The position numbers and the translations under genes were made by a program. From a virus: a stretch of 41,151 bases of DNA. Positions 1 through 41,151 of the stretch are shown here, one piece after another (the first letter of the stretch is position 1; each line of letters opens with the position of its first letter). The stretch lies in IMG/VR virus record IMGVR_UViG_3300037264_001081, positions 1 to 41,151 of that record. One strand, written 5' to 3'. A model generated the notes under the pieces. The model made no database searches, was not told the DNA's origin, and saw nothing but the letters and a program-made list of their open reading frames with translations.

Positions 1-26
1 GAACGACCTGAACACCTTTCAATTTG

Positions 27-105
27 TTCATATGATGAACGTAACTCATAGGCGAAACTGGACAAGACAGAACTCACCGATGTAAATGAGTTATCTTGAC
101 GTTCA
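27..105. other. Inverted-repeat segment, possible structured RNA
   Basis: Bases 35-49 (TGAACGT then AACTCAT) can pair with ATGAGTT and ACGTTCA near 86-105, with a small bulge, enclosing about 36 nt. A competing small hairpin is GTTCAT/ATGAAC at 27-41. It lies upstream of the first tRNA and has no convincing reading frame. It may be part of an RNA gene that begins outside the window. No known RNA family is recognised. Confidence 0.3.
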
Positions 106-125
106 TTATATTTATAGCAACAACG

Positions 126-155
126 TGGTAGTGGACGCCTAGCGACTACTATCAC
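126..155 (+). other. Hairpin just upstream of first tRNA
   Basis: GTAGT and ACTAC pair around a 12-nt loop, extended by GTG/CAC at the outside. It is not followed by a T-tract, so it is not a standard terminator. Position 5 nt before the tRNA suggests a processing structure or a leader element; this is inference. Confidence 0.3.
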
Positions 156-160
156 AATTT

Positions 161-233
161 GCCCCTATAGACCAACGGTAGAGTCATTTGCCTTAAGAGC
201 AAAATAGTGTAGGTTCGAATCCTACTAGGGGTA
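161..233 (+). tRNA. tRNA-Leu (UAA anticodon), short variable loop
   Basis: A cloverleaf can be drawn: acceptor GCCCCTA with TAGGGGT (first pair G-U), three-pair D stem, anticodon stem TTTGC/GCAAA with loop CTTAAGA, and T stem GTAGG/CCTAC with loop TTCGAAT. The anticodon is UAA, nominally leucine, and the discriminator base is A as in leucine tRNAs. The variable region is only 5 nt, whereas bacterial tRNA-Leu normally has a long variable arm. CCA is not encoded. Confidence 0.85.
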
Positions 234-278
234 CAATAGAAGGAAATGATATATGTTGAATAGAAGACGCTTTCTAAA

Positions 279-335
279 GACGGTGGTGTAATTGGATACC
301 GATTTCTTCTTATCGAAAACATTATCAAATTGATG
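279..335 (+). pseudogene. Possible tRNA relic
   Basis: The stretch TGGTGTAATTGGA is the same D-arm sequence as in the Arg tRNA at 1340. It is followed by a CGAT/ATCG stem around an 8-nt loop TTCTTCTT, like an anticodon arm for UCU or a neighbour. No matching T arm or acceptor 3' half follows; the sequence runs into the ribosome site of the next gene. Best read as a decayed tRNA. Confidence 0.35.
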
Positions 336-348
336 AGGAGATAATATA

Positions 349-543
349 ATGTATCTTGACGATGGGACTTTGCTAACACATAACGAAGTTGCGGATTTGT
401 TTGAACGATTTAAGGTAATGCGATATAGAAAATGGAAAAATGAACGATTAAGATACAATGAGAATCCAGCGTGGTATTTATATCAGATTCAATTAAGAAA
501 GGATTTACAATTACTAACGAAGTATTTAAGACGTGGATTATAA
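349..543 (+). CDS. Small hypothetical protein (64 aa)
   Basis: The ATG is preceded by a good ribosome site (GAGGAG, 11 nt upstream). The product is basic and probably helical, rich in Arg, Lys, Leu and Tyr (for example NEVADLFERFKVMRYRKW), with no signal peptide or membrane segment. It sits between tRNA genes and directly before the RNase P-like RNA, whose 5' part begins at about its stop codon. I do not recognise the family. Short phage proteins in tRNA clusters are commonly accessory and poorly conserved. Confidence 0.7.
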   Translation: MYLDDGTLLTHNEVADLFERFKVMRYRKWKNERLRYNENPAWYLYQIQLRKDLQLLTKYLRRGL

Positions 544-544
544 C

Positions 545-792
545 AAGAGGACGAATCGCTCTACTCCAATATCGCAAGGATTGGAATGAGAGGAACATCC
601 GACCACACTAAGGGAAGGTGGGAGAATTTAAAATGGGCGAATTATCAGATAAATATAGTTATGCGTTAAAGGTGTTGTGTAAAAGGGTGTACGGTCATGA
701 AGATTTAAGTAAGGCCTACTTTTATGCACCATACATTGATTTGCAACTAAGTCGCCCCATTTATGATTCGACAGAACCACTAGTAGGTGTGC
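545..792 (+). ncRNA. rnpB: RNase P RNA-like catalytic RNA (reduced form)
   Basis: The segment carries signatures of bacterial RNase P RNA in the right order. CGAATC (552-557) pairs with GATTCG (765-770), as in helix P2. CTCT..TCCAAT pairs with ATTGGA..AGAG around a short loop, as in P3. Then comes GAGGAACATCCG, matching conserved region I (GAGGAAAGUCCG). CCAC/GTGG encloses ACTAAGGGAAG, as in P5. AAAGGTG...AAAAGGGTG resembles conserved region III, and AGTAAGGCC matches region IV. ACAGAACC follows directly after P2, as in region V. A P4 helix with the conserved bulged U can be drawn (CA-U-CCGAC with GTAGGTG, 783-789), though it lies a few nt further from ACAGAA than usual. The total is about 250 nt against 350-400 in bacteria, and P1 is not evident. 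RNase P removes tRNA 5' leaders, which fits the surrounding tRNAs. A weak 74-aa frame across the region is not protein-like. Confidence 0.75.
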
Positions 793-919
793 AACGCAAA
801 CAGTCTGAGGTTGACGTTCCCTTGACCAATGAGGACAGGTAGCGGCCAATAGAGAAATGATTCGATGCTTATTGAAGAATAAGTTAACAGAAGTTGGTGT
901 ACGCTCAGTTATAATACAT

Positions 920-991
920 TGGTCTATCTTTTAATTGGAAAGAAAATAGCCTCTGAAGCTATGAATTTTGGTTCGAGTCCAAATAGACCAG
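920..991 (+). tRNA. tRNA-Gln (CUG anticodon)
   Basis: Acceptor TGGTCTA pairs with TAGACCA. The D stem is CTTT/AAAG-like, the anticodon stem ATAGC/GCTAT holds loop CTCTGAA, and the T stem is TTTGG/CCAAA with loop TTCGAGT. The anticodon CUG reads CAG. The weak U1-A72 first pair and G73 discriminator are typical glutamine identity elements, which supports the assignment. Confidence 0.9.
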
Positions 992-1012
992 CAATCTAAG
1001 TGGAGATACAAT

Positions 1013-1336
1013 ATGATTCATTCGTGGGAACGGGGGATTTTGTGGGAAATTTTAGTACCAGCATTTACAAATGATGGTGTTAAGATTCAAGTTCCATTTC
1101 ACAAAGAGTGGGATGAAAGAGTTCGTAAACTTGCCGGTGGATTAACAATAATGAAAACGGGGATTGGAAATTGGATAAATGGTAATGAACTTTATATCGA
1201 AAGAACGATTCCTATAAGAATTTATTGCACAAAAAATCAAATTGACGTAATTGCAGATATCACTGCAAGTCATTATGGCCAAAAATCTATAATGTATTAT
1301 GCACTTAGTGATGATGTTTATATTAAACGATATTAA
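1013..1336 (+). CDS. Hypothetical protein (107 aa)
   Basis: The start is the ATG with GGAG 9 nt upstream; the frame is open further 5', but that part overlaps the Gln tRNA. The product begins MIHSWERGILWEILVPAF and looks like a compact alpha/beta protein with no membrane segment. The C-terminal half (IPIRIYC...IADITASHYGQKSIMYYALSDDVYI) alternates strand-like and helix-like stretches. I do not recognise the family. It is flanked on both sides by tRNA genes and probably belongs to the same transcript. Confidence 0.7.
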   Translation: MIHSWERGILWEILVPAFTNDGVKIQVPFHKEWDERVRKLAGGLTIMKTGIGNWINGNELYIERTIPIRIYCTKNQIDVIADITASHYGQKSIMYYALSDDVYIKRY

Positions 1337-1339
1337 AAT

Positions 1340-1412
1340 GGCCCATTGGTGTAATTGGACAGCATGTGAGTTTCCTAAACTTACGATTCGAGTTCGAATC
1401 TCGAATGGGCTA
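1340..1412 (+). tRNA. tRNA-Arg (CCU anticodon)
   Basis: Acceptor GGCCCAT pairs with ATGGGCT (G-U first pair). Anticodon stem TGAGT/ACTTA holds loop TTCCTAA, giving anticodon CCU, which reads AGG. The T stem TCGAG/CTCGA has loop TTCGAAT. Discriminator is A and CCA is not encoded. The D-arm sequence is repeated in the tRNA relic at 279. Confidence 0.88.
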
Positions 1413-1436
1413 CAATGATAAAACGCACAGTAATAT

Positions 1437-1509
1437 CCGCCTATAGTTCAATTGTGAAGAACAATGGTCTCTAAAACCACGAATGCGGGTCCGACCCCCG
1501 TTAGGCGGT
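1437..1509 (+). tRNA. Amber suppressor tRNA (CUA anticodon)
   Basis: Acceptor CCGCCTA pairs perfectly with TAGGCGG. D stem is GTTC/GAAC. The anticodon stem TGGT/ACCA, with an A-C mismatch at its outer end, holds a 7-nt loop CTCTAAA. The T stem GCGGG/CCCGT has loop TCCGACC. Positions 34-36 are therefore CUA, complementary to the stop codon UAG. The loop differs by one base from the Gln tRNA loop CTCTGAA. The amino acid cannot be read from the sequence: C1-G72 and a U discriminator do not point clearly to one synthetase. Confidence 0.75.
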
Positions 1510-1543
1510 CTATTTTAATTCACAATTCCTATCATTATTTTAT

Positions 1544-1589
1544 GGAGAATACCATGAGATAGCCCCACAACAGGTCACCTAGTTTGTAA
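1544..1589 (+). other. Micro-ORF ATG-AGA-TAG with ribosome site
   Basis: GGAG at 1544-1547 is well placed before ATG (1554), which is followed by AGA and then TAG. If the amber codon were read through, translation would continue nine more sense codons to TAA at 1587. It lies directly after the CUA tRNA. It may be chance, or a tiny sensor of amber decoding; nothing else is seen in 1510-1641. Confidence 0.2.
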
Positions 1590-1641
1590 TCTCGTTTTAA
1601 CAATTCACTAAACAAGAAACGTTAACATGGAGATTACAATA

Positions 1642-1947
1642 ATGAAAACAATACATGAGTTTAAAGAGATGCAGAAAACATCTGCATTGGAAATCAGAAC
1701 ACAAAAAGATGAAGTAAAGAAAACGCAACGAGAAAAGAAGTATGCGGGTATATTGCAATGCAAATTGATATCGGCAAAAAAACAATATAGGTTGAATCAC
1801 ATTGCATATTCTCTTTTGAAAGGACGGTTATACGAACAGATTGAACAAAAGACGAAAGAACAAAACAAACTTACGGACTACGACTGGGAAACGGTTGAGA
1901 AAATCAAAAATGAATACTCCCAAAAAGATGTATGTGTTAGTGCGTAA
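1642..1947 (+). CDS. Hypothetical Lys-rich helical protein (101 aa)
   Basis: The ATG at 1642 is chosen because GGAG lies 8-9 nt upstream; an in-frame ATG at 1627 has no ribosome site. The product is very rich in Lys, Glu and Gln (MKTIHEFKEMQKTSALEIR...) and is predicted mostly helical, probably partly coiled coil. The end overlaps the start of the Pth2-like gene by 38 nt, suggesting coupled translation. No family recognised. Confidence 0.65.
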   Translation: MKTIHEFKEMQKTSALEIRTQKDEVKKTQREKKYAGILQCKLISAKKQYRLNHIAYSLLKGRLYEQIEQKTKEQNKLTDYDWETVEKIKNEYSQKDVCVSA

Positions 1948-2224
1948 GGATTTGGATGCAGTCTATAGAATGGTTCAAGGTTCACACGCTCTTGCGGAGT
2001 TCTTTTTGAGGTTTCCAAAAACAACGCACGAATGGAATAATAAAACCATTGTTTTCTTAGGTGTTCGGAACGAATCGTCTTTGAAACTGATTGCATACAA
2101 ATTACAGTTGAAAAACAAAGAATTTTCCGAATTTTGTGAGGAAGATTTGAATTTGCAATTAACATCTATTGCATGTTATGATGATGGTAGAATTTTCAAA
2201 GACTTATCATCAGTAACAGTGTAA
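1910..2224 (+). CDS. Pth2-like peptidyl-tRNA hydrolase family protein
   Basis: The 104-aa product has the pattern of the small Pth2 fold as found in phages. It opens with a strand MYVLVRKDL, then a helix with the signature QGSHALAEFFL, then a strand with NNKTIVFLGV, and ends with a strand-rich LTSIACYDDGRIFKDL. Pth2 enzymes hydrolyse peptidyl-tRNA and so recycle tRNA after abortive translation. The His in GSHA corresponds to the conserved AHA-type motif of the family. I use the ATG at 1910; the next in-frame ATG (1928) has no ribosome site. Context (tRNAs, tmRNA, RNase P-like RNA) fits a translation role. Enzyme activity is inferred, as some phage members of this fold are uncharacterised. Confidence 0.6.
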   Translation: MNTPKKMYVLVRKDLDAVYRMVQGSHALAEFFLRFPKTTHEWNNKTIVFLGVRNESSLKLIAYKLQLKNKEFSEFCEEDLNLQLTSIACYDDGRIFKDLSSVTV

Positions 2225-2233
2225 GTTGCAGGC

Positions 2234-2306
2234 GGGCACATAGTTTAACGGAAAAACATTTGATTCACATTCAAAAGACGTATAGGTTCGATTCCTATTG
2301 TGCTCA
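2234..2306 (+). tRNA. tRNA-Val (CAC anticodon)
   Basis: Acceptor GGGCACA pairs with TGTGCTC (one G-U). D stem is GTTT/AAAC. Anticodon stem TTTGA/TCAAA has loop TTCACAT, giving CAC, which reads GUG. T stem ATAGG/CCTAT has loop TTCGATT. Discriminator A fits valine. Confidence 0.9.
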
Positions 2307-2314
2307 CAAAATAC

Positions 2315-2343
2315 TTGACTTTTTCAGAAAAATTGTTTATATT
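2315..2343 (+). promoter_or_regulatory. Strong sigma70-type promoter before tRNA-Glu
   Basis: TTGACT and TATATT are separated by exactly 17 nt. The promoter lies between tRNA-Val and tRNA-Glu and would drive the rest of the RNA cluster. A TATTTATA motif overlaps its -10 region (2340-2347). Confidence 0.7.
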
Positions 2344-2355
2344 TATATATGAGAT

Positions 2356-2429
2356 GCCGCATTAGTGGAAATGATTAACACATCTGTCTCTCACACAGAA
2401 GATTAGGGGTTTGAGCCCCCTATGCGGTA
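2356..2429 (+). tRNA. tRNA-Glu (CUC anticodon)
   Basis: Acceptor GCCGCAT pairs with ATGCGGT (G-U first pair). D stem GTG/CAC. Anticodon stem TCTGT/ACAGA has loop CTCTCAC, giving CUC, which reads GAG. T stem AGGGG/CCCCT has loop TTTGAGC. Discriminator A. Confidence 0.88.
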
Positions 2430-2436
2430 CTAAATC

Positions 2437-2509
2437 GGACGTTTAGTTTAACGGCAGAGAATTCCGGTTCGACACACCGGGGACAATGGTTCGATTCCAT
2501 TAACGTCCA
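2437..2509 (+). tRNA. tRNA, anticodon uncertain (GAC by position)
   Basis: Acceptor GGACGTT pairs perfectly with AACGTCC and T stem AATGG/CCATT has loop TTCGATT. The anticodon stem CCGGT/ACCGG is perfect, but its 7-nt loop is TCGACAC. This puts C instead of the near-universal U at position 33 and gives GAC (Val) by position. If the inner T-A pair is not formed the loop has 9 nt and other readings are possible. The D stem is weak. Possibly a decaying or unusual tRNA. Confidence 0.65.
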
Positions 2510-2533
2510 CAACAATAATAAGAAAGGATACAT

Positions 2534-2725
2534 ATGTCAACACAGAGAAAAAAGAATCACAGAAGACATACAGAACGATTAACGTATGGTGGTTTTATCA
2601 ATGACTTTACGAATACATTTGCAGAAAATATTTCGAAAATTACTATCACTAAAGATGCACCGTATGGTATGCTTGCGGAGTGGAATAAAAAATATGATAT
2701 CGTGTGTCAAGTGGAAGTAAAGTAA
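2534..2725 (+). CDS. Small hypothetical protein (63 aa)
   Basis: AAAGGA lies 6 nt before the ATG. The N-terminus is strongly basic (STQRKKNHRRHTERL), followed by a more ordinary mixed region ending KKYDIVCQVEVK. The basic start suggests nucleic acid binding, but no family is recognised. It is flanked by tRNA genes. Confidence 0.65.
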   Translation: MSTQRKKNHRRHTERLTYGGFINDFTNTFAENISKITITKDAPYGMLAEWNKKYDIVCQVEVK

Positions 2726-2758
2726 GGCCTAACTTATTTTACTTTGGTAATATGAATG

Positions 2759-2837
2759 GCCCCCGTAGTCGAGTATGGCTTCGAACCATTTAATCGTAAC
2801 GGAACTGAAAATACGGGTTCAAATCCTGTCGGGGGTA
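2759..2837 (+). tRNA. Non-canonical tRNA-like element
   Basis: The acceptor is strong, GCCCCCG with CGGGGGT, and the T arm is standard (ACGGG/CCTGT, loop TTCAAAT). The middle does not fold normally. Either a bulged D stem GTCG/CGaAC is followed by CCATT/AACGG with loop TAATCGT (no U33), or ATGG/CCAT holds loop CTTCGAA (anticodon UCG, Arg) with almost no D arm and a 20-nt variable region. I cannot assign an anticodon. It may be a pseudo-tRNA or a tRNA-like RNA with another role. Confidence 0.45.
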
Positions 2838-2866
2838 CTAATGTCTACCTTTTACATATATTTGGA

Positions 2867-3067
2867 GTGGATGTAATATGTGTAACTGAGCCCGCAGTAA
2901 ACACCACCGTTCACTGGGACTATCGTAGACAGTTCTTTGACATAATAGGTGAGGTCGTAGTTGATGATTATCATACTGGTATAACGATAAATCAATCAAT
3001 ACTATCGGCTCCGATACAAGGAGGGGAGCTAAAAATAGAGATACCTCTACATTATCAATTCGCATAA
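2867..3067 (+). CDS. Doubtful small ORF
   Basis: The C-terminal part (DIIGEVVVDDYHTGITIN..., ELKIEIPLHYQFA) looks protein-like, but the upstream part of the frame runs through the tRNA-like element, so the start is unclear. A GTG at 2867 has no ribosome site. The only ATG with a GGAG in place (2878) is out of frame and stops after three codons; a +1 shift at that stop would enter this frame. Could also be non-coding. Confidence 0.3.
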   Translation: MDVICVTEPAVNTTVHWDYRRQFFDIIGEVVVDDYHTGITINQSILSAPIQGGELKIEIPLHYQFA

Positions 3068-3321
3068 TTGGTAATGTGTTTCTAGTATCAATTCGATGCG
3101 GAGTTGTTATTAGACTCATACTACAGTAGTTAGTGTGGGGTTTCGCGGATGCAAACATTCGGGATTGTTCTGTTTCGGACTGACCATTCAGATTAAAAAT
3201 GGTTCGGTAAGTAACTGCAAAACGGTGAACATCGTGACGGTAAATAGACATTAGTTTGTGAAAACTCGTAGCAATACGAATGTCATTCGTCAACAAATTT
3301 TATTTCACCTATTATTCATCT
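3068..3321 (+). other. Intergenic stretch without convincing gene
   Basis: No supported coding frame on the + strand. A 152-aa minus-strand frame (2838-3296) has no ribosome site and unnatural composition. Small hairpins occur, such as CGAAT/ATTCG near 3277-3290. It ends in a strong terminator, so it is the 3' part of a transcript: either a long untranslated tail or an unrecognised RNA. Confidence 0.4.
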
Positions 3322-3358
3322 AAAGGCAATGGGAAATCTCATTGCCTTTTGTTGTTTT
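3322..3358 (+). terminator. Rho-independent terminator
   Basis: AAAGGCAATG pairs with CATTGCCTTT around a short loop, followed by a T-rich tract (TTTTGTTGTTTTT). It closes the tRNA-rich transcript. Confidence 0.85.
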
Positions 3359-3364
3359 TACCTA

Positions 3365-3393
3365 TTGACTTTCTCGTTTTAATTTGTTATATT
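3365..3393 (+). promoter_or_regulatory. Sigma70-type promoter
   Basis: TTGACT, 17-nt spacer, TATATT. It starts directly after the terminator at 3322-3358 and 20 nt before the HAD-like gene. The spacer end and -10 (AATTTGTTATATTA) are shared with the promoters at 11466 and 31292. Confidence 0.8.
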
Positions 3394-3412
3394 ATATATT
3401 GAAAGGAAACGT

Positions 3413-3889
3413 ATGAAGGTGTTATTTCTCGATATTGACGGGGTTCTGGTTACACGAAATGCGTGGGCAAAATTCGGGCCAATTCGTGATATGTTTGGTC
3501 ATATTTTTGACCCTGATGCCGTTGCACAATTAAAACGTGTGATTGACGAAACACGCGCAAGGATTGTTGTTTCATCGTCATGGAAATGTGTTCCTGGTAG
3601 TAACGGACTTGCGGAAATGAGAATGCTGTGGGCGTCTAGAAGTTTGCCCGGAGATGTATTTAGTGTAACACCAAATGTAAGTTCGGACGAACGCGGTGAA
3701 GAAATTGATATGTGGTTACGAACCAATGAAGAACCTATAGAGCAATTTGCTATTGTAGACGATGATGTTATGGGCATTACAAATTTTCAAATGTCACATT
3801 TTGTGAAAACGAATTTTAAGGATGGTCTGACAAAGGAAAAAGCAGACGAATTAATTGCGTTGTTGAACAATAAGAAAGATATAGAATGA
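3413..3889 (+). CDS. HAD-fold hydrolase-like protein
   Basis: The 158-aa product begins MKVLFLDIDGVL, the HAD motif I with the nucleophile Asp and the second Asp two residues on. VVSSSWK (about residue 48) matches motif II (Ser), and AIVDDDV (about residue 118) matches motif IV. This is the layout of small HAD domains such as those in phage RNA/DNA repair and nucleotide phosphatases. The substrate cannot be read from sequence. The ribosome site AAAGGA precedes the ATG. It is first in the operon after the 3365 promoter, and its stop overlaps the next ATG (ATGA). Confidence 0.75.
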   Translation: MKVLFLDIDGVLVTRNAWAKFGPIRDMFGHIFDPDAVAQLKRVIDETRARIVVSSSWKCVPGSNGLAEMRMLWASRSLPGDVFSVTPNVSSDERGEEIDMWLRTNEEPIEQFAIVDDDVMGITNFQMSHFVKTNFKDGLTKEKADELIALLNNKKDIE

Positions 3890-4365
3890 CATTCGCATCA
3901 AATTACTCGTACAATGATTATAATAAACTAATACTCCACTGTACAAGTGATGGTCATAATAAGTATTATGAAATGACTCATACCAAAACTGGAAGAAAAT
4001 GGACTGCACGATGGGGTAGATTCGGTAATCGCGGCCAAACGAAAGTATATGACCAAGTAGAGTGGACAGAAAAGTTACAAGAAAAATTAGATAAAGGGTA
4101 TTTACTTGTGGGGTCGGTATCATTTTCATCACTAATCAAATCAGCATCAGCACCAATAGTTCTAGAAAAACATGAAGATGTTGATGATGTAATTTTGGAA
4201 AAGGTGGGTCAAGTATTGCGCGTGATTGGCGATAACCACGAAGAATCTACACATGTTCATGATATATATTCGAAATATTACACAGATGGTGTTATATTTA
4301 AATCAGATTTAGAATTGTTGAATACGATATACAGAAAAGAGAAAAACAGTGTGCCCGTCTTTTAA
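3886..4365 (+). CDS. WGR-domain protein
   Basis: Residues about 10-75 match the WGR domain: KLILHCTSDGHNKYYEM, then RKWTARWGRFGNRGQTK with the W-G-R signature, then EWTEKLQEKLDKGY. WGR domains occur in PARPs and bacterial proteins and are thought to bind nucleic acid. The C-terminal half (from about residue 95) is helical and resembles that of the next protein: VILEKVGQVLRVI here against ILHKIDIVLSVLQ there, and KSDLELLNTIYRK against KSDMEYMNDVFRKY. The two genes overlap by 17 nt if the GTG start is used. No catalytic domain is seen, so a DNA-end or nick-binding role is only inferred. Confidence 0.7.
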   Translation: MTFASNYSYNDYNKLILHCTSDGHNKYYEMTHTKTGRKWTARWGRFGNRGQTKVYDQVEWTEKLQEKLDKGYLLVGSVSFSSLIKSASAPIVLEKHEDVDDVILEKVGQVLRVIGDNHEESTHVHDIYSKYYTDGVIFKSDLELLNTIYRKEKNSVPVF

Positions 4366-4825
4366 ACAACTAAGAAATGAAATGTCGGGGTCTTCTATTT
4401 TTTCGAGTGGGAGTGGTGATGCAAGCGCGGTGGTTGTGGTGAATGACACCCACAATCAAACGTTAGATGTTCTGATTGAAAAATTAAAATATGAATTTAA
4501 TAAACCGGGCGAATATGGTTATCAAATTGGTGTAGACCCTGCAGTTGATGAAAAAGATAAGACCGTTGACGCAGACACCACTATATTGCACAAAATAGAC
4601 ATTGTGCTTAGTGTGTTGCAACATACCACCGATAACACAGAGGAAACTCAAGACGCTCTTATAAAAGTTCATGGAATACAATTAACATACAAGATACATG
4701 GTGAAATTAGTAAATCTGATATGGAATATATGAATGATGTGTTTAGAAAATACCGCCACAAGCAAAGTGTAGATAAAAATACATTAGATATTTTGAAACG
4801 ACAGTTTGAACAGTTTAACATATAA
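4349..4825 (+). CDS. Hypothetical protein sharing a C-terminal domain with the WGR protein
   Basis: The start is a GTG with AGAG upstream, inside the end of the WGR gene; an in-frame ATG at 4382 is an alternative with a weak ribosome site. The N-terminus is Ser/Gly-rich and low-complexity (SGSSIFSSGSGDAS). The helical C-terminal half from about residue 72 mirrors that of the WGR protein, so the pair probably arose by duplication of that domain. They may form a complex or compete for the same partner. No WGR motif is present here. Function unknown. Confidence 0.6.
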   Translation: MCPSFKQLRNEMSGSSIFSSGSGDASAVVVVNDTHNQTLDVLIEKLKYEFNKPGEYGYQIGVDPAVDEKDKTVDADTTILHKIDIVLSVLQHTTDNTEETQDALIKVHGIQLTYKIHGEISKSDMEYMNDVFRKYRHKQSVDKNTLDILKRQFEQFNI

Positions 4826-4836
4826 AGGAATACACA

Positions 4837-5124
4837 ATGGCAAAACAAGAATTTCCAATTGAGATTGGTAAGGCCGATAAAAACAAAACAGAAGTAATTG
4901 TAGTCAATGTTTCTCAATATAAGGGAAAAAAGTTTATTGACGCGCGAGTGAATTTCAGAGACAGAGAAGACCCCGACAAATTGATTCCAACGAAGAAGGG
5001 TCTAACGTTGTCCATGAAAACGTTTGAACCTGTTATGAAATTGCTTTTGGTCGCATACAAACAACTCCAAGAATTGGATGAAAAAACGGCTACAGAAGAT
5101 GATTCAGAAGTTTCTGAACCATAA
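4837..5124 (+). CDS. PC4/p15-like ssDNA-binding protein
   Basis: The 95-aa product matches the PC4 (transcriptional coactivator p15) fold. A strand region EVIVVNVSQYKGKKFIDARV is followed by RDREDPDKLIPTKKGLTLS and the C-terminal helix FEPVMKLLLVAYKQL. The PTKKGLTLS segment is the family signature. PC4-like proteins bind ssDNA as dimers and act in transcription or recombination. The C-terminus is acidic (ATEDDSEVSEP), like phage ssDNA-binding proteins that contact partners through an acidic tail. AAGGA precedes the ATG. It ends the operon begun at 3413. Confidence 0.7.
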   Translation: MAKQEFPIEIGKADKNKTEVIVVNVSQYKGKKFIDARVNFRDREDPDKLIPTKKGLTLSMKTFEPVMKLLLVAYKQLQELDEKTATEDDSEVSEP

Positions 5125-5215
5125 TGTTTTGTAGAAATGGTTATATTTATTATTGTGGAGTAGAAAGGCATCCACGTTAAATAAAGTCCTTTCCTAGTTG
5201 AACCACGAATAAAAT

Positions 5216-5231
5216 TTCGGTAATTACCGAA
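5216..5231. repeat. 16-nt perfect palindrome
   Basis: TTCGGTAA followed directly by TTACCGAA, a perfect two-fold site with no spacer. It lies between the PC4-like gene and the terminator ahead of the tmRNA. It could be a protein binding site. It has no loop, so it is a poor hairpin. Confidence 0.5.
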
Positions 5232-5251
5232 AGAACGTCTAAGAACGCTAA

Positions 5252-5295
5252 GGGGGCACTCAAGTGGCTACTAGTAATAAATGTGCCCCCCTTTT
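5252..5295 (+). terminator. Terminator-like hairpin before tmRNA
   Basis: GGGGGCAC (5252-5259) pairs with GTGCCCCC (5283-5290) around a 23-nt loop and is followed by CTTTT. It lies 8 nt before the tmRNA 5' end, so it may instead or also be a processing signal for tmRNA 5' maturation. Confidence 0.6.
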
Positions 5296-5302
5296 AAAAT
5301 TT

Positions 5303-5803
5303 GGGGTAGAATTGATTCGACAGGTTACCAGATATTTGAAATGCATGTCAAGTTGCTCAGACTTGTAAAACGGGGCAAAACAATAAATGCAGAGACAATC
5401 TCTGACTTCACTTTCGAAGACGCACTTGCTTTTGTAGGTGCATCCAAATCCGCAATGGAAGTTGCGAGCGAAAGTGAGCTCGTTTACGCTTAATAGTGTG
5501 AACTTGAGCCTAAGGTTCTGATACAACACCTTTCATTTACGAGGTCTGACCCCGAGCGAGACTCGGCAGTAGGTCTTCTGGGAGTTGCCTTAGGATTACA
5601 AAAATCAGATGGTCAGCGCAGTTGGTAGATTGACCCAGCGCGGATTTCACGTTCCGTGTGTTTTTTTAAAAACAACGTGATATGTTTTGCTGAATGTCGT
5701 TTGCAATCATTCTTCAAAAATGAAATGTGAAAAATGCAAACTACACATGTAGCATTTCTTATTGATGGTAGTTTGGACTCGGACTCGTTATCCGACTACT
5801 CCA
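5303..5803 (+). ncRNA. ssrA: tmRNA (one-piece, about 500 nt)
   Basis: The 5' end GGGGTAG...TTGATTCGACAGG matches the tmRNA 5' consensus (GGGG..GATTCGACGGG). The 3' end forms the tRNA-like acceptor: CTACTCC (5796-5802) pairs with GGGGTAG (5303-5309), one G-U pair. The T arm TCGGA/TCCGA has loop CTCGTTA. ACATGTAGCA upstream matches the conserved GCATGTAG stretch near tmRNA 3' ends. A first pseudoknot is clear: CAAGT/ACTTG (5349-5365) and GCTC with GGGC (5373-5376). A GCA resume codon follows 12 nt later, at 5389. The tag frame ends in tandem stops TAATAG. Downstream helices include CCTAAGG/CCTTAGG (5509/5588) and CCGAG/CTCGG. With SmpB, tmRNA rescues stalled ribosomes. CCA is not encoded. It is longer than usual, mainly in the tag and the 3' pseudoknot region. 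Confidence 0.9.
5389..5496 (+). other. tmRNA tag reading frame, predicted 34 residues
   Basis: From the GCA resume codon at 5389 the frame runs 34 codons to TAA-TAG. The tag begins AETISDFTFEDALAF and ends ESELVYA. Most bacterial tags are about 8-20 residues and end in hydrophobic residues such as LAA. This one has a moderately hydrophobic LVYA end and is acidic in the middle. The exact resume site is inferred from spacing to the first pseudoknot. Confidence 0.6.
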
Positions 5804-5825
5804 CAAAATATAATAAAGGATTATA

Positions 5826-5978
5826 ATGGCACTCACAAGAAAGGCAGTTCCAAAAAAGAAACCACATAAAAAGAAAACACGGCAAGGTGCTGGTACTCAT
5901 ACAAAGTGGGGAAAGAGTAAAACTACAATTAAAAAATATCGTGGACAAGGTGGTAAGAGAAAGTCTATAAAAAGGTAA
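5826..5978 (+). CDS. Small, very basic protein (50 aa)
   Basis: AAAGGA lies 5 nt before the ATG. The product begins MALTRKAVPKKKPHKKK and ends GGKRKSIKR; about 40% of residues are Lys or Arg, with Gly and Thr between. There are no acidic residues. This composition is typical of nucleic acid-binding or ribosomal-protein-like tails. It follows the tmRNA directly (23 nt), so an RNA-linked role is possible, but I recognise no family. It is not SmpB, which is about three times longer. Confidence 0.65.
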   Translation: MALTRKAVPKKKPHKKKTRQGAGTHTKWGKSKTTIKKYRGQGGKRKSIKR

Positions 5979-5981
5979 GTT

Positions 5982-6248
5982 ATGGTTCTTCCTGATACAG
6001 AAATCATTACATTAAACCAACCATCAAACAGGAAATTTGTTGTTATATCAAAAGTTTCATTTGAATCGTGGAAAAATCATTTACAAGGCCGACTAGTATT
6101 ACGAAAACCAAATGACCCACTTGCGTATATCGTTGAAGAAATACAAGATGCTAAGTGGGTGGATATTGATTCTGAAAAAAAGTCAGACGGTGTGAAAGAA
6201 AGTCAGGCAGAAGAAAAATCAACCGAAAAAATGTCAGAAAAAATGTGA
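5982..6248 (+). CDS. Hypothetical protein (88 aa)
   Basis: Starts 3 nt after the previous stop, with an AAAGG ribosome site inside the end of that gene, so the two are probably co-translated. The first 60 residues look like a small beta-rich domain (IITLNQPSNRKFVVISKVSFESW), and the tail is low-complexity and charged (EEKSTEKMSEKM). No family recognised. Confidence 0.65.
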   Translation: MVLPDTEIITLNQPSNRKFVVISKVSFESWKNHLQGRLVLRKPNDPLAYIVEEIQDAKWVDIDSEKKSDGVKESQAEEKSTEKMSEKM

Positions 6249-6269
6249 CAAATTGTTCTAAAATATTAT

Positions 6270-6297
6270 TGGTACGGTATTTGCATTATCTATAACG
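6270..6297 (+). promoter_or_regulatory. Possible promoter for Hsp20 gene
   Basis: TTGGTA, 16-nt spacer, TATAAC, ending 39 nt before the Hsp20 start. Match to consensus is moderate and no terminator separates it from the upstream genes. Confidence 0.35.
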
Positions 6298-6335
6298 TGA
6301 ACAATTCATTTTCAAATTTTTAAGGAGATACAATT

Positions 6336-6767
6336 ATGTACAATTTGGATTTAATTAAACGTGGTGTGTTTGACAATACGTTGTTTGGGTCAGATTTGTT
6401 TTGGTCATGGGGGGACTCCGATAGATTTTTTGGGCAATCGTCTAATATACGTGTTCCAAAAAAATACAGCCAACACGTTACATTTGATAAAGAGAATGCG
6501 TATGTGACAATCCCATTAGTTGGGTTTGAGAAAGACGAAATTAAGATTTCCGTTGTCAAAAACATTCTCAAAATTTATGCAAAGAGAAAGAGTGACGCCA
6601 AACAAATGTTTTTGGAGAACGAAGTTTCAGTATCATATAGGTTATCAGATGTACATGTTTCCGAAAAAATTTCTTCTGTGTTAAAGAACGGTGTACTTAC
6701 GGTTACAGTCCCGTATAAAAATGTAACACGTGCGGAAGAAACAGAACGCACCATCAAAATCGAGTAA
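6336..6767 (+). CDS. hsp20: Small heat-shock protein Hsp20
   Basis: The 143-aa product has the alpha-crystallin domain from about residue 45: HVTFDKENAYVTIPLVGFEKDEIKISVVKN in pieces, then ILKIYAKR, YRLSDVHVSEKISSVLKNGVLTVTVP, and the C-terminal I-x-I motif (TIKIE). The KNGVLTVTVP stretch is the family hallmark. These ATP-independent holdases bind unfolding proteins. Hsp20 genes are common in T4-like phages of aquatic bacteria, where they may help virion protein folding. AAGGAG precedes the ATG. A terminator follows directly. Confidence 0.92.
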   Translation: MYNLDLIKRGVFDNTLFGSDLFWSWGDSDRFFGQSSNIRVPKKYSQHVTFDKENAYVTIPLVGFEKDEIKISVVKNILKIYAKRKSDAKQMFLENEVSVSYRLSDVHVSEKISSVLKNGVLTVTVPYKNVTRAEETERTIKIE

Positions 6768-6794
6768 AAATTGGTATCAGCACAGCGAACAACT

Positions 6795-6829
6795 GGGTAG
6801 ACAATAACCAAAACTACCCTTTTGTTTTA
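6795..6829 (+). terminator. Rho-independent terminator after Hsp20
   Basis: GGGTAG (6795-6800) pairs with CTACCC (6814-6819), followed by TTTTGTTTT. It separates the Hsp20 unit from the next gene. Confidence 0.7.
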
Positions 6830-6872
6830 TACTCAATATATATACTATATACACAACATAAAGAGGTTAACA

Positions 6873-7052
6873 ATGAAATACAAACAACAAACATCAGAAA
6901 GGTTGGAATCGGCACTTAATGCGGCTGAAAATATTAAACGTGGTGTAGAAAGTAAATCAATGACAGAGGCAGAGGTGTTAGCAACGATACAACACGTTAT
7001 TCGTTGGATAGAATCTACTCAAGAATTGTTAGGCCTTGAAGTGGGGGAATAA
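6873..7052 (+). CDS. Small hypothetical helical protein (59 aa)
   Basis: GAGG lies 7 nt before the ATG. The product (MKYKQQTSERLESALNAAEN..., with KSMTEAEVLATIQHVIRWIES) is predicted all-helical and acidic/basic balanced. No family recognised. Its end overlaps the ribosome site of the membrane protein gene (GGGGGA), so the two are probably coupled. Confidence 0.7.
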   Translation: MKYKQQTSERLESALNAAENIKRGVESKSMTEAEVLATIQHVIRWIESTQELLGLEVGE

Positions 7053-7053
7053 T

Positions 7054-8058
7054 GTGGATAGAAAGAAAGGGTGGTTATTTGTAATCATACTTGGTATATC
7101 CGCATTACTCGTTGAGGTGTGTGCAGCCTTTTTTTCTGTATATGGGTTGTCAAAACTGTTTGCAGGCGCATCAACAGCTGTTATACTTATGGCTAGTAGT
7201 CTAGAGATTGCAAAGGTTGTCACAGCGTCTTTTTTGTATAGACAGTGGGGGGGAATTAATGCACTTATGAAGACATACTTAACATTTGGTGTTGTTGTAT
7301 TAGTCGTTATTACAAGTATGGGTATTTATGGATTCTTGAGTAACGCGTTCCAATCATCAACATTACAATTGGAAAAACAAACTGCTAAAATTTCTTTATA
7401 TGAAAACGAATTATCTCGAATAACACTGGATAAACAGAACCTTCTGTTAGAACGTCAGGGATTACAAACTGATTTATCATCTGAGTTAAATTCATTGGTA
7501 ACGGCAGACACGTCGCGAAGATATCTAGATGCATTGTACCGAAATAGAGTGAGAGATAAGTATCAACCACTCATTAAACAAAAAGACGAACAGTTGCGTT
7601 CGATAGAATCAAGAGTGGAAATTATCAATGACACCCTTTCAACGTTGAAAATCAATATCGTAGATACGGGGTCAGATGTTGGCCCAATCGTGTATGTTGC
7701 AAGGTTTTTTGATACGGGAGTTTCAACAGTAGTTCAGTATTTGATTTTTGTGTTCATTGGTGTATTTGACCCACTTGCAGTCGTGTTGGTTATTGCAACA
7801 AACAAGGCGTGGTTAGATTATAAACACGAAGGTAAAACAATAACATCAGAACCAAAAGGAAAGAAAAAGTGGTCGTTACCATTTGTAAAACGAACTGATG
7901 TATCACAACCACCAGTAATCGAAGAACCTAAAAAACCATTCTTTGAAAAACGAGTGATGGTTGCAACGGAGGGGCCGCGAATTAAAACAACAACGATTGT
8001 ACAAGAAGAAGATACAACACCAATTCCACAAGATACAATCCCAAAAGCGGTCGGATAA
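7054..8058 (+). CDS. Four-helix membrane protein with coiled coil
   Basis: The start is taken as GTG at 7054, 6 nt after GGGGGA; a TTG at 7036 is in frame but lacks a ribosome site. Three hydrophobic segments lie in the first 100 residues (WLFVIILGISALLVEV, AVILMASSLEIAKVV, TFGVVVLVVITSMGIYGF). A long charged coiled coil of about 130 residues follows, then a fourth segment (YLIFVFIGVFDPLAVVLVIA), then a basic, Pro-rich cytoplasmic tail with repeated EEP/TTT stretches. Family unknown. The topology suggests an inner-membrane protein with a large coiled loop; a role in lysis timing, superinfection or host membrane change is speculation. Confidence 0.75.
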   Translation: MDRKKGWLFVIILGISALLVEVCAAFFSVYGLSKLFAGASTAVILMASSLEIAKVVTASFLYRQWGGINALMKTYLTFGVVVLVVITSMGIYGFLSNAFQSSTLQLEKQTAKISLYENELSRITLDKQNLLLERQGLQTDLSSELNSLVTADTSRRYLDALYRNRVRDKYQPLIKQKDEQLRSIESRVEIINDTLSTLKINIVDTGSDVGPIVYVARFFDTGVSTVVQYLIFVFIGVFDPLAVVLVIATNKAWLDYKHEGKTITSEPKGKKKWSLPFVKRTDVSQPPVIEEPKKPFFEKRVMVATEGPRIKTTTIVQEEDTTPIPQDTIPKAVG

Positions 8059-8091
8059 TATAGTTATAAACACTTCTATGAAAGGATAATC

Positions 8092-8529
8092 ATGAGAAGA
8101 AAAAGACGCAAATCTACAGTGGTAACTAAACATGGTAATTCGTTTAAATCACTGGAATGTTCACGCGGTTGTGGACGTTCTGTACAAGTTGATGTAGACA
8201 CAGCATCTGTTATTTGTTGGATGTGTATTACTAAAGCGGTTGGTGTAGAGGAACGTTTATTGCGAGGGAAATCGGCTGATATAAAGACAAAGAGCGAATT
8301 TCCACGAGGGTGGCATCTACATAAACAGTATGTTCATAAGGATGGTAGAGTGTTTGAATTTGGCATAGAAAATCCAACGTTAAAAGGAAAACTCAAACAG
8401 ACTGAAATAAAAGAAAAACCAGAAATTTCTAAAGCGGAAAAACGAAAAATCAAATGGGAAAAGGATGAACGCCGTACTAAACGACTCGCAAAGAAATATA
8501 AAGAAAAGATGAAACAGTTAGGGAAATAA
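8092..8529 (+). CDS. Zinc-ribbon-like basic protein
   Basis: AAAGGA precedes the ATG. After a basic start (MRRKRRKSTVV), residues about 22-46 hold four cysteines in two pairs (LECSRGCGRS and ICWMCIT), consistent with a zinc ribbon. The C-terminal 60 residues are Lys/Glu-rich and helical. This fits a nucleic acid-binding protein. Precise family not recognised. It is followed 3 nt later by the IMPDH-family gene. Confidence 0.65.
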   Translation: MRRKRRKSTVVTKHGNSFKSLECSRGCGRSVQVDVDTASVICWMCITKAVGVEERLLRGKSADIKTKSEFPRGWHLHKQYVHKDGRVFEFGIENPTLKGKLKQTEIKEKPEISKAEKRKIKWEKDERRTKRLAKKYKEKMKQLGK

Positions 8530-8532
8530 TGT

Positions 8533-9639
8533 ATGCTACAAACGCCAGATAAAATTTATTTGACTTACGATGATGTTAACATAGTCCCAGCGTATAGTGA
8601 AGTTCAACACAGAACAGATGCACACATTTCACCAAAAACCCAATTTACAAAAAATAGAGAAATACTATCACCGATAATATCAGCACCGATGGATACCGTA
8701 ACAGAATATGAAATGGCATACGCGTTATGGACACATGGTGGAGTTGGTATTATACACAGATTCAATAATATAGAAGAACAGTGTAATCAAGTCATTCAAC
8801 TTAAACAAAAACTGGGTAGATATGAAAATTATGATGAATCTTTGTCAGATGCAGATTGGTTTAGAAATCCACCAATCGCATGTGCTATTGGGGTATCTAA
8901 TGATTATCTGAATCGAGCAAAAAAATTGGTTGGTGTTGGTGCAAACGTATTATTGATAGATGTTGCACATGGACATCATAAATATGTCAAAGTAGCACTG
9001 AGAGATTTAAAATCGGAGTTCGGAAACACGGTAGATATAATTGCAGGAAATGTTGCAACGGCTAATGGTGCTGTAGATTTACAAGATTGGGGCGCAGATG
9101 CGATTCGTGTCGGAATTGGAAATGGTTCGTTGTGTGAAACACGAATTAGGACTGGTGTTGGAGTACCACAAGTATCCGCATTATTAGAAATATCACCGGT
9201 AGTTTCCATTCCAATTATTGCAGATGGTGGTGTTCGATATATCGGAGATATTTGTAAAGCCCTTGCGGCAGGCGCGGATTCTGTTATGTTGGGTTCACTG
9301 CTTGCCGGAACTAGAGAAACACCAGGCCCAATAGACCGAATTGGAATGTGGCCGAATGAAGTATTGTACAAACGATATCAGGGGTCAGCATCTGCGTCTT
9401 CAAAACGACAACGTGGTGAGAACGAAAAAAACGTAGAAGGTAATAGTAAATTGATTCCATATAAAGGGAAAATCAAACGATTGATATTGGATATAAACGA
9501 AGGTATTTATTCTTCATTTGGATATGTTGGTGCAACAAATATTGACGAATTTCATCACTATGCAAATTTAATTCGAGTTACATCTGCATCTCATATAGAA
9601 GGATTACCACACTTAATGTATAGTGGAGACATGCCATGA
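8533..9639 (+). CDS. guaB-like: IMP dehydrogenase/GMP reductase family enzyme
   Basis: The 368-aa TIM-barrel protein starts with LTYDDVNIVPAYSEV, followed by SPIISAPMDTVTEYEMA and HGGVGIIHRF, as in IMPDH. The catalytic loop GIGNGSLCETRIRTGVGVPQ places the active cysteine at residue 201. IPIIADGGVRYIGDICKALAAGADSVMLG is the phosphate-binding part. The flap region is shortened (YQGSASASSKRQ), then IPYKGKIKRLILDINEGI. There are no CBS domains, explaining the short length compared with typical bacterial IMPDH. IMPDH makes XMP from IMP for guanine nucleotides; GMP reductase runs GMP back to IMP. The C-terminal pattern slightly favours IMPDH. It fits with the phage's other nucleotide enzymes. Confidence 0.88.
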   Translation: MLQTPDKIYLTYDDVNIVPAYSEVQHRTDAHISPKTQFTKNREILSPIISAPMDTVTEYEMAYALWTHGGVGIIHRFNNIEEQCNQVIQLKQKLGRYENYDESLSDADWFRNPPIACAIGVSNDYLNRAKKLVGVGANVLLIDVAHGHHKYVKVALRDLKSEFGNTVDIIAGNVATANGAVDLQDWGADAIRVGIGNGSLCETRIRTGVGVPQVSALLEISPVVSIPIIADGGVRYIGDICKALAAGADSVMLGSLLAGTRETPGPIDRIGMWPNEVLYKRYQGSASASSKRQRGENEKNVEGNSKLIPYKGKIKRLILDINEGIYSSFGYVGATNIDEFHHYANLIRVTSASHIEGLPHLMYSGDMP

Positions 9640-10100
9640 GTGACACAAACGTATCAGGAAGCACCGCACAAAATTCACAACAAGAATCCCCTGTAGAAAA
9701 TCAACAATACCAAATTGATAGAGATAGAATATATGTTATAGGTGGTGGTCTGCTAATTAATGCATATGCTTTATTAAATACCCAACGATTTTCTGCGGCT
9801 CAAATGTTAAGTAGAATACCACCTGTACAAATTCTTGAGATAGAAGAATATATCAAAATATATAGACGAATTACGGGCACAATGGTTGGTATAGTAGAAT
9901 CTGTACCACTTGGCGATATCTTATTGAAAATGGATATGAAAGAGTTAAGTGATATGAGAGATGTAGCTCAAGCCAAAGCCAATGGAAAACAAAAAAAATC
10001 AAAGTCACCATCTTTAGATGAAATGTTGAAAAACTTGAATATAAAAACTGATGGTGATATTGATGAAACAAATAAGAAGAATGGTAATAACAAAAAATAG
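9636..10100 (+). CDS. Hypothetical protein (154 aa)
   Basis: Overlaps the previous stop by 4 nt (ATGA). The N-terminus is Ser/Gln-rich and probably disordered. The middle (DRIYVIGGGLLINAYALLN, PPVQILEIEEYIKIYRRITGTMVGIVESVPLGDILL in pieces) contains hydrophobic stretches, not clearly membrane-spanning. The tail is Lys/Asn-rich. No family recognised. It ends in TAG. Confidence 0.65.
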   Translation: MSDTNVSGSTAQNSQQESPVENQQYQIDRDRIYVIGGGLLINAYALLNTQRFSAAQMLSRIPPVQILEIEEYIKIYRRITGTMVGIVESVPLGDILLKMDMKELSDMRDVAQAKANGKQKKSKSPSLDEMLKNLNIKTDGDIDETNKKNGNNKK

Positions 10101-10102
10101 GT

Positions 10103-10660
10103 ATGGTTATGGGAGTTCGAATTGGTGTTGATATAGATGGTGTTCTTAGAGACTGGGATGGTGCTCTTTTGAATATGGTAAAAACGTATTATCCAGATAG
10201 ATTGTTGTCGGAAAAATCTACATCATGGGGATTGAATCACATAGATTTACCAATAGAATATTTGCGGTATCTTTTTGCGGTAAAACACGTATACGAAGTA
10301 TATTACCACGCAAAACCATATGATGATGCGATTCTTGGATTTAGCATGCTCAAAACGTTTGCAGACGTATGTGGTCATAAATTGATATGTGTATCCCATC
10401 AATGGGATGATACTATACCACCAACTTTGGGGTGGCTTGGGTTACATGGTATCGAATTTGAAGAAATACATTTTACAGAAGAAAAACATGAGGTGAATAT
10501 TGACTATCTAATAGACGATTCACCATCAAATTATGAAAAGTGGGTAGAATCTGGACGAAAAGAATCTTCATTTATTATTTTTACCAGGAATTATAATCAC
10601 GACTGTGTTGCAACAAATAGGGTATCAAAACTAACAGATGCAATCAAGTATATTAAATAA
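10103..10660 (+). CDS. 5'(3')-deoxyribonucleotidase-like HAD protein
   Basis: The 185-aa product has IGVDIDGVLRDW near the start (nucleophile Asp and second Asp). LICVSHQWDD comes at mid-protein and DYLIDDSPSNYEKW at about residue 135, the acidic motif IV. The cap region between is alpha-helical, as in the NT5C family, which dephosphorylates deoxynucleoside monophosphates. It differs clearly from the HAD protein at 3413. A role in nucleotide balance beside the IMPDH-family gene is inferred. Confidence 0.75.
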   Translation: MVMGVRIGVDIDGVLRDWDGALLNMVKTYYPDRLLSEKSTSWGLNHIDLPIEYLRYLFAVKHVYEVYYHAKPYDDAILGFSMLKTFADVCGHKLICVSHQWDDTIPPTLGWLGLHGIEFEEIHFTEEKHEVNIDYLIDDSPSNYEKWVESGRKESSFIIFTRNYNHDCVATNRVSKLTDAIKYIK

Positions 10661-10674
10661 TTGGAGACTTTTTC

Positions 10675-11274
10675 ATGAACAGAAAACCCGCCGGAAAAAG
10701 GTTTCGAAAGAAGGATAGAGGGATTGATATAAACACAATCAATTTATTGTTTCGAGAACTAGAGTTTGGATTGGACATAGCAACAAACACATTGTATTTA
10801 AATTCAGAAATTTCTATTGATTCATTATATGAAACAATGGGCAGGTTGAATTTGTTGTTGAAATTCAACAATAAAAATTCAATAACACTAAATGTATCGT
10901 CATTTGGTGGTGATGTATATAGTATGTTTGGAATACATGATTTTATTAGAACGTTACCGGTCAAAGTAAACACAACGTGTATAGGGCCTGCAATGTCAGC
11001 TGCGGCGTTTTTGTTGGTATCAGGAACCGGCGTTCGTCAAATGACGAAAAATTCTACCGTAATGTTTCATCAATTTAGTTCTTCGGTAGAAGGTAAAACA
11101 CAATCAATAATGTTGAATGCGACACATATTAAAAAATTACAAGACCGAGCAAATGAACTTCTTGGTATTTATACAAAAAAACCAAAATCCTTTTGGCAAA
11201 GAGTTACAAATGAAGATACATTTTTAACAGCAGAAGATTGTTTGAATTATGGTGTTGTGGATAAAATCATATAG
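10675..11274 (+). CDS. clpP-like: ClpP-like serine protease
   Basis: The 199-aa product has the ClpP fold. ITLNVSSFGGDVYSMFGIHD is the oxyanion/handle region. The catalytic triad can be placed: Ser108 in GPAMSAAAFLL, His132 in VMFHQFSS and Asp181 in TNEDTFLTAED, with spacings like those of E. coli ClpP. About 30 basic residues precede the domain (NRKPAGKRFRKKDRG). ClpP-type proteases are found in T4-like phages and can serve as head maturation proteases or in host takeover; no scaffold or capsid gene is nearby, so the role is open. GGAG precedes the ATG. Confidence 0.88.
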   Translation: MNRKPAGKRFRKKDRGIDINTINLLFRELEFGLDIATNTLYLNSEISIDSLYETMGRLNLLLKFNNKNSITLNVSSFGGDVYSMFGIHDFIRTLPVKVNTTCIGPAMSAAAFLLVSGTGVRQMTKNSTVMFHQFSSSVEGKTQSIMLNATHIKKLQDRANELLGIYTKKPKSFWQRVTNEDTFLTAEDCLNYGVVDKII

Positions 11275-11285
11275 GGATGTTTATT

Positions 11286-11459
11286 ATGTTACCAATTCAT
11301 GTTCTTGAAAAAATATTCTTTCAACTAAACGACGCGTTTTATAATAAAGATTGGGATTTGGTAGAAGGCACCATCCAAAGACTAGGAAATTATATAGAAA
11401 ATGAGAATGAAGACGATGGTGAGGATGAAATTCCATACGAACAAGAATACGATGTGTAG
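11286..11459 (+). CDS. Small acidic hypothetical protein (57 aa)
   Basis: The ATG at 11286 has AGGG 9 nt upstream; an ATG at 11277 lacks one. The product begins MLPIHVLEKIFFQLNDAF and ends in a strongly acidic tail (ENENEDDGEDEIPYEQEYD). It may bind a basic partner. Family unknown. It ends in TAG, just before the promoter at 11466. Confidence 0.65.
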   Translation: MLPIHVLEKIFFQLNDAFYNKDWDLVEGTIQRLGNYIENENEDDGEDEIPYEQEYDV

Positions 11460-11465
11460 ATTTTA

Positions 11466-11499
11466 CTTGATTTTGTCAAAATAATTTGTTATATTACAT
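11466..11499 (+). promoter_or_regulatory. Promoter with internal palindrome, copy 1
   Basis: TTGATT (11467) and TATATT (11490) are 17 nt apart. The spacer contains the palindrome ATTTTG-T-CAAAAT, which overlaps the -35 end. The whole 34-nt sequence is identical to that at 31292-31325. It drives the HD-domain gene and probably the sigma factor and thyA genes. Confidence 0.75.
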
Positions 11500-11520
11500 A
11501 CTCCTATAAAGGAATTAGTT

Positions 11521-12321
11521 ATGGAACTATCCGCAGAACAACTTGCGAAAAATTTTGAAAATCTATTACTTGTTGTTGACAAATATATAATAGGCGAACG
11601 AAAAGACCAACTCAAACGTTTATATACTGACGTTGCTGAACGAATGATGCTTGCGCCCGCAAGTAATAAAGAACATTTCCACAACGCGTTTCCGGGTGGT
11701 TATGTTCTTCATGTGTTAAACGTGGTAAAGGCATCACTTATGGTGTATAATACATGGAAATCATTTGGTGCAGTTGTTGACGATTTTACAGAAGAAGAAT
11801 TGATATTTTCTGCACTAAATCACGACTTGGGGAAGATTGGAGATTTGACACACGACTATTATATACCAAACGAATCTGATTGGCATAGAAATAATTTGGG
11901 GCTAATATATAATTTCAATCCTGATATTCCGTATATGAACGTATCGGATAGAACATTTTTCTTATTAAATCACTATGGTATCAAGATATCTCAAAATGAA
12001 TATCTGGGAATCTTACTTACTGACGGTTTGTATGAAGAAAAAAATAAATCGTATTACGTATCATACGATGCAAAGTTTGCATTAAAAACAAACATCCCAC
12101 ATATTTTGCATCATGCGGATATGTTGGCTTTCAGAACGGAATATGGTGAGTGGAAAAAGACAACATTGGAATCGGCGATATCCAAAATTAATCCACAAAC
12201 GGCACCAAAAAAAGCGAAATCAAATCCGCAAGTTAGAGATGAAAAAAGGAAACAAGTTTTTGAAACAAATACAGGTGCAAAGGATTTGAAAAACTTATTC
12301 GATGATGTTTTTAAAGACTAG
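11521..12321 (+). CDS. HD-domain phosphohydrolase
   Basis: The 266-aa product has the HD motif: GGYVLHVLNVV provides the first His, and FSALNHDLGKIGD provides His101-Asp102. A later HHADM (about residue 198) supplies the C-terminal acidic/His site. HD proteins use metals to hydrolyse phosphate esters, for example dNTPs, (p)ppGpp or cyclic nucleotides, or RNA ends. The substrate cannot be told here. AAAGGA precedes the ATG, and a strong promoter lies 25 nt upstream. Confidence 0.8.
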   Translation: MELSAEQLAKNFENLLLVVDKYIIGERKDQLKRLYTDVAERMMLAPASNKEHFHNAFPGGYVLHVLNVVKASLMVYNTWKSFGAVVDDFTEEELIFSALNHDLGKIGDLTHDYYIPNESDWHRNNLGLIYNFNPDIPYMNVSDRTFFLLNHYGIKISQNEYLGILLTDGLYEEKNKSYYVSYDAKFALKTNIPHILHHADMLAFRTEYGEWKKTTLESAISKINPQTAPKKAKSNPQVRDEKRKQVFETNTGAKDLKNLFDDVFKD

Positions 12322-12347
12322 TCGGTTGGACACGGAGAAGATTAATT

Positions 12348-12734
12348 ATGGACATGTTAACCTGGATATTGTTGATTGCAGTCGTTTTATCATTAATTAT
12401 ATCAATAACATTGTTTGTTTTTTTACGAAAGGCAATAGGTAGAATTGATTTTTTCGAAAAGTGGACAGAAGAATTTCTACAACGAACGTTTCTTGCACAC
12501 GAAGAATTGAAACGCATAGATGCATCTGGTCATTTTGAAGCCGACGATGAAGTTGGGTATTTTTTCAAAACACTCAAGGAACTCATGCAGAGACTCTTTG
12601 AAATGGGAGTAATTAATGAGGAAGAAATCGAAGAACAAAAACAAGAAGTTAAAACAAAAATTGACGTTGAATCACTCAATAAAGCCATCTCTCAAAAACG
12701 AGTTGGAAAAAAGTCCGAAAAAGAAAAAGAGTAA
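12348..12734 (+). CDS. Single-pass membrane protein (128 aa)
   Basis: Residues 4-27 (LTWILLIAVVLSLIISITLFVFL) form one strong membrane helix, followed by Arg/Lys, so the rest is probably cytoplasmic. The remaining part is helical and charged, ending KSEKEKE. GGAG precedes the ATG. Its last 119 nt overlap the frame of the sigma-factor gene. Function unknown. Confidence 0.7.
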   Translation: MDMLTWILLIAVVLSLIISITLFVFLRKAIGRIDFFEKWTEEFLQRTFLAHEELKRIDASGHFEADDEVGYFFKTLKELMQRLFEMGVINEEEIEEQKQEVKTKIDVESLNKAISQKRVGKKSEKEKE

Positions 12735-13428
12735 AAACTATTTTACACAAGAAACAGAAGACGCTATTGTAAGATACAATAATACAGAAAGTGAACTTCA
12801 ACGCAATCTTATATACAACGAATATATTGCAAAATCATTCGATAAATTGGCAGAGAACATCATCAATACATTTAAGTTTTCATATTTTGATGATGGTCTA
12901 GAAAATGTAAAACACGAAGTCGTTTCGTTTATGGTAGAGAAAATATCGTTATATAATCAAAAGAAGGGAAAGGCATTTTCCTATTTCAGTATTGTTGCAA
13001 AAAATTACTTGATATTGACGAACAATACCAATTACAAAAAATATAAGATTCATGATGTTGTAGATGCTATGGACGCGAATAGAAATTATCACGCCGAACT
13101 CAAAAGTGATGAAAAATTGCATGAGGACAAAGAACTTATAAATATGTTGGTTTCGTATTGGGAAAACAATCTCAATAACATTTTCAAAAAACAAAAAGAT
13201 GTTGAAATCGCAAACGCCATCATAGAATTGTTCAAACGCATTGACAGTATAGAGAATTTCAACAAGAAAGTACTCTATATCTACATACGAGAAATGACCG
13301 ATTGTAAAACGCAACAGATTACAAAGGTTGTCAACGAGATGCGAAAATATTATGTGGATATAATCAAAGATTATTCAGAAGAGGGTGTCTTTGACACAAA
13401 GAATTTTTATGAAAACAAATTTTTCTAA
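12616..13428 (+). CDS. gp55-like: Late-transcription sigma factor, T4 gp55-like
   Basis: Residues about 40-160 resemble T4 gp55 and sigma70 region 2. They include YNEYIAKSFDKLAENIINTF, VKHEVVSFMVEKISLYNQKKGKAFSYFSIVAKNYLI, then a basic stretch NYKKYKIHDVV. gp55 replaces host sigma70 on core polymerase and reads short late promoters. The ATG at 12616 has GGGAG in place but lies inside the upstream gene, and the first 37 residues are almost only Lys/Asn/Ser. A TTG at 12703 would remove this tail and may be the real start. It probably controls the structural genes further on. Confidence 0.72.
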   Translation: MRKKSKNKNKKLKQKLTLNHSIKPSLKNELEKSPKKKKSKNYFTQETEDAIVRYNNTESELQRNLIYNEYIAKSFDKLAENIINTFKFSYFDDGLENVKHEVVSFMVEKISLYNQKKGKAFSYFSIVAKNYLILTNNTNYKKYKIHDVVDAMDANRNYHAELKSDEKLHEDKELINMLVSYWENNLNNIFKKQKDVEIANAIIELFKRIDSIENFNKKVLYIYIREMTDCKTQQITKVVNEMRKYYVDIIKDYSEEGVFDTKNFYENKFF

Positions 13429-13449
13429 CAGCCAATTTATGATAAAACT

Positions 13450-14253
13450 ATGGAACAATATTTAGGAATTGTAAATGAAATACGATATGGTGGTGAGTGG
13501 AAAGACAATAGAACTGGTGTAAGAACGTTGGGTATATTTGGTACCATGTTCAAACATGATATGGGTAAAGGATTTCCATTATTGACATCAAAGTTTGTTT
13601 CTCTTAAAAATGTGGCTATAGAATTGGAATTTTTCATAAAAGGTTTATCGGACAAACACTGGTTGCAAGAACGTGGGTGTCATATTTGGGATGCGTGGCA
13701 AAATCCAACATCAAATGATGCAAATGATTTGGGTAGAATTTACGGCGCTCAGTGGAGAGATTTTAGAGGAATTGTTGCTAGCGTAGACCAATTAAAGACC
13801 GTAATAGAAACATTAAAAAAGAATCCAAACGATAGACGAATGGTTGTTACTGCATGGAATCCTACAGAACTTGATATATCGGCACTTCCACCATGTCATT
13901 TACTGTGGAATGTTGGTGTGTCTAATGGAAAACTCTCACTGGCATGGTATCAGCGTTCCATAGATACGATGCTTGGACTCCCATACAATATTGCGTCATA
14001 TGGACTGTTATTGAAGTTACTTGCATTAGAGTGTGGACTAAAGGAAGGTAATTTGATTGGATTTTTGTTTGATACACACATTTATGAAAATCACATGGAA
14101 AATGCCACCGAACAAGTAATAAATAGAGAATTACACGGTCTACCAACAGTTGAAATTCCAAATTTCACATCCATTTTTGATTGGACGTATGACCAAATAG
14201 AACTTAAAAACTATGTGCATTCTGGAAAATTGAACTTTGATATTGCGATATGA
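13450..14253 (+). CDS. thyA: Thymidylate synthase ThyA
   Basis: The 267-aa protein has the ThyA pattern: DNRTGVRTLGIFG near the start, then PLLTSKFV, LGRIYGAQWRDF, and NPNDRRMVVTAWNP. The catalytic Cys149 is in ALPPCH, followed by QRSIDTMLGLPYNIASYG and DTHIYENH. It makes dTMP from dUMP with methylene-THF. The residues after the active Cys (LLWNVGV) differ from the usual xxFQFYV but are seen in some phage enzymes. No ribosome site is obvious before the ATG. Confidence 0.95.
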   Translation: MEQYLGIVNEIRYGGEWKDNRTGVRTLGIFGTMFKHDMGKGFPLLTSKFVSLKNVAIELEFFIKGLSDKHWLQERGCHIWDAWQNPTSNDANDLGRIYGAQWRDFRGIVASVDQLKTVIETLKKNPNDRRMVVTAWNPTELDISALPPCHLLWNVGVSNGKLSLAWYQRSIDTMLGLPYNIASYGLLLKLLALECGLKEGNLIGFLFDTHIYENHMENATEQVINRELHGLPTVEIPNFTSIFDWTYDQIELKNYVHSGKLNFDIAI

Positions 14254-14261
14254 GGAACAAA

Positions 14262-14747
14262 ATGACGAATCTAATAATACACGGTAATGTGTCATATTCA
14301 TTTCGACTCTTTGATTTAAAGAATGATGTGCAAATGGTTTTGTCGTTTGTTGCAGGTGTTGTTGCAGATTATATTAAAAACGAAAACGATTCTGATACGT
14401 TTGAGCATGTTAAGAATTATTTTGTACAAAAATGGCCCGGGTGTGGTATTTTTTACAATGATTCGTGGGGGCCAAGGTTGGTGGGGTATTGTTTTATTAA
14501 ACGACCATACGAACACCCCGAAACAACAACATTCATTCATCCCAAATTTCGTAGGTGTGGATTTTCATATTTGATTAGAAACTTTGCAATCAATAACATT
14601 CTAATTACTGGAACTGTAATATATTCGGCGTGTGATAAGAAAAATATACCAAGTTTGAAATCACTGCTACGAAGTGGATTCGAAATAGTAAATCTAACAG
14701 ACAATGATGGATTGATTCATTTGGAAAAGAAAATTTCTCTAAACTAG
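14262..14747 (+). CDS. GNAT-like acetyltransferase
   Basis: The ATG at 14262 is chosen over the overlapping ATG at 14250 because GAGG lies at the right distance. The C-terminal half (TTFIHPKFRRCGFSYLIRNFAINN, then VIYSACDKKNIPSLKSLLRSGFEIV) fits GNAT motifs A and B: strand, acetyl-CoA loop, then a second strand and helix. The R-x-x-G-x-G loop is imperfect (RRCGFS), so activity is uncertain. Substrate unknown. It ends in TAG. Confidence 0.55.
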   Translation: MTNLIIHGNVSYSFRLFDLKNDVQMVLSFVAGVVADYIKNENDSDTFEHVKNYFVQKWPGCGIFYNDSWGPRLVGYCFIKRPYEHPETTTFIHPKFRRCGFSYLIRNFAINNILITGTVIYSACDKKNIPSLKSLLRSGFEIVNLTDNDGLIHLEKKISLN

Positions 14748-14789
14748 AGACCTAAACAACAAATAACAAATAACAACAGGAGGTTACGT

Positions 14790-15035
14790 ATGATGAATAC
14801 GAGAACTCGAAATAACGTGCTTCAAACAATTGACTCATTGGCTACGGCAGGTGGATTTACACAATTTGACCTTCGTTTCTCAATGGGCAAAAAGCGATAC
14901 ACAACCGGGTTCGACAATACGGTTGGTCGTTTTGTGCGAAGACTTGCAGCGAATGGTATTCTGAAGCGAAATCGCTATGGTGAATACAATCTCACCGCAC
15001 GTGGAAGAAAATACATTGAAAACAATGTGAATTAA
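14790..15035 (+). CDS. Small winged-helix-like DNA-binding protein
   Basis: A perfect AGGAGG precedes tandem ATGs. The 81-aa basic product (RNNVLQTIDSLATAGGFTQFDLRF, VGRFVRRLAANGILKRNRYGEYNLTARGRKYI in parts) has the order helix, helix-turn-helix, wing (two short strands around RNRYGEY). This suggests a DNA-binding transcription factor. The strong ribosome site suggests high expression. A terminator follows. Confidence 0.6.
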   Translation: MMNTRTRNNVLQTIDSLATAGGFTQFDLRFSMGKKRYTTGFDNTVGRFVRRLAANGILKRNRYGEYNLTARGRKYIENNVN

Positions 15036-15066
15036 CACGTAAGTTACATAATGGGTTACAATCTAA

Positions 15067-15099
15067 GGGATAGGCAGAAGTTTTGTCTATCCCTTTTTA
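15067..15099 (+). terminator. Rho-independent terminator
   Basis: GGGATAG (15067-15073) pairs with CTATCCC (15087-15093), followed by TTTTTATTT. It closes the sigma/thyA/DNA-binding unit ahead of the structural genes. Confidence 0.85.
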
Positions 15100-15121
15100 T
15101 TTCTATTTTTGCGAATTTTGA

Positions 15122-15129
15122 TATTTATA
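15122..15129. promoter_or_regulatory. TATTTATA motif, candidate late promoter
   Basis: TGATATTTATAT lies between the terminator at 15067 and the first structural gene (15236). The same core precedes three further structural gene blocks (17474, 27785, 37611). It is the reverse complement of the T4 late-promoter core TATAAATA. Confidence 0.4.
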
Positions 15130-15140
15130 TAAGAACTGTT

Positions 15141-15226
15141 ATGTACCTACATCATGATAGGAAAGATAAACAACGAAAAAATGAAATTATAAAACATCTT
15201 AATTGTGAGTTTATTGAATTAAAGGA
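15141..15226 (+). pseudogene. Relic of a homing endonuclease C-terminus
   Basis: The frame from ATG 15141 reads HHDRKDKQRKNEIIKHLNCE then FIELKE. This resembles the end of the endonuclease at 18607 (KDVERQIEIENFLGCDFIRL) and, more loosely, that at 31823. The frame then runs into the next gene in another phase. It looks like the last nuclease segment of a lost homing endonuclease gene, between a terminator and the structural operon. Confidence 0.4.
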
Positions 15227-15235
15227 GTGGTGGAC

Positions 15236-15700
15236 ATGGCCTCTAATAATTACGAAGTTTTCAAAAATAAAGACCTTAGTGGCGTTTTCAAAGACATTTA
15301 TTCGAACCAGAGAGATATTCAAAGTAAGGTTGCGATATTAATTGATATGTTGAAACCACTGATTAAAAATGCAGGGGATGCGGCAGTTATCGTACCGCTA
15401 ATCCGGGACTATTTAGATGTGGGCGTAAAAAATGATTCTCATTTGGTTCGTTTGGCCGCTATAGTTCAACGATTGTATGCAACAGATAAATTGGCGGAAT
15501 CGAGTGGTGGTGCTGGAGGCATACTATCAGAGGAAGAAAAAACACGATTGTTGTTAGAAGTTGATAAAGAAATAAAGTTGATAGGCGACGAGACACAGAA
15601 CAATCGGAAACAATTGAAACAATCTGAAACAGAAACCAAAGAGTTGGTTAGTGCAAAGACAGAATCAGATGATATAGAAGACGAAGAATATGGCGTATAA
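15236..15700 (+). CDS. Virion-associated hypothetical protein (154 aa)
   Basis: The ATG at 15236 follows AAAGGAG by 8 nt. The product is mostly helical (NYEVFKNKDLSGVFKDIY, LLIDMLKPLI-like pieces), with a Gly-rich hinge (ESSGGAGGI) and a charged coiled C-terminus. It is the first gene of the tail/baseplate block and overlaps the spike/hub gene by 11 nt, so it is probably a baseplate or tail assembly protein. No family recognised. Confidence 0.65.
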   Translation: MASNNYEVFKNKDLSGVFKDIYSNQRDIQSKVAILIDMLKPLIKNAGDAAVIVPLIRDYLDVGVKNDSHLVRLAAIVQRLYATDKLAESSGGAGGILSEEEKTRLLLEVDKEIKLIGDETQNNRKQLKQSETETKELVSAKTESDDIEDEEYGV

Positions 15701-16934
15701 GATAGATAAAAATAAAGCTGGTGGAACGAGTAGAAGGCAAGAATTACGACCTGCAACATCAACCGATTCTATAGGGAGAGATGGATATTCTCCGGCTGTA
15801 GAATTTTATGAACTAGAACCGGCCATAGTTGTAGATGTGGATTTAGAAAATACGGATTCAACAAAATTGGGGAATATACGACTCAGACCAATTTATAGTT
15901 ATGCAAGAACACCAGATAATATGTTACCGATAGCAGCACCCATGCGTGGAAATGAAAAACGATATCCACTCAAAGGTGAGGTAGTTATTTGTGCAATTTA
16001 TTCAAATAGATTTTACTATACAGATAGATTAAACTTTTTCAATTTTGTAAACAATAATGTGGTTTTTGACCCAGTTGCAGAAGCGCAAGACAATCCAACG
16101 GGTGAAGATTATTCAGAAACCGCTTTAGGAAATCCGAATCCAAACTCAACTGCACCATTAACAAAAAAACCAGGAAAGTATTTCGTTGGAAACAAAAAGA
16201 TAGGGTCGTTAATTCCACTTGAGGGCGATATTATTTATGAAGGTAGATTTGGACAGTCAATTAGATTTGGTGGAACGGTGGACGATTCTGTACAATTAAG
16301 ACCAGAATTTACAAAGTCGTGGAGTGTAGGAAAAAAGATTGGTTCGCCGATTCTAATCATTAGGAATGGCCAACCAGAGTCTATAACAAAGAATTTCATG
16401 CCAATCGTTGAAGATATCAATAGAGATGGGTCTTCTATTTATTTAACGAGTGACCAAATAATACCAATAAAATTGTCAAGTAATAATACCAATTCGTTCA
16501 AAGGTTCGTATCCATCTATCATGGATGGCAAACAAATAATCATAGCATCAGATAGAGTTATTTTAAATTCAAAACAAAAAGAAATTCTACTTTCTGCACA
16601 TGGCCCAATTTCATTATCAACAAACGCAACTGTGAACATTGATTCGAGAAAAGAAACAATAATCAACAGTCCAAATGTGTATTTGGGATTAGACGCCGAA
16701 GAAAATCTAATACTAGGAAAGAAAACAAAAGAGTGGTTGGGCGAAATGATAAGTGTGGTGAAGGACTTGATTGATACAATCAACAAAACAACGGTTCTAA
16801 CTGGGACTGGCCCATCGTCACCTGTTGGTGATACACCAACAAATGTTACTGCATACAATTCAATAAAGAACAAGTTATCTACATTAAACAATAAAATTGA
16901 TGGATTGTTATCTAAACAAAACTATACGGTGTAA
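15690..16934 (+). CDS. gp5-like: Baseplate hub/spike protein (OB-fold plus beta-helix)
   Basis: The 414-aa product has an N-terminal beta-rich part with IRLRPIYSYARTPDNMLPI and YPLKGEVVICAIYSNRFYY, resembling the OB domain of gp5/VgrG-type spikes. The C-terminal third is repetitive: GKQIIIASDRVILNSKQKEI, then ILLSAHGPISLSTNATVNID, then NSPNVYLGLDAEENLIL. This is the strand-turn pattern of the membrane-piercing triple beta-helix. There is no lysozyme domain, unlike T4 gp5. It is located next to other baseplate genes. Confidence 0.7.
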   Translation: MAYKIDKNKAGGTSRRQELRPATSTDSIGRDGYSPAVEFYELEPAIVVDVDLENTDSTKLGNIRLRPIYSYARTPDNMLPIAAPMRGNEKRYPLKGEVVICAIYSNRFYYTDRLNFFNFVNNNVVFDPVAEAQDNPTGEDYSETALGNPNPNSTAPLTKKPGKYFVGNKKIGSLIPLEGDIIYEGRFGQSIRFGGTVDDSVQLRPEFTKSWSVGKKIGSPILIIRNGQPESITKNFMPIVEDINRDGSSIYLTSDQIIPIKLSSNNTNSFKGSYPSIMDGKQIIIASDRVILNSKQKEILLSAHGPISLSTNATVNIDSRKETIINSPNVYLGLDAEENLILGKKTKEWLGEMISVVKDLIDTINKTTVLTGTGPSSPVGDTPTNVTAYNSIKNKLSTLNNKIDGLLSKQNYTV

Positions 16935-16936
16935 CA

Positions 16937-17464
16937 ATGGCGGTTAATTGGACTTCATTTCAACAAAATATTACGAATTTCATAGATGGAAAGTTCGCTC
17001 GAAATGAGAAAGATTTAGCTGATGCTATTACAAATGGTTATGATTCGAGCATCAAATTCGGTGCAAAAGATTCACTGGTTGGTAATACTATTTTGACCAC
17101 CAATGCAACTGAAATGAAACGGATATTAGCAAATGGATTTAGAATGGCAAAGTTAGATTTTACAGGAAAACATACAAAAACTATTTTAAGAAGTGCATTT
17201 GCAAGTGCGGTAATTTCGTATTGGACTGGCGCAACACTATCCACTGCAATTCCAAATCCAGGTGCAGTTAGAACGATTTCCAACTATATAACATTTCCAG
17301 GAGTCCCACCTGCGATTATAATTGAAAATTCGAATAATTCAAGAGAATTTGCATCAAAACTTTCGACACTATTTAGAGTTCACTTGTTGACATTGCAAGG
17401 GTTAACAACGGGTGTTACCGCAAATGCAGTTGTTGTACCAACTCCATTTGTTGGAATAATTTAG
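16937..17464 (+). CDS. Hypothetical structural protein (175 aa)
   Basis: Begins 2 nt after the spike gene. MAVNWTSFQQNITNFIDGKF is followed by helical stretches and an Ala/Thr/Ile-rich C-terminus (SAFASAVISYWTGATLSTAI; GLTTGVTANAVVVPTPF). It resembles small baseplate or tail-tube-associated proteins by position and composition only. Family not recognised. It ends in TAG and is followed by a TATTTATA motif. Confidence 0.6.
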   Translation: MAVNWTSFQQNITNFIDGKFARNEKDLADAITNGYDSSIKFGAKDSLVGNTILTTNATEMKRILANGFRMAKLDFTGKHTKTILRSAFASAVISYWTGATLSTAIPNPGAVRTISNYITFPGVPPAIIIENSNNSREFASKLSTLFRVHLLTLQGLTTGVTANAVVVPTPFVGII

Positions 17465-17473
17465 AACATGTGA

Positions 17474-17481
17474 TATTTATA
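17474..17481. promoter_or_regulatory. TATTTATA motif, candidate late promoter
   Basis: TGATATTTATACTATATG in the 48-nt gap between the genes ending at 17464 and starting at 17513. Same core as at 15122, 27785 and 37611. Confidence 0.4.
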
Positions 17482-17512
17482 CTATATGTTTAATTTTACA
17501 TAGAGAATACGT

Positions 17513-18145
17513 ATGAAAAAAAGTGAATTTTCACAACTCGTTCGTGATATCATAAAAGAAGAATTGTCAAAAAACAAAGAATTGAAACAGTTTCTTAAAG
17601 AAGTTGTCAAGTCGGAAGTTAGTAAATTACTAATAGAGGCCGAATCTCATGTTGTTCACGATTCCACAGGTCAAGACTTGGTTGGTAGTAGACATGGTAT
17701 TCGATTGGATGAATTGGCAAATCGAAAAATAAGTAAAAAAACCTCTGAAAAATCTGAACAACCACAAGAAATTTCATTTGTTAAAAATCAAACACTAAAT
17801 AAATTGTTAAATGAAACTGCATATGATATTAGAACCGGAAAGGTTGCATTGCCTAGTTCGACTGGTGGAATCGTGAATCAAGCGGATGTTGTGAAACAAC
17901 TAAACGAAAATACAGACTGGAACGAGCTTCGATTTGATAGCACAAATGCACGTGGGTTTAGTGGAAGAATGCCCGACAGGCAAGTAAAATCGGTTACGTC
18001 AATGATGCCAACTAAAGATGTTGCCGGAAACCCAATGGTTGTGAATCCAAATGCCTTACCAGACCACGTTCAAAATGCATTAACTAAAAACTATTCCAAG
18101 TTTCTGAAAAAGGTTGATGAAAAGTCGAGTGGAAAAAGAGGGTAA
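17513..18145 (+). CDS. Hypothetical structural protein (210 aa)
   Basis: The N-terminal 45 residues (MKKSEFSQLVRDIIKEEL, KQFLKEVVKSEVSKLL) form a charged amphipathic helix. The central part is Ser/Lys/Gln-rich, and the end is polar (ALPDHVQNALTKNYSKFLKK). Starts of this kind are common in virion or assembly proteins of T4-like phages. No family recognised. Directly upstream of the gp25-like gene. Confidence 0.6.
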   Translation: MKKSEFSQLVRDIIKEELSKNKELKQFLKEVVKSEVSKLLIEAESHVVHDSTGQDLVGSRHGIRLDELANRKISKKTSEKSEQPQEISFVKNQTLNKLLNETAYDIRTGKVALPSSTGGIVNQADVVKQLNENTDWNELRFDSTNARGFSGRMPDRQVKSVTSMMPTKDVAGNPMVVNPNALPDHVQNALTKNYSKFLKKVDEKSSGKRG

Positions 18146-18148
18146 TAC

Positions 18149-18607
18149 ATGGCCGCACCATTGACAAACGTTCCATTTAAAAATAGAAACTTTCCTACAA
18201 GTGCATCCATTAAGTCGAGTGCAATTGGATTGACATTACCAATTTCCAACGATGTTATGGGAACGTATTTTGGACAAACATACACAACGATAGACCAAGC
18301 AAAGTCCAATTTGAAAAATTTATTACTCACCGTACCAGGCGAAAGAATAATGCACCCAACGCTTGGTACAGATTTATACAAAATATTATTCGACCCGGTT
18401 TCGGATGAAGATGTGTTAAAAGAAACAGTTAGTAATCTCATTGAAGATGCTGTTCAATTGTGGTTATCGTACATAGCAATAAACGAGTTAAATGTATCGT
18501 TTGATAGGAACGAATCTATAGTAAATATTGACATAACCTTTTCATTGAAAAACGACCCAACGATTCAAGACATTTTGTACATCAGTGTTAGCACTGGAGA
18601 TTTATAA
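18149..18607 (+). CDS. gp25-like: Baseplate wedge protein gp25-like
   Basis: The 152-aa product has the gp25/gpW signature: IDQAKSNLKNLLLTVPGERI, then MHPTLGTDLYKILFDP, an acidic helix, and beta strands INELNVSFDRNESIVNIDI. gp25 joins gp6 and gp53 in the baseplate wedge core and starts sheath polymerisation. Slightly longer than T4 gp25 because of an N-terminal extension. AGAGGG precedes the ATG. The stop overlaps the ATG of the homing endonuclease by 1 nt. Confidence 0.88.
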   Translation: MAAPLTNVPFKNRNFPTSASIKSSAIGLTLPISNDVMGTYFGQTYTTIDQAKSNLKNLLLTVPGERIMHPTLGTDLYKILFDPVSDEDVLKETVSNLIEDAVQLWLSYIAINELNVSFDRNESIVNIDITFSLKNDPTIQDILYISVSTGDL

Positions 18608-19425
18608 TGCCTAGTGGTGTGTATGAAAGAACAGACGAACATAAAAGAAAAATTGGAATTTCTGTAAAACAAAGACTTAAAAATAAAGAAAACCACCCAA
18701 TGTATGGTAAACAGCATTCTCTTGAGGCTAAGAAAAAAATGTCAGACCATAGTTTGGTTAAAGGAAATCATCTATCAGTTAAACATAAAGTTGCGATTAG
18801 TAATGCAAGAAAGGGATATATTGTACCAAATTCTGTTAAGTTAAAAATATCTAGAACATTATGTACAAAGTATAAAACTGGAGAAATTGTTCCAGCCCGG
18901 CCAATGTTAGGGAAACATCATTCAGACGAAACAAAACAAGAAATTTCAAAACGATGCTCTGTTTCTATCAAAAATCAATATGATAATGGCAGGGTGGGTT
19001 CTATGGTAGGAAAACACCATTCAGAGGAAACAAAAAGAAAACTTAGAGCATCAAACATAGGTCAAAAAAGAAATTTTCAAGCCAAACAAAAAATGAGAAT
19101 TTCCGCTATACAGCGAATAGAAAGATGCCGATTCGATGGAAATCAATTAATTCCAGCATATAATTCAAACGCATGTAAAATCATAGATGAATATGGAAAG
19201 AAACACGGATACAATTTCCAACATGCAGAAAATGGTGGTGAGTTTCACATTAAAGACTTAGGATATTTTGTTGATGGTTATGACAAAGAAAAAAACACAG
19301 TCATTGAGATAGATGAAAAACGCCATTTCAATGAGAATGGTTTACTCAAACAAAAGGATGTGGAAAGGCAAATTGAGATAGAAAATTTTCTTGGTTGTGA
19401 TTTTATTAGATTGAAATCGGAGTAA
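18607..19425 (+). CDS. Free-standing homing endonuclease (NUMOD3 repeats plus PD-(D/E)XK-like)
   Basis: The N-terminal 160 residues hold NUMOD3-like repeats, such as MYGKQHSLEAKKKMS, LGKHHSDETKQEIS and VGKHHSEETKRKLR, which bind DNA in homing enzymes. The C-terminal 80 residues read YFVDGYDKEKNTVIEIDEKRHF then FLGCDFIRLKSE. The D...E-x-D-x-K spacing is that of Vsr/PD-(D/E)XK nucleases. It sits between the gp25-like and gp6-like genes, overlapping the first by 1 nt. Such genes usually cut allelic phages lacking them. Related to the gene at 31823. Confidence 0.8.
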   Translation: MPSGVYERTDEHKRKIGISVKQRLKNKENHPMYGKQHSLEAKKKMSDHSLVKGNHLSVKHKVAISNARKGYIVPNSVKLKISRTLCTKYKTGEIVPARPMLGKHHSDETKQEISKRCSVSIKNQYDNGRVGSMVGKHHSEETKRKLRASNIGQKRNFQAKQKMRISAIQRIERCRFDGNQLIPAYNSNACKIIDEYGKKHGYNFQHAENGGEFHIKDLGYFVDGYDKEKNTVIEIDEKRHFNENGLLKQKDVERQIEIENFLGCDFIRLKSE

Positions 19426-19429
19426 TTGG

Positions 19430-21328
19430 ATGGCAGACAAAAAAGAAGTTCGGTATATCAATAAGGATTTTTTCTCATTACGAGAGGCATTAATAAATTT
19501 TACGAAGGTGTATTTCCCCAACAATTACCGGGACTTCAACGAGGCCAGCCCAGGAATGATGTTCATTGAAATGGCCGCTTACATTGGTGATGTATTATCG
19601 TATTATACAGATAAACAATTCAAAGAAAGTTTGTTTTTATATTCAAATGAGTTAGAAACGGTATTGAATTTTTCCTATTTATTGGGGTATAAACCAAAGT
19701 TAATCGTTCCAGCATCAACGGATATTGACGTGTTTCAACTTATACCATCAAATGGTGTAGGTGGAAGTGGAAACGCACCCGATTGGAGATATGCAACGAA
19801 TATACGTCAAGGCGCGGTAGTTAGTTCGGATACCAACTCAAATGTGTTTTTTAGAACAACAGAAGATTGTGATTTTAGAATATCATCATCGTTTGTATCT
19901 AATACAGACAGTTCAAATGAACAAACTACAATAACTGTGTATAGTTTGAATGCAGGTTCTCCAGATTATTATCTATTAAAAAAACGAGTAAAGGTAGTAG
20001 CAGGACAGTTAAAAAGTGAGACATTTAGTTTTGGAGAACCAGAAAGATTTGCAAAAATATTACTGTCAGATACAGAGGTAACAGAAATTCTATCTGCGAT
20101 AGATGGTGATGGTAATACGTGGTACGAATTACCATTTTTAGCACAAGATACAATATTACAATCAGTACAAAATACATTAGTATATGACCCAACATATGCT
20201 ATGTATTTTCAAGACACACCATATTTACTAAAATTGTTAAAAGTTCCAAGACGATTCGAAACACGAGTTAGACCAGATGGGAAAATGGAATTACGATTTG
20301 GTTCAGGAATTTCTGATTCGGCTGACGAAGAAATAACACCAAATACACAGTTACTAAGTTCTACGTTGCCCGATGGAAATGTTAATTTTAGCCAAACCAT
20401 AAACCCTACAAATTTTTTGTTCACAAAAACCTATGGACAAATTCCAAATAATACAACATTGACAGTTTCGTATTACAGTGGTGGTGGTATAGAATCAAAT
20501 GTTTCACAAGGTGATTTAACAAAATTGGTGGAAATTGTGGTGGATTTAGATGAAAGTGGTTTGGATTCTGCGTTGGTGTCTCAAGTGAGAAATTCAATCG
20601 CATGTAACAACCCAATTCCAGCAACAGGTGGAAGGGGAGCGGATACAGTAGATGAAATTAAAATGAATTCAATGATGCAATATGCATCTCAAAATAGAGC
20701 GGTAACACGTGACGATTATATTGTCCGAACACTATCTATGCATCCAAAATTTGGAAGTGTTGCAAAAGTACACATTCTTCAAGATACTCAAATAGATTCA
20801 AAAACATCAACTACAATTCCAAATCCACTAGCACTTAATCTATATGTGTTGGGATATGATGTGACCGGAAAGTTAACACAATTGAATGTAGCAACAAAAC
20901 AAAATTTGAAAACATATCTTAATCAGTATCGTATGTTAACAGATGCTATTAATATTTTAGATGCATTCATAATTAATATTGGTGTTGATTATAAAATCGT
21001 GACCATACCAAAGTATAATAAAAATGAAGTCCTTCTTCGAACTATAGATAAAGTAAAAAATTTCTTCTCAATAGAGAAGTGGGAAATCAACCAACCAATA
21101 ATTTTAAGTGATTTGGTAAACGCAATCGTATCTGTGGAAGGAGTACAATCTGTTATCGGAGACCCCTCGATTTATTGTAGATGGGAAACAAGTCAAGGAT
21201 ATTCTGGAAATCTATATTCTACTGAACAGGCAACAATTAACGGTGTTGTGTATCCACCTCTGGACCCGTCTGTATTTGAAATTCGTTTTCCAGATTCAGA
21301 TATTCGTGGAAAGGTAGTAACATACTAA
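19430..21328 (+). CDS. gp6-like: Baseplate wedge protein gp6-like
   Basis: The 632-aa product starts with YINKDFFSLREALINFTKVY, then DFNEASPGMMFIEMAAYIGD and VLSYYTDKQFKESLFLYSNE, the typical N-terminal region of T4 gp6-like wedge proteins. The centre (about 270-420) holds the baseplate_J-like part, with AVTRDDYIVRTLSMHPKFG following. The C-terminus ends EIRFPDSDIRGKVVTY. gp6 forms the inner baseplate ring that links wedges. It follows the homing endonuclease by 4 nt. Confidence 0.88.
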   Translation: MADKKEVRYINKDFFSLREALINFTKVYFPNNYRDFNEASPGMMFIEMAAYIGDVLSYYTDKQFKESLFLYSNELETVLNFSYLLGYKPKLIVPASTDIDVFQLIPSNGVGGSGNAPDWRYATNIRQGAVVSSDTNSNVFFRTTEDCDFRISSSFVSNTDSSNEQTTITVYSLNAGSPDYYLLKKRVKVVAGQLKSETFSFGEPERFAKILLSDTEVTEILSAIDGDGNTWYELPFLAQDTILQSVQNTLVYDPTYAMYFQDTPYLLKLLKVPRRFETRVRPDGKMELRFGSGISDSADEEITPNTQLLSSTLPDGNVNFSQTINPTNFLFTKTYGQIPNNTTLTVSYYSGGGIESNVSQGDLTKLVEIVVDLDESGLDSALVSQVRNSIACNNPIPATGGRGADTVDEIKMNSMMQYASQNRAVTRDDYIVRTLSMHPKFGSVAKVHILQDTQIDSKTSTTIPNPLALNLYVLGYDVTGKLTQLNVATKQNLKTYLNQYRMLTDAINILDAFIINIGVDYKIVTIPKYNKNEVLLRTIDKVKNFFSIEKWEINQPIILSDLVNAIVSVEGVQSVIGDPSIYCRWETSQGYSGNLYSTEQATINGVVYPPLDPSVFEIRFPDSDIRGKVVTY

Positions 21329-21341
21329 TTAGAGAATCTAT

Positions 21342-22400
21342 ATGCAATATTTGATTAAACCACAAAAAGACGCCAGTATATATCTTGCATCATCAAGTAT
21401 GAATGCTGGGTTGGACGAGATTTTAGAAATCTCAAAAACGATAGAAAGCTCGGGTTCATCACCAACATTAGCAAGAACGCTCGTAAAATTTGATTTATCC
21501 ACACTTTATACAGGGTCTAGCGTATCTGGAAGTAGGAGATTTTTGTTAAAAATGTATGCAACATCTCCAGAAAATCTGCAACTTAATTATACATTACAAG
21601 TAAACCCAGTAAGCCAAAGTTGGTCAATGGGTAGGGGTAAATTTTTCAATACACCAATTTCAACGGATGGTGTAAGTTGGGATTATAAAACGAGCGAACA
21701 AGTTGGTGATTACTGGTTTCCAGGTTCTTCGTCATTATATGGTGGAACGTGGTTTGCCAATGCTGGACAAACAGTTACGCAAAGTTACGCATATCAAAGT
21801 GCCGATATTAACATTGATGTTTCTTCTATTGTCGAACAGTGGTTGAATAATACGATAGTGAATGAGGGTTTCATACTTAAATATTTAGGTTCTCAAGAGA
21901 CTGATACAACAGAATATGGTACGTTGAAATTCTTTTCGGCCGACACCAACACAGTTTACAAACCAAAACTAATAGTTCAGTGGAACGATTCTACATATAC
22001 GGGACTAAATCCATCCGGAACACTTAATGCGAACGATTCTTCTATATACATTAAATCAATTAGACCAACGTATAATATAAATTCTATAGAAAAGGTTGTT
22101 GTAGTTGGGCGCGATAGATACCCACAAAAAACGTTTTCAGTAACTGGGTCACAATATTTGTCATTTAACTATTTACCATCCCAATCATATTATGCTGTCA
22201 AAGATGCGTATACCGGAGAATATATAATACCATATGACAATAACTATACTAAAATCAGTTGTGATTCAAGTGGTAATTATTTTAATTTCAATTTTGGGTT
22301 GTTGAACGAAAATCGGTTATACAAATTCGAACTCAAGGTGGTGAGGGGGTTGCTAGTTCAATATTTCAACTCAAACGAATTATTTAAAGTTACTGAGTAA
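21342..22400 (+). CDS. DNRLRE-like structural protein
   Basis: Residues about 1-215 have the order seen in DNRLRE domains: a KDASIYLASSSMN start, ARTLVKFDLSTLY, RFLLKMYATSPENLQL, a Trp-rich middle (VSWDYKTSEQVGDYWFPG), then INIDVSSIVEQWLNN, EGFILKYLG and KPKLIVQW. These beta-sandwich domains occur in surface and carbohydrate-active proteins. A separate beta-rich C-terminal domain follows. Given its place between gp6-like and other baseplate genes, it is probably a peripheral baseplate or fibre-attachment protein; inference. Confidence 0.6.
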   Translation: MQYLIKPQKDASIYLASSSMNAGLDEILEISKTIESSGSSPTLARTLVKFDLSTLYTGSSVSGSRRFLLKMYATSPENLQLNYTLQVNPVSQSWSMGRGKFFNTPISTDGVSWDYKTSEQVGDYWFPGSSSLYGGTWFANAGQTVTQSYAYQSADINIDVSSIVEQWLNNTIVNEGFILKYLGSQETDTTEYGTLKFFSADTNTVYKPKLIVQWNDSTYTGLNPSGTLNANDSSIYIKSIRPTYNINSIEKVVVVGRDRYPQKTFSVTGSQYLSFNYLPSQSYYAVKDAYTGEYIIPYDNNYTKISCDSSGNYFNFNFGLLNENRLYKFELKVVRGLLVQYFNSNELFKVTE

Positions 22401-22406
22401 AATATC

Positions 22407-23348
22407 ATGGTAAAGAAATTTGTAGCACCAATAACGGACTCTGTTATAGATAAAAATCAATTAAAGTTGGATACCGAAATTTCAGAATTGGTGGAATCTG
22501 CAGATGAAATGTCGGTTTCAGAATTTTTTTCAGTATATGATTCTATAAAGAACACCATTCCGGGTGGAACTGGGAATTTATTATTTTCTTATAAATCTGT
22601 AATAGAAGAAGTTCAACGCCTTACTGCAACAAATACACCAAATGACGCTGGTTTAAATGTTGTTTTAAATGAACAACGTTTGTCGTTTGCTAACAATTGG
22701 TTAAATCCAACACAAAAGACACATTCTGAATTGTTTACATACTCCATTAGCCAGTTGAAAAATTTGGATGAAAGTATTTTAGCGTCATATGTTGTTATGG
22801 GCAATGTGTTTCATACATCTCATAGTTTACAGACACAAGTTAATGAAACGGAACAAAATATAACTAGATTGAAACAAACAAATGCCGATTTACAAGTCAT
22901 AATTGAAAATGTTGGTAGAACCAGGGGGTCTGATTTTGGATATCAAATAGTTTCAAATATAGTTGAATTGAACGTTAACGAAAAAGATGCATCAACACCA
23001 TTAGTCAATTGGACAAAGAGAGTTTCAACTGTAATATTGTATAATGCAAAACGTCCAATTATTAAATATCAAAATTCTATATCACCATCTGGTGTTTATA
23101 GTAAAAGTCGTGGTGGCGCAGTATTATTTCCATTTTCTTTCGAAATAAATCAACCAGAGCCCGCCGTTTTAGATGAGTTTAAACGTACATATGGCGACTC
23201 TGCAACGCATATTGTGCTTGTTCGGATACAAAATGATAGAGACCCAGGATACCCCTTGCCCGTACCGGGGTTGCATTATGTTACAATAGAAGAACAAGAT
23301 GCCCCACTTGCTACAGAACTTTTAGTGATAAACGCAACAAAAGAATAA
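22407..23348 (+). CDS. Hypothetical baseplate/tail protein (313 aa)
   Basis: The N-terminal half is helical and acidic (TEISELVESADEMSVSEFFS), with a coiled-coil stretch (TQVNETEQNITRLKQTNADL) around residue 150. The C-terminal half is beta-rich (VLFPFSFEINQPEPAVLDEF; HIVLVRIQNDRDPGYPLPVP). The following gene product has a similar helix-then-beta plan. No family recognised; its position implies a virion component. Confidence 0.6.
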   Translation: MVKKFVAPITDSVIDKNQLKLDTEISELVESADEMSVSEFFSVYDSIKNTIPGGTGNLLFSYKSVIEEVQRLTATNTPNDAGLNVVLNEQRLSFANNWLNPTQKTHSELFTYSISQLKNLDESILASYVVMGNVFHTSHSLQTQVNETEQNITRLKQTNADLQVIIENVGRTRGSDFGYQIVSNIVELNVNEKDASTPLVNWTKRVSTVILYNAKRPIIKYQNSISPSGVYSKSRGGAVLFPFSFEINQPEPAVLDEFKRTYGDSATHIVLVRIQNDRDPGYPLPVPGLHYVTIEEQDAPLATELLVINATKE

Positions 23349-23392
23349 ATAACACCGAGTAATATAATCGCAAGTGGAATTGAGATTGCATA

Positions 23393-24190
23393 ATGTCTAA
23401 AAAAGATTATACACTTAAACTAGATTCTATAGATTCGTTTGATTTTTTGAAATATAACAACGAGTCTTTTTCAGAGTTGGTATCACCCACCGCTACATTT
23501 ACACAAAGTTCTTTGTTTTTTTCTTATGATGAGTTAAAAGATTTTTTCATTAAAAACGGAAGCGGTCAGATTTTTGTAAACATGGATAGTTTAATATCAA
23601 ATGGGTATGATATTAACGAAACCCCAAGTAATAATTTTTCGGCAATAAAAAATCCCGAAGATTCTATTTTACAAGATATTTTGGTATTACAAAAACAAGA
23701 AACGGACAGTCATTCATATATTGCTAGTTCTAGTTTGTCATATGTAAATCCTATTAACAATGAATTGCTTGCAATATTTGATACGTTGATTTCATTAAAA
23801 TCTGATGTAGAAACATTAACTAGTGAATTGCAACTATTAAAAATTCAAGAATCTGTATTACAGAGAGAATCGTTGTTGTTAAAAAATACATATACGGCGC
23901 TAACTATTGGTAGACATGTCGGGTTTCAATTAGAAAACTCGTTAATACAATTCAATGATGTTCAGCAAACTTCTGTTGTAAATTTTATTGGTGGAACGCC
24001 ACCATTTAGTGTTGAATATCCATTTCCAAACACGGATACGAACATCGTGGTTTCTGTTCCTGATAATACTTATACTAAACAAATAACAATTGGTTTATTG
24101 CCAAACGTTGTAAATGGTCGTTATGTTTTTCACGTGGTGGATGCTAATAGCGTAAAAGAAACTGTTATGGTAGATGTAACGATACCTTAA
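23393..24190 (+). CDS. Hypothetical baseplate/tail protein (265 aa)
   Basis: Polar N-terminal region (KLDSIDSFDFLKYNNESFSE), a coiled-coil helix around residues 125-165 (LISLKSDVETLTSELQLLKI), and a C-terminal Ig-like beta domain (FIGGTPPFSVEYPFPN; GRYVFHVVDANSVKETVMVD). The last part resembles immunoglobulin-like domains common on phage surfaces. Family not recognised. Confidence 0.6.
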   Translation: MSKKDYTLKLDSIDSFDFLKYNNESFSELVSPTATFTQSSLFFSYDELKDFFIKNGSGQIFVNMDSLISNGYDINETPSNNFSAIKNPEDSILQDILVLQKQETDSHSYIASSSLSYVNPINNELLAIFDTLISLKSDVETLTSELQLLKIQESVLQRESLLLKNTYTALTIGRHVGFQLENSLIQFNDVQQTSVVNFIGGTPPFSVEYPFPNTDTNIVVSVPDNTYTKQITIGLLPNVVNGRYVFHVVDANSVKETVMVDVTIP

Positions 24191-24207
24191 TTTAAAAAGA
24201 GTTTTTG

Positions 24208-27200
24208 ATGATAGAATATCATAATAACATAGAATATATAAGTAGATATGACCCGTTAGATATCAAAATATCTAGTGGTGGTGTAGTATCCGGCGAACAG
24301 TATTTTAGATTTGGTGACATGCCAGATGTGTTGGTGGAGATGCATGTATATACAACAACAAATCAATATATTGGTTCTGTGTATAATGTGCCGAATGTAG
24401 AATTTAATACCGTAGATGGTAAACGAACATTTTCTATTGATTTGCAAGACACACTTGTAAACGAAGGGTTTCCATCTGGGGATTATAATATAATTTTTAC
24501 ATTTTTAAAACCACTGATATCACAAAGTGGAACGTGGTATGTTCAACAAATTTCAACGTCAAGAACAGAAATTAGAATTGGTGCAAATCAAAATTATACA
24601 TTTGCAATGTCCCAATCAGATTTTTCCGAATTAATAGCAAACGTTAAACAAACATACCCATACAGTAGATTGGTTTTAAATTTTGGTAAAAACCAAATTG
24701 CGTTGTGCATCAATCAGGTAGTAAGTGGTAATGCAATAATATTTAAAACATACAAACCACTATCTGACAATATTATTGAAAAAATGACTGTAGTGCCGAT
24801 GGTGGAATTAGCAAACTCAATCGGTACAACAATAACACTGGTCTCAAACGTTTCTGTAGAATCGCCAATACGAGTTTTAGGCGCACCAAATACAAATGTG
24901 GTTGTGAACAAACGTGTTGAATCAGAAACATCATATAAATCGTGGAATGATTTATTGACCACAAATGCACAAACATCAAAAGATTTGATTGGGCACTATT
25001 TGAGTTCGAGTAAATGGGAAACCACCGTCAATGTTGATTATTCTAATTTTTCAAATTTTGTGTTTTTTGGTTCTGCGGAAGAACGAGTAAAGAATTTCAA
25101 ATATAAACTAGGGTTGCTAGAAACATATAGTTCTTCTATATCATCATTAACATCATCGGTCGCGGTTGATGCCGGACAAGTAACTGCTAGTATAGGATAT
25201 TTTCAGAATTTGCAAAAACGGGTGATTAATGGTTTTGATGGTTATGAACAGTGGTTATATTTTGAGAGTGGGTCAACATATTCTAGTTCGTTAGGATTTG
25301 GTGAAGTGACACAATCTACGTGGCTAAAAGTGTCGGGAGCGTCTGTACCATACACAATAAATGGTCAGGTTAAAACAGATTCCGCAGCCGGTGAAACGTG
25401 GTATAATAATGAAATCGTTAATGCACAAGACTTTGATAGAAGCAATCCATATATACTAACAAATACAGTACCACTTCACATTGTAGAGGATGAAAATAAC
25501 GCATCGTATTTATTGTTTTTGGAAATGATAGGCCAACATTTTGATAATCTATGGTTGTACATAAAGAACTTCAACCAAAAATATGATTTACAACACAAAT
25601 TGAATGAAGGTACACCAAAAGATGTAATTTGGTCTACGTTGAAAACATTCGGATTAGATTTGACAAACAGTAATGATGTAACTTCGTTGTGGCGATATGC
25701 ATTTGGTATGGACGAAACTGGAAGTTTTGGAACGAATACGTACAATATGTCATATGAAGATGCAACAAAAGAAATTTGGAAACGCTTGTTGAACAATCTT
25801 CCATATTTGTTAAAATCTAAAGGAACGGAACGTGGTATTCGGGCACTCATAACGTGTTACGGAATACCGTCAACCATTCTCAAAATAAAAGAATATGGCG
25901 GCCCGGAACCAGAATTTTCTACTGATACCACCAAACAGATTCAAGATGTATTTTCATATAAATTAGGTTTTGATGGAACAGCAAAAGTTTCTTCATCCTG
26001 GAGTGGTTTTGGTGGTGCGAATAGGCCAGATTCAATAGAATTGAGATTCAAAACACCAACGGTACAAACATCAACATTATTCCAAATTGGAAATGACTCA
26101 GGTACAAGTAACTATTTAACCGTAGCAATATCCGGTTCATCTTCATTATATGATGTGGTGGGAGGCGTTTTATCATTTACCGTGACAAGTGGTACCATAT
26201 CAAGGACGGTTTCTACATCAGAAATTCCAATATTCAACAATGGTTATTGGTCTGTTTTACTCAAACGAACACCTGCAAATAATAGTGTTGCAGAAGACCA
26301 TACATATTATTTGTTTGCAAAACAGGTGGATTTTGATAAGATTACACACGAAGTTAGTACAAATTTGTTTTTATCGAGTTCAAATGCTAATTCTCAAAGT
26401 TTGATTGGAATTTGGAATAGTGGGTCTCAATTGGTAGTTGGTTCAAACTTGATTGGTGGAAATATGTATTCTGGTTCTATACAAGAATTTCGAGCGTGGA
26501 GAAATTCATTAAACGAATCTGTGTTTGATAATCATGTATTAGCACCAACCGCATATAATGGTAATTATTATACATCATCATATTATGATTTGTTGTTACG
26601 ATGGAAATTTGACCAAACATCGTTGTATTCGAGTGGTGGATTTTCAAATCTCATACTAGATACAAATCCTAATAAAGCCGTTATTACAAACGGGTTTTGG
26701 TCGGGGGCAACATCTGCATCATTGTTTGATTATCAAACGGAACGAAATATATTCAATTCACCAAATGTTGGTAGTAGAAGATGGCAATCTAATAAAATTC
26801 GAGTTGATAATTCTACATATGCGTTTGATGCATTGTCACATGAGAAACGAGTAACACGAAGTGCGTTAGATACCGCACCAATAGATTTATCCAAATTGGG
26901 GGTGTATTTGTCACCACAAGATGTTGTGAACGAAGATATCATTAGGACATATCCAGATTTTAACATTGATGAATTTATAGGAAGTCCGACAACGTGGTAT
27001 GGGAGTAGTTATCCTGATTTGATAACGGCCAGAAATGTGTATGTAAACAAATATAGTACGGTGCCAAACATTTTTACTTATATGAACGTACTGTCATATT
27101 TTGATAAATCGTTATTTGACCAGATTAGAAAAATGGTGCCTGCTCGAGCCGCATTGCATACAGGGTTTTTAATTGAACCAAATGTATTGGAACGTTCAAA

Positions 27201-27768
27201 AACGTTTTTCATACGAAAACCATTTGATAGTGGATACTTCACAAATTCTGCTAGTCTTGATTTGCACACTCAAATATCGGAATCCGCCGAGTCTAATGAT
27301 ATAGACGCGATATTTGAGGATTATACCGTATTAGATATCATGGCGAATAGTTTAACTGTGGATGCAACGGAATCATTACACGTTTTACCTGATACTAGTG
27401 TGTATTCTATACCAACAATATATTATTCGAGTAGTATTAGTAACCAAATAACAACGGCCAAAAGTAGTAGTTTCTCATGGGAAGTGACTGGAACATTGGT
27501 ATACCCTGTAGATGATTATTGGTTTGATAGTGGGTCATTTACACCTGTTTTAAATTCGAGTGGTGCAGTGGTTGGATATAGTGGTAGTCATAATATTTTT
27601 CATGATGATTATACAACAGGAAGACGTAATTTGTTCTTTAATGGTTGTTTACAAACGTCTGACACGACAACAGATAAAAAACCACCTGTAGAAGTGTTCA
27701 TTTCGGTTGGAAATAAGTTAGTAGTTGTTGATGCTTCCGAAGAAAAACCACGACTAAAGGTTGAATAA
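24208..27768 (+). CDS. Large baseplate structural protein with LamG-like domain (1186 aa)
   Basis: The ATG at 24208 follows AAAAGAG. N-terminal beta-rich domains come first. A helical central part (VEDENNASYLLFLEMIGQHF, WKRLLNNLPYLLKSKGTERG, IRALITCYGIPSTILKIKEY) is typical of very large baseplate proteins of marine T4-like phages. Residues about 575-860 look like a concanavalin/LamG sandwich (SIELRFKTPTVQTSTLFQIG; SGSIQEFRAWRNSLNESVFD). The C-terminus includes KMVPARAALHTGFLIEPNVL. A gp7-like role as outer wedge scaffold is possible by position and size, not by clear similarity. Confidence 0.65.
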   Translation: MIEYHNNIEYISRYDPLDIKISSGGVVSGEQYFRFGDMPDVLVEMHVYTTTNQYIGSVYNVPNVEFNTVDGKRTFSIDLQDTLVNEGFPSGDYNIIFTFLKPLISQSGTWYVQQISTSRTEIRIGANQNYTFAMSQSDFSELIANVKQTYPYSRLVLNFGKNQIALCINQVVSGNAIIFKTYKPLSDNIIEKMTVVPMVELANSIGTTITLVSNVSVESPIRVLGAPNTNVVVNKRVESETSYKSWNDLLTTNAQTSKDLIGHYLSSSKWETTVNVDYSNFSNFVFFGSAEERVKNFKYKLGLLETYSSSISSLTSSVAVDAGQVTASIGYFQNLQKRVINGFDGYEQWLYFESGSTYSSSLGFGEVTQSTWLKVSGASVPYTINGQVKTDSAAGETWYNNEIVNAQDFDRSNPYILTNTVPLHIVEDENNASYLLFLEMIGQHFDNLWLYIKNFNQKYDLQHKLNEGTPKDVIWSTLKTFGLDLTNSNDVTSLWRYAFGMDETGSFGTNTYNMSYEDATKEIWKRLLNNLPYLLKSKGTERGIRALITCYGIPSTILKIKEYGGPEPEFSTDTTKQIQDVFSYKLGFDGTAKVSSSWSGFGGANRPDSIELRFKTPTVQTSTLFQIGNDSGTSNYLTVAISGSSSLYDVVGGVLSFTVTSGTISRTVSTSEIPIFNNGYWSVLLKRTPANNSVAEDHTYYLFAKQVDFDKITHEVSTNLFLSSSNANSQSLIGIWNSGSQLVVGSNLIGGNMYSGSIQEFRAWRNSLNESVFDNHVLAPTAYNGNYYTSSYYDLLLRWKFDQTSLYSSGGFSNLILDTNPNKAVITNGFWSGATSASLFDYQTERNIFNSPNVGSRRWQSNKIRVDNSTYAFDALSHEKRVTRSALDTAPIDLSKLGVYLSPQDVVNEDIIRTYPDFNIDEFIGSPTTWYGSSYPDLITARNVYVNKYSTVPNIFTYMNVLSYFDKSLFDQIRKMVPARAALHTGFLIEPNVLERSKTFFIRKPFDSGYFTNSASLDLHTQISESAESNDIDAIFEDYTVLDIMANSLTVDATESLHVLPDTSVYSIPTIYYSSSISNQITTAKSSSFSWEVTGTLVYPVDDYWFDSGSFTPVLNSSGAVVGYSGSHNIFHDDYTTGRRNLFFNGCLQTSDTTTDKKPPVEVFISVGNKLVVVDASEEKPRLKVE

Positions 27769-27784
27769 ATTTGAACTTATACTA

Positions 27785-27792
27785 TATTTATA
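27785..27792. promoter_or_regulatory. TATTTATA motif, candidate late promoter
   Basis: CTATATTTATATGTG in the 86-nt gap before the gene at 27855. The following TATGTG is shared with the copy at 37611. Confidence 0.4.
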
Positions 27793-27854
27793 TGTGATAC
27801 ATTTCATCATCGTATAATAAGTTATGTATTTACATAAAATTCGGAGATAATCCT

Positions 27855-28646
27855 ATGGGAGTTTTGGACGGTACAACATTAAACGTTGATGCTATTTTGA
27901 CGAAGAAAGGTAGAGAGTTATTGTCAAAAGGCCAACAGTTTTTCAATATAACACAGTTTGCACTTGCAGACGATGAAATTGATTATACACTTTGGAACGA
28001 AAACCATCCAAGTGGCTCTTCATATTATGGATATGCAATAGAAACAATGCCTATTCTCGAAGCCATTCCTGATGAAACGCAAGTTATGAGGTATAAATTG
28101 GTATCATTGCCAAAAGATGCGGTACGGATTCCGGTAATAAATGCTGGTGTAACTTTGATTACCTTACTTTCATCTGGGGATTCGAAAGAAATAACACCAT
28201 CAACCGTGTATAGTCAGACGGCAGGAATCGCATTGAATGCCACACTTGGATATACAGCCATTCTTCATAATTCTGATGTAGCAAGACTTGAAGTTGTACA
28301 ATCAGCGGCACGCCCGCCTCGTCCACCAACTGTGGCATCACGCCCGGGTGGAGGGTGGGTTGACCCGATATTTGAAGGTGATGGTGACGATGGTAACGAT
28401 GGTAACACGCGACAAAATAACGATACACAAGAACAACCAATTGTAGGTACAACAAGCATATTCTTATCCGATTCTGATTTAGCAAGAAGTGTATTTGTGG
28501 TCGGAAAAAGATTTAGAGTTACCGCAAAATCTATTACTGCGACAACCGATACAAAACTTACAATCATCGGAAATGAAAGTGGTGGTTCTGTAACAATTTC
28601 ATTGACAGTGAATGCATCACCAACAACGGTTAGGTCTTCTACATAA
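27855..28646 (+). CDS. Structural protein with Pro/Gly-rich linker (263 aa)
   Basis: GGAGAT precedes the ATG. Residues 1-155 form one domain (GVLDGTTLNVDAILTKKGRE, FFNITQFALADDEIDYTLWN). A linker with PPRPPTVASRPGGG and GDGDDGNDGN comes next. The C-terminal 70 residues are Ser/Thr/Val-rich, with strand-like stretches (KLTIIGNESGGSVTISLTVN). This resembles proteins in T4-like phages near fibre genes. Role uncertain, probably tail or fibre. Confidence 0.6.
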   Translation: MGVLDGTTLNVDAILTKKGRELLSKGQQFFNITQFALADDEIDYTLWNENHPSGSSYYGYAIETMPILEAIPDETQVMRYKLVSLPKDAVRIPVINAGVTLITLLSSGDSKEITPSTVYSQTAGIALNATLGYTAILHNSDVARLEVVQSAARPPRPPTVASRPGGGWVDPIFEGDGDDGNDGNTRQNNDTQEQPIVGTTSIFLSDSDLARSVFVVGKRFRVTAKSITATTDTKLTIIGNESGGSVTISLTVNASPTTVRSST

Positions 28647-28660
28647 TTTGGAGTTAGTAT

Positions 28661-29671
28661 ATGGCAACAATTAATGGACAAACGTTTACTAGGTTCGATT
28701 CGTTGGACGATATAGTTTCAGATAGACAAAACATTTCTGCTGGGTTGTGGTCTGGTGGAGCGGGAACTCTTTCCTCATTATTTACATCGTCCGTTCAAAC
28801 ATCTAGTACGGGTCAATATTACATTAATGCGTATAATGTCGCAACCTCATCGTTAACTACTACACCAGAAGTGCAATTTGCAATTGCATATGGTAATAAA
28901 GCGGGTAGTGGGTCGTTGGTTTTAAATGAACAATACCCAACACGAGCTGTTTATTCTCAATATAAAAATGTTCTATTAACACCAGATGATGATTATTTTA
29001 CAATTGATGATAAAAACAAATCACATATTCTTGTTATGAATTTTAATAGAGCAAGAATTAAACAAAAACTAGACCCGGGTAATTGGGAATTACGGATTCG
29101 TGGTTCTAATGCAAATATTTACAAATTAATTGATAATAGTTCTGTAGTAACAACCGATACAATTGGCAATTCAGGCAGAGTATATAATATTGTTAGTGGA
29201 ACTATCGCCAGCGGATTGGCCGCAAATCCAGAAGTGTTTGGACTTGCATATCCAGATGTTGGTATTTTGATTTTTGACCCAGATAAAATAAACGTATCCG
29301 CGTCAGTTGCAGCCAATGTTTCTGCAAGTAATACTAATAATGCAAACCACGATAAGTTTTTAACGGCAATTAGTGGTGCAATGTCTGCTGGAAGTGGATT
29401 TATCGCACGAAATGAAGAAGAGGTTGCGTCCACACATTATTTTGTAAGAGTAAAAAACCAACAGTTTAATTTCAGTAATAATCCAACATTTGTAACGGGA
29501 ACACTAGGTGATTTCTATCATCAATCCATGTACAAAAACCCAACGGTGTATGCAACAACGGTTGGGTTGTATAATGATAATATGGAACTTCTTGCGGTTG
29601 CGAAAATGAGTCAACCACTGAAAAAGACGTTCAACCGGGAAAATTTAATCCGGATTAAGCTCGACTATTAA
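28661..29671 (+). CDS. Structural protein, shares C-terminal module with the next gene
   Basis: GGAG precedes the ATG. The product (336 aa) is Ser/Thr/Asn-rich and beta-like throughout. Its last 65 residues (HQSMYKNPTVYATTVGLYND, NMELLAVAKMSQPLKK, ending IRIKLDY) resemble the end of the 505-aa protein at 29773 (VTTIGLYNDNLQLVAIGKLT, ending FAVRFDE). The shared end suggests a common docking surface on the virion, with different N-terminal parts. Followed by a terminator. Confidence 0.65.
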   Translation: MATINGQTFTRFDSLDDIVSDRQNISAGLWSGGAGTLSSLFTSSVQTSSTGQYYINAYNVATSSLTTTPEVQFAIAYGNKAGSGSLVLNEQYPTRAVYSQYKNVLLTPDDDYFTIDDKNKSHILVMNFNRARIKQKLDPGNWELRIRGSNANIYKLIDNSSVVTTDTIGNSGRVYNIVSGTIASGLAANPEVFGLAYPDVGILIFDPDKINVSASVAANVSASNTNNANHDKFLTAISGAMSAGSGFIARNEEEVASTHYFVRVKNQQFNFSNNPTFVTGTLGDFYHQSMYKNPTVYATTVGLYNDNMELLAVAKMSQPLKKTFNRENLIRIKLDY

Positions 29672-29695
29672 AATTTTTGTATCTTACATTCAAAC

Positions 29696-29757
29696 AGGAT
29701 TCTTTACATTAGTATTTGTAAGCCACGCGAGCTTAAGAATGTAAGGAATCCTTTTTA
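29696..29757 (+). terminator. Rho-independent terminator, long stem
   Basis: A 15-nt arm starting AGGATTCTTTACATT (29696-29710) pairs, with one mismatch, with the arm ending GGAATCCT (29738-29752), followed by TTTTTATT. The loop holds a second small AAGC/GCTT stem. Confidence 0.8.
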
Positions 29758-29772
29758 TTATGGAACAAATTC

Positions 29773-31290
29773 ATGTCTAGTACAATCTTTAAGAGTATAG
29801 ATTCATATAACATCTTTCCGTTCAAATCATACAAGCAATGGACGTTTACAAATAGTGATATCACACAATATTCATCGTCTGTAAATGAAATCATATTTGT
29901 TTCTAGGTCTCTTGATACAAACGTTGGAACGAATGCAAGTGGGTTTAACAAACGAACTTTATTTGATACTATTCATCGTGCCTTTTACTATTCTTCAGAT
30001 TTTCCATTGGCCTCATACGGTAGATTAGACGGAGAACAAAAGAACCTTTATAATCGAGCGTCCGTTGTTTCTATTGGTAGAGAGTATTTTGGTGAGCGTA
30101 TAAAACCAGGGTCAATATCAATAACAGACACATCAACAGGTTCTATTTCTATTCAGGATGATTACAACGGAAATCTGTACGATACAAATGTGACCAATCT
30201 TGTACCATCTGGTAATTTAGTTGGATATTGGAATTTCGATGATGCCTTTGTTGTTTCATCAAATACGGCACAAGTGTTCGCATTAAAAAATTCTGTTCGA
30301 ACAACACAGTTCTGTAACGCATATAAAACGTATTTTTCATCCGGTGTATTTAACGGAGATATCCGCTTTAGTGGAATCAGTAGTAGTTTTGCGGTAGTTC
30401 AAAACCACCCAAGTTTCAATTTTAGGAACTATGAAAATTATGCGGTTTCGTTGTGGGTTAATATTCCAACATCTCAAAGTGTTTCTCATGGAAGTAAAAA
30501 CAGTATTATAGAAAAATGGAATGGGACGGGTGGATACCCATTTGCAATCAGAACATATAACCAAGCCGATACTACAAATAAAGGAAGAATAGAAGCGTCA
30601 ACACATGACGGTAGCAGTAGGGTAATAATCACAACAACATCATCGTTTAACGATGGTTTATACCACCATCTCGTGTATCAGAAAACGGGTTCACAATTTG
30701 AACTATATGTAGACGCACTTCGAATAAATACTGGGTCATTATCGGTATTAGGACAAATTCACAATAAATCTGATTTATATCTTGGTGGGCAAGGTGTTCA
30801 ATCATCAAGTCTTGGTACTATGTATGCATATTCTGGCTCAATAGATGAATTGAGAATATACAATGGTAGTTTAACACAATCGCAAATTTCTTCTTTATAC
30901 ACAAGACCATCAAATACGAATATTGTTGGAAATGTGTTTTATTCACATGGTATTTTGGTGTTTACAAATTTGAGTGGTAGTTATGCTAATTTAATGTTAG
31001 ATGCGTTTACTATGACGTATAGAAGTACGATTACAATTCGAGAACACGAAGTCTTGGTGTCGGCAAAATCATCCGAATTTAATATGACACTAAATCCAAG
31101 TACATATGTTGGAAAAGAAGATAGTAAATTGTATGCCAACTTTGTTACATCCTCATTATGGAATCCATACGTCACAACCATTGGATTATACAACGATAAC
31201 CTACAATTGGTTGCTATTGGTAAATTGACTAAACCCGTTAAGAAATACGCAGACCTTCCGTTGATATTTGCAGTTCGATTTGACGAATAA
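29773..31290 (+). CDS. Structural protein with LamG/concanavalin-like domain (505 aa)
   Basis: Residues about 140-375 form a clear LamG-type sandwich: LVGYWNFDDAF, then FNFRNYENYAVSLWVNIP, IIEKWNGTGGYPFAIRTYN, FNDGLYHHLVYQKTGSQFEL and YSGSIDELRIYNGSLTQSQI. Such domains bind carbohydrates. The C-terminal module (TTIGLYNDNLQLVAIGKLTK) is shared with the preceding gene product, and probably anchors the protein to the virion. Likely a receptor-contacting or surface-decorating tail protein. Confidence 0.7.
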   Translation: MSSTIFKSIDSYNIFPFKSYKQWTFTNSDITQYSSSVNEIIFVSRSLDTNVGTNASGFNKRTLFDTIHRAFYYSSDFPLASYGRLDGEQKNLYNRASVVSIGREYFGERIKPGSISITDTSTGSISIQDDYNGNLYDTNVTNLVPSGNLVGYWNFDDAFVVSSNTAQVFALKNSVRTTQFCNAYKTYFSSGVFNGDIRFSGISSSFAVVQNHPSFNFRNYENYAVSLWVNIPTSQSVSHGSKNSIIEKWNGTGGYPFAIRTYNQADTTNKGRIEASTHDGSSRVIITTTSSFNDGLYHHLVYQKTGSQFELYVDALRINTGSLSVLGQIHNKSDLYLGGQGVQSSSLGTMYAYSGSIDELRIYNGSLTQSQISSLYTRPSNTNIVGNVFYSHGILVFTNLSGSYANLMLDAFTMTYRSTITIREHEVLVSAKSSEFNMTLNPSTYVGKEDSKLYANFVTSSLWNPYVTTIGLYNDNLQLVAIGKLTKPVKKYADLPLIFAVRFDE

Positions 31291-31291
31291 C

Positions 31292-31325
31292 CTTGATTTT
31301 GTCAAAATAATTTGTTATATTACAT
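31292..31325 (+). promoter_or_regulatory. Promoter with internal palindrome, copy 2
   Basis: TTGATT (31293) and TATATT (31316), spacer 17 nt, with palindrome ATTTTG-T-CAAAAT. It is identical over 34 nt to 11466-11499. It drives the replication/recombination block that lies between structural genes. Confidence 0.75.
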
Positions 31326-31348
31326 GTCAAACTATATAGAGAAATCTT

Positions 31349-31393
31349 ATGGGTAACACTCAAAGGCCAAAGATATGCTCTGGAGAGGTCTAA
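31349..31393 (+). CDS. Possible 14-residue leader peptide
   Basis: ATG 28 nt after the -10 box, with AGAG upstream, encodes MGNTQRPKICSGEV. Its TAA stop overlaps the ATG of the nuclease gene (TAATG), so translation could be coupled, and its last codons contain the nuclease ribosome site. Could also be chance. Confidence 0.35.
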   Translation: MGNTQRPKICSGEV

Positions 31394-31842
31394 TGCTAAC
31401 AAGTTCAAGAAAATCGAAAGGTAGACTGTTACAAAATTTGGTTGTTTTGAAATTTCGAGAATTGTTTGAAGGTATTTTAGAAAAAGACGATATCAAGCCT
31501 GCAATCATGGGAACATCGGGAGTTGATACTGTATTAAGTCCGTCTGCAAAAAATCTTATCGTATTTGATATAGAATGTAAAAATGTTGAGAAGTTGATTG
31601 GTGCGACATTACAAAATGCGATTGACCAAGCGGAATCAAATTCGAGTGATGAACGAATACCATTATTGATTTTTAAGAAAAATAATAGTGAAGAATATGT
31701 ATTGTTAAAATTCCATGATTTTTTAGGATTAATTTATCCAAATAACAATGTTACTTTTGGAATGGATGATGCTCAAAAAATAGTCGTGGAATTGGAAAAA
31801 ATAAAACAACTAGTGATTAATAATGCCAAGCGGACACTATAA
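31393..31842 (+). CDS. PD-(D/E)XK-like nuclease, possible resolvase
   Basis: The ATG at 31393 follows GGAGAGG. The 149-aa product has IMGTSGVDTVLSPSAKNLIV then FDIECKNVEKL, that is D...E-x-K in the spacing of PD-(D/E)XK nucleases, followed by a Gln-bearing helix (LQNAIDQAESNS) and PLLIFKKNNSEEYVLL. This resembles small archaeal-type Holliday junction resolvases and related phage enzymes. It leads the recombination block, which supports a role in DNA branch or end processing. Its last 20 nt overlap the homing endonuclease. Confidence 0.6.
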   Translation: MLTSSRKSKGRLLQNLVVLKFRELFEGILEKDDIKPAIMGTSGVDTVLSPSAKNLIVFDIECKNVEKLIGATLQNAIDQAESNSSDERIPLLIFKKNNSEEYVLLKFHDFLGLIYPNNNVTFGMDDAQKIVVELEKIKQLVINNAKRTL

Positions 31843-32647
31843 AAGAACCAAATTACATGGTAATCGGATATCAAATGCACTACAAGGTCGAATTGGATTT
31901 TGGGAAGGTAAATCATTGTCCGAATCTCATAAAAAAAATATATCGAAATCTTTGATTGGAAGGAAATTGTCCAAATCTCATAAGAAAAAATTATCAAATG
32001 CTAAAATGGGTAAAAATCACCCACTATGGGGGAAACATCTGTCTGATGATGTAAAGGAAAAAATTCGGAAATCGTTGTGTGGTAAGAATCATTATTTATA
32101 TGGAAAACACCCATCAATTGAAAGTAAAAATAAAATGTCATTGTCCCAACACGAAAGATTTAAGAAACCTGGTGAACGGGAAAAACTGAAATTGGCCGCA
32201 CAATTGAGATGGAAAAGTGAGGACGAAAGAGTTCGAGCGAAAGTTAGAACTTTAAAAAACATGACATTGGGGATTGGATTCAAACCATCAAAATCAGCAA
32301 CGCTATTTCTTAATGAATTAGAAAAGTTGTGGAATTGTAATATTCATCGTGAGTGTGAAGTTGGGGGTCGCTTATTTGATGGAAAAACTGATGATATATT
32401 AATTGAAGTAGATGGGAAATATTGGCACACATTTCCAAAACAAGTTGAAATAGACAAAGAAAAAGAATTGATTGCTAAGTTAAATGGATATAGATTGGTT
32501 CGATTTGAAGTAAATAATACGAGAGATATATTAACAGTAATAAATTCTATAAAAGATGGTGAACAGAAAGGTGGGTTATATGAGTGCAATAGACAAGTTG
32601 ATTTTTTTAGATGTAGAAATGACAGGAATAAATGTTGCAACCGATGA
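31823..32647 (+). CDS. Second homing endonuclease (NUMOD3 repeats plus PD-(D/E)XK-like)
   Basis: It begins MPSGHYKRTK, like the MPSGVYERTD start of the gene at 18607. NUMOD3-like repeats follow (SLSESHKKNISKSLIGRKLS, HLSDDVKEKIRKSLCGKNHY, HPSIESKNKMS). The nuclease part has RLFDGKTDDILIEVDGKYWH and then LIAKLNGYRLVRFEV, matching D...E-x-D-x-K Vsr-like sites. The last 68 nt overlap the exonuclease gene in another frame, and the final residues (VDFFRCRNDRNKCCNR) are just out-of-frame translation of that gene. The insertion seems to have lost its own stop codon. Confidence 0.8.
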   Translation: MPSGHYKRTKLHGNRISNALQGRIGFWEGKSLSESHKKNISKSLIGRKLSKSHKKKLSNAKMGKNHPLWGKHLSDDVKEKIRKSLCGKNHYLYGKHPSIESKNKMSLSQHERFKKPGEREKLKLAAQLRWKSEDERVRAKVRTLKNMTLGIGFKPSKSATLFLNELEKLWNCNIHRECEVGGRLFDGKTDDILIEVDGKYWHTFPKQVEIDKEKELIAKLNGYRLVRFEVNNTRDILTVINSIKDGEQKGGLYECNRQVDFFRCRNDRNKCCNR

Positions 32648-33158
32648 AGTGATTCAAGTAGCCGCATTGATGTGTGATGTATACACAGGTGATATCGAAT
32701 CATCTATGAATTATTATATAGAAGCGCCAAAGGGATTGAAATTAGATACAGAAGCGGTAGCGGTCAATGGATATTATCATGGAAAGTGGTTGAATGAAGG
32801 AAAATGTCCTGTAGACCCTACAATTGTTGCACCCCTATTATTGAAATTTTTAACAACAAAATACTCTGCAATTGTTTGTCACAATTCAAGTCTTGATAGA
32901 ACCTTTTTAATGAACTTCATGTGGAAGTATGGAAACATAGAACCAAAAGACCAGCCGAAATATTGGTTTGATACGGCATCATTGGCCTTTCTCTTTAAAT
33001 TGAAAAATAGTTGGTCACGAGTGTCATTGGATTATATGAAGGAAAAACTTCATGTGGAATATGTTAGAAAACGATATCATGACGCTTTAGACGACACATA
33101 TTTATTGAAAGAAGTGTTTTTTGAATTGATAAAGAAAATAAATATAGAAGGCGTATGA
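32580..33158 (+). CDS. DEDDh 3'-5' exonuclease (DnaQ/DexA-like)
   Basis: The ATG at 32580 follows AAAGGTGG. The 192-aa product has the three Exo motifs: IFLDVEMTG (Asp11, Glu13), IVCHNSSLDRTFL (about residue 103), and RYHDALDDTYLL near 168 with His and Asp. This is the DEDDh family, including T4 DexA, DnaQ proofreading subunits and oligoribonuclease. It overlaps the primase gene by 4 nt (ATGA). A role in replication, repair or nucleotide salvage is likely. Confidence 0.85.
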   Translation: MSAIDKLIFLDVEMTGINVATDEVIQVAALMCDVYTGDIESSMNYYIEAPKGLKLDTEAVAVNGYYHGKWLNEGKCPVDPTIVAPLLLKFLTTKYSAIVCHNSSLDRTFLMNFMWKYGNIEPKDQPKYWFDTASLAFLFKLKNSWSRVSLDYMKEKLHVEYVRKRYHDALDDTYLLKEVFFELIKKINIEGV

Positions 33159-34093
33159 TAAGTTACAAACACAAATTATTGTCGTTGTTGGAAGAACTTC
33201 TTGGTAGTTATAAGGAATATCCGAAACAACATGAAGTTGCATTTTTCTGTCCTGCCTGCAATCATCGAAAACGAAAACTTCAAATCAATTTGATAACAGG
33301 AAAATACCATTGTTGGACTTGCGAAACTACAAATGATATGGCAGGCAATTCGTTGTATTCGTTGTTCAAAAAGGTAAGTGCAACAGTTGAACAATATGCA
33401 AAACTTTCAGAAATATTAGGAAATCGCCGACCAATAACATTTGATACAAAATCGCAACGACAAAAAACATTATTTCTTCCTGATGAATACATATCTTTGA
33501 TAGAAGAAAATAACTCACCGTATTACAGACAAGCGATGTTTTATTTGAAAAAACGTGGTGTTACAATAGACGATATTCGAAGATATAATATCGGATATGC
33601 AGAATATGGTGAGTATAAAAATAGAGTGATTGTGCCATCGTATGGTGAAACTGGACGATTGAATTTTTTTATTGCACGTTCGTTTGTAGAAGATGAATAT
33701 ATGCGATATAAAATGCCTTCGTGGGATAAAAACATTATCGGATTTGAACTTTTTGTTAATTGGAATTATCCAATAATTATTGTAGAAGGTGTTTTTGATG
33801 CACTTGCAATAAAACGAAATGCGATACCTGTATTTGGCAAGACTATACCTGATTCATTGAAACTCAAAATAGTGAATCGTAATGTAAGAGATATCTATTT
33901 GGCATTAGATGCAGACGCAATGCAAAATTCGGTAAAATATGCAAAAAAGTTTATAAACGATGGACGAAACGTTTACATTGTAGATTTGACCGATAAAGAC
34001 CCATCGAAACTTGGATTCGAGAATATGGAACGATTGATTTATGATACGCCAAAATTAACATTTGCCGACCTAGTAAAGTATAGTTTGAGGTGA
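33155..34093 (+). CDS. gp61-like: DNA primase, DnaG/T4 gp61-type
   Basis: The 312-aa product has an N-terminal zinc ribbon with Cys32, Cys35 (CPAC) and Cys53, Cys56 (CWTC). The TOPRIM core follows: EGVFDA at residues 211-216 and the acidic ALDADA at about 250. It synthesises RNA primers for the lagging strand, normally with a DnaB-type helicase not seen in this window. Shorter than bacterial DnaG because the helicase-binding C-terminal domain is lacking, as in T4 gp61. Confidence 0.9.
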   Translation: MISYKHKLLSLLEELLGSYKEYPKQHEVAFFCPACNHRKRKLQINLITGKYHCWTCETTNDMAGNSLYSLFKKVSATVEQYAKLSEILGNRRPITFDTKSQRQKTLFLPDEYISLIEENNSPYYRQAMFYLKKRGVTIDDIRRYNIGYAEYGEYKNRVIVPSYGETGRLNFFIARSFVEDEYMRYKMPSWDKNIIGFELFVNWNYPIIIVEGVFDALAIKRNAIPVFGKTIPDSLKLKIVNRNVRDIYLALDADAMQNSVKYAKKFINDGRNVYIVDLTDKDPSKLGFENMERLIYDTPKLTFADLVKYSLR

Positions 34094-34094
34094 T

Positions 34095-37000
34095 ATGATT
34101 AAAACGATAAAAACGAAGTATAAAACTGTAAAAAAGTTACATCACATTTCCGATATACAAGTTCGATTAATCAAGAGACATGCCGAATATAAGGAAGTAT
34201 TCGAGCGATTGTTTTCTATTCTAGAGGCCGACAAAGAAGATTCTGTCATTTTTGTAACAGGAGACATCGTACACACAAAGACGGAATTGAGTCCAGAACT
34301 CGTCACCGTTACTGCGAATTTTCTAAAACAACTCTCTCAAATTACTACCACAATTGTTATTCCAGGCAATCATGACGCCAACTTAAATAATAGAAGTAGG
34401 CTCGATTCCTTACAACCACTAACAGATTTAATAGCAAACAACGACTTGCATTATATTAAGAACAGTGGACATTATACTGTTGGTGATATAGATGTTTCTG
34501 TTATGGGTATTTTTGATGAACAGACTGAATATATTAAAGCCGACCAAATACCAGATACCAATATTAAAATTGCGTTATATCACGGAACGGTAAACTACTC
34601 AAGGACTGATACAGGGTTTGTGTTTACAAATGGTGACATTGGTGTAGACTTTTTTGATGGGTTTGATATGGTTTTGTTAGGCGACATTCATCAGTGTCAA
34701 CAGTTACAAAAATATTCATCATCGAAAAAGAAACCAGAAGTTTGGTATTGCGGCTCGCTCATCCAGCAGAACCATGGCGAATCTCTTAACAAAGGTTTCT
34801 TGACTTGGAATGTTGAAACTCGGAAACCAACATTTATTTCAGTGCCAAATGATTTTGGATATTTCACTGCAACGATTAAAGATGGAAAATTAGTAGAACA
34901 GTTATCATCGGCTACATTTCCAAAAAAGGCCCGACTCCGTGTGTTTACTGAGAACACAGATATGGCTGACATTAAACGAATTGTTGCAGACATTCGAAAA
35001 ATGTCTGATGTGCAAGAAGTGACATTGAATCGGGTTGGTAATCATTCCGGCCTTCTCCACAGTGGGTCGAACGCACTTATTGGTGATATTCGAGATGTGA
35101 ATTATCAAAATAGTTTGATAGTGGAACATTTGAATAAGACAGAGGTGTTGGAAGATTCTCTTATTGAGAGAATAAAACGAATCAATGCAGACCTTAATAG
35201 TAAATTACCACAACAAGAAATGTTGCCAAACATAATGTGGGAATTGAAACGATTTGAATTTGAAAATATGTTTTCATACGGTGAAGGTAATTACATTGAT
35301 TTTTCTGACATGAAAGGCACTGTTGGTATTTTCGCACCAAACGCAACAGGAAAAAGTGCAATATTAGATGCATTGTCATTCTGTTTGTTTGACAAATCGG
35401 CTCGAGCATTTAAAGCATCAGAGATTGTAAACAATAAAAAGGATGGGTTTGTTTGTAAAGCGGAGTTTCAAATTAATGATGCGCCCTTCTTTATAGAAAG
35501 AACCGCATCAAAACGAAAATACACTGAACAAACAAAAGTAGACGTAAACTTTTGGACGCAAGACGAGTCTAATGAACCACATTCATTGAATGGTGAAGAA
35601 CGAAGAAGTACTGATGATATGATTCGTTCACATATTGGGAGTTATGAAGATTTCACACTTACTGCATTAAGTGTGCAAGGCACAAGTGGTGGATTCATTG
35701 ATAAGGGACAGAGTGATAGGAAAGATTTATTGAGTAGATTTCTTGGTTTGAATATATTGGAAGAATTATATCAATTGGCGTCAAAAGAAATTAGCGAAGT
35801 GGACGCGTTGTTGAAACAGTTCAAGAAGCAAGATTTTACAGAACAATTGGCACAATTAGAAACCGAGTTAAAGAACGATAAAAAAACACACCGTTCGTTG
35901 GTTGCAGATAAAAAAACATTAACTCAAAAACGAGACAAACTCAACACAATAATCGTTTCGTTAGCAAAACAAATGACTGCGGTTGATAAATCCATAGTTG
36001 ATATTGATAAACTTGAACGGGATAAACAATCGTTGACATTGGAAATAGTTAATGTTGAAAGGGAACTTTCTGAATTACAAGAACGAACGTCAGAAAATAA
36101 AAAAACATATTTAACGTTGACAAATTCTTTATCGAAAATGGACTCCGCCGAAATAGAAACCCAATTTGACGAGTTATGTAGGTTAGAACATGAATTAGAA
36201 TATATGCAAAATCAAGTTGGAAATTTGAAAATAGATATTGGACACAAGTTAGAAAAACTAGAAAAATTAAAATCGCATGAGTATGACCCGAACTGTAAAT
36301 ATTGCATGAACAATGTGTTTGTTAAAGATGCCATACGAACACAAGAAGATTTACACCACGACAGAGTTATAGTAACAGAAGTGGTGTCTAAAATGAAAAC
36401 ATGTAGAGAACAGATAAATACACTTGTAGATTTTAGAACGTTGAATAATACACTGAAATCGTTGGTATCGGAAAAGGTTAACGTTGAACGAAACCAACTT
36501 CAAATCAATGCAGCTACTTCTGCAAAACAAAGTAATATCAATTCATTAAAATCGTCACTTGCGTCTACTGAGGATAAAATAAAAAGACATCACGAGATGC
36601 AAAGCATCTTGGAAAAGAATGATGTAATAGAAACTAAATTGAAAACCAAACAAGAAGAATATGTAGAATTAGAATATGAAATAGAATCTCTTGGTAAAAA
36701 AATACAAGACATTCATGTTGAAATCGAATTAAATGTATCTAACAGAAAAACTATAATTGAAACGATGGAATATGCAAAAGAATTAGAAGAACAATACTCT
36801 GCATATGACTACTATCTATCATCGGTTAAACGAGATGGTATAGCATATGATTTGATATCAAAAGTGATTCCAGAGATAGAAATGGAAGTGAATAATATTT
36901 TAAGTCAGATTGTAGATTTCAGTTTGGTTTGGCAATTAGATGGGAAAAATGTTAATGTATTCATTGCATATGATGAAACTAACATGTGGCCACTAGATTT

Positions 37001-37277
37001 GACAAGTGGTATGGAACGGTTCATTTCAAACGTTGCAATTCGTACAGCGTTGTTAAGTGTATCGAGTTTGCCCAGGCCGAATTTCCTGTGTATAGATGAG
37101 GGGTTTGGTGTGTTGGATTCCGATAACATCAATTCTGTTTATTTGTTATTTGATTATTTAAAATCACGTTTTGACTTTATTTTGATTATAACGCATTTGG
37201 ATACGTTAAAAGACGTTGTAGATTCGATTGTTGAAGTTAAAAAAGATTCAGAAGGATTTTCAGTTGTAAACGCGTAA
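34095..37277 (+). CDS. gp47-gp46 fusion: Fused Mre11-Rad50-type recombination protein (gp47-gp46)
   Basis: One 1060-aa chain. Residues about 15-340 are a metallophosphatase like T4 gp47/Mre11: HHISDIQVRLIKRH, VIFVTGDIVHTK, TIVIPGNHDAN, and later LYHGTVNYS, LLGDIHQC. From about 385 on it is gp46/Rad50-like: Walker A FAPNATGKS (to Ser421), a long coiled coil split by a zinc hook CKYC (Cys734, Cys737), then a signature region and Walker B FLCIDEGFG (Asp1001, Glu1002) with a final ITHLDTL. In T4 and in SbcCD these are two genes. The joint lies near residue 380. It resects DNA ends for recombination-dependent replication. Confidence 0.92.
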   Translation: MIKTIKTKYKTVKKLHHISDIQVRLIKRHAEYKEVFERLFSILEADKEDSVIFVTGDIVHTKTELSPELVTVTANFLKQLSQITTTIVIPGNHDANLNNRSRLDSLQPLTDLIANNDLHYIKNSGHYTVGDIDVSVMGIFDEQTEYIKADQIPDTNIKIALYHGTVNYSRTDTGFVFTNGDIGVDFFDGFDMVLLGDIHQCQQLQKYSSSKKKPEVWYCGSLIQQNHGESLNKGFLTWNVETRKPTFISVPNDFGYFTATIKDGKLVEQLSSATFPKKARLRVFTENTDMADIKRIVADIRKMSDVQEVTLNRVGNHSGLLHSGSNALIGDIRDVNYQNSLIVEHLNKTEVLEDSLIERIKRINADLNSKLPQQEMLPNIMWELKRFEFENMFSYGEGNYIDFSDMKGTVGIFAPNATGKSAILDALSFCLFDKSARAFKASEIVNNKKDGFVCKAEFQINDAPFFIERTASKRKYTEQTKVDVNFWTQDESNEPHSLNGEERRSTDDMIRSHIGSYEDFTLTALSVQGTSGGFIDKGQSDRKDLLSRFLGLNILEELYQLASKEISEVDALLKQFKKQDFTEQLAQLETELKNDKKTHRSLVADKKTLTQKRDKLNTIIVSLAKQMTAVDKSIVDIDKLERDKQSLTLEIVNVERELSELQERTSENKKTYLTLTNSLSKMDSAEIETQFDELCRLEHELEYMQNQVGNLKIDIGHKLEKLEKLKSHEYDPNCKYCMNNVFVKDAIRTQEDLHHDRVIVTEVVSKMKTCREQINTLVDFRTLNNTLKSLVSEKVNVERNQLQINAATSAKQSNINSLKSSLASTEDKIKRHHEMQSILEKNDVIETKLKTKQEEYVELEYEIESLGKKIQDIHVEIELNVSNRKTIIETMEYAKELEEQYSAYDYYLSSVKRDGIAYDLISKVIPEIEMEVNNILSQIVDFSLVWQLDGKNVNVFIAYDETNMWPLDLTSGMERFISNVAIRTALLSVSSLPRPNFLCIDEGFGVLDSDNINSVYLLFDYLKSRFDFILIITHLDTLKDVVDSIVEVKKDSEGFSVVNA

Positions 37278-37303
37278 TTATTTCAGTTCAGTTTTTAAAG
37301 AAA

Positions 37304-37345
37304 CATAGACACACACATAGTCACCGTGTCTATGTTTTTTTTTTT
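37304..37345. terminator. Terminator between convergent genes
   Basis: CATAGACAC (37304-37312) pairs with GTGTCTATG (37326-37334), followed by 11 T. On the + strand it ends the recombination block. On the other strand the stem is followed by a weaker TTTCTTT tract, so it may act both ways. Confidence 0.85.
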
Positions 37346-37348
37346 GTA

Positions 37349-37531
37349 CTATTCCTTTACATCTACAAGTAACACCTTGCCTTGACTTGGTTTCTTCACA
37401 AGTGAACAATTTTTTTGTATAAGCCCACCTAGATATTTGCCAATTTTCAAATTATAAAATTCACAATATTCCCTGAGAATGTTAAAATCATCAAGTGGTA
37501 TTTGAACGGTTTTGTACGATTTGTTTACCAT
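37349..37531 (-). CDS. Small minus-strand protein, possible RHH-type regulator (60 aa)
   Basis: The only supported minus-strand gene. Its ATG has GGAG 7 nt upstream on that strand. The product begins MVNKSYKTVQIPLDDFNILR, then EYCEFYNLKIGKYLGGLIQ. The order strand (KTVQIPL), helix, turn, helix is that of ribbon-helix-helix DNA-binding proteins, whose N-terminal strand contacts DNA. It lies between the recombination block and the fibre gene, with its own promoter facing away. A regulator of one of the neighbours is possible but not shown. Confidence 0.6.
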   Translation of the reverse strand: MVNKSYKTVQIPLDDFNILREYCEFYNLKIGKYLGGLIQKNCSLVKKPSQGKVLLVDVKE

Positions 37532-37560
37532 GAAATTTCTCCAAATTCTTCTAAAAATAA

Positions 37561-37589
37561 GTATTACAATTAATTAGAATAAATTGTAA
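37561..37589 (-). promoter_or_regulatory. Possible promoter of the minus-strand gene
   Basis: On the minus strand TTACAA (37584-37589) and TAATAC (37561-37566) are 17 nt apart, ending 30 nt before the start codon. Match to consensus is moderate. Confidence 0.4.
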
Positions 37590-37610
37590 GCGCAAACCTA
37601 AATTTCTGAC

Positions 37611-37618
37611 TATTTATA
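37611..37618. promoter_or_regulatory. TATTTATA motif, candidate late promoter
   Basis: GACTATTTATATGTG lies 38 nt before the start of the fibre-like gene. It is the fourth occurrence of this core in front of a structural gene block. Confidence 0.4.
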
Positions 37619-37656
37619 TGTGACCCACACTGGATAGTGGGCTTTGGAGAAAATTT

Positions 37657-40600
37657 TTGGTAGAACAGAAAGGAATAAGTTACGGATTAGAAAATATAGA
37701 CGTGTTTATTGAGGACACAACACCAACGTCGGATTTCTTTAAAATAGAGAAATTGCCAGACATTGTGCCTGTTGGTAAAACTGCGTTTACATTAAACCCA
37801 CCACCAAATCGTCTTAAAATATCATCGGAAGTAAAAATACAATTGGTTGATTCTAGTGGTGTACCTGTTTATATTGAATTTCCAAAAGATGATTATTCAA
37901 GTTGGTTTTCAGAAGGATATCAAGAGCCCGGTTCTACAGGTCGATATGCTTCTATTGTAATATATCCATCGACGGCCGTTGGTTATGCAAATTTGATAAT
38001 AGTTGGGGAAGCAATGGACGTACCGCCAGAATGGAAGAACATTTATAATATTCGATGGAAAAAACGAATATACATTGACAGAAATGTTCCGAACACATCA
38101 ACAATAGCGTTTTATAGAAACCCAATCGTTTCTGTAACAGAAATTGTAAAACCATATTTGAAACAAACATATGAAACGCCAAAAGTAACAACACTTTCAA
38201 CCGATGTGAGCCCCACTGCAAAAGTATCGTATGCAAATCAAGCATATCCTATTATTAAATCAGTTGGTTTTAATTTCATACGAGAGATGGCAGGTGGACA
38301 TATTAGCATCATACCAAGTGAATTACCACCAATTCCAGATGGCAAGGTTGCTCGAAGTCCATTCACAACATATATAACAGACGTTATAAATTCAGATACC
38401 GCCAGGGTTGCATATGAATATACGGCATCTGCGATTATAGATGATGAACAATTATTTGTCAATAAAATCAAAACATATGGTCAATATTTTATTGTTGATT
38501 CTTTTGGTGTAAGTAATTTTACATTGCAATACAATTCTCCAGTTTCATACTCATTGAGTGAAAATTTTAAGTCGTATGCAAAGGTTGATGTTAGTAATCT
38601 AAGAACATTTTCCGGTGATGTTCGAAGTATTCAAGTCTTTTCAAAAAGTTCTGGTTCAGTTGGTGATTGGAGATTATTAGCGGATGCTAATTTAGAAGAC
38701 TTTCAATTACTTAAACTACAAGATGAAAACCCAAATTATTATGATATTGGGTCGTTCTTTTCCCAAAGCGTGTTTACAGACAACTGGATAAAAAGTGCAT
38801 ATGATTTGAATACACAAACATCCACAACCGCGCCATCTATTGTTGCATCAAGTACGTACTTGCTAGAAGGCATTAGGGTAGAAAGTAGTCAAAGTGCCGG
38901 TGGAAGTATCTATGAATTTTTCTATCCAAACAAAACATATATTTTTGATGCAAGTGCCGAATTAGAAATATCGTTTGATTTGATTAGCCATCAAAACGTT
39001 GGTCAAATTGATGTGTATGCATCAGGAACGGCGTTTGTTCCATCGTATAATCCAGAACCAGAAATGGTGCCGTTAGGAGACCCTAATAGATTTGGTTCGC
39101 CGACATTATATGCAAAATCTCAAGCGGCTCCAACACCATTACCACAATTGCAATTAGATAACACCATTCATCCTGTTGTATACGATGCGGCCAATAAATA
39201 CAAATATTCAGGAGAGAGTGTAAATCGGTTTGGTAAATTATTATATTCAACCGTTTATGGAGTAGACCCTGGAACTCGTGCAAGAAACTATGGTAATATT
39301 AAATTACCGTTTCAGGCCGACCAAATTGGTAGTGGTAGTATTTTATTTGTTATTCGCGGTGGTCAATTTACATTATCAAATATAAAGTGGGTATACAAGA
39401 GAGAAAGTGGATTTAATCCAGATTTCTATTCAATTGTAGTTCCATTACAAGAAGAACAAGAACAAGACCAACTTTCGTTTAGGGTGAAATATTTTGACCC
39501 GGAAAACGTGGAAGCAAAAATATGGACAGAAGTTCCTGTTGGATTGAACTTCACAGGCAGTAGTAAGTATCTTTTCGGTGATAGAAACTTAATATCTGGT
39601 TCAATGTATGTAGGCGGTGCATTGAACACCGGTGTTGAATTAACAGGTGGTGGAAAGGGTGCAACCGGAACATTTATACGGTCACTTGGTTATAAAGGAT
39701 ATAAGAGTGCATCACTAGGAAATCATCCGGGATTTATGTTGTGGTCTGGTTCCGTGCTTCCAAACAGTGGTGATGCATACAGTGGCGTCGGTCTCGAAAT
39801 GGTTTCCGCATCTCCGTTTGGATATAAAGGACTTCGATTTAGAACTGATTTGGGGCGATTAGAAGTAACAGGAAGTATTTATGCAACTGATGGCCATTTC
39901 AAAGATAATTTTAGTGTAGGAACGGGTTCAGATACCCAACGAATTGAAATTTCAGCATCATATGATGCAGTAAGTATAACAGATTTGTCTGTTATTAAAA
40001 CCCCAGGTTGGACAAATCCAGGCGACCCTGGTTGGGCAATACTTGGTGATGGTAGAGCATATTTTTCAAACGCATTCATCAGTGGTAGTGTTACCGCAAG
40101 TGTTGGCAGTATTGGTGGATTTGTTATAGAAAGTCAATCATTTCATAGTACTAACAATCAGTTACAGTTTATATCAGGAAATACTGCATCAATTGTGTTG
40201 TTGGACACATCATTAAATCCGCGTGTGACTATGTACGCTCAATCAAAATCGTTTGACGCCGATTCTTATGTGGATTTACTTGCAGAATCAAATACATATT
40301 ATTCGCGTTCGTTTTATTCTACAGATGCAGGAAATACTTGGATACCTGCATATCAAGGTGGGTTTGCAGCGTCATCTGGGTCTAATTATTTAAGATTTGC
40401 ACATGATAATAGTGGTCATGGAAACGTGCCATTTAGAGGTATAGTAACATCAAGTACATTTAACGTTTCCGCAGATGCAACGGTCGCGCTTTCATTTACA
40501 TTTTCACACGAAGAAAATTTGAGGTTTGTACCATTTATTAATGTAGAATTGGCCGAAACATATCTTCCGGAAATTACGGCTTCTATGAAGGTTGGAACTG

Positions 40601-41151
40601 GTATAAGTAATCAAACACTAGCATCTCAAAGTGTTGCATTGGATTCAACGTACCCAGATACCGCACCAATAAATTTTTCTAAATATTTTACAAGTTCCAT
40701 AAGTGATGTATGGATTGAATATGATGTAAAGTTTCCAACAACATCGTTTTCAACAAGTTATCTTCCAACATCATCATTTGCACGAGACATTGTGTTAACA
40801 CAAGCATACACTCGAACAAGTTTTAGTCCAGAACAACAGATAATATTTGTCAATAAAAACAGATATGTTAATGCTACATTGGAAGATTTGACCATTAAAG
40901 CGGGTAACATTACTGCAAACACTTTGACTGTTGGTGGGGCGTCTGAGTTCTCAACAATAACAGCTGATTTAATATATGCAACTAATATTATCGGTTCAAT
41001 AACAGGAAGTGTGAGTCGTAGTCAAGTTATTGCAGAATCAGCTTCCGAAGCGGGATATATACCATATTTTCAAGGTAACACATTGCGTTCAATGGGTGTG
41101 ACCAATATTAGTTATTCTGGTGGAAATACTAATTTTGGTGGCGGCAACCTC
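37657..41151 (+). CDS. Very large tail fibre/baseplate-fibre protein, partial at 3' end
   Basis: The frame is open to the window end (1165 codons so far). The start is taken as TTG, 7 nt after GGAG; a TGA closes the frame upstream and no ATG is suitable. The N-terminal 300 residues are beta-rich and contain IRWKKRIYIDRNVPNTSTIA. The later part is Ser/Gly/Thr-rich, with fibre-like repeats (GLRFRTDLGRLEVTGSIYAT; SGSVTASVGSIGGFVIESQS; DLTIKAGNITANTLTVGGAS). The pattern of short strands with SITGSV/GSIY repeats is seen in long phage fibres and central tail proteins. Likely trimeric and receptor-facing. The C-terminus lies outside the window. Confidence 0.75.
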   Translation, partial: MVEQKGISYGLENIDVFIEDTTPTSDFFKIEKLPDIVPVGKTAFTLNPPPNRLKISSEVKIQLVDSSGVPVYIEFPKDDYSSWFSEGYQEPGSTGRYASIVIYPSTAVGYANLIIVGEAMDVPPEWKNIYNIRWKKRIYIDRNVPNTSTIAFYRNPIVSVTEIVKPYLKQTYETPKVTTLSTDVSPTAKVSYANQAYPIIKSVGFNFIREMAGGHISIIPSELPPIPDGKVARSPFTTYITDVINSDTARVAYEYTASAIIDDEQLFVNKIKTYGQYFIVDSFGVSNFTLQYNSPVSYSLSENFKSYAKVDVSNLRTFSGDVRSIQVFSKSSGSVGDWRLLADANLEDFQLLKLQDENPNYYDIGSFFSQSVFTDNWIKSAYDLNTQTSTTAPSIVASSTYLLEGIRVESSQSAGGSIYEFFYPNKTYIFDASAELEISFDLISHQNVGQIDVYASGTAFVPSYNPEPEMVPLGDPNRFGSPTLYAKSQAAPTPLPQLQLDNTIHPVVYDAANKYKYSGESVNRFGKLLYSTVYGVDPGTRARNYGNIKLPFQADQIGSGSILFVIRGGQFTLSNIKWVYKRESGFNPDFYSIVVPLQEEQEQDQLSFRVKYFDPENVEAKIWTEVPVGLNFTGSSKYLFGDRNLISGSMYVGGALNTGVELTGGGKGATGTFIRSLGYKGYKSASLGNHPGFMLWSGSVLPNSGDAYSGVGLEMVSASPFGYKGLRFRTDLGRLEVTGSIYATDGHFKDNFSVGTGSDTQRIEISASYDAVSITDLSVIKTPGWTNPGDPGWAILGDGRAYFSNAFISGSVTASVGSIGGFVIESQSFHSTNNQLQFISGNTASIVLLDTSLNPRVTMYAQSKSFDADSYVDLLAESNTYYSRSFYSTDAGNTWIPAYQGGFAASSGSNYLRFAHDNSGHGNVPFRGIVTSSTFNVSADATVALSFTFSHEENLRFVPFINVELAETYLPEITASMKVGTGISNQTLASQSVALDSTYPDTAPINFSKYFTSSISDVWIEYDVKFPTTSFSTSYLPTSSFARDIVLTQAYTRTSFSPEQQIIFVNKNRYVNATLEDLTIKAGNITANTLTVGGASEFSTITADLIYATNIIGSITGSVSRSQVIAESASEAGYIPYFQGNTLRSMGVTNISYSGGNTNFGGGNL

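Follow-up and report, generated by a model that had tools for sequence, protein, structure and literature searches.

A phage tmRNA with a 34-residue tag whose conserved core may be an inserted docking module

The window analysed here, a viral fragment of 41 kb (41,151 nucleotides in full) with T4-like baseplate genes, encodes a tmRNA with an unusually long tag, the core of which is conserved as a peptide in dozens of uncultured phages. The explanation that we favour, with modest confidence and on the analysis as a whole, is that this phage tmRNA would add a composite tag containing an inserted docking module for an adaptor or a protease. These phages appear to have added a specific recognition signal to the bacterial quality-control tag.

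The tmRNA gene

The cmscan search aligned the region with the complete RF00023 model (positions 1-374, 92.9 bits, E 4e-35; cut-off 47 bits), and an RF00023 search of the window's own record agreed on a tmRNA at 5303-5806. The gene and its ends comprise the following features:

5303-5806, + strand: tmRNA gene (ssrA) of the standard one-piece form (RF00023, 92.9 bits, full model)
5303-5309, + strand: 5' strand of the acceptor stem, GGGGTAG, pairing with CTACTCC at 5796-5802 and including a G3-U70 wobble (sequence, cmscan alignment)
5779-5795, + strand: T arm, TCGGA-CTCGTTA-TCCGA, with an unusual T loop (sequence; the same loop is found in contig L103)

A tmRNA had been proposed at this place in an earlier sequence-only reading, and the match over the whole model bears this out; the acceptor, T arm, resume codon and tandem stops that it described can all be read off the sequence. 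The expected agreement between the covariance model and ARAGORN was obtained only in part: the RF00023 match exceeds the cut-off, whereas ARAGORN, run on the window, reported no tmRNA; the unusual T loop CTCGTTA at 5784-5790 is the probable reason.

The 7-bp acceptor stem with its G3-U70 pair and the T arm together make up the tRNA-like domain of a tmRNA, and a G3-U70 wobble is typical of alanine identity. The discriminator is the A at 5803, and no CCA is encoded (ACAA instead). In the cmscan alignment the PK1 region has a high posterior, the PK2-PK4 region is poorly aligned, and an insertion of 70 nt relative to the model falls in the tag region. Non-canonical T loops of the form (C/A)TCGTTA, in which the usual T54 or A58 is missing, were seen in three phage tmRNAs, those of the window (5784-5790), L103 and L293.

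The tag reading frame

The tag message consists of a long open frame followed directly by its stops:

5389-5490, + strand: tag reading frame, 34 codons from the resume codon GCA, AETISDFTFEDALAFVGASKSAMEVASESELVYA (sequence; peptide-level conservation)
5491-5496, + strand: tandem stop codons TAA TAG, the TAA lying in the loop of a 9-bp stem, 5482-5490/5495-5503 (sequence, fold)

The arrangement is that of a tmRNA, with a resume codon and an upstream A, an open frame, here long (34 codons), and a stop placed in a stem-loop. The A stands at -4 from the GCA at 5389, CAATAAAT directly preceding that codon, and almost every relative with a frame that was read also has it at -4; the exception, L211, has an A three or four bases upstream, depending on how it is aligned. 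The frame is the one that had been proposed from the letters, starting with GCA at 5389 and running for 34 residues to ESELVYA before TAA TAG. Its description as unusually long and acidic also holds: the tag is acidic, it is the longest of the family that shares its FTFEDA core, and its 34 residues compare with the usual 10, the commonest tag length in a database of 97,179 sequences (PMC11915505).

Two other readings of this region were considered and rejected. A resume codon elsewhere, giving a short tag, is refuted by the conservation of codon positions in the tag frame, which rules out a short tag in either of the other frames; read by eye, these two frames meet a stop after 15 and 4 codons, respectively, and lack comparable conservation. 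An ordinary small gene is ruled out by the lack of an in-frame start codon in most relatives. In 21 of the 30 distinct members of the first family (defined below), the stretch from the upstream stop to the core contains no in-frame ATG, GTG or TTG, so that ordinary initiation cannot account for the conservation; the window does have an upstream ATG, at 5281, but its relatives do not share it. Comparison of the sequences indicates that the core frame is one of trans-translation and not an ordinary gene.

A peptide core conserved in long phage tags

The part of the frame that recurs in other phages is short:

5398-5436, + strand: conserved tag core ISDFTFEDALAFV, the proposed docking module (33 distinct phage tags with the core; codon-position entropy)

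The tag of L095, GNEISDFTYEDAMAFVSGEYALAA, is also long and has its core in common with the window, and a first coding pattern for this shared core located L104, L107 and L112. When the coding pattern for FTFEDAMAF was relaxed and scanned over 2.9 million viral contigs, it matched 39 stretches, all of them in tmRNA-like tag frames. In this first family the core, which can be written [IVL]S.FT[FY][ED]DA[ML]A[FL]VG, lies after the resume codon and ahead of the C-terminal end, and most tags have 23-25 residues, the commonest form being AEELSSFTFEDAMAFVGADYAVAA (24 residues).

For a 10-codon core in 22 distinct sequences, the entropies summed by codon position are 1.28 bits (first), 0.44 bits (second) and 9.97 bits (third). 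All ten third positions vary, and pairwise codon differences are 831 synonymous versus 215 non-synonymous; these counts tally sequences rather than events, but the pattern is nonetheless one-sided. With third positions nearly free and first and second positions nearly fixed, the data show that the core peptide is under selection and does not recur by chance.

RF00023 was above the cut-off in 42 of the 43 contigs chosen by tag pattern alone, and in the forty-third the tag is at the contig end. Long tags are not a sampling quirk either, as contigs gathered through gp6 and an HD-domain protein, both unrelated to tmRNA, contained 15 tmRNAs above the cut-off, ten with tags of 24-39 residues and five with tags of 9-14. 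AlphaFold, given six aligned tags, predicted a helix beginning at residue 9; confidence was modest, with a pLDDT of about 78 for the first 20 residues. A search of the PDB with the tag gave no match.

Two relatives have tmRNA loci of an unusual kind. On the minus strand of L107, at about 4126-3494, a tmRNA with the same core carries a group I intron in its T loop (GTCGGTT, intron, CGACTCCGAC), and Rfam misses this tmRNA because the intron interrupts that loop. The insertion site resembles loop position 2, which to date has been reported almost exclusively from Anaerolineae (PMC11915505). In L096 (IMGVR_UViG_3300032291_002550) the phage tmRNA, whose own tag of 34 residues is unrelated (ANKNIISQDSRNFANQVEAKIISLVRNEYVAIAA), is followed about 0.7 kb downstream by a GOLLD RNA (256 bits).

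A second family of long tags

Related phages (L275-L309) carry a second family of long tags, G[DE].SL.GLDIDWHLA...QP[TS]YAYAA, of 34-40 residues and with the canonical end YAYAA throughout. Its coding pattern matched 36 stretches, every one a short tag-type frame. By codon position the entropy is 1.98 bits (first), 0.35 bits (second) and 6.01 bits (third), with 254 synonymous versus 74 non-synonymous differences. To judge from their sequences, the two families represent two independent or very divergent inventions of long phage tags.

C-terminal ends of the tags

Most tags of the first family end in a canonical degron (YAVAA or YALAA; AVAA or ALAA). The window's ELVYA differs both from the LAA-type C-terminus of the canonical ClpX degron, which most relatives fit, and from the AFA end of the Mycoplasma type (NYAFA). 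E-L-V-type ends are found in the window, L104, L107, L112, L244, L250, L252 and L273, the ends in the window's branch being ELVYA, EELV, LVLA and LVEA. These comparisons indicate that the module is an insertion before the degron and that the degron has drifted in one part of the first family. A changed destination for tagged proteins, suggested in the sequence-only reading, is plausible and gains ground because the core is conserved as a peptide and ELVYA departs from the LAA type; the link that was drawn to the phage ClpP found no support.

About eight members with the FTFEDA core have an E-L-V-type end instead of the canonical AA, and these could mean that the tag is a functional label or effector, acting through stability, sequestration or inhibition of a host protein, with degradation avoided at least in this branch. 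Tight conservation of the module is also what a binding peptide would show. However, the canonical degron ends of most members and of the whole second family point to proteolysis, and we consider such a role distinctly unlikely.

RNA structure of the tag message

Two structural elements were identified in the window's tag message:

5390-5404, + strand: hairpin overlapping the resume codon, CAGAGA-CAA-TCTCTG (fold; similar hairpin in relatives)
5407-5478, + strand: extension arm inside the tag frame, a 10-bp stem (5407-5416/5469-5478) around two hairpins (predicted fold)

The predicted fold of this message is much more stable than those of control sequences, with a z score of -5.7 against dinucleotide shuffles and of -4.3 against synonymous recoding. 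Structure beyond the synonymous expectation was found in the window, L107, L209 and L085. The second-family message is strongly structured (z -3.0 to -5.5), beyond this expectation in all six members tested, and at least one two-sided change was seen at 6 of 40 consensus pairs among six close sequences. A hairpin starting at most 4 nt from the resume codon is present in 27 of 33 distinct first-family tmRNAs and in 28 of 28 of the second family, where the sequences are closely related and the counts consequently not independent. Of six short-tag tmRNAs, only those of L213 (4 bp) and L097 (3 bp) form a hairpin at this position.

The extra structure in these messages and the resume-codon hairpin present in nearly all long-tag tmRNAs would be expected if the extension served the RNA, as an added stem-loop arm that stabilises it or helps to load it on the ribosome, with the peptide as a mere by-product. 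Nearly free third positions next to nearly fixed first and second ones in the core speak against this, as does the behaviour of several 24-residue members, whose messages have no extra stability over synonymous recodings; the RNA arm is therefore not general to the first family. We regard a purely RNA-level function as very improbable.

Distribution and hosts

The nearest named relatives of the window by gp6 are Microcystis phage Mel-JY01, the 484-kb phage LR756508 and Flavobacterium phage immuto. With tblastn, whose sensitivity is limited for so short a query, the window's tag had no match in 50,697 phage records or 72,556 plasmids, and the second-family tag had one chance-level match only in the phage records. 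No conserved long phage tag is described in the published work searched; the accessible part of PMC11915505 does not mention long phage tags, and its viral set consists of RefSeq viruses, without these contigs. Within these limited searches, cultured phages had neither of the two cores, and the FTFEDA core was absent from the bacterial tmRNAs.

Lipoprotein signals of the Bacteroidota type were noticed by eye in neighbouring phage genes. The Gly resume codons and YALAA ends of these tags resemble those of Bacteroidota tags, and the three features together suggest Bacteroidota hosts.

The same Bacteroidota-like signals and tag features would suit a module that is the host group's own tag, acquired with its tmRNA and read by an ordinary host adaptor. 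Phage tmRNAs can indeed be host-derived (PMC9004378). However, a scan of the genomes of 85,000 species for the D-F-T form of the core alone, which is less common than the S/T-F-T forms, gave eight matches, none of them in a tmRNA, and the broad form, scanned for in cyanobacteria only, matched none of 386 genomes. Mimicry of a host tag seems unlikely.

ClpP, SmpB and other possible partners

A protease gene lies 5 kb downstream of the tmRNA:

10675-11274, + strand: ClpP-like serine protease, membership in the tag system not supported (PF00574, 113.9 bits; best PHROG phrog_94)

In the sequence-only reading the long tag was imagined to send tagged proteins to this ClpP, which matches bacterial ClpP structures (80 bits) and keeps the catalytic Ser, His and Asp by alignment. 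Its best PHROG match, however, is the head maturation protease phrog_94 (103.7 bits, versus 49.7 for the ATP-dependent protease PHROG), and its co-occurrence with long tags is patchy in both directions. ClpP was found in the long-tag contigs L095, L096, L242, L244, L262, L273, L285 and LR756508 besides the window, and was not found in eight others of 80-210 kb (L093, L107, L112, L209, L251, L254, L264 and L288), of which L107, L112, L209, L251 and L264 measure 95-210 kb; such absence is weak evidence because the contigs are incomplete. Conversely, some phages, Mel-JY01 among them, carry ClpP but no tmRNA that scores above the cut-off. Clp unfoldases were sought in these phages and found only in the 484-kb LR756508, with none in the window fragment. 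The patchy co-occurrence and the head protease match leave the ClpP route unsupported; we rejected the phage ClpP as a partner of the tag and consider degradation by this route scarcely credible.

No SmpB was found in 16 records (the window and 15 related ones). None of the neighbouring genes checked goes with the FTFEDA module, and no partner protein was found.

A possible mechanism and its relation to known systems

Alanylation, SmpB-dependent ribosome entry and tag addition are established steps of tmRNA function. By family resemblance, the phage tmRNA would be charged with alanine, aided by an assumed host SmpB, would enter ribosomes that have stalled on broken mRNA during infection, and would add Ala and the 34-residue tag. 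According to the docking explanation that we favour, the FTFEDA module would be a linear motif, probably helical, for an adaptor or for the N-domain of an unfoldase or protease, and its docking would deliver phage-tagged chains preferentially, much as SspB does when it binds the E. coli tag in its N-terminal half. Since most members have kept canonical ClpX-type ends, host ClpXP would be the likeliest destroyer, with the module as a delivery tether; in the window's branch, where the canonical end has been lost, delivery would be expected to rely on the module or a different protease. The extra RNA stems, including the resume-codon hairpin, may keep the longer tag message compact.

A wider reading is that a widespread uncultured phage lineage, with its two families of long tags, places a phage-specific module before the degron and that a dedicated receptor decides the fate of every stalled chain. 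We put this forward tentatively, at slightly under an even chance.

The window's tmRNA shares with the standard one-piece bacterial form (RF00023) the architecture of its ends, the A at -4, the stops in a stem-loop and, in many members, the C-terminal degron. It differs in the tag, the phage tags having 23-40 residues with a conserved inserted module, against a commonest length of 10 in the database of PMC11915505. The extended tag of Mycoplasma and Mesoplasma, a substrate of Lon, is likewise long, has more than one contact region and ends in an altered C-terminus (NYAFA), but it is cellular and of another sequence, whereas the phage tags have the module FT[FY]EDA[ML]A[FL]VG and mostly canonical ends. 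The SspB site of the E. coli ssrA tag is similarly a docking segment upstream of a C-terminal degron; SspB, however, binds within an 11-residue tag, the sequences differ, and no SspB-like partner was found for the phage tags.

Other phages with ssrA, mostly without SmpB, include Streptomyces phages, Methylophilales phage Melnitz and huge phages. Annotated Streptomyces phage tags, for example ANSKNASAYALAA, have 11-13 residues and are shorter than the window's. The Melnitz tmRNA is two-piece and the window's one-piece; in Melnitz a gene for a PC4-type coactivator adjoins ssrA, and a PC4-like gene (4837-5124) likewise lies just upstream of the window's tmRNA.

Why phages carry a tmRNA is unsettled, and a nearly invariant module with drifting codons shows that the tag matters to these phages, not only ribosome release. 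FTFEDAMAFVG offers a concrete bait for a receptor search, and long phage tags could provide new degron parts for synthetic biology. Surveys based on ARAGORN can miss such long tags.

Other genes in the window

Among the eight tRNAs at the left end of the window, the one at 1437-1510 has the anticodon CUA (Pyl by ARAGORN) and is a possible amber suppressor. Genes for an Hsp20 small heat-shock protein and an IMP dehydrogenase/GMP reductase are located at 6336-6767 and 8533-9639, respectively. Two genes, at 18607-19425 and 31823-32647, resemble homing endonucleases by eye, with repeated NUMOD-type motifs (MPSG.Y.R...H...I), and one of the two adjoins the baseplate genes.
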